Assembly (NCBI GenBank): GCA_002839375.1
Contig: PGXY01000003.1
Location: 281,863 to 345,862 of the forward strand
DNA length: 64,000 nucleotides
Origin: Spirochaetae bacterium HGW-Spirochaetae-1
Lineage (GTDB): Bacteria; Spirochaetota; UBA4802; UBA5550
Reading direction: 5' to 3'
Of the stretch, positions 1-64,000 are shown one piece after another (positions within the stretch are counted from its first letter, which is position 1; each line of letters begins with the position of its first letter). The position numbers and the translations under genes were made by a program. Under the pieces are notes generated by a model that was not told the origin of the DNA, searched no databases, and saw only the letters and a list, made by a program, of their open reading frames with translations.

Positions 1-104
1 TGGAAGGGAAGAATTTTACCATAACCATGATAAAACAAACTACTCTCGGTATCAACCTCTACAGCCCCATGGGCCAGTTGGAGATGAACATCGCCCTGAA
101 ATAA
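1..104 (+). CDS. 3' end of an unknown gene (truncated by window edge)
   Basis: An open frame enters from the left edge (codons in phase from base 3) and ends at a TAA at 102-104. The 33 visible residues end in ..GQLEMNIALK and alternate polar and hydrophobic residues, which could be a closing beta strand, but this is too short to identify. It is followed at once by a strong terminator, which supports it being the real end of a plus-strand gene. Function unknown. Confidence 0.45.
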   Translation, partial: EGKNFTITMIKQTTLGINLYSPMGQLEMNIALK

Positions 105-133
105 AAAAGAAATAATCCCGCTTGATAATACAT

Positions 134-160
134 AAGGCGGCCCTGCAGGCCGCCTTTTTG
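134..160 (+). terminator. Rho-independent terminator
   Basis: A 9-bp perfect stem (AAGGCGGCC at 134-142 with GGCCGCCTT at 148-156), 5-nt loop and a T run. It lies 30 bp after the stop of the partial gene at the left edge. It could also end the minus-strand thyX transcript's opposite neighbour, but the T run favours the plus strand. Confidence 0.85.
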
Positions 161-188
161 ATTCTCATTCATCATAGAAATCCGTTTT

Positions 189-827
189 TCATTTATAGTG
201 AGAGCGAGCCGTCCATTCCTCTTCATTAATGATAAAATCACCGAAAATGGATGGGGCCTCTTTCTGCAGGGCCTTTAGCATTTCAAGGCACACACGGCGT
301 ATCTCCCACTGCGCCGCCTTTTCGAGCCGCAGAGAGAAAATAGTTCTGAATTCACGGAAATTGGCTGAAAAAACTATCTGGCTTTCCAGGGCATTGGGAA
401 GGACAAAGCGGGCATCCTCCTTTCTGGCTCCCGCTTCCCGCAGCATTTCATAAGTCTTCCGCGATGTTTCGATATACTCGCGGAATATACGGGCCGCCTC
501 GTCGTTCTCCATGATCGACGGCGGAATGACATAGTTAAATTCCGATTCATCGACATAGCGCTGGGACTGCTGTGAATAGCTGGCCAGGCGGTGCCGCACC
601 AGCTGATGGGTGAAGGCCCGTGATGCTCCCAGTATTCTGAATGTGGCGCTTGCATGTTCTATGATACTGAGGTGTCCGCGGCGAATGGCAGCCTGGATAA
701 AATTATCGGAACTGTTTTCCGTAATCCGGTCCAGGGAAAGGTAACAGGTTCTGCCCGCCTCTTCGATGAGTTTTTCCGCATTGGGAGTGACTGCAAGAAG
801 TTTCACTTCCGGTTTATTTATTTCCAT
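189..827 (-). CDS. thyX: Flavin-dependent thymidylate synthase ThyX
   Basis: Makes dTMP from dUMP using methylene-tetrahydrofolate as the carbon donor and FAD/NADPH as reductant; cytoplasmic. The 212-residue protein has the ThyX signature RHRX7S at residues 78-88 (RHRLASYSQQS) followed by QRY, which binds FAD and dUMP. Length is normal for the family (about 200-250). The start is the ATG at 827; no strong Shine-Dalgarno is seen. It lies 55 bp downstream of rnfA on the same strand and may be read from the rnf operon. No thyA is in the window. Confidence 0.95.
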   Translation of the reverse strand: MEINKPEVKLLAVTPNAEKLIEEAGRTCYLSLDRITENSSDNFIQAAIRRGHLSIIEHASATFRILGASRAFTHQLVRHRLASYSQQSQRYVDESEFNYVIPPSIMENDEAARIFREYIETSRKTYEMLREAGARKEDARFVLPNALESQIVFSANFREFRTIFSLRLEKAAQWEIRRVCLEMLKALQKEAPSIFGDFIINEEEWTARSHYK

Positions 828-882
828 ATAGTAACACCAGTCCTGTAAATAGACGCCGGGTGCGTCGTTATTCCGGCAACAC

Positions 883-1482
883 TTAAATTTTCATTCCTGA
901 AAAACCGAGAAAGGCCAGGGCCAGAAGTCCCGCTGTAATGAAAGTGATGGGGAGCCCTTTAAGATTTTTGGGGATATCGGCAAGCTCCAGGCGTTCCCGA
1001 ATCCCCGCCATGAGAAGAAGCGCCAGGGTGAATCCCAGTCCGGCTCCAAGTCCCTGCACCACAGATTCCAGAAGTCCCATTTTTGATGTTATAAATCCCG
1101 AATTGATATTAAGCAAAGCTACGCCTAACACGGCACAGTTGGTCGTAATGAGGGGAAGGAAAATTCCCAGGGCCTGATACAGAGACGGCGACACCTTCTG
1201 GATGACCATCTCGACAAGCTGTACGAGCGCGGCAATGACCAGGATGAACGATATTGTACTGAGATACACGATTTCATAAGGAATCAGAATAAACTTGTAG
1301 ATGAGATACGTGAAAAATGATGCCATTACCATGACGAATATTACTGCCAGTCCCATACCCAGGGCTGAATCAAGCTTTTTCGATACACCGAGAAAGGGGC
1401 AAAGTCCCAGCATCTGGGAGAGGACATAGTTATTTATAAAAATCGTGCTGATGAGTATTCCGAGAAGAATTTTTATTTCCAT
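883..1482 (-). CDS. rnfA: Rnf electron transport complex subunit RnfA
   Basis: Integral membrane subunit of Rnf, the ferredoxin:NAD+ oxidoreductase that pumps Na+ or H+. The 199-residue protein has six hydrophobic segments and the two RnfA/NqrE half-site motifs that carry the shared membrane [2Fe-2S] cysteines: LCPFLGV (about residue 27) and [10 protein letters not shown] (about 112). Last gene of the rnfCDGEA cluster, 4 bp after rnfE. In most genomes rnfB follows or is nearby; here the next gene is thyX. Confidence 0.95.
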
Positions 1483-1486
1483 AGCA

Positions 1487-2077
1487 TTACCCTTTGCGAG
1501 AATTGATGGCGTTCATGCCCCAGAGCATGAGCCCCAATGTAAAAAATGCTCCCGGGGCAAGGATCATGGCCGTCGATGGCTGCATGCCCGGTATAAGCGT
1601 CAGGCCGAAGAGTTTGTTGGCTCCCAGGCTTTCCCTGACAAAGGCCAAAGCGGATAGTGTCAGACCAAAGCCGAGCCCCATACCCAGGCCATCGAGAATG
1701 GAAGTTATGATACCGTTTTTTGACGCGAATTCTTCGGCCCTTCCCAGGATTATGCAGTTCACCACGATGAGGGGAATGAATATGCCCAGAGCCTTGTACA
1801 CACCGGGCTGAAAGGCATTGAGCATCAGTTCCACAACGGTAACAAAGGTGGCGATAATACTGATAAAAATCGGCATCCGTATGTGATCCGGGACAAATCC
1901 TTTCACAAGGGAAACGATCAGGTTGGAACCCGTAAGGACAAAGGTTGTGGCAAGTGTCATCCAGAAGGCATTGGAAACCGACGTTGATACGGCCAGGGTG
2001 GGACACATGCCGATGCCGATGACCAGAATGGGATTTTTTGCCCATATGCCCTTTTTAAACTCCGACCAGTAATTCAT
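1487..2077 (-). CDS. rnfE: Rnf electron transport complex subunit RnfE
   Basis: Membrane subunit paralogous to RnfA and homologous to NqrD. The 196-residue protein has several membrane segments and the matching cysteine motifs GMCPTLAVS (near residue 24) and [10 protein letters not shown] (near 110), which in Rnf/Nqr form the intramembrane iron-sulfur site together with RnfA. Its start overlaps the end of rnfG by 4 bp, a sign of translational coupling. Confidence 0.95.
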
Positions 2078-2766
2078 TTCTGCCCCCCCGCACTGTTCGA
2101 TTCCGCCGACAAGGCCTTCTGCAGTTTTTTAAAACCTGAATCAAGACTCCTGATAACGGCCCGGCCCGTAATGGTAGCGCCGGTGATCGATGTTATGGCA
2201 TTACGCTCCATGAGCTCATTCTTCATTGCCGGAGACCAGTCTCCCTTTTTCAGAATATTAATGCCGCTGTCCAGACTTAGACCGGAAAATTGCTCCTGGA
2301 ACCAGGGCAACATATTTCCGTCATCACCATTTTTAACCCCCGTTAGTTTGCCGAATAATGTATTCTGGCTGGCAATTTCCATACAGCGGGCTCCCAGGCC
2401 CGGCGTCTCGGTCTGGTTCAGGATGGAGATTCCCAGTATCCTGTTATTCTCATCTACACCTACGATGGATTCTACGGGACCGCCGTATCCGGCACTGGCG
2501 GCGATAAAGGCGTATGCCTTGACGGGTTTTCCATCAACTTCCTTTTCCCCGATCCAGTAATGAAACGCCGCGTGGTCAATTTCAGTTTTATTTTCTTTAA
2601 CAATCTTATAGCCGGGCAATATGAGAAGGAGAGCGTTATCCTGTTTTACTTTTTTTTGCTTCAAAATATTGGGATAGGTAATTTTCTCTACATGCGAGAG
2701 CACAAATGCAGCAATAAAAGCAACAGCCGTAAGAATTAATGTGGGCTTGATAATAGTATTCATCAT
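2074..2766 (-). CDS. rnfG: Rnf complex flavoprotein subunit RnfG
   Basis: Covalent-FMN subunit of Rnf, homologous to NqrC. The 230-residue protein has one N-terminal membrane anchor (about residues 7-25) and then a domain outside the cytoplasm. The FMN attachment site fits the [S/T]GAT-x-[S/T] pattern in ITGATITGRAV near residue 200; FMN is normally linked to the last Thr by an ApbE-type transferase, which is not in this window. Between rnfD and rnfE in the usual order. Confidence 0.94.
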   Translation of the reverse strand: MMNTIIKPTLILTAVAFIAAFVLSHVEKITYPNILKQKKVKQDNALLLILPGYKIVKENKTEIDHAAFHYWIGEKEVDGKPVKAYAFIAASAGYGGPVESIVGVDENNRILGISILNQTETPGLGARCMEIASQNTLFGKLTGVKNGDDGNMLPWFQEQFSGLSLDSGINILKKGDWSPAMKNELMERNAITSITGATITGRAVIRSLDSGFKKLQKALSAESNSAGGQK

Positions 2767-2865
2767 AATTACTCTTTCTATTCCATCACGTGTTTATACA
2801 CATTAATATCCTTAAAAAAAACACCCCGAAAAAATATTCCCGACAGGTGCTCTTTACCATGCAAC

Positions 2866-3942
2866 TCATGTTCCGAAAAGCTTCGGTTTCAAAAACCGGT
2901 CTATGAGCGGAACCAATGCGTTCATCAGGAGTATGGAGTATGATACTCCCTCGGGATACCCGCCCCAGATCCTTATGACGAATGTAATAATGCCGCAGCC
3001 CATGCCAAAAAGCAGCATGCCCTTTCCCGTCACCGGCGATGTCACCATGTCCGTGGCCATAAAAAAGGCCCCGAGAAAAAGACCTCCCGACAGGATATTT
3101 GACAGGGCCACCATGTGCGGCGACGGATAGCCGATAAGATTATAATAGACCAGGGTCAGAATGCCCACGGTGCCGATAAAGGACACCGGCACATGCCAGG
3201 TGATCACTTTTCGATAAAGCATAAATATGCCGCCGAGAAGCAGAAGCATGGCCGAGGTTTCCCCGATACAGCCACCCATGTTCCCCATGAACTGTGTTTT
3301 TAGCATTGACGGTGAAAAAAGGAAGTCGCTGAACTGCTGAATCGTGATATTATATTCACCGAGAAGTTTGGCCCCTTCTTTGAAGGCGGTGAGCGGTGTG
3401 GCCTGCGTAAGCGCATCAAAGGCCTTTTCAGGAAGCCCCATAGTGTTCTGCACATTCCCAGCCAGGACACTGACTCCCTGAAAGGTGTGCCACCCCGTGG
3501 TCATCTGCACCGGCCAGGAGGCCAGCATAAAGGCCCTTGCTGCCAGGGCCGGGTTGAAAATATTGAATCCCAGGCCGCCAAAAAGCTGTTTTACAATGAT
3601 AATGGCAAAAAAAGAACCGATGGACACCATCCATACCGGGGCCTGGGGAGGCACATTCATGGCCACAAGAATTCCCGTAATAACCGCGGAACCATCTTTC
3701 ACTGTAACGGGCTTTTTCAGCAGAAACTGCATGATGGCCTCGGCGATGACAGCGGACACGGCACCGGTCAAAAGAACAAGGGCCGCCCTGAGACCGAATG
3801 AATAAACTGAAAAAGCCATGGCGGGAAGTAGGGCAATGACGACCGTCCACATTATTGAGGGAATGGAATTTGTGACACGTATATGGGGAGGACTTGAAAC
3901 CGCAAGCAGGGCGCTGGATACTTTGTTTCCATTCTCAGACAT
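2866..3942 (-). CDS. rnfD: Rnf complex membrane flavoprotein subunit RnfD
   Basis: Large membrane subunit, homologous to NqrB, with covalent FMN and probably part of the ion path. The 358-residue protein has about nine or ten hydrophobic segments. The FMN-threonine motif is seen in ALTQATPLTAF (about residues 177-187), matching the S/T-x-A-T-P-L pattern. Next to rnfC with a 13-bp gap. The 99-bp gap to rnfG (2767-2865) holds only an A-rich stretch and no gene. Confidence 0.95.
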   Translation of the reverse strand: MSENGNKVSSALLAVSSPPHIRVTNSIPSIMWTVVIALLPAMAFSVYSFGLRAALVLLTGAVSAVIAEAIMQFLLKKPVTVKDGSAVITGILVAMNVPPQAPVWMVSIGSFFAIIIVKQLFGGLGFNIFNPALAARAFMLASWPVQMTTGWHTFQGVSVLAGNVQNTMGLPEKAFDALTQATPLTAFKEGAKLLGEYNITIQQFSDFLFSPSMLKTQFMGNMGGCIGETSAMLLLLGGIFMLYRKVITWHVPVSFIGTVGILTLVYYNLIGYPSPHMVALSNILSGGLFLGAFFMATDMVTSPVTGKGMLLFGMGCGIITFVIRIWGGYPEGVSYSILLMNALVPLIDRFLKPKLFGT

Positions 3943-3955
3943 ACCGGTACCATTA

Positions 3956-5275
3956 CTATTTTTTTTGTTTGATGCGTTCCTGGGCCAGCTTTATGAAATG
4001 ACTGAGAGGTCTATTCGCCGGACAGCTGTAGGAACATGAACCGCACATAATACAATCCGATGGATTCAGATTGTTCGCCAGGTCAAACCTGTTATTTTCC
4101 ACAGCCGTGCCCAGATCGCAGGGCAGAAGACCCATGGGACAGGCCGCGACACATTTCCCGCATCGAATACATGGTGAAAAATCACCTATATTCACCTCAT
4201 CGCGCGAGAGAAATAATATTCCCGAGGTACCTTTCACCACGGGTATATCCATGGAATGCACGCTGAGACCGCACATGGGGCCGCCGATGATAATTTTCGC
4301 CGGGTCTCCCTTCAGGCCGCCGCAATCCTCAACGATTTCGGATATCCTGGTGCCTATGCGGACCTTGTAATTGCCTGGTTTATTTATCATCTTTCCTGAT
4401 ACGGTGATATACCGTTCAAAAAGAGGTTTATCAAAAAGAACCGCCTCGCGGATTGCAAAAACAGTGCCTATATTCTGAACTACAATACCCACATCCATGG
4501 GCAGTCCGCGCGAAGGCACTTCCTTTCCCGTGAGAGTATATATGAGCTGTTTTTCTGCTCCCTGGGGATACTTGGTCCGAAGCGCCTTAACGCTGATGTC
4601 TTCCCGGGGTTTTACTTCCAGCAGGGCCTTCTGAAGCACCTTTACTGCGCCGATTTTATTATTTTCCACGCCCACAATGGCCTTTTTGATCCCCAGGGCT
4701 TTCAGTGTTATCTGAATTCCCTCGATTATCTGACTGGGGAAGGTATGCATGAGCATATCATCGACAGTAAGATAAGGCTCACATTCAGCTCCGTTTACGA
4801 TCAGCGTATCGATCGCCGTTTCCGAAGGGGGCGAAAGTTTTACCGACGTGGGGAAAGCTGCACCGCCCAGGCCCACGATACCGGCACTGCGGATCTTCAC
4901 GAGAATTTCTTCTGCCGTGATATCCTCAATTTTTCTGTCGTCGCGGGCAGCATGAGAAGAAGTGAAGGCGCCCTCGGCCTCGATTATAACTGTGGGCTGT
5001 TTCTGGTAGACTGTCAGGGTTTCGGCGATATCAACGACCTTTCCCGGCACCGATGCATGTACATTGGCGCTGACAAATCCCGTTGCCTCACCGATGAGCT
5101 GTCCTTCTTCAACAATATCACCCACTTTCACAATCGGTCTGGCCGGGGCCCCGATATGCTGCTGCATCGGGATATAACAGGTTTTCGGGATGACCAGATT
5201 GGAAAAAGCCATCCCCTCGGTTATATGTTTGTTTTCAGGAGGATGAATGCCTCCCCGAAAGCTGGAAAAAATCAT
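3956..5275 (-). CDS. rnfC: Rnf complex iron-sulfur subunit RnfC
   Basis: Peripheral subunit that binds NADH/FMN and two [4Fe-4S] clusters. The 439-residue protein begins with the RnfC N-terminal domain (F-x-G-G-x-H-P-P at residues 6-13), has an NADH/FMN-binding middle region (GAAFPTSVKL, NGAECEPYLT), and ends with two ferredoxin-like motifs starting at Cys369 (CIRCGKCVAACP) and about Cys408 (CIMCGSCSYSCP). The second cluster pattern separates it from NqrA. The ATG at 5275 overlaps the TGA of the upstream small gene (ATGA), so the pair is probably coupled. Confidence 0.95.
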   Translation of the reverse strand: MIFSSFRGGIHPPENKHITEGMAFSNLVIPKTCYIPMQQHIGAPARPIVKVGDIVEEGQLIGEATGFVSANVHASVPGKVVDIAETLTVYQKQPTVIIEAEGAFTSSHAARDDRKIEDITAEEILVKIRSAGIVGLGGAAFPTSVKLSPPSETAIDTLIVNGAECEPYLTVDDMLMHTFPSQIIEGIQITLKALGIKKAIVGVENNKIGAVKVLQKALLEVKPREDISVKALRTKYPQGAEKQLIYTLTGKEVPSRGLPMDVGIVVQNIGTVFAIREAVLFDKPLFERYITVSGKMINKPGNYKVRIGTRISEIVEDCGGLKGDPAKIIIGGPMCGLSVHSMDIPVVKGTSGILFLSRDEVNIGDFSPCIRCGKCVAACPMGLLPCDLGTAVENNRFDLANNLNPSDCIMCGSCSYSCPANRPLSHFIKLAQERIKQKK

Positions 5276-5556
5276 CAGACTTCCTTGGTAGAATAGATCT
5301 CGTCTTTAATAGGAAGTTCTTTTCTCAGGTTTTTGATGTAAGGGAAAAGCTCTCCTGATGGGGCATAATACTCACAATCTTCCATAATACGGCGCGCCAC
5401 GGTAAAATACTTGTAGAGTTTTTCCTCACCGGACCGTTTAACCCATTTTTTCTTCAGGCATTTGACCCTGAGAACGTACCTGTCGGGCTCTGATTCGTAC
5501 TGCCTGATGACAATACAATGCTGACAGTTGGAACAAAAAATCTTCTCTTTTGACAT
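5275..5556 (-). CDS. Small Cys-rich protein leading the rnf operon
   Basis: A 93-residue soluble basic protein, unknown by name. It carries C8-x2-C11-x2-C14, then C33 and C61, a set that could bind zinc or an iron-sulfur cluster. No membrane segment. A good Shine-Dalgarno (AAGGAAGG) lies 8 bp before the ATG at 5556, and its stop overlaps the rnfC start, so it is the first gene of the rnf transcript. It is too short and lacks the cluster ladder to be RnfB. A role in assembly, regulation or electron delivery to Rnf is only inference. Confidence 0.8.
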   Translation of the reverse strand: MSKEKIFCSNCQHCIVIRQYESEPDRYVLRVKCLKKKWVKRSGEEKLYKYFTVARRIMEDCEYYAPSGELFPYIKNLRKELPIKDEIYSTKEV

Positions 5557-5601
5557 TGAGATATACCTTCCTTAATTAACACCTTTTGAGATGTTTTTTA
5601 C

Positions 5602-5630
5602 CTAATATACAATGTACAGGATATTGTCAA
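5602..5630 (-). promoter_or_regulatory. Sigma-70-type promoter of the rnf operon
   Basis: On the minus strand a perfect -35 TTGACA (5630-5625), a 17-bp spacer and a -10 TATTAG (5607-5602). Transcription would begin near 5595, giving a leader of about 40 nt before the Cys-rich gene. The rest of the 5557-5954 gap is AT-rich with no gene seen. Confidence 0.6.
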
Positions 5631-5889
5631 GGGTAACCATGCTGAGACGCACACAGAATTTTCAATACAATTTTTAATCGGGAATCAGTCAAGCAGTTTT
5701 TATTTTTAAGTAATTAAGGATCGCGGGAGAAATACTTATAGTCCAGGAAATATTTTAAAGAATATCTCCACAGATACAGAGGCACAGGGGGGAGCGAGCT
5801 GAATAATATCATTTTTTTATATGTTTACACGAAGTACAGTAGGGCACCCCCATAAACCCATAAACCGGGCGATAAATATAATATTTCAT

Positions 5890-5918
5890 TTGACTAAAAA
5901 ACACTATTTTAATAACAA
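5890..5918 (+). promoter_or_regulatory. Possible promoter of the CsgG-like outer-membrane gene
   Basis: TTGACT at 5890-5895, 17-bp spacer, weak -10 TAACAA at 5913-5918, about 37 bp before the ATG at 5955. The region is AT-rich, so chance matches are likely. Confidence 0.35.
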
Positions 5919-5954
5919 TACAAAATTTAATATATCAACTACAGGGCGATAATC

Positions 5955-7205
5955 ATGACAGCTACTTCTTTAAAAATCAATATCATCACGATCCTGCTGC
6001 TAATATCCGGCTTTACTCTGCAGGCATTTTCCGAACCTGCTGAAATACGAATTGCCGTAATGGATTTCAAGGCCAATGACACCTCAAAATTTTCCACCAT
6101 CGCCGTTTCTGAGTTCATCGGCATCGAAATGGCCAACAAAAAGGAACTCACCATTATCGAACGGAGTCAGGTCGGAGCCATACTGAACGAACAGGGGTTC
6201 CAGAAGACGGGATGCACCGACCAGTCCTGCGCCGTAGAGATGGGGAAACTTTTGTCGGCAAAAAAAATCATCATCGGTACCGTGAATAAAACGGGAAATG
6301 TCTATGTCATCACAGCAAAGGTCGTGGACGTTGAATCGGGTCGCATTGATGTGGCTGAAACGGAACGTTGCACAAAAGAGGATGATTTTGAACTGGCCTC
6401 AAGGATACTATCAGTCAAACTCACCAATAAAATTGCTGGCACGAGCTATGCCATTCCTGTACGCACTTACCTGCAGGACGATGAGAGAAACAGGTTTTCC
6501 ATTGGCCTGTTGTATCAGTTCGGCCTGTATCCCAATTATAGAATGCCCTCCCTGGTTTACGATTCCTCGGATGGTATTCATAAGTTTCAAGGCAAAGGAG
6601 CTGAGATATTAACTCATTCACTCATCATATCGGCTGGATATGAGTTCTTACACAATTTTGAATTAAAGGCAGAGTTTAGTTATATGCTGTACCTGGATAC
6701 ATCAGTACGTGAGTTTGATGACATTGCTTCGGGTGTTAACTATAGTCAAAATTTAATTGTAGATGATAGAAAGTCAGAAAGTTTTGATGTAACCATCTTT
6801 CCCATGTATAAATTTCCGCTAACCGGCTTCCACCTGTTCATCGCTCCGGGAATAGGATATAGATTTAACAAACAAAAAGAAAGTTATTCATTATATTATG
6901 ATTATTCCGATGGATCAGATGGCATCTCTGGTGAATATCTATTAAAGCCTGTCGGGCATGCCTTCATTTTAAAATGTGAAGTTGGCACAACAGTGTATAT
7001 TTCCCGTTTTATGGAACTTGTTTTTTCTATCGGCATTGATGGTCAGGTTTATTCCAGCTATTTCAATAATGTAGATGTAGAGAAAATACATGAAACTATA
7101 ACAGGAACACCGGCATATCCTGTTGAAAAAATAATAAATAATTCACAAAACAATACCTGCATCGGGTATTACATTAAGTTAGGCTTCAACATCAGGATAT
7201 TTTGA
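5955..7205 (+). CDS. CsgG/LpoB-like domain fused to an outer-membrane beta-barrel-like domain
   Basis: A 416-residue exported protein: signal peptide about 1-26 (ends near QAFSEPA), then a CsgG/penicillin-binding-protein-activator-like domain (about 30-160; IRIAVMDFKAND, ..TIIERSQVGAILNEQGFQ.. , KKIIIGTVNK), then about 240 residues of alternating aromatic strands ending in a terminal Phe (GFNIRIF), typical of an outer-membrane barrel. The CsgG-like part has the TGCTDQSCA disulfide-type segment common in spirochaete members. It is monocistronic, divergent from rnf. Role unknown; cell-envelope biogenesis or secretion is a guess. GC is lower in the barrel half. Confidence 0.75.
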   Translation: MTATSLKINIITILLLISGFTLQAFSEPAEIRIAVMDFKANDTSKFSTIAVSEFIGIEMANKKELTIIERSQVGAILNEQGFQKTGCTDQSCAVEMGKLLSAKKIIIGTVNKTGNVYVITAKVVDVESGRIDVAETERCTKEDDFELASRILSVKLTNKIAGTSYAIPVRTYLQDDERNRFSIGLLYQFGLYPNYRMPSLVYDSSDGIHKFQGKGAEILTHSLIISAGYEFLHNFELKAEFSYMLYLDTSVREFDDIASGVNYSQNLIVDDRKSESFDVTIFPMYKFPLTGFHLFIAPGIGYRFNKQKESYSLYYDYSDGSDGISGEYLLKPVGHAFILKCEVGTTVYISRFMELVFSIGIDGQVYSSYFNNVDVEKIHETITGTPAYPVEKIINNSQNNTCIGYYIKLGFNIRIF

Positions 7206-7258
7206 AGGACATCCCGGCAGGAGCCTGTTTTTAAATTTTCTTGTTTTTTCACTCCCCA

Positions 7259-7301
7259 TTAATGCACAACTGCCGGTCGGTAGCCAGCAGTTGTGCATTA
7301 A
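7259..7301. repeat. Perfect 14-bp inverted repeat between convergent genes
   Basis: TTAATGCACAACTG at 7259-7272 is the exact reverse complement of 7288-7301, with a 15-nt loop. It sits between the ends of the CsgG-like gene and the thioredoxin gene, where a shared terminator is expected, but neither side has a T run. It may be a Rho-type or structural 3' end, or a protein site. Confidence 0.7.
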
Positions 7302-7394
7302 AAGGTTGCTCTATATATAATGTATTTAAGGGCATTATATCCATTCCGGTTTTACAGGGCATGGCTATTCTATTACCGGAACGAAATCCGCTTT

Positions 7395-7748
7395 TTACTG
7401 AATTTTCAGCACATCACGAAAAACCTCAACAAAAGTCTGTTTCGGAAGCGCTCCTGCCGCCATCTGGGGCTTATCATTCATGGGAATGAAAAGTATGCTG
7501 GGAATGCTTGATATTCCAAAGGCAGCAGCCAGATCCCTCTCCTGCTCCGTATTCACCTTGTAAATATTCACCTTTCCCTCATATTCCCGGGAAAGTTCTT
7601 CCAGTACGGGAGCTACCATTTTACAGGGACCGCACCAGTCTGCATAGAAGTCAATAACCGCAGGAAGATCCCCGGCATATTCCCATTCTTTCTTTGTTTC
7701 AAAATCAAAGATTTTTTCCTTAAAAGTTTCAACGTTCAAGTGTTCCAT
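7395..7748 (-). CDS. trxA: Thioredoxin
   Basis: Thiol-disulfide reductant of the cytoplasm. The 117-residue protein has the classical active site WCGPC (residues 38-42) and the cis-proline loop (SIPS near residue 84). Length is normal, with a slightly longer N-terminus than E. coli TrxA. Strong Shine-Dalgarno (AAGGAAGGGG) before the ATG at 7748 and its own promoter at 7863-7891. No thioredoxin reductase is nearby. Confidence 0.95.
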   Translation of the reverse strand: MEHLNVETFKEKIFDFETKKEWEYAGDLPAVIDFYADWCGPCKMVAPVLEELSREYEGKVNIYKVNTEQERDLAAAFGISSIPSILFIPMNDKPQMAAGALPKQTFVEVFRDVLKIQ

Positions 7749-7862
7749 AATAGAATCCCCTTCCTTCTCATTTTTTTCAGGATCATTTGCCGCCTGATTT
7801 CAGGACTGATGCTGTATATCCCGTTATTTATTATTTAAATATTTTTTAAATTTCTTAAATAC

Positions 7863-7891
7863 AAGATACAGATATTATTTGTCATTGTCAA
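7863..7891 (-). promoter_or_regulatory. Sigma-70-type promoter of the thioredoxin gene
   Basis: On the minus strand TTGACA (7891-7886), 17-bp spacer and TATCTT (7868-7863). Leader of about 105 nt before the ATG at 7748. Confidence 0.55.
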
Positions 7892-7928
7892 CTATTTCCA
7901 GTGGAAAGTATTATTTTTTTTAGTTTTT

Positions 7929-7960
7929 TTGCCGGTCTGAGAGCATTGTTAAACCGGCAA
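7929..7960 (-). terminator. Hairpin at the 3' end of the ACT/paaK transcript
   Basis: TTGCCGGT (7929-7936) pairs with ACCGGCAA (7953-7960), an 8-bp GC-rich stem 20 bp after the ACT-gene stop. The flank on the transcribed strand is A-rich, not T-rich, so it is not a canonical intrinsic terminator; it may protect the 3' end. Confidence 0.45.
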
Positions 7961-7980
7961 TCGCTTCACTTTGAGGCTGT

Positions 7981-8415
7981 TCAGATTAGATATAATTCAT
8001 TGTCGGTGAGCACGTCGTAGCCCTGATCCTTCAGAATGTTTTCGGTCCGCTGCACATTTTCCACCTGGAAAACAAAAACGGCTTCTTTGGTTCCCTGAAG
8101 GATAAACCCATAGGCATCATCAACATTGACATCATTATCGGCCAGTACCGATGATGCCCTGCGGAGCGAACCGGGCGTATCGTCGATCTTTACAGCCACG
8201 ATATCTTTCAGCGTGGCGGCAAAACCCTCTTCCATGAGGACCTCACAGCATTCCAAAGGTTTATCCACCAGGAGCTTGATTATGCCGTAATCGCCGGAAT
8301 CGGAAATGGTGATGGCCCTGATATTGATGTTCTTCTTTTCCAAAACTATGGTAATCTTTTTTATCTTTCCCGGCTTGTTTTCAGCAAAAACGGATATCTG
8401 TTTCGGCATACTCAT
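7981..8415 (-). CDS. Tandem ACT-domain protein
   Basis: A 144-residue protein of two ACT domains (about 4-70 and 71-144; KQISVFAENKPGKI, VAVKIDDTPGSL), the fold that binds amino acids for allosteric control. It lies 19 bp downstream of a phenylacetate-CoA ligase gene, an arrangement known in anaerobes and archaea that degrade aromatic amino acids; the ACT protein is thought to sense amino acids there. No catalytic domain. The start at 8415 has an AGGATGAG-type ribosome site. Confidence 0.85.
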   Translation of the reverse strand: MSMPKQISVFAENKPGKIKKITIVLEKKNINIRAITISDSGDYGIIKLLVDKPLECCEVLMEEGFAATLKDIVAVKIDDTPGSLRRASSVLADNDVNVDDAYGFILQGTKEAVFVFQVENVQRTENILKDQGYDVLTDNELYLI

Positions 8416-8434
8416 CCTCCCTTATTATGCGGCA

Positions 8435-9730
8435 TTATATTTCCCTGTTGTCTATGACACGAACGGCCTTTCCCGTGCTTGGCGGCAATGATCCCGGTTC
8501 AAGAAGTTCAACGAGAGGATTTATCGTAATGAGAGCACGCAGCTCCTCGGTTATTTTCGCCGAGAGGTTTTTCAGTCCCTTCAGGTCCCCGTGAAACATC
8601 TTGGAATAGAGTTCCACCTTAATGTGCATCCTGTCCAGGTTATTCTTCCGGTCAAGCACGATCTGGTAATTATTCCCCACCTCGGGGATCTTCATAAGCA
8701 CGGTCTCTATCTGCGAGGGGAAAACATTGACACCGCCGACAATGAGCATGTCGTCGGTCCTCCCCTTTATACGCGATATTCTGCGGTGAGTTCTGCCGCA
8801 GGGACACGGCTCAGGTATGATCCTGGTGAGATCCCGGGTCCGGTACCGAATGATAGGCATGGCCTCGCGATTCACATGGGTCAGAACCAGTTCCCCTTCC
8901 TCACCGTCGGGAAGAGCCTCCTCCGTATCGGGATCTATGATTTCCATTATATAGAAATCCTCCCAGAGGTGCATGCCGTTTTTATGGATACATTCAAAGG
9001 CGACGCCGGGACCGTTCATTTCCGACATCCCGTAGGAATTATAGGCTTCAAGGCCCCACTGCTCCTGTATCTTGTCCTTCACTCCCTCGGAATAGGGTTC
9101 CGCCCCCAGGTATGCCTTCCTTATTGACAGGTCATGGGGATCGATACCGTGCTCCAGGATGACCTCCACGAGATGCAGGGCATAACTGGGCGTTATATGA
9201 ATTACCGAGGTCTGGAAATCCTGTATCAGCTGAATCTGTTTGAGGCTGTTTCCCGTCGACGAGGGGATGACCATGCAGCCCAGCCTTTCAGCACCATAAT
9301 GAAGACCCAGGCCTCCCGTAAAGAGCCCGTATCCCATCATATTCTGAAAAACATCGTCGCGGGTCGTTCCCGTGGCCATCATACACCGGGCCACCAGGTC
9401 GGCCCAGTCGTTTATGTCCTTCTGTGTATAAAATATAACCGTTGATTTCCCCGTGGTGCCCGATGAGGCATGCATGCGCACAATATCGCTCCGCGGAACG
9501 GACACCATGCCATCGGGATAGCTGTACCGGAGATCATGCTTCGATGTGAAGGGCAAATCCCTGAGATGGTCCAGGCTTGTTATTCTGTCGATGTCGATAT
9601 TGTTATCATCAAATATCTTTTTATAATACGAAGTCCTGCGGGCGGACTCCAGGGCCGTCTTCAGCTTCCTGAACTGGAGCTGCTCCAGGCTTTTTCTATC
9701 GATGGCTTCAATATCCTTATTCCAGTACAT
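8435..9730 (-). CDS. paaK: Phenylacetate-CoA ligase (first copy)
   Basis: Activates phenylacetate or related arylacetates to CoA thioesters with ATP, giving AMP and PPi. The 431-residue protein has the short PaaK-type adenylate-forming architecture: SSGTTGKS (about residue 91-98), the YGMSEMNGPG motif (about 228-237), and RYRTRDLT (about 296) before the mobile C-terminal domain with GRTDDMLIVGG. Shine-Dalgarno AAGGA before the ATG at 9730. Co-transcribed with the ACT protein. With indolepyruvate oxidoreductases such ligases can work in reverse to make ATP; none is in this window. Confidence 0.92.
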   Translation of the reverse strand: MYWNKDIEAIDRKSLEQLQFRKLKTALESARRTSYYKKIFDDNNIDIDRITSLDHLRDLPFTSKHDLRYSYPDGMVSVPRSDIVRMHASSGTTGKSTVIFYTQKDINDWADLVARCMMATGTTRDDVFQNMMGYGLFTGGLGLHYGAERLGCMVIPSSTGNSLKQIQLIQDFQTSVIHITPSYALHLVEVILEHGIDPHDLSIRKAYLGAEPYSEGVKDKIQEQWGLEAYNSYGMSEMNGPGVAFECIHKNGMHLWEDFYIMEIIDPDTEEALPDGEEGELVLTHVNREAMPIIRYRTRDLTRIIPEPCPCGRTHRRISRIKGRTDDMLIVGGVNVFPSQIETVLMKIPEVGNNYQIVLDRKNNLDRMHIKVELYSKMFHGDLKGLKNLSAKITEELRALITINPLVELLEPGSLPPSTGKAVRVIDNREI

Positions 9731-9818
9731 GGCCGGTCCTTCAAGTGCTTATTGATAAATTATAAGCCGGGTAAACCCGGCGCAATCTGATTTTTCCTGT
9801 AAATAGATTCTTTTTACT

Positions 9819-9860
9819 TGTCAATAACTTATTGACTGTCAGGAAATTTATGATTATTCA
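9819..9860. promoter_or_regulatory. Back-to-back promoters sharing a 17-bp palindrome
   Basis: GTCAATAA-C-TTATTGAC at 9820-9836 is a perfect palindrome. Its two arms contain the -35 boxes of divergent promoters: TTGACA on minus (9824-9819, for paaK) and TTGACT on plus (9832-9837, then 17 bp to TATTCA at 9855-9860, for the P83/100 gene). The symmetry may partly come from the two -35 boxes themselves, but a dimeric repressor bound here would block both. Confidence 0.45.
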
Positions 9861-9929
9861 GCCGGAACCATATTTTTGGCTTGCATACGGCGGAAAATAC
9901 TTTATCCTGTACTGCACAGGAGGCTCCGT

Positions 9930-11693
9930 ATGCGAAAGCCCGTTTCTGCCGCCCTCATAATTACCATGCTGCATCTCTTCTATCCTTCCATTACCCGATC
10001 GCTGGAGGTTGACAGGGAAGAGATAAAAACCAGAAAGGTCACCTTTACTAATTACAAAGGCGCATATGGCAAAAAGGATTCCGTAAGGGCCATCGAGGAA
10101 ATAGGACTGCAACTGGGACGCGGTGTAAAAAAAGCGGGCCCCAATACACCTTACGGTTTCTATGGAAAATATTCCGTCATCCGCATTCTTTCCGACGAAG
10201 AGCCGGGCAAATTCCAGGCCGACATCATCTCCATTGACCGCAAAGCAAAAATAGGGCATATCATCAACGTGAGAAGGATCACCGCAGCCTACCTGACGGA
10301 GATGTACGGATATTCCCGCGAGGAGGCCCGGGCCCTGGCCCTCTTTATATCCTACTATAACGCCATTTACCGCGGAAACGTGGACTATTTCCGGGGCAAA
10401 TACAAAAGCCTCATGATGAAGCACATAAACACTAAAAATGCCGGGATATCCACGCATTACTCCCGCTGGCCCGGCGCAACAAAGCTCATCATCCCTCTCA
10501 CGGGAACCGGCCCGGGAGAACCGGGAAAGATCGACCCCTTCACTATCTCCGACAGGAATGTCAATGACCAGGTTCGCAAAGATGAAAGCAGCATCGATGA
10601 AAGAAAAGACCTCCACGAGTTGAAAAAACGCAACATTGAAGAGGAAACGACAAAGCTGGAAAAGGAAAAAATCCTCATTGCGGAAAAGGAAAAAATAATT
10701 ACCACCGAAGAAAAAGAGATCCAAAAGAATAAAGATGAAAACGAGCGGCAGAAAAAGGATCTGGAAAACAAAAAGGAATTACTGCGCAAAGAAAAGGATA
10801 CACTGAAATCACAGCCGGAAAGCGGTGAAAAAAGAAAAAAAGAGGGAACGATAAAAGAAAAGGAAAAAAAACTCGAGGAAGACCGGAATCGCCTGGAAAA
10901 AGAGGAACAGAAAAGAAAGGCGGACGAGGACAAGATCCGGGAGAAAAAGGAAGAACTGAAAAAGAAAAAAGACTCGGCCGAACGGAAAGACAGGGTGCTT
11001 GAAGATAAGAAAAAGATAGTCGCCGAAGAAAAAAAAGAACTGGAAAAGGACGGTGACGGTAAAACAAAAATACGCGCCGGTGACGGGGAAAAAAAACTCG
11101 AACAAAAGGAAACAGAGCTGAATAAACGCGAGGAGGAACTGGATCTGCGCGAGAACAAACTCAGAGAAAAAGCGCTTGATGAAAATATCTACGACTCCAT
11201 GCTCTACTATCTGAAAGTAAAGGAATACCTGCAGGGGGGCCACTACAACAATGAGCTTTACATGATAGATCCGGCCTCGAGAAAAATCGTATTTAAATCA
11301 CCCATCGATAACATATGCGGCCGCCGGTACGATATATTTTCCAAAGGCATTGTGGTGATAACACACCTGGGCAACCACCAGTCCGGGCACCGACTGACCC
11401 TCATCGACCGCAAAACCCTGAAACCCATCAGTTCCGGCGATGATGACGTATTCTGGCGGAGTTTTATCGAGATCCGCGAAGACCATATCTACGCCATCAT
11501 GGTAGAAAGCGGGCGCTACTACCTGGGCAAGTATGACCTCAATTTCAAGATAGTGGCCCGCTCCGGCGAGTGGATAAATGAAGACACCTTTATCAGCTTT
11601 TTCGGCGATTATATCTATATCAACCGCTACGACAAGCAGATAATCGTCCTGAATAAAAACGATCTCACCCTGGTAGATATGATCAAGCCGTAA
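9930..11693 (+). CDS. Spirochaete P83/100-family protein
   Basis: A 587-residue exported protein of the family named after Borrelia P83/100 antigen. Layout: signal peptide about 1-25, conserved N-terminal domain about 25-200 (YGKYSVIRI.., YGYSREEARALALFISYYNA.., NVDYFRGKY), a highly charged Lys/Glu coiled coil about 210-420, and a C-terminal domain about 425-587 with repeated beta-propeller-like strands (SRKIVFKSPI, DRKTLKPISS). I chose the ATG at 9930 because AGGAGG lies 6 bp before it; a TTG 54 bp upstream is in frame but has no ribosome site and would spoil the signal peptide. Function is unknown even in Borrelia; periplasmic location is inferred. Confidence 0.88.
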   Translation: MRKPVSAALIITMLHLFYPSITRSLEVDREEIKTRKVTFTNYKGAYGKKDSVRAIEEIGLQLGRGVKKAGPNTPYGFYGKYSVIRILSDEEPGKFQADIISIDRKAKIGHIINVRRITAAYLTEMYGYSREEARALALFISYYNAIYRGNVDYFRGKYKSLMMKHINTKNAGISTHYSRWPGATKLIIPLTGTGPGEPGKIDPFTISDRNVNDQVRKDESSIDERKDLHELKKRNIEEETTKLEKEKILIAEKEKIITTEEKEIQKNKDENERQKKDLENKKELLRKEKDTLKSQPESGEKRKKEGTIKEKEKKLEEDRNRLEKEEQKRKADEDKIREKKEELKKKKDSAERKDRVLEDKKKIVAEEKKELEKDGDGKTKIRAGDGEKKLEQKETELNKREEELDLRENKLREKALDENIYDSMLYYLKVKEYLQGGHYNNELYMIDPASRKIVFKSPIDNICGRRYDIFSKGIVVITHLGNHQSGHRLTLIDRKTLKPISSGDDDVFWRSFIEIREDHIYAIMVESGRYYLGKYDLNFKIVARSGEWINEDTFISFFGDYIYINRYDKQIIVLNKNDLTLVDMIKP

Positions 11694-11716
11694 TTTCCGC
11701 CTGACCGCAGGCCCGG

Positions 11717-12907
11717 TTAGTGGAGCTTGATGATTATCTCAACACGGCGGTTTTTTTGCCGCCCCTCTTTTGTATCGTTGCCGGCCATGGGCTTGTCCGG
11801 CCCGAATCCCCGGTATGAAAACTTATCATGACCCATGCGGGGTTTCAGATATTCCGCCACGGTGCGGGCCCGCTCCTTCGAAAGATTCTGGTTGTAATTG
11901 TAGCTGCCCATATCATCAGTATGCCCCTCAACGATGATTTCCCTGTCGGGATACTTTTCCCGGAGAAGGGCTATCACTTTCTCCAGGGTCGCTTTTGTAT
12001 CGGCGCGTATGGCAGAGGAATCAAAATCGAAGAGCACTTCGCCCATGCGGAGGACCAGCCCTCTTTTTTCCGTATCCACATCGATGCCGCTGCCGCCAGG
12101 CAGGACCTTCTGTATTTCCTCTCTGGCCTTCTCCTTTTCTTTTTCCGTAACTGCAGCGTAGAGCTTATTGGTGCTGTCAATATTCATGCGGAATTCGTGA
12201 GTGTCAATACCGGTCTGCCCGGTCCCAAAGGCGAAAACAATGCGGTACGTGTCCCGGTATTCCACGGGCGTGCCCTGCGTCATGTCCCAGCGGATGACAC
12301 CGTCGTTCCGTCCCGCTATCTTTACGGGAAAATCGCGAGGATATTTACTCCCCCGAAGATCCATGTCGATAACGTACTTATATTTGATTACCGCTATCTC
12401 GCTCCCTGCCATTTTCTCCACTTCGGAAAAAACATATTCTACGGGAAAAATAAGTTTGAAGGCCCGGGAAAAATTATTCAGTACCAGCTCGCCCGGGGCG
12501 GTCCATGTATCACCGGTGTTTACCTCTCTATCGGGAAAGGACGGCACGTGACGAAGGTTGGGCATGTAGGATTTTGCATCAACGATGAATCGCCCCGTGG
12601 GACTTATGGAAAAATCGGCATTGTACTGTTCTCTTACGGTGAAAACGGTCTCTCCCGATTCGCGTTGAAAAACCGTAAAGACACCCTTCACCCTGCTGGC
12701 ATCCTTGCCCTGCTCATAGCAGGTGAGATCGATAATGTTGCGTTCCTCATGTGTGCGGTTCAACCGGGCATTGATGTAGTAGTTGACCCTGGCGGTGCGC
12801 ACGATCTCCAGGCGCTCATTCAGGGGGATATTCCACCTGAGCTGTCCCGCGTAAACCTGAGAGCCCGCCAGGGATATCATCATCAATAAGCACATGCCAC
12901 GTTTCAT
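11717..12907 (-). CDS. OmpA-family peptidoglycan-associated protein
   Basis: A 396-residue exported protein: signal peptide about 1-20 (ends VYAG), a roughly 230-residue domain of beta strands unlike the OmpA barrel, and a C-terminal OmpA-like domain (about 285-396) with LFDFDSSAIR, GHTDDMGSYNYNQNLS and RRVEI, which binds diaminopimelate-type peptidoglycan. Likely tethers an outer-membrane or periplasmic function to the wall. Convergent with the P83/100 gene (23-bp gap). GAGGT lies 8 bp before the ATG. Confidence 0.87.
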   Translation of the reverse strand: MKRGMCLLMMISLAGSQVYAGQLRWNIPLNERLEIVRTARVNYYINARLNRTHEERNIIDLTCYEQGKDASRVKGVFTVFQRESGETVFTVREQYNADFSISPTGRFIVDAKSYMPNLRHVPSFPDREVNTGDTWTAPGELVLNNFSRAFKLIFPVEYVFSEVEKMAGSEIAVIKYKYVIDMDLRGSKYPRDFPVKIAGRNDGVIRWDMTQGTPVEYRDTYRIVFAFGTGQTGIDTHEFRMNIDSTNKLYAAVTEKEKEKAREEIQKVLPGGSGIDVDTEKRGLVLRMGEVLFDFDSSAIRADTKATLEKVIALLREKYPDREIIVEGHTDDMGSYNYNQNLSKERARTVAEYLKPRMGHDKFSYRGFGPDKPMAGNDTKEGRQKNRRVEIIIKLH

Positions 12908-13222
12908 CGTATAACCTCACTGATGCATATACGCATCTTAATCTGTATTGAAGTAGGGGAAGACCATGGATGGAATTTATCCTGTCTTATAGTATCGGCA
13001 TAATGATTCCACACTATATAGTATTATCGACAGGGTAAAAGAGAGGCGCGGGAAGACACTTATATTTCGTCTTATAGTCTTACTATCACGATATAATCTC
13101 CAATAAAAAATACTGACCAGCCGGTTTTTTAATTGATTTTTTTTCACCCTAATTATTACTTGTTAGCGGAGTCACTGGAAGGCTTTGTTTTTCTCACAAT
13201 TCAATATACAGAGGAGCGTCAT
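12908..13222. other. Divergent intergenic region with repeated GTCTTATAGT
   Basis: A 315-bp gene-free gap between the OmpA-family gene and the acyl-CoA synthetase. The decamer GTCTTATAGT occurs twice (12984-12993 and 13069-13078); CCTGTC (12981-12986) and GACAGG (13029-13034) form a spaced inverted repeat, and ACTATATAGT (13013-13022) is a palindrome. This could be an operator region for fatty-acid genes, but no known motif was recognised. Confidence 0.4.
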
Positions 13223-15043
13223 ATGTCTTTGCAGGATTTAAAAAATACGACAATTCCTGTCGTGTTTCAGAGTCAGGCGCAAAAATACGGGAGCAGAGTC
13301 TGTGTTCAGTATAAGGACGGCACGGATAAAAAATATCGCGATCTGTCCTGGAGCGCCATGAATGACATGGTCCATAAAATTGGATGGTATCTCCTTTCAC
13401 AGGGAGTTAAAAAAGGAGACCGGGTTGCCATTTTTTCGGCTAACCGGCCCGAGTGGTGGATTGCCGACCTGGCGATCCTTTCCATAGGAGCCATCAATGT
13501 CCCCATATATTCCACCAATTCCGTTGAAGAAACCCATTATGTCATAGATCATTCAGGGGCTATCATATGTTTCTGCGGTTCGGAAGACCAGATGGAAAAA
13601 ACCCTGAAAGCAAAAAAGAAACTTCCAAAACTGAAAAAGATCATTGTTTTCGACGATGTCCAGGTAAAAAAACGCGAAGTCGCCACCTTTGCCGATGCCA
13701 TGAAAAGCGGTGAAGCATACAACAAGAAAGGAGATTTTGAAAAGAGACTCAAAGCGGTAAAACCGAAAGACCTGGCCACCATAATGTATACATCGGGGAC
13801 AACGGGGAATCCCAAGGGAGTAATGCTCTCCCATGATAACTTCATCTCGGACGTCCGCCAGATTCTCAACGATTTTAAGGAATATATTCACGACGGGCAC
13901 AGGCTCCTTTCCCTGCTTCCCCTGTCCCATTCATTTGAGAGGACGTCGGGATACTATATGGCCATGTGCGCGGGATGCTCAGTCGCCTTTGCCGAGGATT
14001 TTTCCACTCTCCTCGCGGACCTCCAGGCCATACGCCCCACCTTCATGGTAAGCGTGCCGCGCGTGTATGAAAAGATTCATTCCACCATACTGACACGGCT
14101 TCCCGAAGCGTCCAAAGCGAAGCAGTTCATGTTTAAAATGGCCACGAAAACCGCGGCGAAAAACCTTCCCTACGAATGTAACGGCTGGAAGAGAAAGGGT
14201 CTCTTCGCCCTGAAGTACAATCTCTTTGACAAACTGGTCTATTCCAAAATAAAAGAAGCCCTGGGCATGGACAAAATCTCATACATAGTCTCCGGCGGCG
14301 CGCCGCTGTCCATCTCCGATGCGGAATTTTTCATCGGCATGGGCCTGCGCATTCTCGAGGGATTCGGTCTCACGGAAACCACGCCGGTAACCAACGTGAA
14401 TACCCCCTGGAAAATCAAACCGGGAACCATCGGCCCCGCTCTGAGCGAGACAAAAGAGAAGATATCCGACGAAGGGGAACTGCTCATCAAGGGTCCCCAG
14501 GTCATGCAGGGATACTACAAGAACAAAAAGGCCACGGAAGAGGCCTTCACCAAGGACGGATGGTTTCGCACCGGAGACATGGCCGTTATCGACAATGAAG
14601 GATACGTGGCCATCACGGGACGCATCAAGGACATCATCGTCACCGCCGGCGGAAAAAATATTTCGCCCCAGAACATAGAAAACAGTCTCAAGGAATCGAT
14701 CTATATTGAGCAGGTCGCCATTATAGGAGACAGACGGAAATATCTCTCCGCCCTGGTCATCCCCGCTTTTGAGGGCCTTACCACGTGGGCAAAGAGAAAT
14801 GGCATCAGCTATACCGACAACAATGACCTGGTCAAAAACAAATCGGTCATCGGACTCATCGGTTCCGAGATCGAAAAATACACAAAACAATTCGCCCGCG
14901 TCGAACAGATACGCAAGTTTTCACTTCTCGACGCGGAATGGACGCAGGATACAGGCGAGCTTACCCCGTCACTCAAGGTCAAACGCCGGGTGATCGAAAC
15001 GAAGTACCAGGACGCTATTGAAGCCATGTATCCCCCTGAATAA
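13223..15043 (+). CDS. Long-chain acyl-CoA synthetase (AMP-forming)
   Basis: Activates long-chain fatty acids to acyl-CoA with ATP. The 606-residue protein has the adenylate-forming motifs YTSGTTGNPKG (about 192-202), a gate-type GFGLTETTPV (about 375), GWFRTGDMA (about 445) and GRIKDIIVTAGGKNISP (about 464-480), as in FadD15/FAA-type synthetases. The ATG at 13223 is chosen because GAGGAG lies 6 bp before it; an upstream in-frame ATG at 13133 has no ribosome site. It is followed by a strong terminator and looks monocistronic. Confidence 0.92.
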   Translation: MSLQDLKNTTIPVVFQSQAQKYGSRVCVQYKDGTDKKYRDLSWSAMNDMVHKIGWYLLSQGVKKGDRVAIFSANRPEWWIADLAILSIGAINVPIYSTNSVEETHYVIDHSGAIICFCGSEDQMEKTLKAKKKLPKLKKIIVFDDVQVKKREVATFADAMKSGEAYNKKGDFEKRLKAVKPKDLATIMYTSGTTGNPKGVMLSHDNFISDVRQILNDFKEYIHDGHRLLSLLPLSHSFERTSGYYMAMCAGCSVAFAEDFSTLLADLQAIRPTFMVSVPRVYEKIHSTILTRLPEASKAKQFMFKMATKTAAKNLPYECNGWKRKGLFALKYNLFDKLVYSKIKEALGMDKISYIVSGGAPLSISDAEFFIGMGLRILEGFGLTETTPVTNVNTPWKIKPGTIGPALSETKEKISDEGELLIKGPQVMQGYYKNKKATEEAFTKDGWFRTGDMAVIDNEGYVAITGRIKDIIVTAGGKNISPQNIENSLKESIYIEQVAIIGDRRKYLSALVIPAFEGLTTWAKRNGISYTDNNDLVKNKSVIGLIGSEIEKYTKQFARVEQIRKFSLLDAEWTQDTGELTPSLKVKRRVIETKYQDAIEAMYPPE

Positions 15044-15090
15044 GCTTAACATATTCCTCTAATAATTATTCTGGTTGATTAATACATTCA

Positions 15091-15120
15091 CTCCCGGAGT
15101 CACCTCCGGGAGCTTTTTTT
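15091..15120 (+). terminator. Rho-independent terminator of the acyl-CoA synthetase gene
   Basis: CTCCCGGAG (15091-15099) pairs perfectly with CTCCGGGAG (15104-15112) around a TCAC loop and is followed by a run of seven T. Confidence 0.92.
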
Positions 15121-15149
15121 ATTCAGGGGATTTACGAATACCGGGGCTG

Positions 15150-16448
15150 TTAACGACGGTCTATGACCACGTAGGGTTTGCCGCCCGAGGTTTTTCTGAA
15201 TGTTTCCTGTTCGACCAGGGTAATACGCGCCGCAATACCGATATCCGCAAGCAGCATTTTAGACATCCTGCTTTTCATTTCCATCAGCCGCTTTATCTCA
15301 TCATTGAACAGGCTGTCCGAAACCTCTATTAGAATTTCCATTGTATCTATCCCATCCTCGTTCTCGATGATGATCTGAAAATGGGGTGCGACACCCTCGG
15401 ACCTGAGCAGGACCTCTTCTATCTGGGCCGGGAACACATTGATTCCCTTGATCACGATGAGATCATCGGTGCGCGCAGCCACGCGGTTCATCCTTACAAA
15501 GGTCCTTCCACAGGCGCAGGGTCCGTCAATCAGAGACGAAAGGTCCCCGGTCCGGTATCGTATGAGAGGGAATCCCTCGCGTGTGATGGTGGTAAAAACC
15601 AGTTCCCCTTCCCCGCCGGGACTAACGGGCTGAAGCGTATGGGGATCTATCACTTCTACGATAAAATGGTCCTCGTTGATATGCAGTCCGTTCTTTTCCC
15701 GGCATTCGCCCGAGGTTCCGGGACCCACGAGCTCGTTGATCCCGTAATGATTAAAGGCCGATATGTGAAGCTTTTCCTCTATGCCGGCTCGTATTTTTTC
15801 GCTCCACGCCTCGGCGCCGAATATGCCGAGCCGAAGGTTCAGTTCCTCGGGATGGATGTTCATCTCCTTCAGGTTATTGGCGATATCGATGGCGTAACTT
15901 GGAGTGCTGAGAAGTGCCGAGGTTTTATAATCCCTCATAATCATAATCTGGTCGCCGATCTTCCTGGTCGATGAGGAGGGGATTACCGATGCCCCCAGGG
16001 ATTCTGCTCCATAATGAATCCCGAAAGCCCCGGTGAACATGCTATAGTCAAAAGCAATCTGGAGAAAATCTTGCTCTGTGATACCAACTGCCACGAGAAG
16101 CCTGGCGACGATTTCCGACCAGTTTTTCAGGTCATTACGGGTATAACCGATGGCGATGGGTTTCCCCGTACGACCGCTCGAAGAATGTATCCGCACAATG
16201 TCGCGGAGAGGTACGGCGAACATGCCGTAAGGATAGCTGTTTCTCAGGTCTTCCTTGGTGGTAAAGGGAAGGTTTTTAATGTCATCGATGGCGGTTATTT
16301 TTTCTATGTCAATTTTACATTCATCGAACTTCTTTCGATAGAACTCCACATTGCGGTAGACCCTGTTAAGAGTGCTCTGCAGCCTTTCCGTCTGCAGCTG
16401 TTCCAGTTCCCTGCGGGGCATCTTTTCAAATTTTTCATTATGAATCAT
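15150..16448 (-). CDS. Phenylacetate-CoA ligase homologue (second copy) in the liv operon
   Basis: A 432-residue PaaK-family adenylate-forming ligase, clearly paralogous to the 8435-9730 copy. Motifs: SSSGRTGKPIAIGYT (about 89-103), YGINELVGPGTSGE (about 227-240), RYRTGDLS (about 295). The usual SSGTTGK phosphate loop reads SSGRTGK here; the Thr-to-Arg change lies in the ATP-phosphate loop and may alter activity or substrate. It is the last gene of the livKHMGF operon, 15 bp after livF, suggesting it acts on a product of the transported amino acid. Substrate unknown. Confidence 0.88.
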   Translation of the reverse strand: MIHNEKFEKMPRRELEQLQTERLQSTLNRVYRNVEFYRKKFDECKIDIEKITAIDDIKNLPFTTKEDLRNSYPYGMFAVPLRDIVRIHSSSGRTGKPIAIGYTRNDLKNWSEIVARLLVAVGITEQDFLQIAFDYSMFTGAFGIHYGAESLGASVIPSSSTRKIGDQIMIMRDYKTSALLSTPSYAIDIANNLKEMNIHPEELNLRLGIFGAEAWSEKIRAGIEEKLHISAFNHYGINELVGPGTSGECREKNGLHINEDHFIVEVIDPHTLQPVSPGGEGELVFTTITREGFPLIRYRTGDLSSLIDGPCACGRTFVRMNRVAARTDDLIVIKGINVFPAQIEEVLLRSEGVAPHFQIIIENEDGIDTMEILIEVSDSLFNDEIKRLMEMKSRMSKMLLADIGIAARITLVEQETFRKTSGGKPYVVIDRR

Positions 16449-16463
16449 GCGTACCTCCCTATC

Positions 16464-17225
16464 TTACTGCCTCTCGGGCCTGTTACCATTGACGTCGCCG
16501 ATGCTCTTATAATCCTTGCCAAGATAAGCCCTCTGCACGTCGTTATTATTGAGCAGTTCGTCGGCTGATTCCTCCAGCATTATCTGTCCCGTTTCAATGA
16601 CATATCCCCGGTCCGAAATATGAAGCGCGGCCCGGGCATTCTGTTCCACGAGCAGTATGGTGTTGCCGCGTTCTCTCAGTTTCACGATGATGCTGAAAAT
16701 ATCCTTTACGATGAGGGGAGCGAGTCCCATGGATGGTTCATCGAGCATTATGAGTTTCGGCCGGGCCATGAGCGCACGCCCGATGGCCAGCATCTGCTGC
16801 TCTCCACCGGAAAGCGTTCCTGCCAGCTGTTCCTTTCGTTCCAGGAGACGGGGGAAGAGAGAGTATACGTTATCCAGCTCTTCACGGATAAGCCGCCCTT
16901 CCCTTTTTCTCCGCAGCGGGTAGGCCCCCAGCAGGAGATTCTCCCGCACGGTCATGGTGCTGAAGACCTGGCGGCCTTCGGGAACAAGAGAGCAGCCCGC
17001 CGCGACGATGTTTTCCGGACTTGCCTGGTGCAGTTTTCTCTCTTCAAAGAGAATCTCGCCCTCCCTGGTTTTTATGATGCCGGCAATGGTCTGCAACAAT
17101 GTCGTTTTACCCGCTCCATTGGCACCGATTATGCTGACAATTTCACCGGGATTGATGTGCATTGAAATCCCCTTCAGCACCCTGAGCTTGCCGTATCCCG
17201 ACTGAAGGTTCCTGACTTTAAGCAT
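16464..17225 (-). CDS. livF: Branched-chain amino acid ABC transporter ATPase LivF
   Basis: One of two ATPases of a LIV-type importer. The 253-residue protein has Walker A GANGAGKTT (about 34-42), ABC signature LSGGEQQ (about 138), Walker B LIMLDEP (about 158) and an H-loop region LLVEQNA (where LivF has Gln-Asn in place of His). Overlaps the end of livG by 8 bp. Length is slightly above E. coli LivF (237). Confidence 0.93.
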   Translation of the reverse strand: MLKVRNLQSGYGKLRVLKGISMHINPGEIVSIIGANGAGKTTLLQTIAGIIKTREGEILFEERKLHQASPENIVAAGCSLVPEGRQVFSTMTVRENLLLGAYPLRRKREGRLIREELDNVYSLFPRLLERKEQLAGTLSGGEQQMLAIGRALMARPKLIMLDEPSMGLAPLIVKDIFSIIVKLRERGNTILLVEQNARAALHISDRGYVIETGQIMLEESADELLNNNDVQRAYLGKDYKSIGDVNGNRPERQ

Positions 17226-17982
17226 TGTCCTCTCCCAGGTATACCTTAATCACTTCGTCATTTTTCTGTATCTCTTCCGGAGTCCCCTGGGCGATTCTAC
17301 GCCCTGAACTGAGCACCACGATTTCATCCGATATGTCCATGATGAGCGACATGTCATGTTCAATTATGAGGATGGTTATGCCCCAGTCCCGTATGCGCTG
17401 TATTGTCCCGGCGATCCCGGCCGTTTCATAAATATTAAGCCCGGCCGCAGGCTCATCGAGAAGCAGCAGCTCGGGCTCCATGGCCAGGGCGCGGGCAAAC
17501 TCAACGGTGCGCTGCTGGCCAAAGGCAAGACTTGTAGCGTCATGCTGTGCCAGGTCGCCGATTTCCAGCATCTCCAGGAGCTCCATGGACTTTTGCCTGA
17601 TGGCTTTCTCCTCTTTCATCGTGGCCGGGAGTGACAGCATGCCCGAGAAGAAACCCGATCTGCTTCGCACGTGCCGTCCCACCATAACATTTTCCAGGAC
17701 CGTCATATGGGAATAGAGTTTGATATTCTGGAATGTCCGGGCTATGCCGCAGGAAGCGATTTTATACGGAGGCAGTTTCCCAATCTGCCGGTCATTGAAG
17801 CGTATCTTTCCTGAATCTGCTTTAAGGGAACCGGCAATGAGATTGAAAAGGGTCGTCTTACCGGCGCCGTTGGGACCGATAACGGCTTTGATCATGTTTT
17901 TCTCAACGGAGAAACTCACATCGTCCACGGCGCGGAGTCCTCCGAAGGAACGGCTGAGATTGCTGACTTCCAGTATATTCAT
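17218..17982 (-). CDS. livG: Branched-chain amino acid ABC transporter ATPase LivG
   Basis: Second ATPase of the importer. The 254-residue protein has Walker A GPNGAGKTT (about 36-44), LivG-type AFGQQRTVEFARAL signature (about 151-164), Walker B LLLLDEPAAGLN (about 170) and the switch His in IIEHDM. 41 bp separate it from livM. The LSYGQ-type signature is here LAFGQQ, normal for this subfamily. Confidence 0.93.
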   Translation of the reverse strand: MNILEVSNLSRSFGGLRAVDDVSFSVEKNMIKAVIGPNGAGKTTLFNLIAGSLKADSGKIRFNDRQIGKLPPYKIASCGIARTFQNIKLYSHMTVLENVMVGRHVRSRSGFFSGMLSLPATMKEEKAIRQKSMELLEMLEIGDLAQHDATSLAFGQQRTVEFARALAMEPELLLLDEPAAGLNIYETAGIAGTIQRIRDWGITILIIEHDMSLIMDISDEIVVLSSGRRIAQGTPEEIQKNDEVIKVYLGEDNA

Positions 17983-18023
17983 GATTTTTCAGGGTTCAAC
18001 CTTATTTTTTGCTACATACCGCT

Positions 18024-19127
18024 TCATTTATGCACACCCTTGTCTTTGCCGGTCAGTCTTTTCTTCAGGCTTTTTATCAGCCCCGCCGCATTTCCCAGTG
18101 TCTCCCTGGTGAGCAGTCCATCGGGGAAAAACAGCATAATCACGATGAGCATCAGGCCGAAAAAGGCGTCATCATAGCTTCCCAGATATCCCCGCAGGGA
18201 GAGAAAATTCAGAAGCAGCCCCATGGTCAGGGAGCCCCAGATATTCGCCATCCCGCCCACGGCAACGATGGCCACGTACCGGATCGATTTTACCACACTG
18301 GATTCGGAAGGACCAATACTGCCGTTAAAATGCGTGAGAAGAGCTCCGCCCACGGCTGCGAAGACCGCACTGAGCACAAATATAGACAGCTTGTACCGGG
18401 CCGTGTTCACTCCCATGGCACTGGCGGCGTCCTCGCTGCCGTGAATGGCCCTGAGAGCCCGGCCGGCCCTGGAGTTGATGAGATTGACCAGAAGTATTAT
18501 TCCGGCGATGACGATAAACCAGGCGATATAATAATTCGCGATACGCTGGGATGTATCACCGGTAATACGCAGGGGACCGGCTATAACAAAAGAAGGTACC
18601 GATGATATACCGTCGGCCTCACCGAAAAGCCGGGAGCCAAGTACCAGGTGATAGATAATGGTCCCGAATCCCAGCGTGGCCATGGCGAGATAATGCCCCT
18701 TCAGCTTTAATATGGGGATCCCGATGAGGAACGATATGATCATCGTTATCAAAACCGACACGACAAGGGAAACCCAGGGCGATACATGCGCAATCGTTGT
18801 ACCATAGAGGTCCGTGGTGTGCACAGCCAGTCCCCACTTTAAAAGAAATGCGGCCAGGGGACTGTTCTGGAAAGCAAGAAGATTTTTCGTCGTCAGGACG
18901 GCCGTGGTGTATCCGCCAATGGCGAAAAAACCGGCGTGGCCGATGGATATCTGGCCCGTATACCCCATGAGGACCGTTAAGCCCACGATGACCAGTATGT
19001 AATATCCCGACATGGTCATCTGCGTCAGAATATATTCACTGCCGGTAATGCTTACCAGGGCCTGGAACAGGACCACGGCCAGGGCCAGCAGCACAACGGG
19101 CATATATCTCCTGTTGCGTTCCATCAT
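18024..19127 (-). CDS. livM: Branched-chain amino acid ABC transporter permease LivM
   Basis: Membrane permease. The 367-residue protein has about nine hydrophobic segments and the LivM signature YTGQISIGHAGFFAIGGYTTAV near residues 55-75, plus the EAA-like GSEDAASAMGVN coupling segment (about 231). Starts 4 bp after livH ends. The N-terminal segment (YMPVVLLALAVVLF) is the first membrane helix. Confidence 0.93.
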   Translation of the reverse strand: MMERNRRYMPVVLLALAVVLFQALVSITGSEYILTQMTMSGYYILVIVGLTVLMGYTGQISIGHAGFFAIGGYTTAVLTTKNLLAFQNSPLAAFLLKWGLAVHTTDLYGTTIAHVSPWVSLVVSVLITMIISFLIGIPILKLKGHYLAMATLGFGTIIYHLVLGSRLFGEADGISSVPSFVIAGPLRITGDTSQRIANYYIAWFIVIAGIILLVNLINSRAGRALRAIHGSEDAASAMGVNTARYKLSIFVLSAVFAAVGGALLTHFNGSIGPSESSVVKSIRYVAIVAVGGMANIWGSLTMGLLLNFLSLRGYLGSYDDAFFGLMLIVIMLFFPDGLLTRETLGNAAGLIKSLKKRLTGKDKGVHK

Positions 19128-19131
19128 CCTC

Positions 19132-20022
19132 TTAATAATCCTTCAGTGCCGAGACTTCACTGCTCCCCAGGAGGCCGCTTGGTTTGATAAAAAGTATCAG
19201 GAGCAGAATGGTTATGGCGATAACGTCCATGTAGGCCAGGGGGAGGATGCTTATACTGAAGGCCTCGAGCAGACCGATCATGATACCGCCCACAACGGCA
19301 CCGGTACTGTTACCCAGCCCGCCCAGTATGGCTACGGCGAATCCCTTGATGGCCAGGGGAGTCCCACCGTCATACTGCGTCATGGTTATGGGGGAGACCA
19401 CGCACCCCGCCAGGGCGCCGATAGCGGCACTGAGCACGAAGGAGAGGGTTATCATATTCTTCGTGTTGATACCGCAGAGTTTCGCCGCCATGAGATTGGC
19501 CGAGCAGGCCCTCATGGAGCGGCCCGGTACGGTATATCTGAAAAATACCGAGAGGAGCATCACTATCACTGCGCTCACACCAAGGACCCAGAGCACCTGC
19601 GGCGATATATAGGCCCCGAAAATGTTTATCGATGTGGATTCATCGCCGGTGAAATACGGAAGCGATCTCACCTTCTCATCCCATATATGGAGCGCGATTT
19701 CCCGTATAACCGTGGATAGCCCGATTGTCACGATTATCATGTTAAGGACCGTTGGTTTTTTCAGCCGGCGGATCAGGAGGATATCAATGGAAGCACCGGC
19801 AAGGGATACAATGGCCACGGAAAGGATTATGGCCAGGGGAAGGGGCATAAAGAGATTAAGGGATATGGCCGTCATACCTCCCAGCATGACGAATTCACCC
19901 TGGGCAAAGTTGATGATACCCGTCGTGTTATAGATAATATTATAGCCGATGGCCACAATAGCGTAAATACTCCCCATGGTAATTCCCGAAAGGGCGTATT
20001 GTAAAAACTGTTCAAAGGTCAT
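19132..20022 (-). CDS. livH: Branched-chain amino acid ABC transporter permease LivH
   Basis: Membrane permease paired with LivM. The 296-residue protein has about eight membrane segments and the LivH motif GYNIIYNTTGIINFAQGEF (about 26-44), and the AILGGLGNSTGAVVGG region (about 232). First of the two permeases after the hairpin that separates them from livK. Confidence 0.93.
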   Translation of the reverse strand: MTFEQFLQYALSGITMGSIYAIVAIGYNIIYNTTGIINFAQGEFVMLGGMTAISLNLFMPLPLAIILSVAIVSLAGASIDILLIRRLKKPTVLNMIIVTIGLSTVIREIALHIWDEKVRSLPYFTGDESTSINIFGAYISPQVLWVLGVSAVIVMLLSVFFRYTVPGRSMRACSANLMAAKLCGINTKNMITLSFVLSAAIGALAGCVVSPITMTQYDGGTPLAIKGFAVAILGGLGNSTGAVVGGIMIGLLEAFSISILPLAYMDVIAITILLLILFIKPSGLLGSSEVSALKDY

Positions 20023-20116
20023 GAGTCACGCAGCCTTATTTAAACTTGCCATATGGCATATATGAAATGATGCTGTCAGATAAGAAGTATAAATTGACAC
20101 GAAGAAGACCAGACAT

Positions 20117-20180
20117 AAAAAAAAGTATATGGAGTGAATAGCAAAGAGTACAGGCCCGGCCTACTCTCTTCACTATTCAC
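20117..20180 (-). terminator. Partial terminator or attenuator between livK and livH
   Basis: GTGAATAG (20134-20141) pairs with CTATTCAC (20173-20180), and AGAGTA with TACTCT inside, leaving a bulge. On the minus strand the stem is followed after about 9 nt by eight T (20124-20117). It lies between livK and the rest of the operon, where a leaky terminator would give more binding protein than permease, as in other ABC operons. Confidence 0.5.
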
Positions 20181-20200
20181 TTTTCACTGCCGGCTATTCA

Positions 20201-21346
20201 CTACTTCTTATAAGGAACAAATTTTCCGTCTTTAACGGTAAGCATTTCAAATGAATCTATGTCAAGTCCATTATGATCAGCCGGTGAAAAATTAAAAATA
20301 CCGCCGGTTCCCGGGAAATTCGTGATGGTTTCAATGGCATCACGGACTTTTTCCCTGTCAGCACCGCCCCTCTTAATGGCTTCGGCCAGAATGACTACCG
20401 CGTCATAGGCATGACCGCCGAAGGTGCTCACATCTTCCTTGTACCTGGATTCATAATCTTTCTTGTATTTCAGGAGAAGGGATTTCTGTCTGTTCGTGTC
20501 GGCAAGCTCATCGGCAACCAGAAGACGGCCGCAGGGGAAAATGATGCCTTCGCCGGCCTTTCCCGCTTCCTTGACATATTTGATGTTGCCGAATCCATGG
20601 CTCTGAAATAACGGAGCTTTCATGTTGAGCTGTTTCATGTTCTTCGCCACGATGGCCTGGGCAGGAACTATGGACCAGTTTACCACGGCCTGAACGTTTT
20701 TTGCCTTCAGCTTTGCCAGAACCCCGGAGAGATCAGTGGCCTTGCTGTCATATACCTCACTGAGGACGATGGTGATGCCGTACTCCGGTGCTATTTTTTC
20801 GAGTTGGGCTTTCCCCGCGTTACCGAATCCGCTATTGTCGGAAATTATGCCGATTTTCGAGATACCCATATCCTTCATGGTCTGAAATATCTTCATTGCC
20901 GCATGGCTGTCCTTCTGCGGTGTTTTAAAAACATATTTTGCCAGGGGGTTGACGATGACTTCCGCCGCGGCGCATGACATAAGAATGGTTTTGTTCTCTT
21001 CGCATATGTTTTTGATATTCATGGTCTCTCCGCTTGTCGAAGGTCCCACGATGGCAAAAACCTGATTCTCTTCAATAAGCTGCTTGGCGAAAGAAATGGC
21101 CTTTTCAGGGCTCCCGCCTGAATCCTTGAGAATCACTTCGAGTTTCTTGCCGTTGATGCCGCCCTGCGCATTGATATCCTCCACGAGCATCTCCACGGTT
21201 TTCGCTTCGGGAGCTCCCAGAAAGGATGCCGGGCCGGTCACGGCAAAGATGGCCCCGATTTTGATCGTATTGCCTCTGTCCTTACTGCAAGACAGAGCAG
21301 CGCCTAAAAATACGATACAAATACCAAGTGTAAGTAGCCTTTTCAT
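20201..21346 (-). CDS. livK: Branched-chain amino acid ABC transporter substrate-binding lipoprotein LivK
   Basis: Periplasmic binding protein, type I fold. The 381-residue precursor has a lipobox GAALSC (Cys20), so the mature protein is probably a lipoprotein. Family signatures: IKIGAIFAVTGPASFLG (29-45), GGINGKKLEVILKD, AIVGPSTSG, FGGHAYDAV. Strong Shine-Dalgarno AGGAGG before the ATG. First gene of livKHMGF-paaK. Ligand could be branched-chain or aromatic amino acids; the linked CoA ligase hints at aromatic, but this is inference. Confidence 0.93.
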   Translation of the reverse strand: MKRLLTLGICIVFLGAALSCSKDRGNTIKIGAIFAVTGPASFLGAPEAKTVEMLVEDINAQGGINGKKLEVILKDSGGSPEKAISFAKQLIEENQVFAIVGPSTSGETMNIKNICEENKTILMSCAAAEVIVNPLAKYVFKTPQKDSHAAMKIFQTMKDMGISKIGIISDNSGFGNAGKAQLEKIAPEYGITIVLSEVYDSKATDLSGVLAKLKAKNVQAVVNWSIVPAQAIVAKNMKQLNMKAPLFQSHGFGNIKYVKEAGKAGEGIIFPCGRLLVADELADTNRQKSLLLKYKKDYESRYKEDVSTFGGHAYDAVVILAEAIKRGGADREKVRDAIETITNFPGTGGIFNFSPADHNGLDIDSFEMLTVKDGKFVPYKK

Positions 21347-21388
21347 TAAAAATGCCTCCTTAAGATGTTTTACCCAGATAAGGGTTAA

Positions 21389-21416
21389 TCCATAATGAAA
21401 TAATCTCTGAAGTCAA
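21389..21416 (-). promoter_or_regulatory. Probable promoter of the liv operon
   Basis: Minus strand TTGACT (21416-21411), 16-bp spacer, TATGGA (21394-21389), about 43 bp before the livK ATG. Confidence 0.4.
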
Positions 21417-21506
21417 GCAATTACCTGTAGTTAACTTTCTCCTTAATAAAAAAAATATTAATATCCTTCATTTCATATTTTCTTCCGTTGGCATTATTGT
21501 TAAGGC

Positions 21507-21534
21507 TTGACACTCCCGATGCTTCATGTATGTA
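21507..21534 (+). promoter_or_regulatory. Possible promoter of the small membrane-protein gene
   Basis: TTGACA at 21507-21512 is perfect; the best -10 is TATGTA at 21529-21534 (16-bp spacer). It lies about 45 bp before the chosen ATG at 21579. Confidence 0.35.
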
Positions 21535-21578
21535 TGAAGGATGAAAGAATCCGGGTCTGCCCGGAGGGACGGTTATGC

Positions 21579-21857
21579 ATGATAGGCAAAAGCCTGGTGG
21601 CAAAAATAATCATAGTGCTCACTATTTGGTCCTGTCTCTGGATTCCCGTGAGCAACTTCTTCCCCGACAGCCATATCTTCCCCACGGCTGTGCTTGCCCC
21701 CCTCATCGGCTTCAACGGTGTGTTGAAAACAAGAAGCTGGCAGTGGCCCATTTTACAGGAAATAACACTCCCCTGGCTGGTATACTGGACCGTTCTCCTG
21801 TCGGCACTATACCTGACGGCAAAAATCCACGACAAAAACAACAAGCCCGAAGATTGA
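21579..21857 (+). CDS. Small two-helix membrane protein, unknown
   Basis: A 92-residue protein not recognised. Two hydrophobic segments (about 5-22 and 65-83) flank a short loop with Trp and Pro (IFPTAVLAPLIGF, WQWPILQEITLPW), and the C-terminus is charged (KIHDKNNKPED). The ATG at 21579 follows GGAGGG by 10 bp; the frame is open farther upstream to 21507, but that stretch covers the promoter-like sequence. It stands alone on the plus strand between livK and the Nudix gene. Confidence 0.55.
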   Translation: MIGKSLVAKIIIVLTIWSCLWIPVSNFFPDSHIFPTAVLAPLIGFNGVLKTRSWQWPILQEITLPWLVYWTVLLSALYLTAKIHDKNNKPED

Positions 21858-21890
21858 CGGGATATAAACTGTTCAAAGTCATTCCTCGGG

Positions 21891-22553
21891 TTATGACGGC
21901 ATTTTACGTGTGACACAACCCGAGTCTATCAGTTCCTTCACAGCCGATATGACCACTTCCATATATTTTTCCATGGAAGGAGCGAAAAGAAGGGGATGAA
22001 AATCCTTTCTGGTTAGTGTTTTCACCGTAACTTCACGGCCTTCATAGCCTTCGGCCCGGACAATGCCGTCCCTTTCCATCATGGATTCAAGTTCTTCCAG
22101 CGGCACGGCAAATATGGCCTCGACCTCACCGTCGGTAAACCGGTACTGATCCAGGGAGCGGTTGTCCACGAGAAGATATACGCGCTGGAACTCGCGGTGG
22201 AATCGTCCCTTTTCCTCGTGTTCCTCGTAACGGAAATGTCCCAGGTCAACGAGATCATCATCGGAGGGATCAATCCCGATCTCCTCGAAGGCCTCCTTCT
22301 GAATTTTATTCTTTTCCAGACCAAAGGGGACATGTCCTCCCACAGTAATATCCAGGCATCCTGGATAGCTTTCCTTGAATCCGGCCCTCTGCTGGAAAAG
22401 CAGCGATGGTTTTGCGCCCGCGGTCCTTACAACCCAGAGATGCACTCCCTCATGCGCAATACCGTTATAGTGAGCGTGCGTCCGTTCCACGGCCTTCCCC
22501 GTGGGCAGGCCCGTCTCCCAATCCCATATCTCCAGCATTTCTTCTTTACTCAT
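21891..22553 (-). CDS. Nudix hydrolase family protein
   Basis: A 220-residue protein resembling the isopentenyl-diphosphate isomerase/YfcD branch of Nudix enzymes: N-terminal EIWDWETGLPTGKAVER, HLWVVR, then a Nudix box from GGHVPFG to EAFEEIGI (about 90-112) with the E-x2-E-E core. The box starts with Gly and ends EEIGI, but the first Arg is Lys (KEAFEE). Substrate not predictable. I chose the ATG at 22553 because related proteins begin at this point; the frame continues to an ATG at 22628 that has no ribosome site. Confidence 0.82.
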   Translation of the reverse strand: MSKEEMLEIWDWETGLPTGKAVERTHAHYNGIAHEGVHLWVVRTAGAKPSLLFQQRAGFKESYPGCLDITVGGHVPFGLEKNKIQKEAFEEIGIDPSDDDLVDLGHFRYEEHEEKGRFHREFQRVYLLVDNRSLDQYRFTDGEVEAIFAVPLEELESMMERDGIVRAEGYEGREVTVKTLTRKDFHPLLFAPSMEKYMEVVISAVKELIDSGCVTRKMPS

Positions 22554-22738
22554 ACCTTTTAGCCCCTGCCTCTCCTGGATATCTGCCCGTGCCGAACGTA
22601 AAACCATGATCCATATAGATTCCGGCAAGTTTCTCTGAAATCAATGATAATTTCAACCGATACACAAGTTTATAGTAAAAATATCACACTGTTGTCCCGA
22701 TATTACATATATACTTTTATATTCAGGCATCTCTGCAT

Positions 22739-23845
22739 ATGACCACGGAAAAAAAAATAAAAATAAGAAAAAAAATATTCCCCCTGGGAATGTTTCTCCT
22801 CATATTCATAATCCAATCGTTTATCGTCGTGAGCGCCATGACCCTGTATTTTATCAGCACCGGTAAAAAACGTATTGCTGACATGGAAAAATATACCCGC
22901 AATTACAGCATGACCCTGGCCGACGCTTTTGCCGACGTGGCTGAACTGAGTTTCCGCACTCGTCAGTATAAAACCCTGCAGTCTCTTTTCAGGGAAAAAA
23001 TACGGGGAAACACCATCGATGAGGCTTTTTTTGTTCTCAATAACGGCAGCATCGTGGTTCATTCCAACGGGGAGATAGAGAAGGAGCTGAGCGGTAACAT
23101 CGCCAATGACGAATTCACCTACAACCTGGACATGATTCTGGCGCCTTCGCTCAAAAAAAGCCGGGAGACCCACTTTTCCGATTACAACATCATTTCACAG
23201 CGAAATCCCTTCCCCCGGGACCAGCGTGACCTGATAGAAAAGTACCTCTATCCCGATGTAAGGATCATGGGATGGCTCATCGGCAGGGCGGTCTATTCGG
23301 GAAATAAACCCGTGGGAACAGTGAACTTCCTCATCAGCAAAAAAAGAATATTTGACTTCATCAAGGTACATATCGAAGAAACCATCATGTACCTGCGATA
23401 CGGCCTGGAAGGTTCCCTGGCCATGGCGTTTCTCCTGTCACTGATCATCCTTTTCCGATACAGGAGCATCCAGAAAAAAACGCTCTCCTTCTCTTCATCC
23501 GTGGTCACAAAAGAGGGACAAGCTGCGGGAAAAACCATGGAAAAAACTTCCACGCTTCAACGGGCTGCCCTGGCCCCGGAAAGTGAAAGCAGCCCAGATG
23601 TGACAACGGCAAGCGGTGAATACATAACAATCGACATCTCGGCAGCCATTGAAGATAATAAACGGGAAGTACCAATGGAAATAAATGTGGACGATGACGG
23701 TATTCATATCGAAAAATATGAAGGCGAGATTTTCATGGAAGACCTGCAGGCGATCGAGCCCGTAAGGGAGGAGTCCCTGGAAAGCATCCAGAGACATACC
23801 GTTAAGGATGCCATACCGGCGGCAGGCAAGAGGCCACGGCAATGA
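22739..23845 (+). CDS. Bitopic sensor-like membrane protein, unknown family
   Basis: A 368-residue protein with a lysine-rich start, a membrane segment (about 14-40), a domain of about 180 residues outside the membrane (NYSMTLADAFADVAELSF.., EAFFVLNNGSIVVHSNGEI, GWLIGRAVYSGNKPVGTVNFLIS) that looks like a Cache/PAS-type sensory fold, a second membrane segment (about 222-242), and a polar, low-complexity cytoplasmic tail of about 125 residues without kinase or GGDEF domain. Its stop overlaps the start of the STAS gene by 4 bp (ATGA). Signal transfer to that STAS protein is inferred from the coupling. Confidence 0.7.
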   Translation: MTTEKKIKIRKKIFPLGMFLLIFIIQSFIVVSAMTLYFISTGKKRIADMEKYTRNYSMTLADAFADVAELSFRTRQYKTLQSLFREKIRGNTIDEAFFVLNNGSIVVHSNGEIEKELSGNIANDEFTYNLDMILAPSLKKSRETHFSDYNIISQRNPFPRDQRDLIEKYLYPDVRIMGWLIGRAVYSGNKPVGTVNFLISKKRIFDFIKVHIEETIMYLRYGLEGSLAMAFLLSLIILFRYRSIQKKTLSFSSSVVTKEGQAAGKTMEKTSTLQRAALAPESESSPDVTTASGEYITIDISAAIEDNKREVPMEINVDDDGIHIEKYEGEIFMEDLQAIEPVREESLESIQRHTVKDAIPAAGKRPRQ

Positions 23846-24444
23846 TATATATAAATCACCATGATGTGCTGGATGGGAAAGTTATCATCGTCGAAGTAAA
23901 AGGCCCCCTGAACAGTGAGACGAGCGTAGATTTTGAAGAATACATCAACCGGCTCCTGGCCAGAAACAGCATCTTCATCATTCTCAACGCCCTTTCAATA
24001 GACTATGTCAGCTCCGAGGGAATCGGCGTAATCCTTTTCATGCAGAAAAAAATTTCAGAGAAAAACGGTTTTTTCGTCATATATGATCTCAATAATGAGA
24101 TCCGGCAGCTTTTCCTGCTCCTGGGCTTTGACAAAATAGTATGGACCACGGGAAGCAGGATCGAGGCCATGGAGGTCATCGACCGTCAGCTGGAGATGCG
24201 GGAATCACCGGGAGGAAAAACCGAATCGGAAGATATGCCGTCTGTACTTACCGACATTGAAAAACAGAAAAAAGACAATGAAAGCCCGCCCGAAGAGATT
24301 CAGGAAAAAGTCGCATTTGCCCCCTTCATCATCGAATGCGCCCGCTGTAAATCACTGATACGCGTCAGGGAATCGGGAGAATACCTGTGTCCCGACTGTA
24401 ACGCCTCGTTCACCGTAAACCATGACATGACCGTTCATTTTTAA
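23842..24444 (+). CDS. STAS-domain protein with C-terminal zinc ribbon
   Basis: A 200-residue protein. Residues about 5-110 form a STAS (anti-sigma-factor antagonist) domain with the Ser-containing loop DYVSSEGIGVILFM (about 53-66), where SpoIIAA-type proteins are phosphorylated. A charged linker (about 115-160) leads to a C-terminal CxxC...CxxC knuckle (CARCKSL ... CPDCNASF, about 170-190), typical of a rubredoxin-like zinc ribbon. The combination is unusual. Coupled to the sensor-like gene upstream; no partner kinase or phosphatase (RsbW/SpoIIE-type) is in the window. Confidence 0.82.
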   Translation: MIYINHHDVLDGKVIIVEVKGPLNSETSVDFEEYINRLLARNSIFIILNALSIDYVSSEGIGVILFMQKKISEKNGFFVIYDLNNEIRQLFLLLGFDKIVWTTGSRIEAMEVIDRQLEMRESPGGKTESEDMPSVLTDIEKQKKDNESPPEEIQEKVAFAPFIIECARCKSLIRVRESGEYLCPDCNASFTVNHDMTVHF

Positions 24445-24470
24445 AACCCGTAGATTCCCCGCATTTTCAA

Positions 24471-24499
24471 TTGACAGTATTGAAATTCTTCTTTACAAT
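24471..24499 (+). promoter_or_regulatory. Sigma-70-type promoter of queF
   Basis: TTGACA (24471-24476), exact 17-bp spacer, TACAAT (24494-24499, 5 of 6). One of the best promoter matches in the window; leader about 50 nt. No preQ1 riboswitch seen in the leader. Confidence 0.75.
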
Positions 24500-24556
24500 G
24501 ATTCATCTGGAAGGGTATGCAATAGAAGCATAAACTGGTACTGAAAGGAGAATATC

Positions 24557-24967
24557 ATGCCCGCTGCCGAAGGCCAAATTTTTGAATTCACCGGCCCTGA
24601 GAACATAAAAACTGATTTTCTTGAAACCATCGAATACGAAGGAAATCCCCAGCTCATCACCTATGAGACCGATGAATTCAGCGCCGTGTGCCCCTTTTCG
24701 GGTCTGCCCGATATTGCCAGGGTCACCATAGAATACATACCTGGTAAAAAAATTGTGGAACTAAAATCGCTGAAATACTATTTTATATCATTCCGCAATG
24801 TGGGTATTTACCAGGAGGCTGCCACGGACCGTATCTACCGTGACCTGTATAAATGTTTGAAACCCGTCTCCCTGAAAATAAAAACCGTATACAATATCCG
24901 GGGAGGCATCCTCGCCACCTGTGTCATGGATTCGGAAACGGCGGAAAAATCCGGTTCAGGAAAATAA
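24557..24967 (+). CDS. queF: NADPH-dependent 7-cyano-7-deazaguanine reductase QueF
   Basis: Reduces preQ0 to preQ1 in queuosine tRNA-modification. The 136-residue protein is the short, single-domain (B. subtilis-type) QueF. The catalytic Cys lies in [12 protein letters not shown] (about 41-52, with the conserved Asp), and the NADPH-binding QueF motif is [14 protein letters not shown] (about 72-85). AAGGAG lies 8 bp before the ATG. No other queuosine gene is nearby. Confidence 0.95.
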
Positions 24968-25025
24968 CACCGGGGCCAAATCCAGTTAAAAAAGTCATTT
25001 GACAGAGACGCGAAAGTGCCTTTAA

Positions 25026-25038
25026 TGTCATAATGACA
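25026..25038. repeat. 13-bp palindrome upstream of the lipoprotein gene
   Basis: TGTCATAATGACA is a perfect palindrome around a single central base, lying 60 bp before the lipoprotein ATG and about 22 bp after a TTGACA (24999-25004). It could be an operator overlapping the -10 region, but the -10 itself is poor. Confidence 0.35.
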
Positions 25039-25097
25039 CACAATGAATACGATTGTCGCCGAAACGCAAAACCGATGTTGAAAAAAGGACCTGCTTC

Positions 25098-25718
25098 ATG
25101 AACAGATATATTATTGCACTTACAACAGTTTTACTCTTTATTGCCGGGTGCGCCGGCGAAAATAAAAAGAAAACAGTACCATCCTTTCAGTATTTTGAAA
25201 TTTCCTTTGAACAGGACGGCGCGATCGTCCCCATCGAATCCCATCAGGTGATCCTGCAAAAAAAGCCCTTCTCCATAATAGTGCGTTTCATCAATCCCGA
25301 TAGCATCTTTCTGAACGCCTCCTTTGAGCGTCAGACGCAGGATGAGCTTCTGGCGGGGAAAACCGACGACGAAATGCCGGGATTCCGGGGAAACGGAATA
25401 ACGGAAGAACTGTTCAATAAAAATGACATTCTTAATATTTCAAAAACAAATTTCAGCTTCTGGTATTACAACAGCGAGGACGATCATCGGTTTAATGAAA
25501 TCGTGAGGCAGCCCGACATGCTGATCTGTAAAAGGAATATCGCTAAAATCGGCGATATCGACAACTCCCGCGAGCCCCTTGCCCTGGAAAAAATCCGTGA
25601 AAAAACCATTTATCTATCCGTGATGAAGATGGAGTGGAGCGATGATTACAGCAAGCGGATAGAAAAGAAACGGGACTATTACATACTTCAATTCGAGACG
25701 GCAAAACCGATACGGTAA
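25098..25718 (+). CDS. Lipoprotein of unknown function
   Basis: A 206-residue precursor with a signal peptide and lipobox FIAGC (Cys17). The mature part is polar with several beta strands (SFQYFEISFEQDGAIVP, SIIVRFINPDSIFL, YYILQFETA) and no recognised family. The ATG at 25098 follows AAGGA by 8 bp. 21 bp upstream of the AAA+ ATPase gene, so the two are probably one transcript. Envelope location is inferred from the lipobox. Confidence 0.72.
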   Translation: MNRYIIALTTVLLFIAGCAGENKKKTVPSFQYFEISFEQDGAIVPIESHQVILQKKPFSIIVRFINPDSIFLNASFERQTQDELLAGKTDDEMPGFRGNGITEELFNKNDILNISKTNFSFWYYNSEDDHRFNEIVRQPDMLICKRNIAKIGDIDNSREPLALEKIREKTIYLSVMKMEWSDDYSKRIEKKRDYYILQFETAKPIR

Positions 25719-25739
25719 TTTCACAAAGGCAGGATATTT

Positions 25740-26996
25740 GTGGCATCAGAAGAAATACTCATTCCCTATGACAGAATGAAGGAACAGGTACTCAAGGAAC
25801 TGAACGAGTTTCTTGATTCGGCAACAACAGTGAGCGACATCCCCATTCCCGAGCTCTCGTATGAACGTGGGGCCACACAGGTATCCTTCATTATCCCCCC
25901 CCTCACGGACTCCATGCTTTTCGATTGCCTGGGTATCATTAAAAAGCATATCGACAATATCCGCATAAGCTCATTCAATGACGGACATTACGCATTCCAG
26001 GCCATGAACCGGAACATGTTCAACACGGAAAATATGCTGGAAAACATGAAGGTGGAATTTTTCAGCCTGGTAAGTTCGCGCATCGAAATTTCAAAAAAGG
26101 GAAACCTCTCCCAGGAAGAAATAAATATCGTTATAGAACTTTTTAAAAAAATTCACTCTTCGATGAAAGAGGATCCGCTCAGCAGGCTTAAAAAACTCGG
26201 TGCTTCGGTGTTCACCGATAACAGTGCCCTGGGCTGGGACTATATTGCCGGCTATGATGAGGTGAAAAGAAAGATACGCGAATCCATCATCCTCCCCTTG
26301 CAGAATCCCGGGATATATGACGCCATTGCACAACTGACGCGCAAGGTCTATGAAAGCAACAGACCCCGGGCCATTCTTTTCGAAGGCCCTCCCGGCGTGG
26401 GGAAAACCACCGTGGCAAGAATCATCGCCGGCGAGGCAAAAGTTCCCCTCATTTATGTCCCCATTGAATCCATCATGTCGAAATGGTACGGCCAGTCCTC
26501 CCAAAACCTTGCCCGGATATTCGACGCCGGTGAAGACATGAATGGCGCCATTATTTTCCTCGATGAAATAGACTCTCTGGCCGGATCGCGGGACCAGAAC
26601 ATGTTCGAGGCCACGCGCCGCATCCTCTCGGTACTGCTCAGGAAGCTCGACGGGATCGACGCCGCAACCACCACCATAACGATCGGTGCCACTAACAGGA
26701 AAAATGACCTGGATCACGCCCTCATCAGCAGGTTTGACCAGACCATACTCTTCCCCCTGCCTAATGCGGCGGAACGTACGGCCATTTTCGGCAATTATGC
26801 CAGACATCTCAAAGAAGAGGAATTGTCGGTGCTGGGAGAGCGCTCAAATCAGCTTTCAGGAAGGAGCATCAAGGATATTTGTGAATTCGCCGAACGGCGC
26901 TGGGTCAGAAAAATCCTCATACAAAAAGGGGAGCCGACGACGCCGCCCTTTGAATACTACAAGAGAACGATTCAGCTATGGCTGAACCAGGAATAG
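25740..26996 (+). CDS. AAA+ ATPase of the classic (FtsH/p97/Vps4-like) clade
   Basis: A 418-residue ATPase with a GTG start at 25740. An N-terminal region of about 165 residues precedes a single AAA module: Walker A GPPGVGKT (216-223), pore-loop-like SKWYGQSSQNL (about 244), Walker B IIFLDEIDSLAG (about 270), sensor 1 IGATNR (about 315) and the second-region-of-homology arginine in LISRFD (about 326). The SKWYGQS segment is typical of katanin/Vps4-type remodelers. No protease or membrane segment. Likely remodels a protein or complex; partner unknown, perhaps linked to the lipoprotein encoded just upstream. Confidence 0.85.
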   Translation: MASEEILIPYDRMKEQVLKELNEFLDSATTVSDIPIPELSYERGATQVSFIIPPLTDSMLFDCLGIIKKHIDNIRISSFNDGHYAFQAMNRNMFNTENMLENMKVEFFSLVSSRIEISKKGNLSQEEINIVIELFKKIHSSMKEDPLSRLKKLGASVFTDNSALGWDYIAGYDEVKRKIRESIILPLQNPGIYDAIAQLTRKVYESNRPRAILFEGPPGVGKTTVARIIAGEAKVPLIYVPIESIMSKWYGQSSQNLARIFDAGEDMNGAIIFLDEIDSLAGSRDQNMFEATRRILSVLLRKLDGIDAATTTITIGATNRKNDLDHALISRFDQTILFPLPNAAERTAIFGNYARHLKEEELSVLGERSNQLSGRSIKDICEFAERRWVRKILIQKGEPTTPPFEYYKRTIQLWLNQE

Positions 26997-27000
26997 GTAT

Positions 27001-27303
27001 TCACTTCACCCCGTCCGTAAGCTTTTTCAGATTGAGCAGGGAATCGGCATCGCCCTTCCCGAAATTTCCCGGTTTCAGCCTGTCGATCTGCTCGCTCCCA
27101 TGCTGCAGTATTTCCTCCGTGGTCAGGGGGATTTTCTGTCCCGAATAGGCGAGATAGCCCGCATACAGAACCAGCACCAGTACTGACACAAGAAAGAGCT
27201 TAAAAAGCTTTTTGAGTATGGTGATAAGCACCATGATGGCTATGAGAATGGCAATAACCAGATAGAATACATTGGATGTCAGGAGATCAATGAGATTTTC
27301 CAT
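27001..27303 (-). CDS. Small membrane protein, unknown
   Basis: A 100-residue protein with one long or two short hydrophobic segments (about 12-30 and 36-54) and a polar C-terminal tail (TEEILQHGSEQIDRL). I start it at the Met at 27303; another Met lies two codons upstream. Convergent with the AAA+ gene, with only 4 bp between stops. Family not recognised. Confidence 0.6.
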   Translation of the reverse strand: MENLIDLLTSNVFYLVIAILIAIMVLITILKKLFKLFLVSVLVLVLYAGYLAYSGQKIPLTTEEILQHGSEQIDRLKPGNFGKGDADSLLNLKKLTDGVK

Positions 27304-27464
27304 ATACATGACCCTGCCGTATCCTCCATTAAAATAAAGTGAACTGTAAACGACATAATCCTTTCTTAAATCCCTGTCAATTTCTTTATTCTCAGGTCAT
27401 TCAGTTTTTGATTTCATACCCATGCGGTATAAATCTGATACGCCGGAAAATTTAAATTGATTAT

Positions 27465-30400
27465 TTGGCCGTCACGGGGTATACTGACACTATAAAAATA
27501 AAAAATCCCATTGTTATCGAGACCCGTACACCCATGGAAAAAGCCCTTGAAAGAAGTATCGCCAGCAGCCTCTGCCGTTTCCGCGTAGAAGATGAAGATC
27601 TTATTACCGATGCAAAAGTGAAGGCCGAGATAGCCCAGGCCTTCAGGGAAAAACGATGCTTCGGATTCTATCCCGACCGGGACACGGTGTCCCGCATTAA
27701 AGACGGCGACCCCGTTGAGATATTCAGGGAACGTTTCCTGGACATGCTCAACCGCATATTCGACAGCGAGGCCGATGGCGATCAGACTATCCGTAACAGG
27801 CTGGCCAGCGATACCAGGCTCATCTCACGTATCATCTTAGCCCTGGCCTTCTTTCACCGGGCCGTTGCCGAAGGACAGTTCACCTCTATATATGACCGGC
27901 GGATAGTGCTGATTAAGGAACGGGCCGGCATGCCCACCCTGTATCATATATCACGGGAATCTACGGTCATATCCCACGTGGGCCAGGGTCCTCCCTGGAC
28001 TGAAATTCCCACCATATACCTGGGCTTAAATATTTTTTTCGCCCTGACAGCCGAGCAAAAAAAGGGGGGAAATGATCTCTTCGAGGCCTTCAAACTGCTC
28101 CTCATGGTGGAAGAACGGACAATTGAAACCGGGTATGTCCATGAAGTGGCCTTTCCTCCCCAGGTATCTCGCGCCCTGGTATTCCTGGTTGAACAGGTCA
28201 TTGATTCCACTGTCATGGAGGAAATCGAGTGGATCGCCCCCGAGGTTAAGCCGGTCAAAAAATTCACCGACGCCAACAGGAAAAACCTCCTGCGTGACCT
28301 GGACACCCGTGTTCACGACGATGAATTGAACTTTGATTACGAAAAAAACCTCCACGCCGTCACGACGCTGGAACGGCTCGCCCGTCGTTATAAAAACAGT
28401 GATGACCGGAAAACACTCCATGAAGTCATGCGGCTTCTGGTGGCCGCTTCGGGACATGACATACATGAAGTGCGGAACAAGGCAAACATGCTCATCGAGA
28501 GAATTTTGTCCCCGAAGGAATTCGATGCTCCACTGGCGACCAAATTTATAAATATCAGCATCGGCGATTCATACTTGTTCACCTTCAGGAACCTTGACAG
28601 TAAAATTAAGGGATACTATCTTCGCATATATAAAAACCGCAGCGGCGCGGAGCTGACGCTGGAAAAGGAAATCACTTTTGACGAGGTCAGACTCAAGTAC
28701 GATGAGGCGGATAACCTGTTCCGCTGCAAGTTCGCTTTCAAGGAATACGGGCACTACGACTTTGCCGTAATAAGAAAAAAAACCAAGAACATGGAATGGA
28801 TTCACGACCCCGGATGCAACGGCCGGGTCAATGTCATCCCCGATGTGCGGGGTGAAATCATATTGGAAATTTTCACTGACATTCATGGGCATACAAAAGT
28901 ATACTGGCGCAATAATGACGGTCATCCCGGCCTCCTCTATAATGAAAACGGCGAGGTAATACGGCTTGGGAATCTTTCCGATGTGACGGCCCACCTGGAA
29001 GACATTAAAAGCCGTTATTATATCACGGCCATCTATCTCCTGGGAACACAGAAACGGGGGAACAACCGGGAAGACTGGGCTCCCGAGGCATCATCACCAT
29101 CACCCTTCTCCCCCATGAGTCTCATCGAAATCGAACCCTCGCTGGGCGGCGAACAATCCTTTAAAAAGCTGGTAAGCCGCGCCCATGAACTGAATATCAA
29201 AATCATCGTGGACATCGTCCCCCACATCAACAGGAGGAGCGACCACCTCCCGGACAGTTTCGTGGTGAAAACCTACGATAACGAAGGCAACGTAGTCATG
29301 CGCTCCTCCACGGACGGAAAATACGGGTCATGGAACGACGGCAAACTGCTGAACTACCGTAAATTCGAGATATGGGAATGGCTCACCAGGTCCATCACAA
29401 CGCTCATAGATAACTTTGATATTGACGGGATCCGCTTCGACTCAGCCCATGCCGTTCCCATCATGATGAAAAAAAATAATTATCTCTACACCTATGACGT
29501 AAAGCGCACCCACGAGGAAATGGTTGAAGGCGATATAATCGTCAATGACCGCGAACACGGTCACCACATCACCACCGGTTACTATGACTCGGCCTGCCGG
29601 GACCAGATCTCCGTTCCTCTTCACTATTACATCATGCTCAATGTGGAACGAAAGCTACGGGAACGAAATAAAAATTACTTCATAAATATAGCCGAATGTT
29701 ACTGGGGCCACGAACGTTTCCTCACCAGGACCGGGCTCATCCCCTACAACTCGTCCCTTTTTAAAATCTGTGAAAATATCGTACAGGGAAAAACAGATGT
29801 AAGGGAGATATATCATATCTACGACACCTACTATCCCGCCGTGCTTCCCGAGGGAACCGAATTGCTGGGCATACTGGGCAACCACGACGAACGCCGGGCA
29901 TTGAACACCTTCGGACACCGGGGACTCAGGGCCACCGTAGCCCTCACCTCCTTCATGCATAACATCATCATGGACTACGAAGGGAGCGCCGAGGGTGAGA
30001 GCTGGAAGGTGTTCCTGGACAACATCTTTGTAAACTGGAACCAGTTTGAATACGCATCGCACCGCAGCGTCGACCCCTTTTACCGGGAGTGGTACCGTTT
30101 CCATCGTTCTGCCCGGGGCAAGGGACATCTCATCTGGGCGAATAACAACCAGGTCGCCGCAGCCATGAAATTCACCGGAGATATCGTCTGGATTGGCGCT
30201 TTCAATTTTTCAGATGTGTCGCAGAACATCTCGCTCCAGTTCGATAATCCCACACTCCCCATTCCCGGTGACGCCTGCTACCGCCTCGTCGATGTCATTT
30301 TTTCCGAAACGACAGGCAGGTACGGGTATTACCGCGGAGACGAACTGAAGATTTCACGAATCAACACCGTCGTTTCATATACGGACCGCGTTAAGCTCTT

Positions 30401-32423
30401 CCGGCTTGAAAAAGTAAGTATCGAAGAACACTATCTCGATTTTCTTCGCGATTCCTTCATCCGTCTATGCACACTGGCAGCCGTGGACAGCATACGCTCC
30501 AATTTCGCCTTCTCGGAAATCATGAGCCATTGCGGCAGTTATGACGACGCCGAGGAATTCATAAAAAACAAACTATCCCCGCTCTTCAGTGACAACTACG
30601 AAAACCTGCTCCTGGGACTCAAGAGAGCCGTCTATCACCTGTACAGGAACAACCTGGTTGACGGCCGCGTCCTTTTCAACTACGCACGAAAGTTCGAGCA
30701 CTCAAAAAACACCGTACTGAAAGACCTGGGGGAAAAACTCATCCGCTTCAACAGGCGCGGCCCCCTGGTTTTCATGTCTGCCGAGGCCGATCCCTTTTCA
30801 AAAAGCGGCGGACTTGCCAGCGTCGTGTACGAGCTCCCCCGGGAATTGGCACAACTGGGTGAGGATGTGCATGTAATCACGGGATTGTACCGCCATGGTT
30901 CCGACAAGGAACGCCACAGGATGAACGAAGCGGTAAAGAAACATGGCATCACCTATACGGGAGTCAATGTCCGTTTTTACATCATGGACCGTCCCTGCGA
31001 GGTAGGCGTACATCATGGAATCGTCGACGGCATTCATTATTATCTTCTCGAGCATTATGAATTCTTCGACGGCCTCTACTGGGGATTTACCGCCGAGGAG
31101 AAGCTGCGGCGAAGAGTGGCCTTTGCCCGGTCCTGCGCCGAGGTCATATCGGTCTTTAACCTTGACCCGCACTACACATTCACCAATGACGCGTATATAG
31201 GACTTTTCAACGGAATAGTCAAGTGCGATCCTTATTACGCGAACAGCGAACACTTCCGTAGAAACACCTTTCTCCACATCGTGCACAACGGTGGATGGCA
31301 GTATTTCGACGCCTATAACCGTCACGAACGGGATTTCGACCTTTTCAACCTGTTCAATCTCCCGGCCTGGCGCGCCCATGAATTCTGTGATCCCGTATTC
31401 CGGGACCGCATCAACTGCATGGCCACGGGGATACGATTCGCCGACCGAACCATCACCGTGAGTCCGTCATATGCACGCCAGATAGAATATGCCTGCGACG
31501 GCATGGAGAGAATACTGAATAACGTCATCGGCATCAGCAACGCCATCGGCAGGGATTTCAAAAATACAATCATACAGCGCTACAACTCTTCGAATTTCAT
31601 AGAGCACAACTACATGAAGCTCGTTGACCATATCCGGGAAAACGCCGCACTCCAGGAAAAAATTGAAACAAGATATCCCGAAATACTCAAAAGCGCATAC
31701 GGCGTCGATTCGATCGAGGACCCGACTCGCAATGCTATTGTCAAGCGAATCCGCAACAAGCTCCTGCTGCAGGCCGAGAGGGGCCTTGTTGTCGACCCGG
31801 ATATCATCCTTTTTACCATGATTCACCGCATCTCGGAACAGAAAGGATTTCAGCTTCTTCTCGAGGCCTCCGAGGGCGTGTTCAGAAACCTCGGGTACCA
31901 GGCTATCATCGGCGGTGCCGTATCTTCCGGTGACAGGCGCGGTGATGAAATAGCCCACGGCCTGTACCTCCTTGGACAGTATTACCCGGGGAACGTCAAC
32001 GTCAACTTCGGCTTTCAGGATGTTGCCATCCCGCTTCTGGCATCGGACCTTTTCTGCATGCCGTCCATGCATGAACCGGGAGGCATCAGCCAGCTTGAGG
32101 CCTTCGCAACGGGCTGCCTTGTCGTGGCCCGGGCAACGGGAGGTCTGCGTGACACAGTCCTGCCCATCCTGACACAGGGAAACAGGGTGAAGGGAAACGG
32201 TTTCCTTTTTTCTGATTACCATTCCTGGGCCTTCTATGACGCCATGCAGCGCGCCGCAGCCTTCTTCAGGGATAGCAGTGAAGAAACGGTTCACGCGGCG
32301 CGCATGAACGCGGAAAATTCCGTCTACTACTGGGACAGGCCGGCGAAACAATATGTTCAGACCATATACGACCTGACGGAGACAATCCGTATCTTCGACA
32401 TAGACAATATACCAGGCAGCTGA
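27465..32423 (+). CDS. Fused GH13 amylase-type and GT5 glycogen-synthase-type glucan enzyme
   Basis: A 1652-residue protein without signal peptide. About 1-350: helical domain I do not recognise. About 360-450: beta domain as seen before amylase barrels. About 455-1000: GH13 domain with all four conserved regions, IVDIVPHI (about 580), nucleophile Asp658 in IRFDSAHAVP, acid Glu744 in IAECYW, and Asp808 in GNHDE. About 1100-1640: GT5 domain with the ADP-glucose loop KSGGLA (Lys1113) and the C-terminal EPGGISQLEAFATG motif (Glu1537). Both active sites look intact. The start is a TTG behind a TATAAA box (27428-27433); no clear ribosome site, so the ATG at 27534 is possible. It may make, extend or rearrange an alpha-glucan; the order resembles fungal alpha-1,3-glucan synthases, minus their membrane part. 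Confidence 0.88.
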   Translation: MAVTGYTDTIKIKNPIVIETRTPMEKALERSIASSLCRFRVEDEDLITDAKVKAEIAQAFREKRCFGFYPDRDTVSRIKDGDPVEIFRERFLDMLNRIFDSEADGDQTIRNRLASDTRLISRIILALAFFHRAVAEGQFTSIYDRRIVLIKERAGMPTLYHISRESTVISHVGQGPPWTEIPTIYLGLNIFFALTAEQKKGGNDLFEAFKLLLMVEERTIETGYVHEVAFPPQVSRALVFLVEQVIDSTVMEEIEWIAPEVKPVKKFTDANRKNLLRDLDTRVHDDELNFDYEKNLHAVTTLERLARRYKNSDDRKTLHEVMRLLVAASGHDIHEVRNKANMLIERILSPKEFDAPLATKFINISIGDSYLFTFRNLDSKIKGYYLRIYKNRSGAELTLEKEITFDEVRLKYDEADNLFRCKFAFKEYGHYDFAVIRKKTKNMEWIHDPGCNGRVNVIPDVRGEIILEIFTDIHGHTKVYWRNNDGHPGLLYNENGEVIRLGNLSDVTAHLEDIKSRYYITAIYLLGTQKRGNNREDWAPEASSPSPFSPMSLIEIEPSLGGEQSFKKLVSRAHELNIKIIVDIVPHINRRSDHLPDSFVVKTYDNEGNVVMRSSTDGKYGSWNDGKLLNYRKFEIWEWLTRSITTLIDNFDIDGIRFDSAHAVPIMMKKNNYLYTYDVKRTHEEMVEGDIIVNDREHGHHITTGYYDSACRDQISVPLHYYIMLNVERKLRERNKNYFINIAECYWGHERFLTRTGLIPYNSSLFKICENIVQGKTDVREIYHIYDTYYPAVLPEGTELLGILGNHDERRALNTFGHRGLRATVALTSFMHNIIMDYEGSAEGESWKVFLDNIFVNWNQFEYASHRSVDPFYREWYRFHRSARGKGHLIWANNNQVAAAMKFTGDIVWIGAFNFSDVSQNISLQFDNPTLPIPGDACYRLVDVIFSETTGRYGYYRGDELKISRINTVVSYTDRVKLFRLEKVSIEEHYLDFLRDSFIRLCTLAAVDSIRSNFAFSEIMSHCGSYDDAEEFIKNKLSPLFSDNYENLLLGLKRAVYHLYRNNLVDGRVLFNYARKFEHSKNTVLKDLGEKLIRFNRRGPLVFMSAEADPFSKSGGLASVVYELPRELAQLGEDVHVITGLYRHGSDKERHRMNEAVKKHGITYTGVNVRFYIMDRPCEVGVHHGIVDGIHYYLLEHYEFFDGLYWGFTAEEKLRRRVAFARSCAEVISVFNLDPHYTFTNDAYIGLFNGIVKCDPYYANSEHFRRNTFLHIVHNGGWQYFDAYNRHERDFDLFNLFNLPAWRAHEFCDPVFRDRINCMATGIRFADRTITVSPSYARQIEYACDGMERILNNVIGISNAIGRDFKNTIIQRYNSSNFIEHNYMKLVDHIRENAALQEKIETRYPEILKSAYGVDSIEDPTRNAIVKRIRNKLLLQAERGLVVDPDIILFTMIHRISEQKGFQLLLEASEGVFRNLGYQAIIGGAVSSGDRRGDEIAHGLYLLGQYYPGNVNVNFGFQDVAIPLLASDLFCMPSMHEPGGISQLEAFATGCLVVARATGGLRDTVLPILTQGNRVKGNGFLFSDYHSWAFYDAMQRAAAFFRDSSEETVHAARMNAENSVYYWDRPAKQYVQTIYDLTETIRIFDIDNIPGS

Positions 32424-32439
32424 GAAGCACCGGACAGCC

Positions 32440-33030
32440 ATGAAACTAAAATCAACCATCACGGCGATCTCTTTCGCCTTAATCCTCACGACATGCGGTA
32501 CAACCCCTGCGGACAGGACCGGAGCCCCCATAGACCGTGTCATTAATACCCTGAACGGCGAGCCTGTTATCCCGCGTCGTGCAAACACCATATATATCGA
32601 GCCTTTTCTTAACCGCACGGCTCAGCCCGATATACATGACCGTCTCCATGCCATGCTTAATAAGCATATTACCGATGACGGCAGGCTGGCCATAACCACG
32701 GAAAAAACAATGGCCGATCTTCTGCTGCGCGGTATCATCGTTCAGTACAGGGCGTCACCCGTAACCTTTACCGATTTCGGCCGCCCGGAAAAGGTGCGCC
32801 TGCTCATTGCAATGAACATAATGCTTGTAGACCTGAAAAAAGACAGGGTCATCCTGCAGAATTCCGGCGTACAGGCCTTCAGGACCTTCTCCGAGATAAA
32901 GCCGCCCGTGGAAACCGAATTTCAGGCCCGGGAGCGGTTGATCGAAAGCCTTGCCAAACGGCTATTGTCAATGATAGCATCGGGATGGTACACAGACCAG
33001 ATGACTCCCGTAGAAAAAGGAAAAAAATAA
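32440..33030 (+). CDS. lptE: LptE-like LPS-assembly lipoprotein
   Basis: A 196-residue precursor with signal peptide and lipobox ILTTC (Cys19). The mature part has the LptE pattern of a short fold with an amphipathic helix after IYIEPFLNRTAQPDIHDRL and later strands (LLLRGIIVQYRASPVTF). In E. coli LptE plugs the LptD barrel that inserts LPS. Gene order lptE-holA is the same as in E. coli, which supports the call. Its TAA overlaps the holA ATG (TAATG). If right, the organism carries LPS. Confidence 0.72.
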   Translation: MKLKSTITAISFALILTTCGTTPADRTGAPIDRVINTLNGEPVIPRRANTIYIEPFLNRTAQPDIHDRLHAMLNKHITDDGRLAITTEKTMADLLLRGIIVQYRASPVTFTDFGRPEKVRLLIAMNIMLVDLKKDRVILQNSGVQAFRTFSEIKPPVETEFQARERLIESLAKRLLSMIASGWYTDQMTPVEKGKK

Positions 33031-34058
33031 TGGCCATAAAGAAATATCCCAGCTCAAAAGTTTTCAAGGCCGAACTGGACCGAAAAAAATTATATCCTGC
33101 TTATCTTTTTATGGGGGAGGAAGAGGGAGAAAAGGACAAATTCATCGGCCGTATACTGGATGCCATTTTTAAAAATACCGATGAAAGGCGGAATTCAACG
33201 GGACGTTTTCACATAGACAACGATGAATTCATGGCCGCAGCGGATTTTATCCTGTCGTCATCCATGTTCTCCAGCTCAAAAGTCTGCATCATGAGCAACA
33301 TGGATGCCCTGAAAAATCCCAAATCCTACCAGGCGCTTCTGGAGGATATCATTTTCAACAAACCCGACGGTACGACAATAATAATGACCACGCTTAAAAA
33401 CAGGCCGCCCGATTTCCTCACACAGAAACAGCTCGAAACAATTATGGTCGTCCAGTTCTGGAGATATTTTGACAATGATATTTACAATTACATAATGACG
33501 TGTATCCGAAAAATGGGTCTCACCATCGATGAAAAGGGGATGAATCTCCTCATTGAGAGGACGGGGAAGGACATCAAAAAAATCGATGAGGCGCTGGAGA
33601 TGATACGGTATTCCGGATCGGGTGATATAATCACTGGCCAAACCATAGCCGGTCTTCTGCACGACGTAAGCGAGGTTTCCCTCTTTGACTTTACGGACCT
33701 TCTTTTTAAAAAGGATAGAAGGGCGATTCCGCTCTACAAGAAACTGATCGATGAAGGAATTCCCGAGGGCCGCATTTTTTTCGAGATAACCCGACAATTT
33801 GATCTGTTGGAAAAATATTATTCATTCACCGAAGCCGGCATGGCCGTCGACGAGGCCGTTGAAAAATGCGGCATCAACCAGAAAAGCCGGGAAAAATTCA
33901 TGGCCTCCACGCGTGCGTTTCCCGGTGAGTCGCTGAAAAAGCTTTATCCCCTTATAGCCCGAACCGACTACAGGAGAAAAAGCTCTTCCTCATATGGCGA
34001 CATTACGGCAACTCCCACGTTCATTCTCGTGGCGGATATCGTCACCGCTCAGAGATAA
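33030..34058 (+). CDS. holA: DNA polymerase III subunit delta
   Basis: Clamp-loader subunit that opens the beta sliding clamp. The 342-residue protein shows the delta layout: N-terminal domain (YPAYLFMGEEEGEKDKFI, about 18-35), a region like VCIMSNMDAL..KPDGTTIIM, the central RTGKDIKKIDEALEMI segment (about 188-203), and C-terminal SLKKLYPLIARTDYRRKSS. Start at 33030 is set by the TAATG overlap with lptE; frames opening earlier would run into lptE. Its 3' end overlaps the convergent HEAT-repeat gene by 10 bp. Confidence 0.88.
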   Translation: MAIKKYPSSKVFKAELDRKKLYPAYLFMGEEEGEKDKFIGRILDAIFKNTDERRNSTGRFHIDNDEFMAAADFILSSSMFSSSKVCIMSNMDALKNPKSYQALLEDIIFNKPDGTTIIMTTLKNRPPDFLTQKQLETIMVVQFWRYFDNDIYNYIMTCIRKMGLTIDEKGMNLLIERTGKDIKKIDEALEMIRYSGSGDIITGQTIAGLLHDVSEVSLFDFTDLLFKKDRRAIPLYKKLIDEGIPEGRIFFEITRQFDLLEKYYSFTEAGMAVDEAVEKCGINQKSREKFMASTRAFPGESLKKLYPLIARTDYRRKSSSSYGDITATPTFILVADIVTAQR

Positions 34059-35410
34059 TTCTTCATCAGCTGCCGTATAACACCTCGTAGAAGCTCTTTG
34101 AATATGATCTCCTGCTCCGTTGAGTAAAGGTCAAATAAGGGGACTATGGATTCCCTGAAATTCATGTAACCCAGGGCGTACAGCGCCGAACATCTCACAT
34201 ACCGGATCTTATCGTTTTTCACAATATCGATGAGCCTGTTTATCATGATACGCGAACGGTATTTCCCCAGGGAAGAGCACACCTCGGCCCGAACGCGATA
34301 ATCGCCGTCTTCAAGCCCTTCCATGAGGATTTGCATATTCCTTTCCTCTTTGAGGACGCCGAGTATCCATGCCGTCTTTATCCTCATTCTCACATTTTTA
34401 TCTTCAAGCAGAACCTTGCGGAGGGCTGCGGGGTTTCCTGTTTTCTTCACGCGCAGCAGGGTCTCGATGATCAGATCTTTAATTTCATCATCATCCTCAT
34501 CGAGAAGGCGGGATGAAACGGCATAGGCCGAACCGGACAGGGCAAATTTATAAAGCGAACGCACCGACTCCAGCCTTACATCGCGATTTGCATCAGACAG
34601 GGTTTTCAACAGCACATACAGGGCTCCCGTATCCTGAAATTCTCCCAGGACCATGATGGCGTTTATCCTGACCTCGTCATCGGAATCGTCCAGGGCGCTC
34701 TTCCGTATGACCGAAACGGCTTTTTTCATACCGTTTTCCAGCACGCAATGCAGGGCATATATGCGCACCGATTTATTCTCATCCTCCAGGAGCCCCATCA
34801 GTATCTGTTGAAAACGCATATCATAGAGAAAGTAGAGGGCTTCCACGGCATAGATTCTCTTTACCGGGCTGTCGCTTCCGGCCATTTCAATAATGAAGGG
34901 ATAGACCCTGTCATCACCGCTTTTCTGCAGGGCCATTGCCGCACTCCTGCGTACGGTCCGGAAGGGGCTGTACAATTCACGGGCAATGGGAAGAACGGCC
35001 CGCCTGTCATTCAGCGTACTGACATGTTCAATAACTTCCTGTTTTAAAATAAAAGAACGGGTCTTTTCCAATATTTCAACCCAGCTGTCCACGGCGCTCT
35101 CGGAAGGATACAGCTTCAATACGTCGATATAATTCTGTCGTTGAGCTGATTTATCATTATCGATAATGGCTTTAACCAGCAAAGGGAGGAACTCCGGCGG
35201 TGTATTTTTCTGAATGTAGGAGATGGAGGCCTTCCGCTCCTCCTCTTTTGCCGAGGTTATGTTGTTGAAAATTTTCTTCCCCGTATCTTCGGTACTCTTT
35301 TCTCCCCCATCCTGGGCCTGAAGTGCCGTGGCAGCACACACCATGAGGCCGATGATAATCCAGCGGCAGATGTGACCATTTATTGCTGACAATCGTATTT
35401 TCTTGTTCAT
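34049..35410 (-). CDS. Exported HEAT-repeat protein
   Basis: A 453-residue protein with a hydrophobic N-terminal signal (about 17-35, ends LQAQDG) followed by about ten HEAT/PBS-lyase-like helical repeats of 30-35 residues (SESAVDSWVEIL.., DDRVYPFIIEMA.., EVRINAIMVLGEFQD.., YRVRAEVCSSLGKYRS). Such scaffolds bind other proteins; spirochaetes hold several exported members. I start at the ATG at 35410; an upstream Met at 35461 gives an unlikely charged extension. Partner unknown. Confidence 0.78.
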   Translation of the reverse strand: MNKKIRLSAINGHICRWIIIGLMVCAATALQAQDGGEKSTEDTGKKIFNNITSAKEEERKASISYIQKNTPPEFLPLLVKAIIDNDKSAQRQNYIDVLKLYPSESAVDSWVEILEKTRSFILKQEVIEHVSTLNDRRAVLPIARELYSPFRTVRRSAAMALQKSGDDRVYPFIIEMAGSDSPVKRIYAVEALYFLYDMRFQQILMGLLEDENKSVRIYALHCVLENGMKKAVSVIRKSALDDSDDEVRINAIMVLGEFQDTGALYVLLKTLSDANRDVRLESVRSLYKFALSGSAYAVSSRLLDEDDDEIKDLIIETLLRVKKTGNPAALRKVLLEDKNVRMRIKTAWILGVLKEERNMQILMEGLEDGDYRVRAEVCSSLGKYRSRIMINRLIDIVKNDKIRYVRCSALYALGYMNFRESIVPLFDLYSTEQEIIFKELLRGVIRQLMKNYL

Positions 35411-35468
35411 ATTTAAGTCCCGTTGGAATTCTACCGGGTTTCTTTCCCGGATCAGGCTCACTATATAT

Positions 35469-35489
35469 AAAAACCCGGCATAACCGGGT
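35469..35489 (-). terminator. Terminator after the TetR gene
   Basis: On the minus strand ACCCGG-TTATG-CCGGGT followed by TTTTTATAT. It separates the TetR gene from the HEAT-repeat gene. A second inverted repeat, CGACGGTAA (35552-35560) with TTACCGTCG (35595-35603), lies between it and the TetR stop. Confidence 0.7.
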
Positions 35490-35616
35490 CTCGCTGTCTA
35501 TTCAGTCTATCATATTTATCGGGCTGAGGCGGCCCTTCCCTGCCACGAGACCGACGGTAAAGCTCCATCCATGACGCAGGCAGTGCAGACTCCCTTACCG
35601 TCGTGAAACGTATTTT

Positions 35617-36225
35617 CTACTTGAAGGTACCGTTGAGATAATTCTGAACGATGGCGTTAATAACATCTTTTTTCAGCACATCCCGGTTCAGTTTATCATA
35701 TTCATACACAACCAGCATGATGCCGCCCACGAGCATGGAGGCGGTTATCGTCGGATTAAGGTCCTGCCGGAAAAACCCTCTGTTCCTTAATTCGGTTATT
35801 TCGCTGGCGATGATATTCTTAATGTTTTCCACGGAAATATTCACCTGGTCCACCACCTCCTGGTCGATACCGATGATATCCTTGAATATGAGCTTGATTA
35901 CAATGGGCTCACTGAGGAGCATTTCTATACTGGAGTAGATCCGCTTAGTTATGAGATTTATCACATCATCATGAGAAGGATTTGAATTCAGGTACTCGCG
36001 AAGATCGTCCTGATCCAGAACATCCTCTATCTTTTCAATAACCGCTTCCATAAGGGCATACAGAATTTCCTTTTTATTGCTGAAATACTGATATACGGTT
36101 CCCCGCGCTATATTGAGCTTTTCGCAGACCTGTCCGATATGGGTGCTCTGAAACCCCTTATCTATAAACATGTCCTTGGCAGTATCAATTATCTGCTGTT
36201 TTCTTCGTTCTCCCTTGGGTGGCAT
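35617..36225 (-). CDS. TetR-family transcriptional regulator
   Basis: A 202-residue repressor: N-terminal helix-turn-helix (about 8-55; IIDTAKDMFIDKGFQSTHIGQVCEKLNIARGTVYQYF pattern split by the usual YFSNKKEILYAL), then a helical ligand domain with a long run of hydrophobic residues. Many TetR relatives with this N-terminus (ARGTVYQYFSNKKEIL) control fatty-acid or efflux genes. GAGG lies 8 bp before the ATG. Target unknown; no palindrome clearly identified at its own promoter. Confidence 0.9.
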   Translation of the reverse strand: MPPKGERRKQQIIDTAKDMFIDKGFQSTHIGQVCEKLNIARGTVYQYFSNKKEILYALMEAVIEKIEDVLDQDDLREYLNSNPSHDDVINLITKRIYSSIEMLLSEPIVIKLIFKDIIGIDQEVVDQVNISVENIKNIIASEITELRNRGFFRQDLNPTITASMLVGGIMLVVYEYDKLNRDVLKKDVINAIVQNYLNGTFK

Positions 36226-36339
36226 ACAACTTACCTCGTTTTGATAATTCTAAAACTGTAGATGGATCATGCAATGTTTGAAATAAAATTGACTTTGCTA
36301 TCTGCACAAAGTGATGAACAATAATAGTCTAAAAGCATA

Positions 36340-36456
36340 TTAAATCAGACGTTCCGATGATCTTTTTAAGCGTTTGATCTCTTCCTTGATGGGAATGAGA
36401 GCATCCTTCAATTCCTTGATCATTTCGTCGGCTCTCTCCTGGATTTCTTTACTCAT
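36340..36456 (-). CDS. Possible 38-residue coiled-coil peptide
   Basis: ATG at 36456, TAA at 36340-36342. The peptide is almost entirely one charged amphipathic helix (EERADEMIKELKD-like heptads, KEEIKRLKRSSERLI end). No strong ribosome site. Reported because the heptad pattern is far from random translation; still uncertain. Confidence 0.35.
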   Translation of the reverse strand: MSKEIQERADEMIKELKDALIPIKEEIKRLKRSSERLI

Positions 36457-36791
36457 AGATACCACATATTTCTTAATCTGTGTTGATCATGTTTTCATGT
36501 GCGGCAGAGTCATGATTTCTCTTTACTACTGTATCGTCCATCCTTCAGGTCTTCTTTAAAGGATATAAACACCCTGCCCGATTAAAAATGATTTCTATGA
36601 CTGCTCTTTTCTGTTTATGTAATTTTAAATAGATATAATTACAATTTATTGTATAATATAAAATAAATAATCTGTGGGTCAACAATTTTTCAGGACACAT
36701 TCAATATTTTTATAGATAAAAATTTTTATTATTACATGTTAAAAAATGGCGGGTAATACTGAAATGGGACAGGATCAGGCAAGTTTGATAG
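36457..36791. other. AT-rich intergenic stretch
   Basis: Nothing convincing is seen here; it is very AT-rich, with short frames lacking ribosome sites. It separates the possible 38-residue gene from the terminator of the 84-residue gene. Confidence 0.6.
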
Positions 36792-36851
36792 TAAAAACTG
36801 ATGCAGTTCCTTCTATTGCTCTCCGATGATTTCGAAACACTGCATCAGTTT
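36792..36851 (-). terminator. Terminator of the 84-residue protein gene
   Basis: AAACTGATGCAGT (36795-36807) is the exact reverse complement of 36839-36851, a 13-bp stem with a 31-nt loop. On the minus strand the stem runs into TTTTTAC, as expected for a terminator of the gene ending at 36883. Confidence 0.65.
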
Positions 36852-36882
36852 CCTTTTGTCTTCCACATGGCAACCTCATTAT

Positions 36883-37137
36883 TTATGCACTCACATTAAG
36901 CGAAGCCCCGGGAATGCTCTTACCTTCATGAACCCTAAGTTTTGATCCAATGAGCGTATAAAGAAAATTCTGCACATCCTGAAGATCCATCATCACTTTT
37001 TCTTGAATCTCGGCCTGTTTCACTTCCTGAGGAGTTTTCATGGCCGGAAGGGCATTAGCGGTTTCTTCCGCCGGCAAATTCATTACGGCTTGATAGTTGC
37101 CCGAATAGGTGTTGGTATAAGCAGTGTTGACTTCCAT
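36883..37137 (-). CDS. 84-residue protein, unknown
   Basis: A small soluble protein with Ala/Met-rich start, a helical middle (VKQAEIQEKVMMDLQDVQNFLYTLIGSK split by charges) and a conserved-looking end (GASLNVSA). The size and Ala/Ser end resemble the YjfB-type putative motility proteins, but I cannot confirm that. AAGGAGG lies 8 bp before the ATG at 37137, and a strong terminator follows, so it is very likely a real, independently transcribed gene. Confidence 0.72.
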   Translation of the reverse strand: MEVNTAYTNTYSGNYQAVMNLPAEETANALPAMKTPQEVKQAEIQEKVMMDLQDVQNFLYTLIGSKLRVHEGKSIPGASLNVSA

Positions 37138-37356
37138 TTCAACAACCTCCTTCCTTGGATTGTATCTACTAACAATTTCGGTATATTAAAAATTTTTGAT
37201 AATAGAAAAATAAAAAAAATTACTATTTATTGCCGATAGTATCTTTAATATTGTCTAAAAAAATACTGTTTCCCAAAATCAATTTTCTTCCTTTTTTTAG
37301 TTGAAAAAAAGATAAATATGACTATGCTGGCGCACACAATCTAAGCGGAAGGTACT

Positions 37357-38100
37357 ATGCGAAATAATAAAATCTTATTCAATCTTTACCAGGTCTACAA
37401 GTACATTGTGTATCTGCCATTTCTGGCCATTTCAACGACCGTGTGTGGAATAGTGGCAGCGGTCCTGGCCATTGCCGTGCATCCCAAAATCGGCACTGTC
37501 ATGGGGATCATCTGGGCCCGCCTCAATGCCTACATGACACCCATGTTCGTGAAGGTGATCGGGAAGAAAAATATCGATAAAAACCAATCGTATATCATCA
37601 TTTCAAATCACCAGAGCCAGTTCGATATTTTCCTCCTCTACGGCTGGATTCCCGTAGACTTCAAATGGGTGATGAAGATAGAACTCCGGCAAATTCCCTT
37701 TCTCGGATACTCATGTTATAAAATCGGGCATGTTTTCATCGACCGCTCCAATTCCCAGGCCGCAATTGATTCCATCAATGAAGCCAAAAAAAGCATCACG
37801 GGAGGGACCAGCATAATTTTCTTTCCCGAGGGACACCGAAGCTCCGACGGCAGGCTCCTGGAATTCAAAAAGGGCGCCTTCAAATTCGCCCTGGATATGA
37901 ACCTTCCCCTGCTGCCTGTTACCATCATCGGAACAAAAGATGTGCTTCCCAGCAACACCATGGCACTCTTCCCGGGAAAAGCCAAACTGATCATCCATCC
38001 CCCCATCGAAGTGACGGGTTACAACGAGGACAACATCCAGGTCCTCATGGACAAAGCGAGGGATTCCATCCAGAAGGGCTTCGATGAGCACCATTCATGA
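37357..38100 (+). CDS. plsC: 1-acyl-sn-glycerol-3-phosphate acyltransferase
   Basis: Adds the second acyl chain in phosphatidate synthesis at the inner membrane. The 247-residue protein has two N-terminal hydrophobic segments (about 15-42), the catalytic HX4D box NHQSQFD (His85, Asp90), a binding motif in VFIDRSN (about 125) and FPEGHRSSDG (about 152-161). Starts its own transcript and overlaps tldD by 4 bp (ATGA). Confidence 0.94.
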   Translation: MRNNKILFNLYQVYKYIVYLPFLAISTTVCGIVAAVLAIAVHPKIGTVMGIIWARLNAYMTPMFVKVIGKKNIDKNQSYIIISNHQSQFDIFLLYGWIPVDFKWVMKIELRQIPFLGYSCYKIGHVFIDRSNSQAAIDSINEAKKSITGGTSIIFFPEGHRSSDGRLLEFKKGAFKFALDMNLPLLPVTIIGTKDVLPSNTMALFPGKAKLIIHPPIEVTGYNEDNIQVLMDKARDSIQKGFDEHHS

Positions 38101-39485
38101 AAAGGGACCCACAGGATCTTCTGCAGACCGGCCGTGACGCCCTGTCAGGCCTTTCCTGTGAATACGCCGAAATCCGGATTTCATGTGGATCAGGTACATC
38201 GATTTCTCTTTCTGGCGATGATATAGATTCCTTTTCCACCGGTGAATCAATCGGCGGCTCTGTCCGGGTGCTGAAAGACGGAGCGTGGGGATTCGTCTCA
38301 TTCAATGATTTCTCCGAAATCAAACGTTTCGCCCGCCGTGCCATGGAACTGGCATTGCAAATAGCGGGAAGTGAAAAATCTTCCGTAGCCCCATATGGGC
38401 CGGTCCGGCGGCGATTCAGCACCGGGGCGGGGAAAAACATCAATGATATATCGATCGACGAAAAATTCCAGCTCATCCGCTCATATAATAACATACTGAA
38501 ATCGTCGCCCGACATTCAGACGACGCGCGCAATTTACCGAGATACTGTTTCACAGTACATTCTGCTCAATACCGAGGGATCGGAAATCATTTACAACCGT
38601 TCCTATTGCGGTGTCTCGCTCAGTTCAATAGCCAGGAGCGGTTCCGTTATTCAGCCCTTTCACAACTCCATTTCGGGATACGGCGGATACGAAATCGTTG
38701 AAGACCGCGAGGAAATAGCCGAGGAAGTAGTCAGGACAGCCGTTGATCTGCTCAAGGCCGAAGCGGCTCCCGGCGGCACCTGCGCCGTCATTGTTGATCC
38801 CAAGCTGGCCGGCGTATTCATTCACGAGGCCTTCGGTCATCTTTCCGAGGCCGATTTCATCCATGAAAATGAGGAAATGCGGAGGGTGATGGTCCTGGGC
38901 AGGCAATTCGGCCCCGAAGGCCTGAATGTCTATGATGACGGCAGCCTGGCCCATCTCCCGGGTTACACGCCCTTCGACGATGAAGGGGTCCTTCCTGAAA
39001 AAACGGCCCTTATATCAGGGGGGATGCTCACCGGCAGGCTCCATTCCCGTGAAACGGCAGCCAGGATGAATGAAAATCCCACGGGAAACGGCCGGGCCAT
39101 TAACGTCATGCGGCAGCCCATTGTAAGAATGACCAACACCTATATCGACAAAGGACCTTACAGTAAAGAAGATATCTTTTCAGCCGTTGACCGGGGTATC
39201 TACGCCATCGATGTCATCGGAGGTCAGACCAACCTGGAGATGTTCACCTTTACCTCGGGATTCGGTTTTGAAATTAAAAACGGCAAACGGGGAAAAATGT
39301 ACCGCGACATACAGCTCTCGGGCAATGTCTTCCAGACCCTTAAAAATATAAAAATGATCGGGAACGATCTCCAGATGTTCGGCGGCCTCGGCGGCTGCGG
39401 CAAGGGGGGACAGAGCCCCCTGCCCGTATCATTCGGAGGGCCCCACATGCTGATAGAAGAGGTTCTTATCGGGGGCAAGCAATGA
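38097..39485 (+). CDS. tldD: Metalloprotease TldD
   Basis: Catalytic subunit of the TldD-TldE heterodimer, which degrades or trims unfolded peptides (for example microcin leader in E. coli). The 462-residue protein has the zinc motif HEAFGH (243-248; HExxxH) followed by LSEADF, and a C-terminal GGLGGCGKGGQSPLPVSFGGP with a conserved Cys. Overlaps plsC upstream and tldE downstream by 4 bp each, so the three genes are tightly coupled. Confidence 0.95.
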   Translation: MKRDPQDLLQTGRDALSGLSCEYAEIRISCGSGTSISLSGDDIDSFSTGESIGGSVRVLKDGAWGFVSFNDFSEIKRFARRAMELALQIAGSEKSSVAPYGPVRRRFSTGAGKNINDISIDEKFQLIRSYNNILKSSPDIQTTRAIYRDTVSQYILLNTEGSEIIYNRSYCGVSLSSIARSGSVIQPFHNSISGYGGYEIVEDREEIAEEVVRTAVDLLKAEAAPGGTCAVIVDPKLAGVFIHEAFGHLSEADFIHENEEMRRVMVLGRQFGPEGLNVYDDGSLAHLPGYTPFDDEGVLPEKTALISGGMLTGRLHSRETAARMNENPTGNGRAINVMRQPIVRMTNTYIDKGPYSKEDIFSAVDRGIYAIDVIGGQTNLEMFTFTSGFGFEIKNGKRGKMYRDIQLSGNVFQTLKNIKMIGNDLQMFGGLGGCGKGGQSPLPVSFGGPHMLIEEVLIGGKQ

Positions 39486-40774
39486 TCGACTCCCTCATTA
39501 AAAAGCTTCCGGATACGGTAAATTGGTTCGATATCCTCTCAACTGAGGGAACCAGCACCTCCATTTCATTCAAGAACAACCGGCTCCATTCTCTCAATGA
39601 AAAACAGAACAGCGGTTCAGGCATACGGATCAACATTGATAACCGAACCGGTTTCTCTTACACCAACGACAGTTCAAATATGGACGGTATTATAGAAAGG
39701 GCCCTGGCCATGGCCTCATATGGCGATCAGGAAGGGTTCCTCCTCCCCGGTCCCGCCCCCGCCGCTTTTGAACCCTTTGATGAGAAAATCAGTTTATTTG
39801 ACACCAGGGATGAAATAGAAAAGGGAAACAACGTCATTGCCGACATCCTGGCGCGTTATCCCAAGGCCAATATAGATGTGAGCATGGGCGCGTCCCTGGG
39901 ACTGACCCGCATCGTCAATTCCAGTGGCTTTAATGCAACATATAGAAATTCCTTTTACTCCCTGTCCGTATCTATCACGGTCATACAGGACGACGGGACA
40001 AAAATAGATGTGTGGGACAGCATCTCGTCCATGTCTCCCCGGGACTGCGACGAAATCCCGGGCAGACTTCTTGAGCGGATACGGCTGGCTGAAAACACCC
40101 GCTCCGCCGAGAGCGGTAAAATTCCCGTCATACTTACACCACGGGCCTTTTCCCGGCTCCTGGGAATAGTGGCCTCGGGTCTCGACGCCAGATCCGTATA
40201 CCGCGGCATATCCCCCTTTAGCGGAAAAACCGGCGAGAAGTTTTTCAATGAAGGATTTACCCTCACCGATGATCCCACTGCCCTCGATTCCCCCTACAGC
40301 TATCCTTTCGACGATGAGGGTGTTCCCGGCCTGCGAAAAGACCTTATCAGGAGCGGTATCATTGAAAATTTTGTGACCGATCTGAAGCATGCCGAAAAGC
40401 TTGGGCTCATTCCCGGCGGAAACGCGTCACGGGGATACGCCTCCCTGCCGTCACCTTCCTTCAGCAGCATCATCATAGGAGAAGGAACTGCATCCATGGA
40501 AAGCATGCTCCGGGATATGGGACGCGGCATCCTGGTGGAACAGTTTATCGGACTGGGACAGTCCAACACGCTGACCGGTGACTTTTCCGGAAACCTGGAC
40601 CTGGCCTACCTGGTGGAAAACGGGGAAATAACGGGAAGGGTCAAAGACTGTGTGCTGGCCGACAATATTTTCTCTCTTCTGGGCGGTGAACTGGTTCTGA
40701 GCAGTGAACGGGAGCAGACCGGCTCCGTGCTCTCCCCCTTTGCCTTTTTTCCCGCCGTCAACTATACTAGATAA
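39482..40774 (+). CDS. tldE: TldE/PmbA, partner of TldD
   Basis: Non-catalytic partner of TldD. The 430-residue protein is clearly related to TldD but lacks the HExxxH motif, as usual. Motifs such as FSYTNDSSNMD (about 58), SGFNATYRNSFYSLS (about 145) and DDEGVPGLRKDLI (about 280) fit PmbA. Its end overlaps the convergent HAD gene by 13 bp. Confidence 0.94.
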   Translation: MIDSLIKKLPDTVNWFDILSTEGTSTSISFKNNRLHSLNEKQNSGSGIRINIDNRTGFSYTNDSSNMDGIIERALAMASYGDQEGFLLPGPAPAAFEPFDEKISLFDTRDEIEKGNNVIADILARYPKANIDVSMGASLGLTRIVNSSGFNATYRNSFYSLSVSITVIQDDGTKIDVWDSISSMSPRDCDEIPGRLLERIRLAENTRSAESGKIPVILTPRAFSRLLGIVASGLDARSVYRGISPFSGKTGEKFFNEGFTLTDDPTALDSPYSYPFDDEGVPGLRKDLIRSGIIENFVTDLKHAEKLGLIPGGNASRGYASLPSPSFSSIIIGEGTASMESMLRDMGRGILVEQFIGLGQSNTLTGDFSGNLDLAYLVENGEITGRVKDCVLADNIFSLLGGELVLSSEREQTGSVLSPFAFFPAVNYTR

Positions 40775-41373
40775 GGACGTATGTCTGTGGCAATCATGCC
40801 GGCGCGGAGGGCCGCCTGCAAACCGGCGTCACCGTCCTCGAAAACCTGACACCGGTGAGGAGCCGTTCCCATGAGTTCCGCGCAGCGAAGAAATGTTTCC
40901 GGCTCCGGTTTATGTCGTTCAACATCATCGGCGGCGACAAGAATTGGAAAATATTCATTAAGACCGGCGGCCTCCATAATGCGCTGTGCCATAACTCTCC
41001 GGGAACCCGTTCCTATGGACATGGGCTTTGCCCCGGCATATTTTTCCACAATGGCAAAAACCGGTTCAATGACCCTGACCCGGTCTATCATGGTCATGAA
41101 GGCCTCTTCCTTCAGGCGGACCGTTTCCCGGGGATCCAGGTTCCAGCCCAGGCGTTCGTTGATGAGCAGGGTTATTTTCCCCGTTGGAATGCCGGCATAT
41201 TCATAAAAAAGGTATTCAGGATAGTCATGGCCCTGGGCTGCCACGGCCTCCTTCCAGGCGACAAGATGGAGGGGCATGGAGTCAACCAGGGTTCCGTCCA
41301 GGTCAAAGATGAGGCCCTGCACATCCTGCAAAACCGGAATATCAATGCTCTTACTGTTCATAATGCTGCTCAT
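40762..41373 (-). CDS. HAD-superfamily phosphatase (beta-phosphoglucomutase-like)
   Basis: A 203-residue haloacid-dehalogenase phosphatase with DLDGTLVDS (nucleophile Asp about 24 and acid Asp 26), GTGSRR (motif II, about 122), HKPEPETFL (Lys, motif III, about 154) and FEDGDAG (motif IV, about 178). The helical cap type and KPEPETF pattern match the YqaB/beta-phosphoglucomutase branch. Substrate unknown, likely a sugar phosphate. Starts inside the stop of the ArsC-like gene (ATGA). Confidence 0.87.
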   Translation of the reverse strand: MSSIMNSKSIDIPVLQDVQGLIFDLDGTLVDSMPLHLVAWKEAVAAQGHDYPEYLFYEYAGIPTGKITLLINERLGWNLDPRETVRLKEEAFMTMIDRVRVIEPVFAIVEKYAGAKPMSIGTGSRRVMAQRIMEAAGLNEYFPILVAADDVERHKPEPETFLRCAELMGTAPHRCQVFEDGDAGLQAALRAGMIATDIRPYLV

Positions 41374-41717
41374 TTATCCTCACCGGCACGCCATGTCTCC
41401 CATAGATCGGGTGTATACCCCACGGAGGCGTGGGAACCAAACCGCACAACAGGTGTTTTTATAAGGCGAGGATCATCAAGGATGGTTTCTTCGATATCAT
41501 GACGTATATGGGCGAGACCCCGGTCAGTATATGCCTTGCAGTCCCTGTCGATCAGGTTCTCCAACGGTACTGACCGCTTTACATTCTGCAGCTCGCCCCT
41601 GCTCATGGCCTTCTGCGCGAGGTCGACAAAATGAGGCTGGGTGCCCCGTTCCTTGAAATAACGCAGGGCCTTCTGGGTGTCGCGACATTTTTTAGTGCCG
41701 AATATCTGTATGTTCAT
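41370..41717 (-). CDS. ArsC/Spx-family thioredoxin-fold protein
   Basis: A 115-residue protein of the ArsC family: QIFGTKKCRDTQKALRYF (single active-site Cys11, no CxxC), the middle VDLAQKAMSRGEL, and cis-Pro TPVVRFG near residue 88. Closest in look to YffB/arsenate-reductase-like proteins rather than Spx. The ATG at 41717 is chosen because the fold begins there; the frame is open to 41990 but that stretch overlaps the FmdB gene in another frame. Arsenate reduction is possible, not shown. Confidence 0.82.
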   Translation of the reverse strand: MNIQIFGTKKCRDTQKALRYFKERGTQPHFVDLAQKAMSRGELQNVKRSVPLENLIDRDCKAYTDRGLAHIRHDIEETILDDPRLIKTPVVRFGSHASVGYTPDLWETWRAGEDK

Positions 41718-41790
41718 CTTATTCTCAGTAAAACAATTGTTCAATGCATGAGCATTATTGGCTATATATCTGATGCTGCTGGTAATGGAG

Positions 41791-41823
41791 AAAAAACAAT
41801 CAGAGAAGGACCGACCGGTCCTT
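41791..41823 (-). terminator. Hairpin after the FmdB-like gene
   Basis: AAGGACCG (41806-41813) pairs perfectly with CGGTCCTT (41816-41823). On the minus strand six T follow about 9 nt after the stem (41796-41791), so it could end the short FmdB transcript. Confidence 0.45.
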
Positions 41824-41833
41824 AGAAGGGCTT

Positions 41834-42010
41834 TCAGCCCCCGCCCGAATGCGAGCACTGATGTGATGACGAGTGGCTTGCAAAGGCTGACATCAGTTTC
41901 TCGGTTTTTGATGATTGACATTGCGGGCATTGGGCTTTGAAATCTCCCATCTTCCGCAATTCGGAAAAGGCGTGTCCGCAGGCATTGCATTTAAATTCAT
42001 AGATTGGCAT
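41834..42010 (-). CDS. FmdB-family zinc-ribbon protein
   Basis: A 58-residue protein starting MPIYEFKCNACGHAF, the hallmark of the FmdB regulatory zinc ribbons: C8-x2-C11 and C28-x2-C31, followed by a Ser/His/Cys/Gly-rich tail (SHSSSHQC, GGG end). AAGG lies 6 bp before the ATG at 42010. Role of the family is poorly known (linked to formamidase/amide gene control). It has its own promoter and terminator. Translation and start are certain from the zinc-ribbon match. Confidence 0.85.
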   Translation of the reverse strand: MPIYEFKCNACGHAFSELRKMGDFKAQCPQCQSSKTEKLMSAFASHSSSHQCSHSGGG

Positions 42011-42044
42011 GGCAAACCTTATTTATTTAGTTTTTTAGAAATTG

Positions 42045-42074
42045 CTAATATTCTATAACTCTGACAATTGTCAA
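42045..42074 (-). promoter_or_regulatory. Promoter of the FmdB-like gene with a 12-bp palindrome
   Basis: Minus strand TTGACA (42074-42069), 18-bp spacer, TATTAG (42050-42045). The perfect palindrome TGACAATTGTCA (42062-42073) covers the -35 box and could be an operator. Confidence 0.55.
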
Positions 42075-42097
42075 TCTTTTTCTAAAAAAATAAAATG

Positions 42098-42550
42098 TCA
42101 AGAATGATCATGATCATGATCGTGGTCATGATCATGATCATAATGTTCCAGGGCAGTCAGGGTCAACTCACCCTTTTTAACGTTTTTCAGTGAACATAAT
42201 TTATCGGCGATTGCTTTTACATCTCCCGTTTTCCCGCGCAGAATAAGGACCTCGAGGCAGTTATGCTCGTCGAGATGAATATGCGTCGCCGAGACTATGC
42301 TTTTGAAATACTGGTGCTGTATTTCGTTGAGTTTATCGGAAATCTCCCTGACTTCATGGCTGTAGACCAGGGTCAGCGTGCCGATAGATTCCGATTCCGG
42401 GTCCGCGATCTCATTGTTATCCAGCATATAACGGATGAGGTCCCGTATGGCTTCGGACCTGTTGACATATCCCTTTTCCTCTATGAGATTATCGAATTTT
42501 TGTAACAGTCTGTCATCGATGGAAACACCGAATCTGGTAATATTATGCAT
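42098..42550 (-). CDS. nikR: Nickel-responsive regulator NikR with a His-Asp tail
   Basis: Ribbon-helix-helix repressor that binds Ni2+ and controls nickel uptake genes. The 150-residue protein has the RHH domain (TRFGVSIDDRLLQKFD, about 5-45) and an ACT-like metal domain with the four Ni ligands at E. coli NikR spacing: His79, His90, His92, Cys98. Unusually it ends in six His-Asp pairs (about residues 137-149), a tail that could store or sense metal. Last gene of hypA-hypB-nikR; GGAGGGG before the ATG. Confidence 0.94.
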   Translation of the reverse strand: MHNITRFGVSIDDRLLQKFDNLIEEKGYVNRSEAIRDLIRYMLDNNEIADPESESIGTLTLVYSHEVREISDKLNEIQHQYFKSIVSATHIHLDEHNCLEVLILRGKTGDVKAIADKLCSLKNVKKGELTLTALEHYDHDHDHDHDHDHS

Positions 42551-42622
42551 GCATCCCCTCCGAGCATCATCAGACAGGAAGCCCTTCAGAATATCCGGGC
42601 CCCGGTCACGGTATATTCAGCA

Positions 42623-43273
42623 TTACAGCGACTGAAGCCGCTTTTCCAACCACTGAATCCAGGGCGCCAGGTTCGGCCCCTTCGTACAGGACATTTCAAA
42701 AAGCGGAATGGAGGCGTTAAGATTTTTTACATCCTCCAGGAAAGACGCCCTGTTAAAATTTGTATATTGTTCCAGATCAGTCTTGTTCAGAATGACGGCC
42801 TCGGACTCCCTGAAAAGCAGGGGATACTTAGCCGGCTTATCATCGCCCTCGGTCACGCTGATTATGGCAATCTTGGCATGCTCCCCGATGTCGAATTCCG
42901 CGGGACATACCAGGTTGCCCACGTTCTCAATGAATATCATATCAAGGGAATCGAGGTCGAAGCCATTCAGAGACTGCTCGATGCTCAGGGCCTCGAGATG
43001 ACATGCTCCGTCGGTATTGATGAGAGTGATGGGGACCTCATACTTCTGAAGACGGCGCGCGTCGCGGTCCGTGGCCACATCGCCCTCGATGACAGCCACC
43101 TTGTATTTTTTATTCAGCTCCTCGATGGTCTTTTCCAGGATGGTGGTTTTTCCGGCGCCGGGAGAACCGATGAGATTGACCATGAGGACCTTTTTCTGCT
43201 TCAAAAGTGCCCTGAGCTCTCCGGCCTTCTCGGCATTAGCACCGAAAATATTTTTCATTACAGTTATTTCCAT
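42623..43273 (-). CDS. hypB: Hydrogenase nickel-incorporation GTPase HypB
   Basis: GTPase that delivers nickel to the [NiFe] hydrogenase with HypA. The 216-residue protein has the P-loop GSPGAGKTT (36-44), switch GDVATDRDA (about 66), and NKTDL base recognition (about 165). It lacks the His-rich nickel-storage N-terminus of many HypB. The start at 43273 is set by GGAGAAAAC 6-9 bp upstream and the 1-bp gap to hypA; an in-frame Met 18 bp earlier is inside hypA. Confidence 0.95.
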   Translation of the reverse strand: MEITVMKNIFGANAEKAGELRALLKQKKVLMVNLIGSPGAGKTTILEKTIEELNKKYKVAVIEGDVATDRDARRLQKYEVPITLINTDGACHLEALSIEQSLNGFDLDSLDMIFIENVGNLVCPAEFDIGEHAKIAIISVTEGDDKPAKYPLLFRESEAVILNKTDLEQYTNFNRASFLEDVKNLNASIPLFEMSCTKGPNLAPWIQWLEKRLQSL

Positions 43274-43274
43274 A

Positions 43275-43619
43275 TCAGTTTTCTCCTTCAATCTGTTTGA
43301 TCAGCAGTTCCTGTCCTTCCACCAGGTCCAGCTCCACTGCCTCACATTTGGGACAGATGTATACATGTTCATCAACGGTGAACTGATGTCCACAGGACCT
43401 GCATTGCATTTTTATGGGGACAAATTCCAACTGCAGTTCCGCGCCTTCGGCAATTGTGCCCTTTGTTATAGCTTCAAAGGCCATTTCCATGGCCACGGGC
43501 ACCACCTGGCGCATTTTCCCCACGATGAGGCTCACCCTGTATACCTTTACCAGGCTATTTTCTCTGGCAACCTCTTCGATAATATCATAGAGGCTGCTTA
43601 CTATTGAAAATTCATGCAT
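43275..43619 (-). CDS. hypA: Hydrogenase nickel chaperone HypA
   Basis: Nickel-binding chaperone for hydrogenase maturation. The 114-residue protein starts M-H-E (the Ni site) and has the zinc site C73-x2-C76 and C89-x2-C92. Length is normal. AGGA lies 8 bp before the ATG, and the promoter is at 43680-43708. The hypCDEF genes needed for the Fe(CN)2CO cofactor are not in this window. Confidence 0.95.
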   Translation of the reverse strand: MHEFSIVSSLYDIIEEVARENSLVKVYRVSLIVGKMRQVVPVAMEMAFEAITKGTIAEGAELQLEFVPIKMQCRSCGHQFTVDEHVYICPKCEAVELDLVEGQELLIKQIEGEN

Positions 43620-43679
43620 TACCTGTTATCCTGACTCCGTGATCCTGGATTAAAAAACATCCGTGCCATGATTATTTTA

Positions 43680-43730
43680 TTTTTAGCACAACGTATCCAC
43701 TTTGACAAGACAGCAATAAAAGTCTATAAG
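43680..43730. promoter_or_regulatory. Overlapping divergent promoters, hypA and hybrid kinase
   Basis: Plus: TTGACA (43702-43707), 17 bp, TATAAG (43725-43730, 5 of 6). Minus: TTGTCA (43708-43703), 17 bp, TAAAAA (43685-43680). The -35 boxes use the same bases, so the two directions must compete or be co-regulated. Confidence 0.6.
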
Positions 43731-43800
43731 AAAATTTCAAAATAGTAAAAATCCCACATGTATAAAATGAGCATTATTATAGAGACAACGGTTCCCTCTA

Positions 43801-43829
43801 TTGACATAGCCTGTGGCCCGTGATAAAAT
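43801..43829 (+). promoter_or_regulatory. Second promoter of the hybrid kinase gene
   Basis: TTGACA (43801-43806), 17-bp spacer, TAAAAT (43824-43829, 5 of 6); about 40 bp before the ATG at 43868. Tandem with the promoter at 43702-43730. Confidence 0.65.
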
Positions 43830-43867
43830 TGTATAGCGATATGCGGTAATAATGCGTCATAACGTTT

Positions 43868-46267
43868 ATGTGCAAGCATCTATATCAGCGATACGGTATG
43901 GGAAACTCAGACGGTCGGAAAAAGAACATCTCAAAAAAGAAATCGCTTCCCGATGAGACCAATAATCTCACGGGGATCATCAACGACCTGTCCTTCAGCG
44001 GCACCGCTATTCATGACAGGGGAATTATCATTGATGTAAACGATGTTTTTTGCCGCATTACCGGTTACAGCCGTGAAGAACTTATCGGTGCCAGCGGTTT
44101 AATCGTTATTCCTCCACGGCATCATGAATTTGTAAAGAATTCAATCACATCAAATAAAAACGATAGGTTCATCACACAACTCCTGCGCAGGGACGGCACT
44201 ATTATCGATATTGAAGTGCAGAGAAAACCCATTAAGTATCAGGGCAAAATGTTGTCGCTAGTGGAATTCCACGATATCTCGTTAATACAGAAGATAAATG
44301 AAGAACTCAGGGAAAGTGAAAATAAATTCAGGCTTCTTTTTGAGAACATGATCGAGGGTGTGGCTCTCCATGAACTGGTTTATGACACTGACGGCATGCC
44401 GAAAGACTACCGTATTATTGAAGTCAATCCGGCCTTTGAAGATCATACCGGCATGACCGCAACCCAGGCCCGGGGATCCCTGGCCACGGCTTTTTATGGC
44501 ACCGGTGAGGCTCCCTATCTTGATGAATATGCCAATGTTGTTAAAAGTAAAACCCCCTTCAGTTTTGAGACCTATTTCACCCCTCAGAAAAAGCATTTTA
44601 AAATATCCTCCTTCCCCTTGAGCGCCACACGTTTTGCCACGGTTTTCGAAGATATAACGGACTATAAAACCATCATGGAAAACCTCAGGATCAGCCAGGA
44701 ACGCCTGAACCTGGCGCTGGAGGCGTCATCGGATGCCATATGGGACTGGGACCTGACTTCCAATACACTCTATTTCAGTCCTCAATGGTTCACCATGCTG
44801 GGCTATGAAGCCGACGAATATGAGACTTCCTATGACACCTGGAAGAGTCTCCTGCATCCCGATGATGTTTCCCAGGCCGAGGAGGAAGTGCATAAAACAA
44901 TTTCCTCACGCAACTTACCCTACAACATTGAGTTCCGCATGAAAACAAAAGACAACCAATGGAAATGGATACTGGACCGGGGCAAGGTGGTTGAATATGA
45001 CGAGAATGGCACTCCCCTGCGCTTTATCGGCACCCACACGGACCTCACGGAAATAAAAAGAGTCGAAGAGGAGAAGGCCCTCGTTGAACGGCAGCTCTTC
45101 CAGGCCCAGAAAATGGAAGCCATCGGCACACTGGCCGGGGGTCTGGCCCACGACTTCAACAATGTGCTGGGGGCCATGAAGGGCAGCCTGGATATCATGG
45201 AAACCTATCTCGGAAAGGAAAGTCTCAACAACGCCGACAAAATATTTAAATACCTGGGAACGGCCCAGTCCTCGTCACAGAGGGCGGCGGACATCATCAA
45301 AGATCTCATGGCGCTGTCACGCCTGGAAAAAGAACGCCACAATCCCGTTGAAATCAACCTCGCCCTGAAGCACATACTCCAAATCGCCAAAAACAGCTTT
45401 CCAAAATCCGTCAACCTTGATTTTCAATTCACTGAAAGCCCGATCTATGTCATGGGAGACCCGACCCAACTGGAGCAGGTGTTCCTGAATCTCTGCGTAA
45501 ATGCCTCCCATGCCATGACATTAATGCGGCCCGAAAATGACAGGGAGGGAGGTAACCTTAATATCAGTATCGATATACTCCACGCCGACGATGATTTCAT
45601 ACGAAATCATCCAGCTGCCCGGGCCGGAGAAACCTACACGGAGATAACAGTTTCCGACTCCGGTGTGGGTATAAATGATGATGATAAAAAAAGGATTTTC
45701 GAGCCCTTCTTCACCACCAAGGACAAGGACCAGGGAACCGGTCTCGGTCTGTCCATGGTATACAACATCGTCACATCCCATGATGGATTCCTGGGAGTAT
45801 ACTCCGAATCGGGACAGGGAACATCAATAAAGGTTTATCTCCCCCGGTTTACTGCCGACGATTCAGTCCTCAGACCGGCCAAAGAGACCAGGATATTCAG
45901 CGGAACCGGGAACATCCTGGTCATTGATGACGAGGAAAATATTCTGTCCGTGGCGCAGGAATTCCTTTCACAGTTCGGCTACACCACGATCCTGGCCCCG
46001 GGCCCACTGGAGGGACTGGATATCTACCGCAGAGATCATAGCGGCATCGACGCCGTAATCCTGGACCTGTCAATGCCGGTTATGTCGGGATATGATGTCT
46101 TCCTGGAATTGAGGAAGATCAATCCCCATGTTAAAGTCCTTTTATCCTCAGGTTTTTCCCACGACACCAGGGTAGGAAAACTGCTAAAAGAAGGGGCCAC
46201 AGGATTCATCGCCAAGCCCTATTCCCGATCCATGCTGTCAGAAAAAATCAAAGACGTCCTGAAATAA
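43868..46267 (+). CDS. Cytoplasmic PAS hybrid histidine kinase
   Basis: A 799-residue kinase without membrane segments. Order: PAS 1 (about 35-150; [19 protein letters not shown]), PAS 2 (about 155-275), PAS/PAC 3 (about 280-405; [16 protein letters not shown]), HisKA with the phospho-His in [10 protein letters not shown] (about 427), ATPase domain with N box [10 protein letters not shown]1 DSGVGI and G2 GTGLGLSM, then a REC receiver domain (about 680-799; phospho-Asp in VILDLSMP near 728; KPYS end). Redox or gas sensing by PAS is possible, but no ligand residue is clear. No output regulator nearby. It is divergent from hypA, with shared promoter region, so control of hydrogen metabolism is a fair but unproven idea. 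Confidence 0.93.
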
Positions 46268-46301
46268 AAAAAGGCCGCCCGTTATGGACAGCCTTTTTTT
46301 T
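46266..46301. terminator. Bidirectional terminator
   Basis: AAAAAAAGGC (46266-46275) pairs with GCCTTTTTTT (46291-46300), giving T runs on both strands between the convergent hybrid kinase and hydrogenase genes. The GC core is short and interrupted. Confidence 0.6.
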
Positions 46302-46320
46302 CTATTTCAGGTAAAACCTG

Positions 46321-47901
46321 TCAGCACACTTTAAAAGTTCCTATTTCCTTATCGCCTTCAACAACGTGAACGGCACAGGCGATACAGGGATCGAATGACC
46401 TGACGACCCTCGCAGCCTCAATAGGATTGTTATTGTCGGCAATGGGAGTGCCCATCAATGCTTCCTCAACCGGTCCCTTTACGCCCCGGTCATCACGGGG
46501 TCCGCAGAACCAGGTTGTGGGAACAACACACTGATAGTTCTCGATCTTTTTGCCTTTAACAACGATCCAGTGTCCAAGAGCTCCCCTGGGTGCCTCGGTG
46601 ATACCCTCACCTTCGCCCACATCGGGAATGTCATAGGTCGATCTGGGCGCTCCGCCTTTTTCCAGTTCATCGAGCCAGCCATAGGCCTGCTTGGCGATAA
46701 GCTTACACTCGATCAGACGTGAAGCGTGACGACCCAGCACTGAGAAGGCAGCGGGAACGTCGGCATGAAAAATCTTCAGAACCGCATCGAGCTCATTTTT
46801 AACAGCTTTGTTCCCTGAAAGATAGGCAACGGCAACACGCGCAAGCGGACCCACTTCCATGGGAGCTTCGTTATATCTCGGAGCCTTGAGCCATGTATAG
46901 GCGCCGCCCTTCCTGGGATCGGGATTTGTCTCTCCCTTGAGAGGATGAAGATTGGACCCGGAATTATAGCGGGAGTATTTGACCTGCTCCCTTATTTTTG
47001 CCGAATCAAATTTTTCCAGCTTGGCGCCGCCGTAAACGACACCCTGCTCGAACATGTATTCCTTGCGGTCTTCGTCCTTGTCGAACACACCGTAGGAAAG
47101 GAAGTTGCTGTATTTACCAAGAGTAAAGTATTCCGGGAATGTTTTAGCCACGGCGATGATGTGGTCGGTATATGTTGTGTTAACAAACTTTTCCACTTCC
47201 TTCAGGAGCTTTTTGTACTCCCTGATATTGGAAGACGTGGGAACCTGGGTAACACCGCCGGGAACGAGCCCGATAGCGTGGGGAACGCGTCCACCGAAGA
47301 GGGTTACCATCTTGTGAGCCTTCATCCTGATATCCAGGGCCTTTACGTAGCCGGCTATCGCGCTGATGTTGGTTTCCACATCCTTGATATAGAATCCGCC
47401 GCCGTCAAGTCCACCGTATCTGGGGAGGAAGGGGCCGACCGTGGATATGGCATCAACCCTGCCCTTCTTCACCTGAAGCTCGTTCTTTGCCCACTCCTTC
47501 AGTTTGACAAGACCGGCATCGGAGCCCTTGTACTGAAGAATTGCCGTAATGTCGACGAAGTCCAGAGCGGCAAGATGATAGAAATGCAGTATATGAGACT
47601 GCAGATAGTTCGCCGCCAGAATAAGATTCCTGAGAATCCGTCCGTTTTTGTTCGGTTTGATTCCGAAGGCGTCATCGAGACATTTGCTGGACGCCAGACC
47701 GTGGGAAATGGGACAGACACCACAAATCCTCTGGGTAATCTGGTTGGCATCAACGGGGTTTCTTCCCTTAAGAATCATCTCAAAGCCACGGAACATGTCA
47801 CCCCGGCTCTTTGCATCAACAACCTTTCCATTTTGTACATCCAGTTCTATGGAGAGATGACCTTCTATCCTGGTAATGGGATCAAGCAATACTTTAGCCA
47901 T
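46321..47901 (-). CDS. [NiFe] hydrogenase large subunit
   Basis: Catalytic subunit carrying the NiFe site of a respiratory-type (group 1-like) hydrogenase. The 526-residue protein has L1 motif RICGVCPISH (Cys60, Cys63) and L2 motif DPCIACAVH (Cys506, Cys509), followed by a 14-residue tail that the maturation protease removes after His512. The start at 47901 is set by GGAGG 8 bp upstream and an 8-bp overlap with the small-subunit stop; an earlier Met is in frame but worse. It lacks its own Tat signal, so it is exported with the small subunit. Confidence 0.95.
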   Translation of the reverse strand: MAKVLLDPITRIEGHLSIELDVQNGKVVDAKSRGDMFRGFEMILKGRNPVDANQITQRICGVCPISHGLASSKCLDDAFGIKPNKNGRILRNLILAANYLQSHILHFYHLAALDFVDITAILQYKGSDAGLVKLKEWAKNELQVKKGRVDAISTVGPFLPRYGGLDGGGFYIKDVETNISAIAGYVKALDIRMKAHKMVTLFGGRVPHAIGLVPGGVTQVPTSSNIREYKKLLKEVEKFVNTTYTDHIIAVAKTFPEYFTLGKYSNFLSYGVFDKDEDRKEYMFEQGVVYGGAKLEKFDSAKIREQVKYSRYNSGSNLHPLKGETNPDPRKGGAYTWLKAPRYNEAPMEVGPLARVAVAYLSGNKAVKNELDAVLKIFHADVPAAFSVLGRHASRLIECKLIAKQAYGWLDELEKGGAPRSTYDIPDVGEGEGITEAPRGALGHWIVVKGKKIENYQCVVPTTWFCGPRDDRGVKGPVEEALMGTPIADNNNPIEAARVVRSFDPCIACAVHVVEGDKEIGTFKVC

Positions 47902-48901
47902 TGATGACACCTCCATCTTTCAATTTGAGTATTGTATCTCGAACTTCCTGGTGTTCGATTTTATTAATTTCATCGAGGCTCGCGCTGAGATGTTTATAAA
48001 TGCCGCGTTTGCCGTAATCGGGGAAGACGTTTTCAGTACAGCCGATACATCCGGCGCCGCTCTGGGTGCATGAATTAGTTCCATCCAACCATTTCCTGGT
48101 GGGGATATCACATCCCGAATCCATACCGAGGCAGCCCAGGTTGTAAAGGCATCCCTCATCACCCCAATGCTTCGCGAATCTTCCCATCTTGTAGTAGCTG
48201 AGACGCTCGCACTGCTCGTGTACTGTTTTTCCGTAATACATGAGAGGCCTGTTCTGCTCGTCCAGGGCAGGAATGCCCTTCAGAAGCACGTGCAGCAGTG
48301 TTCCCACGATCCAGTCCGGATGGGGAGGACAGCCGCCGATATTGATGATGGTTTTATCCGGGAGAATTTCCGCCAGGGCTTTTGCGCCTGTGGGATTATC
48401 TCCCGTGGCCCTGATCTCGGCGCCGGGTATGCCGCCGCCCGTGGCGCAGGTTCCCACGGCAACGACCGCGATGGCGTTTTTGCCCAGTTCCTCGACCCAT
48501 GTGCGGGCACCCACGGGTCGTCCGTTAAGTTCGCCCACAGTGCAATATGATTCGTCCTTCGTCGGTATTGATCCCTCGACGATAAGAACGAAATCCTTTC
48601 TGTTCTTCTTAACCGCTTCTTCAAGAACATTGATGGCCACATCTCCCGTGGCCCCCATCAGTGTCTGGTGATAATTAAGACTGATATATTCAGTAATCAC
48701 CGAAACGATATCAGGGTTTACCTTATTCAATAATGATACAGAACATCCTGAACACGACTGAGCCTGTATCCAGATGACAGGTGTTCTGGCCGAGGCTTTT
48801 TCTATGGCCTTTTTACATCCCTGCAGAATGACACCGGGAAATGCAAAAGCTGCTGTTGTGCCGCCCATGATTTTCAGGAAATCCCGCCTGTTTAATGACA
48901 T
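47894..48901 (-). CDS. [NiFe] hydrogenase small subunit with Tat signal
   Basis: Iron-sulfur subunit passing electrons from the NiFe site. The 335-residue precursor begins with a Tat signal (RRDFLK, residues 5-10) and a hydrophobic core; residue Cys29 in VILQGC resembles a lipobox, so it may be lipidated. The proximal-cluster motif is SCSGCSVS (Cys50, Cys53), with further Cys in GTCATGGG, GGCPPHPD and the C-terminal CDIPTRKW...CTQSGAGCIGC region. No C-terminal membrane anchor, unlike HyaA/HybO types; more like soluble periplasmic HynB-type enzymes. Confidence 0.95.
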   Translation of the reverse strand: MSLNRRDFLKIMGGTTAAFAFPGVILQGCKKAIEKASARTPVIWIQAQSCSGCSVSLLNKVNPDIVSVITEYISLNYHQTLMGATGDVAINVLEEAVKKNRKDFVLIVEGSIPTKDESYCTVGELNGRPVGARTWVEELGKNAIAVVAVGTCATGGGIPGAEIRATGDNPTGAKALAEILPDKTIINIGGCPPHPDWIVGTLLHVLLKGIPALDEQNRPLMYYGKTVHEQCERLSYYKMGRFAKHWGDEGCLYNLGCLGMDSGCDIPTRKWLDGTNSCTQSGAGCIGCTENVFPDYGKRGIYKHLSASLDEINKIEHQEVRDTILKLKDGGVING

Positions 48902-48915
48902 AAAATCCTCCTTTT

Positions 48916-49398
48916 TTAATGAGTTGCCGCTTCAAGAATCAGCTCGACAACCCGTGGTATAGATTTCTTTACAGAATCACTGGTACCTATCTCCAGCGTT
49001 TGTATATCTTCGGGCACGATCCCTATTATCTCGATGACCGGATCGTCTCCCATTAGTTGCAGGTGTCTGATGAGCTCCTTGACCCCCACTTCATGCAATG
49101 AAAACTTTTCTTTTGACTGCGCCAGATGTTCGGGAGTAAATCGGTAAACACTGCCCGGGACATCATCAACTTTCAGCGCATCAACGATGATTATTTTTTT
49201 TCTGCCTTTCATGATGGGCACCAGATCATAGCCGGCTGTTCCACCATCAACAATTTCCACGTACCGGGGAACCGTTGTTCCGGTTTCGTTCATGTAATTC
49301 ACGACATGAACACCCACGCCGTCATCCTTTTGAAGGAGATTGCCGATTCCCAGTACAAGTACATCACACAATACAGTTTGCATATCCCGTGTTGCCAT
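48916..49398 (-). CDS. Hydrogenase maturation protease
   Basis: HyaD/HybD-type endopeptidase that trims the large-subunit C-terminus after nickel insertion. About 160 residues from the ATG at 49398, which overlaps the cytochrome stop (TAATG). Motifs: LVLGIGNLLQKDDGVGVHV, where the usual metal-binding Glu of D-E-G is Asp26 here; IVDALKV (Asp) and LHEVGV (His) supply the other two nickel-sensing ligands. Starts at 49407 or 49383 are also possible, the latter with a GGGA ribosome site. Confidence 0.9.
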   Translation of the reverse strand: MATRDMQTVLCDVLVLGIGNLLQKDDGVGVHVVNYMNETGTTVPRYVEIVDGGTAGYDLVPIMKGRKKIIIVDALKVDDVPGSVYRFTPEHLAQSKEKFSLHEVGVKELIRHLQLMGDDPVIEIIGIVPEDIQTLEIGTSDSVKKSIPRVVELILEAATH

Positions 49399-49781
49399 TA
49401 ATGACATTCAAAACACTGCTGCGGACCGTCCTTCTTTGCGATATGACAGTCAACGCAGAGGCCATGCATGGTTTCATAGCCGTTATCGCCCTTATGACAG
49501 ACTGCACACTGCTTTATCCTGTCGGCATTGGCATTCTTGTGATGGCAGTCAATACATTTCATGCCCATATCCTCGTGGGTCTTATGGGAGAAGGTAACGA
49601 CGCCGAGCTGGCTCTTCATGGGAGAAATACCATCAGCAGCTACGGCAAATTTTGTGGTTTTGGTAATGGTCACCATGTTAGGATATTTCCCCCCCGCATC
49701 CCAGGGGTCCAGGCTGCAGGCCGTACTTATAAGTATGAGTATAGCGGTTATGGCCGCCGGTACACGACGATGAAGTCTCAC
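49398..49781 (-). CDS. Tetraheme cytochrome c3-like lipoprotein
   Basis: A 127-residue precursor with signal peptide and lipobox ISTAC (Cys22). The mature part has four CxxCH heme sites (CIDCH, CAVCH, CVDCH, CFECH) plus extra His residues (FSHKTH, CHHKN) that can be the distal ligands, the class III cytochrome c pattern. It is the first gene of the hydrogenase operon, so it probably takes electrons from, or gives them to, the periplasmic hydrogenase. GTG start with GGAGGA 5 bp upstream. Confidence 0.92.
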   Translation of the reverse strand: MRLHRRVPAAITAILILISTACSLDPWDAGGKYPNMVTITKTTKFAVAADGISPMKSQLGVVTFSHKTHEDMGMKCIDCHHKNANADRIKQCAVCHKGDNGYETMHGLCVDCHIAKKDGPQQCFECH

Positions 49782-49923
49782 GGTTCTCCTCCATTTATTT
49801 TTTTTGCGGTTATCCGCATTTTATGTGCAAGAGTGGTGCTACGAAATCACCAATGATACCAATAGTGTTTTTGGATTTTGCGGGCAAATAGACGGGATTA
49901 TGTTAAATAACGAAAATTGAATA

Positions 49924-49951
49924 TTCATATACCGGACATTGTTTTTGTCAA
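49924..49951 (-). promoter_or_regulatory. Promoter of the hydrogenase operon
   Basis: Minus strand TTGACA (49951-49946), 16-bp spacer, TATGAA (49929-49924). Leader of about 135 nt before the cytochrome GTG. The rest of the 49782-50199 gap holds AT-rich sequence and no gene I could support. Confidence 0.55.
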
Positions 49952-50199
49952 TCTTTTTGCGAGAAAATCCTAAATTTAAGAACATCTAAATCAATCCAGT
50001 AATACTTCAATCCTTTTTTATTATTTTTTGTAATTTTTTGTAATTTTTGTCACAAGAAGACAGACATTGCGTATTTATTCCCTGTCTGCATGTACTGCCT
50101 GAATATCCAGACTCCAGCAACAGTATACGACACGCCATGGCTTATTTCCAAAAAAAAAATAAGGTGGGAGAAAAATGTTTTTCCAGGCCGGTGGTCCAG

Positions 50200-52905
50200 T
50201 CAGTGCGCCTCCTCCCAGTTGTTTCCCCATCCCGTGTCCACCACGATGGGTACCTGAAGATCCAGTGCGTGCTCCATCTTGTCCACCACGATGGATTCCA
50301 CCTCGACCTTCTCGTCTTCGTGGACCTCGAAAACCAGTTCATCGTGAACCTGCATGATCATGCGGGACCTTAGCCCCTTCTTATTGAACTCTCCTGCGAT
50401 GTTAATCATGGCAATCTTTATCATATCGGCTGATGTTCCCTGGATAGGGGTATTGATCGCAACCCTCTCGGCCCCCTCACGCCTGAAGACCGTGTCGGAC
50501 CCTATATCGGGGATGAGCCTTTTTCGTCCAAGAAGGGTTTTCACATATCCATGCTCCCTGGCGAAGGCGATTGTGTCGTCCATGTATTTTCTGAAACCGG
50601 GATAGGTTTCAAAATATCGCCGTATGAATTCGGCCGCCTCCTTAAAGTCTATCTCGGCCTGCTGTGAAAGACCATAAGGAGATACGCCGTAGATGGTGGC
50701 GAAATTGACAACCTTGGCCTTCCTGCGCATGTCGGGAGTCACGGCGTCTATTGCGCATCCGAAGACCGACGAGGCAGTCAGGCTGTGAATATCAATGCCC
50801 TCCTTGAAGGCCCTGATCATATTTTCATCCATGGAAAGGTGGGCTGCCAGCCGCAGTTCTATCTGCGAATAATCGGCCGCCAGCATGACGAAGCCCGGTT
50901 CAGCCGTGAATCCCTTGCGAATATTCTTGCCGAAATCATCGCGCACCGGTATATTCTGCAGATTGGGGTCCGACGAGGAAAGTCGTCCCGTGGCCACAAC
51001 GGTCTGGTTGTACGATGTGTGTATCCTGCCGGTTTTCGGGTTTATAAGCTTCGGCAGAGTGTCGATATAGGTGCTCTTGAGTTTACTCAGGGTCCGGTAC
51101 GCGATCAGGTTATCGACAATGGCGTGATGGCCCCGAAGAGACTCCAGGACAGTTATATCCGTTGAAAAGCCCGTCTTGGTCTTTTTCACGGGCTTGAGCC
51201 CCAGCTTCTCGAAAAGTATGGCCGCCAGCTCGCGCGTTGAATTAATATTGAAGGTCTGGCCCGCTTCATGGTAGATATTCTCTTCAACCTCGGCAAGCAT
51301 GGCATCGTTCTTCCTGGCTAGACCGGAAAAATATTCCGCATCGATTTTCACGCCCGCCTGTTCCATGTCGGCAAGAATGGTTACCAGCTTCATCTCCACG
51401 TCGAAAAAAAGACTCTCCAGTTTTTCTTCAGCAAGCTGCCCGCTGAACAGCTTATAGAGACGGTATGTGATATCGGCATCCTCAATTGCATATTCGGCCA
51501 GCCTGTCCAGGGGAACCTCCCATACCGGCACGGCATTTTTCCCTGTTCCCGTGAGCTCCTTGAAGGTTATCGTCCGGTAATTGAGATGATGCTCTGCCAT
51601 GTCGTCAAGATTATGCCGGCGCTCCGTGGGATTGAGAAGATAGGAGGCCACCATGGTATCGAACCAGACCCCCTTGAGCTCAATACCGTTATTTCTGAAA
51701 ACGATGAGATCATACTTGATATTCTGGCCTATTTTTTTTATCGTCTCATCCTCCAGGAGGGGTTTCAGAAGTTTGATGGACAGGACCGGATCGGGATACT
51801 CTTCACTGAAAAGTCCCCGGCTCTGCATGGGAACATACCAGCCGGCACGTTCCTCTACCGAAAAGGACATGCCCACCAGTTCGGCCTCAACGGGTGATAT
51901 GGAGGTGGTCTCCGTATCGACGGAGACCTCCCGGGCCTTCTCTATGGCAGAAACAAGGTCCCTGAGATCGGCCTCGCTGCGGACAATACGGTAATCCTTT
52001 TTCCCCGTAGTGGCATTGGCGGCAGGTTTTATCTCATCACTGCCGAAAAAATCACGGATGATACCGTTCATCTCCATGGAGCCGAAATATTCCCTGGCCT
52101 TATCGGACCGGATATCGGGAAGAGCATGGCTGTCCAGTTCCCCCGGTATCTCAACATCGCGCCTGATGGTAACCAGGTCCCTGCTCAGGAAGGCCATGTC
52201 ATGGTCGTGAACGAGTTGCTCCTTCACCTTCCCTTTCAGGTCATCGATGTGCGCATAGATGTTTTCCAGTGTGCCATATTCAGTTATGAGCTTCAGGGCC
52301 GTCTTCTCGCCGATCCCCTTAACGCCGGGAATATTGTCCGATGAATCACCCGTGAGGGCCATATAGTCGATGACCTGGCCAGGACGTATCCCCAGTTTTT
52401 CCTCCACGGCCTTTTCATCGTAAATTTCATATTCGGTTATGCCCTTTTTATTGGCATAGATGAGCACATTCTCCCTCACGAGCTGGTAGGCATCCTTGTC
52501 ACCCGTGACTAGAACAACCTCAGTTTCGCCCCGGGCGTACTTTTCCACGATGGTCCCCAGAATGTCATCGGCCTCGTAATCGGGATGCTCCAGCGTTTCT
52601 ATCCCCATGACCGCCACCATGTCCTTTATCTCGCCGATCTGGCTGCGCAGGTCGTCGGGCATCTTCTCACGATTGGCCTTGTATTCGGCATACATACCGA
52701 ACCTGAAGGATTTTTTCGGTGGATCAAAGGCAACGACTATATAGTCGGGCTTCTGTTCATCCATCAGTTTATACAGCATGCGGGCAAAGCCGAAAATGGC
52801 CGATACATTCTGGCCCCGGGAATTTGTCAGTGGGTTTTTCAGGAAGGCGAAGTAAGCCCGGTAACACAGGGCATGGCCGTCGATAACAAAGAGTCTTTTC
52901 TTCAC
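50200..52905 (-). CDS. polA: DNA polymerase I
   Basis: Repair and Okazaki-fragment polymerase. The 901-residue protein has the 5'-3' exonuclease domain (about 1-290; LFVIDGHALCYRAYFAF.., EADDILGT), an apparently active 3'-5' proofreading domain (SVDTETTS, about 333; GQNIKYDLIVF; YAIEDADITYRL), and the polymerase domain with motif A ADYSQIELRLAAH, motif B RRKAKVVNFATIYGVS and motif C MQVHDELVFEV. The GTG at 52905 is chosen as start because GAGGAG lies 7 bp before it; the ATG at 52923 would overlap that ribosome site. Confidence 0.95.
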   Translation of the reverse strand: MKKRLFVIDGHALCYRAYFAFLKNPLTNSRGQNVSAIFGFARMLYKLMDEQKPDYIVVAFDPPKKSFRFGMYAEYKANREKMPDDLRSQIGEIKDMVAVMGIETLEHPDYEADDILGTIVEKYARGETEVVLVTGDKDAYQLVRENVLIYANKKGITEYEIYDEKAVEEKLGIRPGQVIDYMALTGDSSDNIPGVKGIGEKTALKLITEYGTLENIYAHIDDLKGKVKEQLVHDHDMAFLSRDLVTIRRDVEIPGELDSHALPDIRSDKAREYFGSMEMNGIIRDFFGSDEIKPAANATTGKKDYRIVRSEADLRDLVSAIEKAREVSVDTETTSISPVEAELVGMSFSVEERAGWYVPMQSRGLFSEEYPDPVLSIKLLKPLLEDETIKKIGQNIKYDLIVFRNNGIELKGVWFDTMVASYLLNPTERRHNLDDMAEHHLNYRTITFKELTGTGKNAVPVWEVPLDRLAEYAIEDADITYRLYKLFSGQLAEEKLESLFFDVEMKLVTILADMEQAGVKIDAEYFSGLARKNDAMLAEVEENIYHEAGQTFNINSTRELAAILFEKLGLKPVKKTKTGFSTDITVLESLRGHHAIVDNLIAYRTLSKLKSTYIDTLPKLINPKTGRIHTSYNQTVVATGRLSSSDPNLQNIPVRDDFGKNIRKGFTAEPGFVMLAADYSQIELRLAAHLSMDENMIRAFKEGIDIHSLTASSVFGCAIDAVTPDMRRKAKVVNFATIYGVSPYGLSQQAEIDFKEAAEFIRRYFETYPGFRKYMDDTIAFAREHGYVKTLLGRKRLIPDIGSDTVFRREGAERVAINTPIQGTSADMIKIAMINIAGEFNKKGLRSRMIMQVHDELVFEVHEDEKVEVESIVVDKMEHALDLQVPIVVDTGWGNNWEEAH

Positions 52906-52944
52906 GGGTATTCTCCTCAGCAAATTAAAAAAAAGCAGTGTGGT

Positions 52945-53238
52945 TTACTTTATGATTTTGTCCAGCTTTTCGCCGAGTTCATCGATCTTTTTCTTAAGAT
53001 CATTGAATTCATCCTTTGATACAAAACCCAGCTTGCCGGAAAAATCCTTCAGATTCTGTTTCGCTTTTTCCACTTCCTCATCCAGTTTCGTTTTCATGGT
53101 TTCTTTCTTCTGCTGGATCTTCTCCTCGAATTCCTTGTACCGTTCATCACGCTTCTGCTTGAAATCATCGGCCTTTTGTTCGATCTCCTCACCGGCCGAA
53201 AACAACAATATGGCGATATCCTTTAAAAAATTTCCCAT
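52945..53238 (-). CDS. Small phasin-like coiled-coil protein
   Basis: A 97-residue protein with a short hydrophobic start (FLKDIAILLFSAG), a long charged helix of Lys/Glu heptads and an end of VSKDEFNDLKKKIDELGEKL, the pattern seen in the small PhaF/phasin-superfamily proteins of many bacteria. GGGGAGG lies 5-6 bp before the ATG at 53238. It could coat a granule or bind DNA or membrane; no PHA genes are in the window. Just upstream of polA. Confidence 0.7.
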   Translation of the reverse strand: MGNFLKDIAILLFSAGEEIEQKADDFKQKRDERYKEFEEKIQQKKETMKTKLDEEVEKAKQNLKDFSGKLGFVSKDEFNDLKKKIDELGEKLDKIIK

Positions 53239-53408
53239 AATTACCTCCCCTTTTATAGTATCAATATATATGATCCCATGTTTATTAAAAGTTACAGCAT
53301 GACCTATTGTACAACAACCATATGACGATTTCAATTCAATAATATCCATGCAGAAACTCAAGGTGAAGTGCGATGCGGGCTTTATAAAACACGCCTACAA
53401 CCTGACCC

Positions 53409-53909
53409 TCATCGGAGAGTCAAACGGGCTATCAGTTCGCCGTGATGCGGATATCGGGCCAGCAGGAATTCCCTGTCACCCAGTTCAAAATCGCTGAAAT
53501 CAAAACCGGGCATCACGGAGCACCCCATCAACGCGTATCCGCTTTCGTCCACAACTTCCGCTGCGAACCAGGTATTCTTTCGTATGACAACCTGGAATGA
53601 TTCCTCTTCGGTCATGCAGCCACCCAGGCGGTGGGCGGCATATACACCCTTTTCATCAATGCAGTGGACAACCAGCGGGGAACCGCTGTAGAAATGCCAT
53701 ATCTCATCGGATTTGAGGCGGTGAAAATGGGAATATTCCGCTGACGGCAGAAGAAAATAAATGGAGGTGCCGAAGGCCCGGCTCCCGGAATAGCGAGACG
53801 GGAGAGCCTCACCGGCAATGGTTTCATCGGAGCGGTATATCTCCCGGTAGTATCCCCCTTCGGGGTGCCTCACCAGACCGAGATTTTCGACAATATCCCG
53901 CCATTCCAT
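53409..53909 (-). CDS. DUF985-type cupin protein
   Basis: A 166-residue cupin-fold protein with the DUF985 signature: HPEGGYYREIYRS (about 15-27), SIYFLLPSAEYSHFHRLKSDEIWHFY split over about 49-73, and VMPGFDFSDFELG near the end. The His residues in the SHFHRL segment could bind a metal. Enzymatic role unknown. Followed upstream by the cNMP-binding gene at 8 bp, probably one transcript. Confidence 0.88.
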   Translation of the reverse strand: MEWRDIVENLGLVRHPEGGYYREIYRSDETIAGEALPSRYSGSRAFGTSIYFLLPSAEYSHFHRLKSDEIWHFYSGSPLVVHCIDEKGVYAAHRLGGCMTEEESFQVVIRKNTWFAAEVVDESGYALMGCSVMPGFDFSDFELGDREFLLARYPHHGELIARLTLR

Positions 53910-53917
53910 CTCATCGC

Positions 53918-54313
53918 CTATATATTCCTTGTCTGTTTCAGCCTGTTCAGCTCGCTGATCTTGCCGATGAGTATCTCATCGGTTTTTGCCAGTCTCTGGG
54001 CCAGCATGTGGACCATCTTCGCCGCGAATACGGGATTCTTCAGAAGAAGGGCCTTGAGCTGTTCTTCGTTGTCTATTTTCAGCAGTTTAATATTCCCCAG
54101 GGCCGTTGCCGTGGCACTCCTGGGCTTGCTGGTAAAAAGCGATATCTCGCCGAAAAAATCGTTCTTTTTAAGGATAGCCACGACGATGCGTTCGCTTCCA
54201 TTGGTCAGTGTTATTTCCACTTCACCTTCCAGAATGATATACATGGCCCTGTCCTGCCTGCCCGCTTCGATTATCCTCTCGGAACGCTGGTAGTACGCAA
54301 TATTGCTTGCCAT
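53918..54313 (-). CDS. Cyclic-nucleotide-binding domain protein
   Basis: A 131-residue single cNMP-binding (CRP-type) beta roll: AMYIILEGEVEITL, then FFGEISLFTSKPRSATATA, the phosphate-binding cassette with its Arg (PRSA). It has no DNA-binding domain. The C-terminal helix (LAQRLAKTDEILIG) may pair with a partner. The ATG at 54313 follows GGGAGGGG. Possible sensor subunit; ligand not known. Confidence 0.85.
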   Translation of the reverse strand: MASNIAYYQRSERIIEAGRQDRAMYIILEGEVEITLTNGSERIVVAILKKNDFFGEISLFTSKPRSATATALGNIKLLKIDNEEQLKALLLKNPVFAAKMVHMLAQRLAKTDEILIGKISELNRLKQTRNI

Positions 54314-54665
54314 GACCCCTCCCAATACATCATTGATCTATGGCAGTATCCACAGGAAATTCCTTTTGGCAAGCAAATAGCACGGAATGATGAAAATTTT
54401 TTGCGGTCGGAGTTTTTACCGGAATTCCTCATGATGATCCGTGAAAGAACCAGCGAAACATCAAGGGTATTCAATTTATAAAAGGAACAAAGTTCAAGAA
54501 AAATTATAATATCTGAATTGTATGATTATTAATTGTATCACATAAATCGTTTACACCGAATACATAGAAAAACCGGAGATATTAAAAAAATCTTTCATAA
54601 CGCACCTCCCCCGTTCGTGTAATAATATGGACGCATAACAATGATAAATACACCGGAGGACACCC
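54314..54665. other. Intergenic region with a coding-like remnant
   Basis: No complete gene found. Plus-strand frame around 54326-54481 translates to a protein-like stretch (LWQYPQEIPFGKQIARN, then EFLPEFLMMIRERTSE) ending in TAA, but has no ATG or ribosome site within it. It may be the tail of a decayed gene, or chance. The rest is AT-rich leader of comM. Confidence 0.3.
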
Positions 54666-56183
54666 ATGCTATCCCAGGCAGTTTCACTGGCCCTGCAGGG
54701 CATTGACGCACAGATAATCGAGATCGAGGTGGATATCATCAAGGGGCTCCCCAATTTCACCATAGTGGGGCTTCCCGATTCCACCATCAGGGAATCAAAA
54801 GACCGCATCCGATCCGCCGTGGAAAACAGCGGCTATACCTTTCCTCCCCACAACTTCGTGGTAAACCTGGCCCCGGCCGGTTTTAAAAAACAGGGAGCCA
54901 ACTTCGATCTTCCCGTTGCCGTTTCCATCCTGAAGGCAACGGGCCAGATCGAAATGGCCAATGAGATGATCCCCATGGTGGGTGAACTTTCCCTGGATGG
55001 ACGCGTCAAGCCTGTTCGGGGCGTCATATCCATGGCCATTACCCTGTACCGTAAGGGATTCCGTTCCTTCATTGTGCCCTACGAGAACCGCCATGAGGCA
55101 GCGGCCCTGAAGGAAGTAAGCATATATCCCGTAAAAAGCATACATGAAACACTGGAAGTGCTTAACGGCGCCCACGAGCCTTTTATCAGCGATTCCCCTT
55201 CGCCAAGAATGCCGGTCACCATTGATTTCGCCCATGTGCGGGGTCAGGAGACGGCGAAGCGGGCCATGGAGATTGCTGCCGCCGGACACCACAATATCCT
55301 CCTGTATGGGGCCCCGGGTTCAGGCAAGACCATGCTGGCGCGCCGCATTATATCCATCCTCCCGGAACTTTCCCGCGATCAGGCCATCGAGACTACCATG
55401 ATTCATTCCGCCGGGGGAAAACTCACGGGAGAATCGGGCATCATCACCACGCCCCCCTTCTGCGCTCCTCACCACACATCCTCTGACGTGGCCCTCGTGG
55501 GCGGCGGACATATTCCCTCCGTGGGTGCCGTGTCCCTGTCCCATAACGGCGTGCTCTTCCTGGACGAGCTGGTGGAATTCAAGCACCACGTTATTCAGGC
55601 CCTGCGGCAGCCCCTGGAGGATTATGAAATCACCGTGGCCAGGGCCCATGGGTCATTCACCTTCCCGGCCGACTTTATGCTTATCGCTGCCAGCAATCCC
55701 TGCAGTTGCGGTTTTCTTTTCGATAAGGAAAACCGCTGCTCATGCACCCCCCTGCGGATAAAAAACCACTTCCAGAAAATCGCCGGTCCCATTCTGGACC
55801 GCATCGATCTGGAGGTACTGGTAAACAGGGTGGACTATAAAAGCCTTATGGAAAAAGGAAACTGTGAAAGCTCGGAGCGTATTCGGGAGAGAGTGGATAG
55901 AGCCCGGGGCATACAGGCCCACCGATTTAAAGGAAACGCCACGCGGTATAATTCGCGCATGACCACCGAAGAAACCAGGGAACACTGCCGACTCGATACG
56001 GATTCTGAAAAAATACTTGAGCAGGCCCTGAAGTCACTGCGGCTCACGGCGCGCACATATTACAAAATTCTGAAAATCAGCAGAACCATTGCCGACCTCC
56101 ATGAATGCCCCGTAATAGAAAAAAGCCATGTTCTCGAGGCCCTTTCCTATAAAAATCTTCAACGGAACTATGAGCACTACTAA
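54666..56183 (+). CDS. comM: ComM/YifB-family AAA+ helicase (magnesium chelatase-like)
   Basis: Hexameric branch-migration helicase that aids integration of transformed DNA in naturally competent bacteria. The 505-residue protein has the N-terminal Lon-protease-like fold (about 1-170; SQAVSLALQGIDAQIIEIEV, PNFTIVGLPDSTIRESKDR split), AAA domain with Walker A GAPGSGKTMLA (about 217-227), Walker B LFLDEL, and a C-terminal zinc-like Cys cluster (CSCGFLFDKENRCSC). GGAGG lies 6 bp before the ATG. Found widely, including in bacteria not known to be competent. Confidence 0.94.
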   Translation: MLSQAVSLALQGIDAQIIEIEVDIIKGLPNFTIVGLPDSTIRESKDRIRSAVENSGYTFPPHNFVVNLAPAGFKKQGANFDLPVAVSILKATGQIEMANEMIPMVGELSLDGRVKPVRGVISMAITLYRKGFRSFIVPYENRHEAAALKEVSIYPVKSIHETLEVLNGAHEPFISDSPSPRMPVTIDFAHVRGQETAKRAMEIAAAGHHNILLYGAPGSGKTMLARRIISILPELSRDQAIETTMIHSAGGKLTGESGIITTPPFCAPHHTSSDVALVGGGHIPSVGAVSLSHNGVLFLDELVEFKHHVIQALRQPLEDYEITVARAHGSFTFPADFMLIAASNPCSCGFLFDKENRCSCTPLRIKNHFQKIAGPILDRIDLEVLVNRVDYKSLMEKGNCESSERIRERVDRARGIQAHRFKGNATRYNSRMTTEETREHCRLDTDSEKILEQALKSLRLTARTYYKILKISRTIADLHECPVIEKSHVLEALSYKNLQRNYEHY

Positions 56184-56423
56184 AAAAGACATTCTACTGT
56201 TGCATAATTGCTACACTGTCCATTAATTCCACACTTTCTATAACAAAAACGCTCTCACCTTCCAACAAAAACAAGCATTATGTCTCATTAAAACATTAAT
56301 ATTAAAAATAAAACAGTCTATGCGTATTAATTCTTTGTTTTTAGTAACCATTTTTCATGCTTTAACTATTTATTTACAAAAAATTAACTCAATCTTTATC
56401 TTTACAAGCAAAGAAATAGCATT
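56184..56423. other. AT-rich gap upstream of the sigma-54 promoter
   Basis: I see no gene here. It is very AT-rich with short frames but no ribosome site; if the sigma-54 promoter is real, this is where an enhancer-binding activator would bind, though no clear inverted repeat stands out. Confidence 0.5.
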
Positions 56424-56440
56424 TGGCACAGAACATGCAT
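56424..56440 (+). promoter_or_regulatory. rpoN site: Sigma-54-type promoter
   Basis: TGGCAC (56424-56429) and ATGCAT (56435-56440) place GG and GC exactly 10 bp apart, the -24/-12 layout of RpoN promoters; only one base of the TTGC -12 core differs. Transcription would begin about 56450, giving a leader of about 50 nt to the ATG at 56502. Confidence 0.6.
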
Positions 56441-56501
56441 ATTATATCTCCTATACAACTTATTCTGAAAAAATTTATTTCCAAATATACGGAGGAATAC
56501 C

Positions 56502-56720
56502 ATGAATCAGAGAAATTCCATGAATCAGGCTTACATCAGAATTGGCGAGGAGACCCTGAACCTTGCTCAGTTCATCACAAAAGTGAAAAATTATGATGTT
56601 GAGCTGACCAGAGGAGAAATTCTGTCAGTCATCAGGACTGCCCAGGAATTAAGCCCAGCTGATGTTTCTCAAATTCTCAACACTGTCAAGCAGACCTACC
56701 ACGTCAACATGTCGCTCTAA
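56502..56720 (+). CDS. Small protein of unknown function behind a sigma-54 promoter
   Basis: A 72-residue soluble protein with a mixed alpha/beta look (YIRIGEETLNLAQFITKVKN, GEILSVIRTAQELSPADV), no membrane segment or Cys. GGAGGAAT ribosome site 6 bp before the ATG at 56502 (a second Met follows six codons later). It stands alone: AT-rich gap upstream, a large hairpin downstream. I do not recognise the family. Confidence 0.7.
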   Translation: MNQRNSMNQAYIRIGEETLNLAQFITKVKNYDVELTRGEILSVIRTAQELSPADVSQILNTVKQTYHVNMSL

Positions 56721-56752
56721 AAAGCGTTCAGTTTAAACCGCTAAAACATAAA

Positions 56753-56801
56753 GGACACAGGTGTTCACAGGAATCAATATCCACGTGAAGCACTTGTGTC
56801 C
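56753..56801 (+). terminator. Long hairpin after the 72-residue gene
   Basis: GGACACAGGTG-TTCAC (56753-56768) pairs with GTGAA-G-CACTTGTGTCC (56785-56801), 16 pairs with one G-U and one bulged G, around a 16-nt loop. It lies 33 bp after the stop. No T run follows, so it may be a stabiliser, a Rho-linked end or part of a small RNA rather than a simple terminator. Confidence 0.55.
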
Positions 56802-56927
56802 ATGTCTGCATCCATCCTAACCTGAAACACTGATCCAGAATCAGGCCCGGAACAAAATCAATTGCAGGGCATAGTCATGCACCGCCGGACTTTTTATCCG
56901 AGGTCGACACTGCAGTGTGCAAAAATT

Positions 56928-57899
56928 TCAGGCTTTAATACAGCGTACGGAGTGACCCGGGGATATTTCCCGCAGGACAACAGCATCGCTGAGGCATTCT
57001 TCTGTCCTCAGGTGACAACGGGGATAAAACACGCAGCCCTGGGGAATCGATGAAATGGTGGGAACAATACCCGGTATGGTCCTGAGGCGGTCCCTGGTTT
57101 CCCCGACACGGGGAATCGCCTCGAAAAGCCCCCTGGTATAGGGGTGCCCGGGGTTGGAGAAAATATCCCCGGTTTTCCCTGTCTCGACAATTTCCCCGGC
57201 GTACATAATGGCAATATTGTCGGCGATATTAGCTACAATCCCCAGGTCATGAGTGATCAGCAGGAGAGACATGTTCTTTTTCTGCTGAATTTCAAGAAGG
57301 AGGTCCAGGATCTGGGCCTGGATGGTTACGTCCAGGGCCGTGGTAGGCTCATCGGCAATGAGCACCGATGGTGAGGCCGAGAGGGCCATGGCTATCATTA
57401 CCCGCTGCCGCATGCCGCCGGAAAATTCATGGGGATAGGAGTCAAAACGCTTTTCCGCATTGGGGATCCCCACGAGACCCAGCATTTCAATAGTCAGGTC
57501 TCTGGCATCTTTCTTCGCCGCACCGGAATGAAGCATGATACTTTCCGATATCTGAAAGCCTATGGAAAAAACAGGATTGAGCGAGGTCATGGGCTCCTGG
57601 AAGATCATGGCGATGTCCTTACCCCGTATGGATCTCACCTCTTCACTGGTCATAGCGACGATATTTCTTCCGCCGTAGATGACTTCTCCCGAAATAATTT
57701 CGCCCGGCGGGCTCACAAGCCGCAGGATAGAAAAAGCCGTGACTGACTTTCCACAGCCCGATTCACCCACCAGCCCCAGGGTTTCACCCCGGGCCAGGGA
57801 AAAGGATACATCGCGCACGGCCATGACTTCCCTTTCGGAAAGATGAAAGGTCACGCCCAGGTTCCGCACCTGTAGTAATGTATCGATGGCATTTGACAT
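56928..57899 (-). CDS. Oligopeptide/dipeptide ABC transporter ATPase (OppD/DppD type)
   Basis: A 323-residue peptide-importer ATPase with Walker [10 protein letters not shown] (about 44-52), signature FSGGMRQRV (about 161-169), Walker [12 protein letters not shown] (about 185), switch His in LITHDL (about 219), and the C-terminal Cys cluster typical of OppD-type proteins ([15 protein letters not shown], a [4Fe-4S]-binding region). No permease or binding protein is nearby, so it is an orphan component; it probably serves a transporter encoded elsewhere. Last gene of glyA-MPE-93aa-oppD. Confidence 0.9.
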
Positions 57900-57904
57900 G
57901 AAAT

Positions 57905-58186
57905 TCAGGTAATATTCCTGCTGGTCCTGGTCACTTCAAATCCCTCCTTTTCAAGGGATTCCTGCAGGGAATCGATATCTGCATCCCCGGTAAGACATTT
58001 ATACAGCATGGCATTCTTATATGCAAGCACTTCCGCTTTTCGCACAAATACCACCTCGAGTTTTCCCTGATCGACCTGTTCCGCCCTTTTTTCACTGGTC
58101 ACGGCAAAGACGATCTTTGCTATCCCGTTCTTTTTGAGCTCGCTGATAAACGTGGTCAGTTCACTGTATACTTTCTGTCCGGCCAT
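57905..58186 (-). CDS. 93-residue protein, unknown
   Basis: A soluble protein with alternating strands and helices (TFISELKKNGIAKIVFAVT, KLEVVFVRKAEVLAYKNA), perhaps a small alpha/beta domain. It lies 5 bp before the oppD start and 15 bp after the phosphoesterase gene, in one transcript. GAAGGG before the ATG. Not recognised. Confidence 0.7.
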   Translation of the reverse strand: MAGQKVYSELTTFISELKKNGIAKIVFAVTSEKRAEQVDQGKLEVVFVRKAEVLAYKNAMLYKCLTGDADIDSLQESLEKEGFEVTRTSRNIT

Positions 58187-58201
58187 TTCATACCCTTCTT
58201 A

Positions 58202-59047
58202 TTATTTAGGAACATTCCTTCCCTTGACACGAAGTTCCTGTCCATTGAAATCCATCACATAATACTGGCTGTTCTGCTGATATTTTTCCGCAACCCTGAA
58301 ACCGCCGCATCCGGCATTGACATAACTGATATTGTCAATTTTACATTCAAAATAACGTTCATTGTCGCCGGAAATAACGGCCTTTACAGGATAGGTCCTG
58401 AACAGTCCATGCAATTCCGGACACAGAGGTGCATGCTCCCCGCCCTGCCTGGCCTTTTTCACCAGAAAGTCATGGGTCAGCACAATGATTGCCGCTGTCC
58501 TCCGGTTTACTTTCAAATCCCCTTTCAGCCAGTCCAGTACATCGGCGTTAACGGGTGAATCACCTTTCCCCCGTGTTTCCATTACGATAAAATGCGTTGT
58601 CCCGTAATTAAAGGAGTAGAAGGCCTTCCTTCCTGTCCGCTGCTCATACACGGTATGAGTATTATTATAGAGATCCATCTCACCGGGGATAGTATAGAGA
58701 ATCGAATCAAGGCGCCCCATCACGGCAAGGAACCTGTCGAACTGCCGGTTAAGATCCGTTTCACGTATTCCCATCCAGTCATTCCCGCCGTGAATCATAT
58801 CGCCGGTGTGAACAAGAAAAAGGGGATTTTCACGGTTGATTGACTGAATTGTCCTGACCAGGACATCATCGGACCATTTATAGGGAGAATCAGGATAGGT
58901 ATTCCCCGTGACGGCAAATCGAAAGGAATCCGGCGCCGGTAGTATCCGGCCCATGGTGCATCGTACTGCTCCCAATACCGGCAGGACCAAAAGTATGCAT
59001 GCGACGCAATGCCGCAGTGACAGGATAAATCCCTTCCCTGATTTCAT
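58202..59047 (-). CDS. Divergent exported metallophosphoesterase-like protein
   Basis: A 281-residue protein with a signal peptide or lipoprotein-like start (GAVRC, Cys30) and the calcineurin-like phosphoesterase fold. Motifs are degraded: the D-x-H motif reads VTGNTY, GDxxH-type site HTGDMIHGG keeps Asp, GNHD reads GEMD, the first late His is kept (LTHDF), and the GHxH reads GDNERY. So some metal ligands are missing; activity may be altered or lost. Between glyA and the 93-residue gene. Enzyme substrate unknown. Confidence 0.78.
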   Translation of the reverse strand: MKSGKGFILSLRHCVACILLVLPVLGAVRCTMGRILPAPDSFRFAVTGNTYPDSPYKWSDDVLVRTIQSINRENPLFLVHTGDMIHGGNDWMGIRETDLNRQFDRFLAVMGRLDSILYTIPGEMDLYNNTHTVYEQRTGRKAFYSFNYGTTHFIVMETRGKGDSPVNADVLDWLKGDLKVNRRTAAIIVLTHDFLVKKARQGGEHAPLCPELHGLFRTYPVKAVISGDNERYFECKIDNISYVNAGCGGFRVAEKYQQNSQYYVMDFNGQELRVKGRNVPK

Positions 59048-59081
59048 AAACAGAAAATTAATCCGGCGTTCACGATCCCTT

Positions 59082-60335
59082 TTACAACCTCAGAAAATCC
59101 GTGGGATGCGCCTGGCAGATTTCCTTCACACTTCCCCGTACGCGTTTCAGCACGGACTCATCCTCCATGTTCTCGCATATGTCGGCGATAAGGGTTCCGA
59201 TCTTTTTAAAATCGTCCTCTTTCAGACCGCGTGTCGTAAGAGCCGGGCTGCCGAGACGGATACCGCTGGTGACAAAAGGCGATTTATCGTCGAAGGGAAC
59301 TCCGTTTTTATTGCAGGTAATGCCGGCCTCGTCGAGACGGTTAGCGGCATCCTTGCCCGTGATGTTTTTATTTCGCAGATCCACGAGCATGAGATGATTG
59401 TCCGTTCCACCCGAGGTGATGTTGAATCCCCGGGACATGAGCGATTCAGCCAGGACCGCCGCATTCTTTATTACCTGTTTCTGGTAGTCTTTAAACGAAG
59501 GCTCCAGCGCTTCCTTGAATGCCACGGCCTTTGCTGCGATACTGTGCATCTGGGGCCCGCCCTGTGTTCCAGGGAAGAGGAATTTGTTGACATCCTTCTC
59601 GTACTCTTCCTTTGCAAGAATGACGCCGCCCCGGGGACCGCGAAGGGTCTTGTGGGTGGTCATGGTGACAAAATCGGCCAGGGGAACCGGCGATGGATGA
59701 AGACCCGCAGCCACGAGGCCCGCTATATGGGCGATATCCACCATGAGCTTGGCACCAACCTCGCGGGCTATTTCACTGAATTTCTCAAAATCAATTATGC
59801 GGGGATATGCCGATGCCCCGGCTATGATCAGTTTCGGTTTATGTTCACGGGCGACCCGGGCCACCTCATCATAATCGATGAGATTGGTGTCGCGGGTAAC
59901 GCCGTATGATACCACGTTAAAATAGAGGCCCGAGAAATTAACAGGTGAACCGTGGGAAAGATGGCCTCCATGGGAGAGGTTCATCCCCATGTAGGTATCG
60001 CCGGGTTTTACCAGCGACATCATGACCGACATATTTGCCTGAGCCCCGCTGTGGGGCTGAACATTGGCATAGTCGGCGCCGAAAAGCTTTTTGATTCTTT
60101 CAATGGCCAGGCTTTCCACCTCATCAACGTGGCGGCAACCGTTATAATAACGCTTTCCGGGATACCCCTCGGCATATTTATTTGTCATGGTCGATGACGA
60201 TGCCTCGAGAACGGCCCGGGAAACATAATTCTCCGAGGCTATGAGAATAAGGCTCTCCTCCTGACGTTTATTTTCATCCTGCAGGATGCGGTACACATCG
60301 GAGTCCGTCTGTTTCAGGGAATAATCCTTGTTCAT
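59082..60335 (-). CDS. glyA: Serine hydroxymethyltransferase
   Basis: PLP enzyme that interconverts serine and glycine, charging tetrahydrofolate with the C1 unit used also by ThyX. The 417-residue protein has the PLP-lysine motif [15 protein letters not shown] (Lys about 226) and [15 protein letters not shown] (about 55-69). Full length. GGAGGA lies a few bases before the ATG. Leads a four-gene transcript to oppD. No glycine riboswitch was found upstream. Confidence 0.96.
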
Positions 60336-60678
60336 ATATGTTCCTCCATTACGATAAATTTCTGGACAGTCAACCCGGGATCAGCCCTGCAAAAAGGCCC
60401 GGTTGCGGTTTTTGGAAAGGTTCGATTCCACCATGATGAAATTACGCCATATGTCAATAGAAAATCTCGACGAAAGGAAAATTTCAAACGCAATCCGCCT
60501 TAGTTCCGGGTAATTGAAGCCTTTGCCACACCGGTAAGCCCCCCCCGAATTATTCAGAAAAGTCCCCGGCATGTGCTTTCGCCGCCCCCATGGGGGCTCA
60601 GAATGTTTTTATTTATGGTCACCGAATATATTAACCCCCTTTGGAGGTGGTGACTGATGGTATGAACCTGAAAAAGTA
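60336..60678. other. Divergent glyA/mazG intergenic region with strong hairpins
   Basis: Gene-free gap. A perfect palindrome GCCCCCATGGGGGC (60584-60597) is followed by TCAGAATGTTTTT, like a terminator with no upstream gene. Another possible stem is GTATG (60660-60664) with CATAC (60678-60682), flanked by CCCCC and GGGGG runs. A TTGACA on minus (60457-60452) may belong to glyA but has no clear -10. A short noncoding RNA ending near 60612 is possible. Confidence 0.35.
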
Positions 60679-60707
60679 CATACACCGGGGGCCGGGAATA
60701 CTATAAT
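60679..60707 (+). promoter_or_regulatory. Probable promoter of mazG
   Basis: Perfect TATAAT (60702-60707); the -35 at 17 bp is poor (CATACA). Leader about 65 nt to the ATG at 60779. Confidence 0.45.
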
Positions 60708-60778
60708 TGAGAAAAATAACTGGACATAAATGTCATCCAGCCTTTTTATTTGCAGGTATATACCCATGGAGAAAAACA

Positions 60779-61558
60779 ATGCAATTTAAGGAAAAGCTTC
60801 CCCTGTACCTTCTGGCCGAAATTACATCGATTCTGAGAGCGGAAAACGGGTGCGCCTGGGACCGGGAGCAGACCAGCCAGTCCCTGAAACCCTACCTCAT
60901 AGAGGAGTCCTATGAACTCTATGATGCAATTGAGTCAGGCGATGCAGACCATATACGCGAGGAACTTGGTGACCTCCTCTACCAGATTTATGCCCACGCC
61001 CAGATAGCCATGGAAGAAAGCCGCTTCACCATCGATGATGTGGCATCGGACATCTCCCGTAAACTGATCCGCCGGCACCCCCACGTTTTCGGAAACGAAG
61101 AAGCACGTACATCGGGTGAGGTCATGGAGCAGTGGGAAAAAATAAAAAAGGTGGAAAAGTCTCACCGGGAATCCATTCTTGACGGCGTTCCCAAACACCT
61201 GCCGGCCCTGTTGAAGGCCTACCGCATCCAGCAGAAGGCATCGCGTATCGGTTTTGACTGGGAAAAGATCGATGATGTCTTCAAAAAAATCTACGAGGAA
61301 ATAGACGAGTTCAAAGAAGCCCTGGAGAAAAAGGACATGCACAACATGACCGAGGAGGCCGGGGACCTGCTTTTCAGCATTGTCAACGTGCTTCGCTTCG
61401 TGAAAATAAATCCCGAAGAGGCCCTGCAGAAAACCGTGAACAAATTTATCACACGGTTCAGGCACATCGAGAAGCGCACCGGAGAAATGGGCAGGGCCAT
61501 GGAAGACATGACCCTGAAGGAACTCGACGAACTCTGGGATGAGGCGAAAAGACAGTAA
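60779..61558 (+). CDS. mazG: Nucleoside triphosphate pyrophosphohydrolase MazG
   Basis: House-cleaning enzyme that hydrolyses (d)NTPs to monophosphates. The 259-residue protein has two MazG helical domains, the first with WDREQTSQSLKPYLIEESYEL (about 24-44, metal-binding E-E-x-x-E) and ELGDLLYQI (about 63), the second near EEIDEFKEALEKKD and EEAGDLLFSIVN. GGAG lies 7 bp before the ATG at 60779; the frame opens at a TTG 72 bp upstream, before the likely TSS. Confidence 0.94.
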   Translation: MQFKEKLPLYLLAEITSILRAENGCAWDREQTSQSLKPYLIEESYELYDAIESGDADHIREELGDLLYQIYAHAQIAMEESRFTIDDVASDISRKLIRRHPHVFGNEEARTSGEVMEQWEKIKKVEKSHRESILDGVPKHLPALLKAYRIQQKASRIGFDWEKIDDVFKKIYEEIDEFKEALEKKDMHNMTEEAGDLLFSIVNVLRFVKINPEEALQKTVNKFITRFRHIEKRTGEMGRAMEDMTLKELDELWDEAKRQ

Positions 61559-61560
61559 TT

Positions 61561-61689
61561 ATGCTTTACAACAAAAAGATAGTGCCCCAGTATTCACTTT
61601 GCGAATCGTCAGCTCCGATTCCATGCACTGCGCTTGAAAATATCGAACATAAACATGTTATTCCTGAAGAAGAGGTTATCCCGCTGTGA
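61561..61689 (+). CDS. Possible 42-residue protein between mazG and lysR
   Basis: ATG 2 bp after the mazG stop, ending in a TGA that overlaps the LysR GTG by 4 bp (GTGA). The peptide has two Cys (SLCESSAP, IPC) and an acidic/His end (EHKHVIPEEEVIPL). Tight packing on both sides argues for a real coupled gene; the ribosome site is weak. Too short to identify. Confidence 0.45.
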   Translation: MLYNKKIVPQYSLCESSAPIPCTALENIEHKHVIPEEEVIPL

Positions 61690-62582
61690 AAAAAAACAAG
61701 GAATTCAATTTTGATCTGAAACAGATCCGCTCATTTCTTGAAATTATCCAGGAAAACAGTTTCACCAAGGCCTCACGGAAACTGAAGATCGGCCAGGCCA
61801 CTATCAGCCATCACATCAACCTGCTGGAAGAAATGCTGGGCGTTGTACTCATGGAGCGGAGCAGCAAGACTTTTTCCGTCACTCCCGAGGGTAAAATATT
61901 CAAGAAATTCGCCGAATCCCTGTTCAGCGATGTTGAAAATCTCAAGCGCGATATGTCCAGGGGAGGCTTCGGCGGCGTGACAAAAATCGCCGCCAGCACC
62001 ATATCTTCCACCTATATTCTTCCTGATGTAGTGGCCTCATTAAAAAAAGAGGACCCGGAACTCTATTTCTCCATCGAGGCAGCCGACAGCCGCGAGGCCA
62101 TTGAAATGATAAAGGAAGGAAAAGTTGAACTGGGCATCGTGGGTAAAATGCTCAAGCATCCGTCGTTGAATTACTATCACATCTTCAGTGATGAAATCGT
62201 GCTTATCGGCGGGAAAAACTCCCCGGCAAGCATATCACTGCAGGAACTTCCCCATATGCCCCTGATTCAGCGTGAAAATGGTTCGGGCACCAGGGACGCC
62301 GCGGAGAAGTGTCTCAACGGGCACGATATTGCCCCGTCAGACCTTTCGGTAGTGTACGAATGTTCCACGTCGGAGGGAGTAAAGGAAGCGGTGATTTCCG
62401 GAATCGGCATCGCCTTCATCTCACGACTGGCCATTCAGCGTGAACTCCAGCTGAAATCACTGCGGATAATCGGGCTCAACGGCATAACCATCAACCGGGA
62501 CTTTTACGCCGTCCATGTAAAAAATCGTCATCTCACCGAGGCTGGACGAAAACTGCTCGGTGAGCTGAAGAAGCTGAAATAG
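61686..62582 (+). CDS. LysR-family transcriptional regulator
   Basis: A 298-residue regulator: N-terminal winged helix (about 8-68; IRSFLEIIQENSFTKASRKL and ATISHHINLLEEMLG), then a periplasmic-binding-protein-like effector domain (about 95-298; IAASTISSTYILPDVVASL, MPLIQRENGSGTRD). The GSGTR-type effector pocket is like CysB/selenium-linked LysR members, but the effector is unknown. GTG start, coupled to the 42-residue frame. Convergent with the BatD-like gene. Confidence 0.9.
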   Translation: MKKNKEFNFDLKQIRSFLEIIQENSFTKASRKLKIGQATISHHINLLEEMLGVVLMERSSKTFSVTPEGKIFKKFAESLFSDVENLKRDMSRGGFGGVTKIAASTISSTYILPDVVASLKKEDPELYFSIEAADSREAIEMIKEGKVELGIVGKMLKHPSLNYYHIFSDEIVLIGGKNSPASISLQELPHMPLIQRENGSGTRDAAEKCLNGHDIAPSDLSVVYECSTSEGVKEAVISGIGIAFISRLAIQRELQLKSLRIIGLNGITINRDFYAVHVKNRHLTEAGRKLLGELKKLK

Positions 62583-62592
62583 CCGCAGCTGT

Positions 62593-64000
62593 TTATGAAA
62601 AAATCCCCGATTTTTTAAGACTGTCGGATATTTCCTTCATATCCGCTTCGCTCATAGTGCCGCCGCCGAAACGTGTTGCATAGAGCCGGTCCCTGATTTT
62701 ATCCAGCTCATCACCGGGAACCTTCAGCTTTTTCACCGCCGGTGAGAGTCCGGCTGCATGTCCTAATATCCTGTCCACGGTTTTAAAAAAAAGATCACTG
62801 TCCTTTTTGAAAAGGGACGCGGACAGGTCTCTCTCCAGCGATTTCAATACGTCGGACTCCTGTTCCGGCTTCTCTTCTTTTATCGTTTCGCCGCGGGAAA
62901 TGATACGGTACCGGCGCCTCTCCCATATAACAATACCCGTAATGGAACCGACAACGAGAAGAACAATGATGGCTATATACAGGGGATTGAAATCCACGGA
63001 ACCCGAAGAGTCGGTGTCAAATCCCATGTGGGGACCGCTCTTTCCTCCGCCTTTCACCTCAAGGAGAATATCCCCGGTCTTCAGAGTATGATACGATTTA
63101 TCGGCGGGATTGAAATAGGGAAAAATAAATCTCCCGGCATTAACCGATCCTTCCCTTTCCGGTATGACCGTGACAGTGAAGGTCACCTTCCCTTTCAGCG
63201 TATCTCCCGATACGGAGATATCCTTCTCCCCTTCTTCCACAAGAACACGCACATCCCTGTCGCCGCCCTCATGCAGGGGTTTGGCCACAAGGTACAGGCT
63301 GCCCTCGCCTTCAATAGTAATCGTTGCCCGCTTCTCATTGAAGGCTTTCAGGGTTTCCCTGTCGTAATCAAGCTTCATGGTGAAGGTGCCCACGTTTCCC
63401 GGGAAATCAGCGGGCTTCCCCTTTTCAGGCAGGGGAAGGACCTCCAGTGAACCCGTATCAAAAATAATCCGCTTTCTGTCCATCATGCCGAAGAACCCGT
63501 CTCTTCTTTCAGCGCTCATGATGACCGAACCGCCTCCCGTTTCAAGTGAACCCGTCTGGGTGGGAATCAGCGCGAAGGTGTACAGGTGCGACCGGATCAG
63601 CTCATTGCCGTCCCGGGAGGCCATATCATCGCCGCGATTTTCCTCGATCCTGTTGACCATAAAGCCCCGGGCCTCGGGCTGTTTTTCAATGGCTTCGATG
63701 TTGATACTGCCGCCGCCCGATGTCAGCAGGTAATATCGCACCAGGACCGGCTCGCCGAGATATACCTTCTTCTTTGACAGAACGACTTCGGGCATAACCG
63801 TTCCTCCACCGCCGCTCGTCGTCCTTCCCGAGGCATTTTTCACAATGAGAGACACTTCCCTTGATTTGATAAATGCGCCATCCTGTTCAAAAACCAGGGG
63901 TGGTATTTTATAGGACCCTTTTTTTTCACCGGTAACAGTATAGGTCAGCGACACCCCCTGCCAGGTTTTACCGTTGATAAACTGAAAGCTCCGCTGCATA
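62593..64000 (-). CDS. batD: BatD-like oxygen-tolerance protein (N-terminus cut off by window edge)
   Basis: C-terminal 468 or more residues of a BatD-type protein; the frame is still open at the right edge. Seen: Ig-like beta domains (VLSKKKVYLGEPVLVRYYL; VEEGEKDISVSGDTLKGKVTF pattern), one membrane segment near FNPLYIAIIVLLVVGSITGIVIW (about 340-363 of the visible part), and a cytoplasmic tail. BatD works with MoxR-BatA/B type proteins in stress tolerance in Leptospira and Bacteroides; those would lie to the right. Ends 10 bp from LysR, convergent. Confidence 0.85.
   Translation of the reverse strand, partial: MQRSFQFINGKTWQGVSLTYTVTGEKKGSYKIPPLVFEQDGAFIKSREVSLIVKNASGRTTSGGGGTVMPEVVLSKKKVYLGEPVLVRYYLLTSGGGSINIEAIEKQPEARGFMVNRIEENRGDDMASRDGNELIRSHLYTFALIPTQTGSLETGGGSVIMSAERRDGFFGMMDRKRIIFDTGSLEVLPLPEKGKPADFPGNVGTFTMKLDYDRETLKAFNEKRATITIEGEGSLYLVAKPLHEGGDRDVRVLVEEGEKDISVSGDTLKGKVTFTVTVIPEREGSVNAGRFIFPYFNPADKSYHTLKTGDILLEVKGGGKSGPHMGFDTDSSGSVDFNPLYIAIIVLLVVGSITGIVIWERRRYRIISRGETIKEEKPEQESDVLKSLERDLSASLFKKDSDLFFKTVDRILGHAAGLSPAVKKLKVPGDELDKIRDRLYATRFGGGTMSEADMKEISDSLKKSGIFS

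Follow-up and report, generated by a model that had tools for sequence, protein, structure and literature searches.

Introduction

Can one bacterial polypeptide both lengthen and remodel an alpha-glucan, and if so, which polymer does it serve? The question is raised by a single open reading frame of Spirochaetae bacterium HGW-Spirochaetae-1, located at 27465..32423 (+) of the 64,000-nucleotide stretch of DNA analysed here (the window). The frame, 1652 codons counted from a TTG, encodes in one chain an uncharacterised N-terminal module, a GH13 domain and a GT5 domain, in that order. The original prediction read the frame as a pair of alpha-glucan enzymes, both apparently active, by which a glucan may be elongated and remodelled, and the core residues of both domains are indeed kept, in line with such a role. 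We put the probability that the protein is a bifunctional alpha-glucan (glycogen) synthase and glucan transferase, the latter most likely branching, at roughly one in two.

Results

The fusion is a genuine single chain

The open frame and its Pfam domains bear out the predicted single 1652-residue frame. The TTG start is doubtful; judged from the homologues, whose starts converge near '..SSLCRF', the ATG at 27534 (codon 24) is the likelier start and gives a protein of 1629 aa. A helical linker between the GH13 and GT5 domains (residues ~985-1090; 30417..30734 (+)) was recognised from the helices that end the GH13 model and from its low conservation.

A chance or frameshift artefact was ruled out by 35 further distinct sequences of identical architecture. 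Dozens of other genomes carry the fusion uninterrupted, with 55-66% identity; it is therefore no sequencing artefact, and its two halves do not fall into separate reading frames. One relative (G007, L018) carries an in-frame stop near residue ~1130, where the GT5 domain starts, reflecting either a sequencing error or a split gene. Over the GT5 region lies an antisense frame (31467-32618 (-), 383 codons); its recurrence in relatives shadows the conservation of the sense frame.

As had been anticipated, no transmembrane segment was found: the maximal 19-residue Kyte-Doolittle mean is 1.32, and the hydropathy scan detected no strongly hydrophobic stretch of the kind expected of a signal peptide or a transmembrane helix. 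The protein is probably soluble and cytosolic.

Distribution of the fusion

The fusion was found in 44 of the 46 sampled genomes of the order. In 43 of them the N-terminal module and GH13 domain are encoded as a fusion, and in the remaining one (G005) the C-terminal end of the fusion lies at a contig edge. The two genomes lacking it are G013 (73% complete) and G028 (96% complete). In the latter (L154, contig 55, 4228-6800), a GT4/GT5-like glycosyltransferase adjoins a GH57 enzyme, a pair that perhaps constitutes an alternative alpha-glucan system. Families f10 and f28 also include a few genomes that encode the fusion; the rest of the phylum sample, which comprised 393 genomes in total, gave no comparable match.

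Across these 393 genomes, a GH13 domain of this type occurs only within the fusion. The separation is sharp: essentially complete copies score >1066 bits with the GH13 profile, lower scores arise only from contig-split fragments, and everything else stays at ≤46 bits. A tblastn search of a plasmid collection returned, among the matches listed, stand-alone GlgA only and no fusion. Beyond the phylum, contigs were scanned with exact 8-residue patterns, which reach close relatives only, so that more distant fusions may exist there. A copy assigned to 'Candidatus Stahlbacteria' (L041) probably reflects mis-binning of spirochaete DNA: its contig, 5.7 kb long, holds the fusion alone, and the tree places its GT5 domain within the order.

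The fusion is thus near-universal in one order, while the family is not described in the open-access literature searched; the possibility that it was already known as common in spirochaetes, which the original prediction had named as a challenge to its novelty, therefore holds for its frequency and not for its description. The fusion is conserved and probably functional.

A novel N-terminal module precedes the catalytic domains

The N-terminal module (residues ~30-350, about 330 residues; 27552..28514 (+)) appears in the AlphaFold2 model as an alpha/beta and helical structure, weakly HEAT/TPR-like (pLDDT 88 for the N-terminal part). It gave no Pfam match above cut-off, the HEAT/TPR-like matches being sub-threshold, and a PDB profile search returned nothing convincing. 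The top 50 Foldseek matches of the N-terminal model were Ig-like folds, none evidently matching the alpha/beta-helical module. An Ig-like beta-sandwich (residues ~360-458; 28542..28838 (+)), defined by the strands of the model and by the Foldseek Ig folds, lies immediately before the GH13 barrel. The N-terminal module was never seen outside the fusion in the phylum search of 393 sampled genomes. Mean column identity of the N-terminus is 61%, versus 76% for GH13, the best conserved part of the protein, and 73% for GT5. The module and the beta-sandwich would probably hold the glucan, or keep the domains together.

The GT5 domain resembles an active glycogen synthase

The GT-B domain of family GT5 occupies residues ~1102-1637 (30768..32375 (+)). 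Pfam recognises Glyco_transf_5 (PF08323) at residues 1102-1352 (E 1e-35, 123.7 bits versus a cut-off of 22.7) and Glycos_transf_1 (PF00534) at residues 1448-1587, and the best PDB matches are glycogen and starch synthases. Residues K1113, H1274, R1455, K1460 and E1537 align with K15, H161, R300, K305 and E377 of E. coli GlgA. Those of them that were counted over the members are invariant (36/36); H1274 was placed by a separate alignment. K1113 (30801..30803 (+)) lies in the predicted KSGGL motif and E1537 (32073..32075 (+)) in EPGG.

The domain thus has in common with bacterial GlgA the GT5 fold and the core active-site residues, but diverges from it in other respects. Its score with the GlgA model TIGR02095 (209.8 bits) does not reach the curated cut-off of 328.45, whereas the stand-alone GlgAs of relatives score ~529 bits, and two GlgA residues are replaced, D21 by S/N and C379 by G. 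In a tree of the 36 fusion domains and 30 stand-alone GlgAs, to which long-branch warnings apply, the fusion domains form one fully supported clade on a stem of ~4.2 changes per site. By its residues, the GT5 domain is likely to be active as an alpha-1,4-glucan synthase.

The GH13 domain is complete and of unassigned type

The GH13 barrel and its C-terminal beta domain span residues ~464-983 (28854..30413 (+); best Foldseek E 4e-18). Alpha-amylase (PF00128) is matched by 36/36 members; scores of 36.5-42.1 bits exceed the cut-off of 22 for GH13 superfamily membership. In our protein the match covers ~502-586 and one further stretch (E 4e-9). All four GH13 regions are present, as predicted. Region I is DIVPHINR (29211..29234 (+)), with D583, H587, N589 and R590 invariant in 36/36 sequences. 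Region II, GIRFDSAHAVP (29427..29459 (+)), holds an R-x-D-x-x-H-x-x-P motif. Its aspartate D659 (GAC, 29439-29441), the nucleophile, falls in an invariant column of the alignment. The acid/base E744 (29694..29696 (+)) stands in AECYWG of region III, and the transition-state stabiliser lies within H807-D808 (29883..29888 (+)) in GNHDERR of region IV, both invariant in 36/36. The Asp/Glu/Asp triad is therefore D659, E744 and D808; the original prediction had Glu744 and Asp808 right, but had placed the nucleophile at Asp658.

Which reaction the domain catalyses is less easily read. Branching-enzyme models are its top NCBIfam matches, found by all 36 members, and branching enzymes are its top PDB sequence matches, although the likeness spans only ~100-150 residues. 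In hhalign comparisons, which also included sucrose-phosphorylase-like proteins, branching enzymes scored 94.6, GlgX 87.1 and alpha-glucosidase 56; the lead of branching enzymes over GlgX is slight and not decisive. With GlgB (GH13_8/9), its best profile match, the domain has in common a W-D-x-x-x-x-N-Y...E-V stretch before region II, while regions II and IV are unlike, and it falls far under the curated GlgB cut-offs (34.6 versus 741 bits and 25 versus 463.95 bits). The AlphaFold2 model of the barrel is moderate (pLDDT 75, pTM 0.77), and its Foldseek matches are generic GH13 enzymes, including maltogenic amylases, CGTases and GlgE.

The region II motif is found in the human debranching enzyme (8zeq) and in GlgE (3zss/5vsj), both transferases, and was not seen in E. 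coli GlgB or GlgX or in the scanned spirochaete GlgB, GlgX and alpha-glucosidase sequences. The eukaryotic debranching enzyme (GH13_25) and GlgE (GH13_3) also have a region III of the A-E-x-[FY] type, but they differ from the fusion in their accessory domains, and no family-level HMM match links either of them to it. Taken at the level of sequence, the domain looks like a new subfamily outside the curated ones, and it is probably a transferase rather than a plain hydrolase.

Pathway inventory and the role of the GH13 domain

The genome of HGW-Spirochaetae-1 encodes two phosphorylases (GlgP), GlgX and MalQ. Besides the fusion it has no other GT5/GlgA, except a borderline GT4-like protein of 420 aa. 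Its other GH13 proteins (two alpha-glucosidase-like, one sucrose-phosphorylase-like and GlgX) include no GlgB, GH57 is wholly absent, and hence there is no GH57 branching enzyme; no GlgC exceeds the cut-off. The sucrose phosphorylase-like type is represented by a 630-aa GH13 protein (L005; G000 contig 2, ~166 kb), below cut-off and with an N-terminal extension of ~100 aa, possibly an amylosucrase-type enzyme and hence another source of alpha-glucan.

This gap extends to relatives. GlgB over cut-off is found in 0/46 genomes of the order, where a single sub-threshold match reaches 93 bits. Other GlgA, GlgC and GH57 branching enzyme are all lacking in 12 of the 14 fusion-bearing genomes at least 90% complete of the organism's own family (f1) and in both such genomes of family f3, giving a total of 14 genomes with the same synthase and branching-enzyme gap. 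Without a canonical GlgC in these two families, the donor may differ from GlgC-made ADP-glucose. A GlgD-like protein of ~390-412 aa (L085; G000 contig 1, ~291 kb), also present in many genomes of the order, keeps the hexapeptide C-terminus and has neither a GGxGTRL motif nor an NTP-transferase Pfam match; it is a candidate partner or regulator for donor synthesis.

The picture is different in f5, f7 and most of f6, where the fusion is accompanied by stand-alone GlgA and by GH57 proteins as long as branching enzymes. Two of these GH57 proteins (from f5 and f6) are confirmed branching enzymes, and f5 and f7 also have GlgC. There the fusion is not the sole synthase, and it may have another job. 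Across the order, the fusion is near-universal and the classical pathway is patchy.

These data bear on the strongest competing explanation, in which GH13 acts as a 4-alpha-glucanotransferase or an amylase on the alpha-1,4 chains made by GT5, trimming, disproportionating or priming them; the product would then be an unbranched, linear alpha-glucan or a primer. The region II motif occurs in the 4-alpha-glucanotransferase half of the eukaryotic debranching enzyme, the fold matches to maltogenic amylases and CGTases point the same way, and the real GH57 branching enzymes alongside the fusion in some families leave room for a non-branching role. However, the presence of GlgX points to a branched substrate, disproportionation is already supplied by MalQ, and branching-enzyme profiles rank first, so that we regard this explanation as unlikely, if the most serious of those considered. 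Branching is the most economical reading of the GH13 role; as an assignment of that specific activity, based on the lack of another branching enzyme, it stands at slightly under even odds.

Gene neighbourhood and the nature of the polymer

An LptE-like lipoprotein gene (32440..33030 (+), PF04390) begins 16 bp downstream of the fusion gene and is followed by holA, encoding DNA polymerase III delta (32985..34058 (+), PF21694); both are supported by synteny and are kept directly downstream of the fusion gene in most of the order. Many bacteria have lptE-holA as a housekeeping pair. In outgroup genomes the neighbours are different: malQ overlaps the fusion gene in one (L076), malQ and glgX accompany it in another (L077), and a GDE_N glycogen-debranching gene in a third (L078). 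The original statement that no glg genes flank the fusion is accurate within the window, but does not extend to these outgroup families. Downstream of the fusion in the first of these genomes, a gene at 273-2108 (-) of L076 encodes a 612-aa protein that matches GlcNAc 2-epimerase.

The association with an lptE-like gene, and a GH13-GT5 order like that of fungal Ags1 (PMC5753165), could suggest that the alpha-glucan made by the fusion belongs to the cell surface or envelope and is not a storage polymer. In Ags1, however, membrane segments connect a GH13 outside the cell to a GT5 inside it (PMC5753165), whereas the spirochaete chain has no strongly hydrophobic segment. The downstream genes belong to a common housekeeping pair, and malQ, glgX and a debranching gene are the outgroup neighbours; an envelope role is accordingly improbable. 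Between the storage and cell-surface polymers originally proposed, the genome inventory together with these outgroup neighbours favours a storage alpha-glucan.

Discussion

Comparison with known synthase fusions

The fungal and spirochaete proteins have in common GH13 followed by GT5 in a single chain, both probably combining a transferase and a synthase. Ags1 is nevertheless a multi-transmembrane protein that makes alpha-1,3-glucan, and no Ags appeared among the PDB sequence or fold matches through which the GH13 and GT5 domains were compared. Beyond the domain order, these searches gave no support for the specific link to fungal alpha-1,3-glucan synthase drawn at the outset.

A closer parallel is the GlgA-GlgB fusion of the chlamydiae Waddlia chondrophila and Estrella lausannensis. 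It is confined to two families, a nonsense mutation truncates one of its members, no branching activity was detected, and a GlgE pathway takes over (PMC7935935). Its authors called it exceptional in all domains of life, no other such fusion having been reported (PMC7935935). Both fusions join a GT5 glycogen synthase and a GH13 alpha-glucan enzyme in one chain, and glgC is missing in both. In the chlamydial protein, however, GT5 comes first, the partner is an ordinary GlgB and the gene is decaying, whereas the spirochaete protein has GH13 first, not of the ordinary GlgB type, a novel N-terminal module and order-wide conservation. The consulted part of a 2024 review names no case of a spirochaete fusion (PMC11046441). 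The protein is a variant of synthase-plus-GH13 fusions, new through a GH13 domain of unassigned type.

Two further explanations are very improbable. In a GlgE-like scheme, GT5 would make maltose-1-phosphate or short donors and GH13 would polymerise maltosyl units, as the GlgE fold matches and the common region II motif might suggest, but the fusion has no GlgE-specific Pfam or NCBIfam match, its GH13 sequence is closer to branching enzymes, and known maltose-1-phosphate synthases belong to GT4, not GT5 (PMC11046441). That one domain is catalytically dead, with a glucan-binding or regulatory role, has a precedent in the inactive chlamydial branching half (PMC7935935) and might agree with the loss of D21 and C379, but it fits poorly with core catalytic residues kept in both domains over 36 diverged sequences and with GH13 as the most conserved part.

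Proposed mechanism and significance

For the synthase-transferase that we favour, the GT5 domain would lengthen alpha-1,4 chains. With D659 carrying the covalent glucosyl-enzyme intermediate and E744 serving as acid/base, the GH13 domain would then cut the growing chain and re-transfer the pieces, most likely onto a 6-OH, creating branch points that would replace those of the missing GlgB. Both activities, as well as the alpha-1,6 specificity, the donor and substrate channelling, are what we infer from the protein and its genomic setting.

A bolder version, which we hold only tentatively and think somewhat less likely than its converse, is that this single protein builds branched glycogen alone and that its GH13 domain defines a new branching-enzyme subfamily, the fusion replacing GlgA plus GlgB across a deep spirochaete lineage and working without canonical GlgC in f1 and f3, perhaps on a donor that is not ADP-glucose from GlgC.

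In many of these bacteria, the fusion is the only candidate from known families for building and branching glycogen. In the literature searched, the sole GlgA-GlgB fusion is the decaying gene of chlamydiae with its dead branching half. A synthase-transferase chain kept throughout an order, with a GH13 domain outside the curated subfamilies, would be evidence that one enzyme can stably couple the elongation of glycogen to its remodelling. Genomes that standard annotation would score as glycogen-deficient would gain the branching-enzyme candidate they lack, and the making of branched alpha-glucan would gain a natural single-enzyme tool.

Follow-up and report, generated by a model that had tools for sequence, protein, structure and literature searches.

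In a stretch of 64,000 nucleotides from the genome of Spirochaetae bacterium HGW-Spirochaetae-1 (the window), sequence comparison points to a short gene that is very probably a real gene under the control of a switch. We consider it probable that this gene forms a unit by itself, encodes a small soluble protein and is switched by RpoN through a conserved promoter and a remote element, with NtrX as a moderately likely activator. The RpoN reading follows from the presence of the promoter in 21 of 21 homologues, against 2 of 6000 shuffles, and of the remote element in 20 of 20 loci. An earlier note on this DNA had described a self-contained unit composed of a sigma-54-type promoter, a ribosome-binding site, a 72-residue frame and a long 3′ hairpin, preceded by an AT-rich activator region. 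The spacing, ribosome site, frame and hairpin were all located where the note had placed them (Table 1); comparison supports the promoter and the activator region, and it does not support the hairpin as part of the unit.

Table 1. Features of the small gene and its surroundings, in window coordinates.
Feature	Position	Strand	Basis and remarks
comM/yifB-like Mg-chelatase-family ATPase	54666..56183	+	Pfam Mg_chelatase 9e-85; upstream neighbour, outside the unit
Putative upstream activator site TGTTGCATAATTGCTACA	56198..56215	+	Conserved in 20/20 loci with enough upstream DNA
AT-rich spacer, activator site to promoter	56216..56423	+	56184-56423 at 26% G+C
Sigma-54 -24/-12 promoter TGGCACAGAACATGCAT	56424..56440	+	TGGCAY-N5-WTGCW in 21/21 homologues; shuffles 2/6000
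Ribosome-binding site GGAGG	56491..56495	+	Read from the sequence
18-bp tandem duplication	56492..56527	+	Doubles the ribosome site and the start, so that translation may begin at 56502 or 56520
Small protein, 72 residues (66 from second start)	56502..56720	+	Conserved family; no Pfam, NCBIfam or solved-structure match
Hairpin	56753..56801	.	Probably terminates the oppD operon on the other strand; may act in both directions
Oligopeptide-ABC-transporter ATPase, oppD/dppD type	56928..57899	-	Pfam ABC_tran and oligo_HPY, synteny; convergent neighbour, outside the unit

The GG (56425-56426) and GC (56437-56438) of the promoter are separated by exactly 10 bases, as had been claimed, and transcription would be expected to start near position 56450. 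The spacing alone means nothing, because the bare GG-N10-GC pattern occurs 515 times on the two strands of the window. The fuller pattern TGGCAYN5WTGCW occurs twice, against 0.27 expected, and the second site, at 17120, sits inside an open frame (L058). When homologues with the same promoter were sought in related genomes, this fuller pattern was found upstream of all 19 of the first homologues and of two more distant ones. Among dinucleotide shuffles of the 300-bp regions around the promoter, which covered 20 loci (L007 was too short), it appeared in only the two cases given above. Outside the box, the family-weighted mean information between -60 and -3 was 0.40 bits per base, compared with 2.0 at the TGGCA/TGC positions, a value that is fixed by the search pattern itself, so that the shuffles are the fair test. 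Might the protein nevertheless be a housekeeping product of an ordinary sigma-70 promoter, with the TGGCA...TGC box a coincidence? Sigma-70-like sites do occur on the plus strand, such as TTTACA-18-TATCTT at 56373-56402 (three found, 2.1 expected), but the recurrence of the box in every homologue at such a low shuffle frequency, in the company of a remote element, makes this very improbable.

The remote element follows the comM stop at 14 bp and precedes the -24 element by 226 bp, and it is the only match in the window at up to two mismatches (0.03 expected). In the homologous loci, the 18-base element TGTTGYAAAAWTGATACA is found 182-240 bp before the -24 element, these counts excluding L007, whose contig extends only 16 bp upstream of the promoter. 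All 20 loci score at least 14 of 18, and 16 of them reach 16 or more, although these scores are not independent, the consensus having been built from the same loci after discovery by eye. In 18 loci, none of 200 shuffles matched the best score, and in the two weak loci, L004 and L005, 16 and 9 of 200 were as good; the 20 loci are related, five of them coming from one genus. A right-hand arm, CAACA, which closes a 37-bp dyad, is present in 13 of the 20, against 0.14 expected. A comM-like gene precedes the small gene in most of the named loci (synteny). In L038 and L039, where the preceding frame is AraC-like and not comM, the element is nevertheless kept (by eye), so that it travels with the gene. 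A search of the 20 other gene-bearing genomes at up to one mismatch yielded 18 matches, and the reversed pattern yielded none; 14 of the 18 lay upstream of the small gene, two of these in G033. At this threshold, five of the 20 genomes contained no match, and G005 and G016 were matched only elsewhere. Comparison thus establishes the conservation of the element, and its role as an enhancer is putative. The AT-rich stretch of 240 bases upstream of the promoter, the G+C content of which contrasts with 49% window-wide, had been suggested as the activator region, a suggestion that the conserved element at its far end supports. Near the promoter in this family, L002 and L003 have a second palindrome, ATTATGTCACATAAT, some 40 bp upstream of the -24 element, with variants elsewhere at other distances.

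How might such a switch operate? We envisage that an enhancer-binding protein would dock on the remote element, that looping of the DNA would bring it to the RpoN polymerase, and that ATP hydrolysis would then open the promoter. The small gene would be silent until the signal arrives, giving a tight off/on response from a monocistronic unit; it has no co-transcribed partner gene. It is moderately likely that the activator is NtrX, which NtrY would phosphorylate. As for the trigger, nitrogen or envelope stress is a guess by analogy with the roles of NtrYX and RpoN in other organisms.

The presence of RpoN was checked, and this genome encodes it (Sigma54_DBD 1.2e-56 at C6:131820), as do 43 of the 46 genomes of the order, this one included. 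The three genomes without RpoN (G004, G007 and G013) are also without the small gene, a co-occurrence that is weakly consistent with the proposed control. Which protein, then, would act as the activator? Activators were compared in this genome and in six others, five with the small gene and one (G021) without it. Strong Sigma54_activat proteins number four in this genome, two in G022 and three in G025, and the RpoN-contacting loop of our four reads GAFTGA in three and GAFTDA in the fourth. NtrX is the only type that G022 and G025 share with this genome, and it is present in five of the six gene-bearing genomes examined, out of 21 that bear the gene; in G010, NtrX was not found, and the contig ends inside ntrY. 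Five of the six regions keep the order rpoN-hpf-hprK-ntrY-ntrX, the exception being the broken one of G010; hpf, hprK and ntrY are presumed identities, assigned from their sequences. In L186-L191, the cluster is followed by frames that we take to be uracil-DNA-glycosylase-like and priA-like. G[AS]FTGA is kept in all six NtrX proteins compared, and the core of their last helix, GIERTNLHRKI, is the same in every one. G021 likewise encodes NtrX but does not have the small gene, so the presence of NtrX alone predicts nothing. On these sequence data, we would place the chance that NtrX activates the small gene at roughly even or a little better.

The alternative is that the promoter and the protein are as described and that the activator is a protein other than NtrX, of the GAF, PAS or another receiver type, perhaps varying by family. 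Three observations lean towards it. First, the element is unlike published NtrX sites: CAAN2-5TTG occurs in two of 20 elements and GCAN9TGC in none of 20, patterns that are alphaproteobacterial and may not apply here. Second, G010, whose assembly contains no NtrX, has a weaker element. Third, many gene-bearing genomes encode a GAF-type activator related to the one in this genome. Against this, the GAF type, which we had favoured at first and then rejected, has absent or distant orthologues in six genomes that carry the small gene (G022, G025, G029, G031, G034 and G037); G022 and G025 have no activator except NtrX in common with this genome; and the near constancy of the element from family to family points to a single activator. 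We regard an activator other than NtrX as rather unlikely.

What does the switched gene encode? Six bases separate the GGAGG from the start of the 72-codon frame. The earlier note's frame stands as an open reading frame from the ATG at 56502 to 56720, but its start requires amendment, since in the alignment the homologues begin at the second of two ATG codons, 56520, which gives 66 residues. The six residues before it are seen in this genome only and were added by the tandem duplication, whose copies (56492-56509 and 56510-56527) are identical at 16 of 18 positions. A single-protein search found homologues in 19 of 59 genomes, and an alignment-based search found the family in 21 of the 46 genomes of this uncultured Spirochaetota order, with one copy in each. 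The named member genomes are all metagenome-assembled, 14 of them titled Spirochaetota, Spirochaetes, Spirochaetia or Spirochaetae and one titled uncultured bacterium. Among 344 genomes sampled across the phylum, nothing was found beyond the order except seven marginal matches (E 2.9e-5 to 6.9e-4), which cover 32 positions within frames of about 700 amino acids and were taken as unrelated. Eight columns are invariant, all in the C-terminal half (L35, T36, R37, P52, L59, K63, Y66 and N69). Four N-terminal cysteines (C-x2-C-x5-C...C) occur in most families of the order and are absent from the window's own family; they may hold a metal or sense the redox state. Comparison shows that the protein is under purifying selection: dN/dS was 0.03-0.29 in seven of 10 pairs from one genus, dS being saturated in the remaining three, and G014 and G016 differ by no amino acid (dN 0, dS 0.14).

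Scans of 19 members against Pfam and against NCBIfam gave nothing above the curated cut-offs, a PHROGs scan of the small protein gave nothing above its cut-off, and the best match among the sequences of solved structures had an E value of only 0.16. No relative was found in the viral contigs searched, and a literature search returned no description of either the protein family or the remote element. The structural model of the window's protein, of moderate confidence (pLDDT 80), contains two short strands and three helices, and that of a homologue of the cysteine form was also moderate (pLDDT 69.5). In fold comparisons of these two models, no match reached significance: the best Foldseek E values were 2.6 and 6.9 and the best Z was 4.8; the latter belonged to a Rev1 C-terminal-like fold, which we rejected because such a score is ordinary for a helical bundle. 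The protein might perhaps bind a partner through its strongly conserved pair of C-terminal helices and the tail LTR...P...L...K..Y.IN.

The hairpin that had been assigned to the unit is a real fold (-28.5 kcal/mol, z -4.97, none of 200 shuffles as good), and its plus-strand end, ATGTCTGCATCC, is without a T tail, as had been noted. Its minus-strand end, TTTATGTTTTAG, bears a T-rich tail, and the hairpin lies 127 bp past the stop of the opposing oppD-type gene. Because the T-rich side is on the minus strand, the hairpin is probably the terminator of the opposing operon, a reading based on the sequence TTTATGTTTTAG; it may serve both strands. A terminator scan (loop of 3-8, at least five T in eight) found none in the region. 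The hairpin has one copy in the genome, and the 3′ hairpins of the homologues are unrelated to it (by eye), so its proposed membership in the unit is not supported. These observations bear also on the possibility that the transcript is itself a functional small regulatory RNA that ends in the long hairpin, the frame being incidental. A stable hairpin and a short monocistronic unit would be in keeping with an RNA of this kind, but the conservation of amino acids across families, with the dN/dS values above and the unchanged pair G014/G016, speaks for a protein; furthermore, an Rfam scan of the whole window gave no match, and the hairpin is neither repeated in the genome nor T-rich on the strand of the gene. 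We consider the RNA explanation very improbable.

How many other genes would respond to the RpoN switch? Exact sigma-54-like matches number 25 in the whole genome, against 16 for the reversed pattern, and only three of the 25 are intergenic with a gene following: those before the small gene, an inositol-phosphate-synthase gene and an SCP2/glycyl-radical-enzyme gene. The last of these promoters, TGGCACAATTATTGCA (L070, G000:C6:96430), precedes a gene that joins SCP2 and pyruvate-formate-lyase-like (glycyl radical enzyme) domains and is divergent from a PAS-type RpoN activator; the remote element was not found there (13 of 18, with 68 of 200 shuffles as good). Of 16 element-like sites in this genome, two have a good -24/-12 promoter downstream, namely those of the small gene and of an inositol-phosphate-synthase-like gene; the wider pattern used here was loosened after the latter site had been seen, and its 16 matches compare with eight for the reversed control. 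The element and a sigma-54 promoter were observed before inositol-1-phosphate-synthase-like genes at L067 (G000:C4:493618-493844) and, in G001, at L113/L193. This enzyme is encoded in two of the 46 genomes of the order, both with element and promoter, and in the G001 orthologue an element with the CAACA arm lies 162 bp before TGGCATAAATATTGCA.

Relatives carry four element matches away from the small gene, and a promoter follows at two, L127 and L128. These mark a second tiny gene, seen in G005 (L128:1066-1379, with the gene at L128:1243-1379) and in G016 (L127), where the contig stops within it. In G005, its product has about 45 residues and one hydrophobic stretch, and the divergent frame is presumably a pcm-like protein-repair methyltransferase. 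A third match, L130, is inside a reading frame. At L131 (G005), on the minus strand from 1518, a near-perfect 36-bp dyad, TGTTGTATAATTGATACATGTATCAAAAATACAACA, stands immediately ahead of a series of short frames, with no good -24/-12 promoter within 450 bp.

In most relatives, the shared activator element has no clear target across the genome other than the small gene, whose protein is therefore probably the main output of the RpoN signal. We tentatively suggest, as a possibility well short of our general reading, that in this order of Spirochaetota almost the sole target of an NtrYX-RpoN switch may be a new small regulatory protein, binding a partner through its conserved C-terminal tail, with a few additions in particular lineages (the second tiny membrane protein and inositol-phosphate synthase). 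If true, this would be a sigma-54 circuit with little more than a single output, and the protein would represent a new class of small regulator that acts post-translationally. The claim that the small gene is regulated, as read from conserved sites, is strong. The gene offers a concrete entry point to the role of sigma-54 in uncultured spirochaetes, and the element and promoter should allow the rest of the circuit to be traced by sequence alone.

The class of mechanism is already known, and no description of the protein family was found in the literature and databases searched. The system resembles other sigma-54 promoters with remote enhancers in its GG and GC 10 bp apart, its remote element, and its RpoN and G[AS]FTGA activators; it differs from them in that the product belongs to an undescribed family of small proteins and the activator is a candidate only. 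The inactivating factors of cyanobacterial glutamine synthetase are small partner-binding proteins under a nutrient-responsive regulator, and the likeness to them is one of logic only, no sequence match having been found here. A membrane-kinase/response-regulator pair, NtrY/NtrX, beside rpoN resembles the NtrYX systems (PMC9223101, PMC7240162); the alphaproteobacterial NtrX sites given there, CAAN2-5TTG and GCAN9TGC, do not fit the element found here. Another parallel is the EbpA-RpoN pathway of the spirochaete Leptospira interrogans, which has very few proven targets, its activator binding upstream of the promoters (review PMC12655853). The pathway proposed here would likewise be a spirochaete RpoN pathway with a very small target set and an activator site upstream of the promoter. 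EbpA, a protein with two GAF domains, controls amtB and two genes for lipoproteins (PMC12655853), whereas the candidate here is the response regulator NtrX and the target is a small soluble protein.
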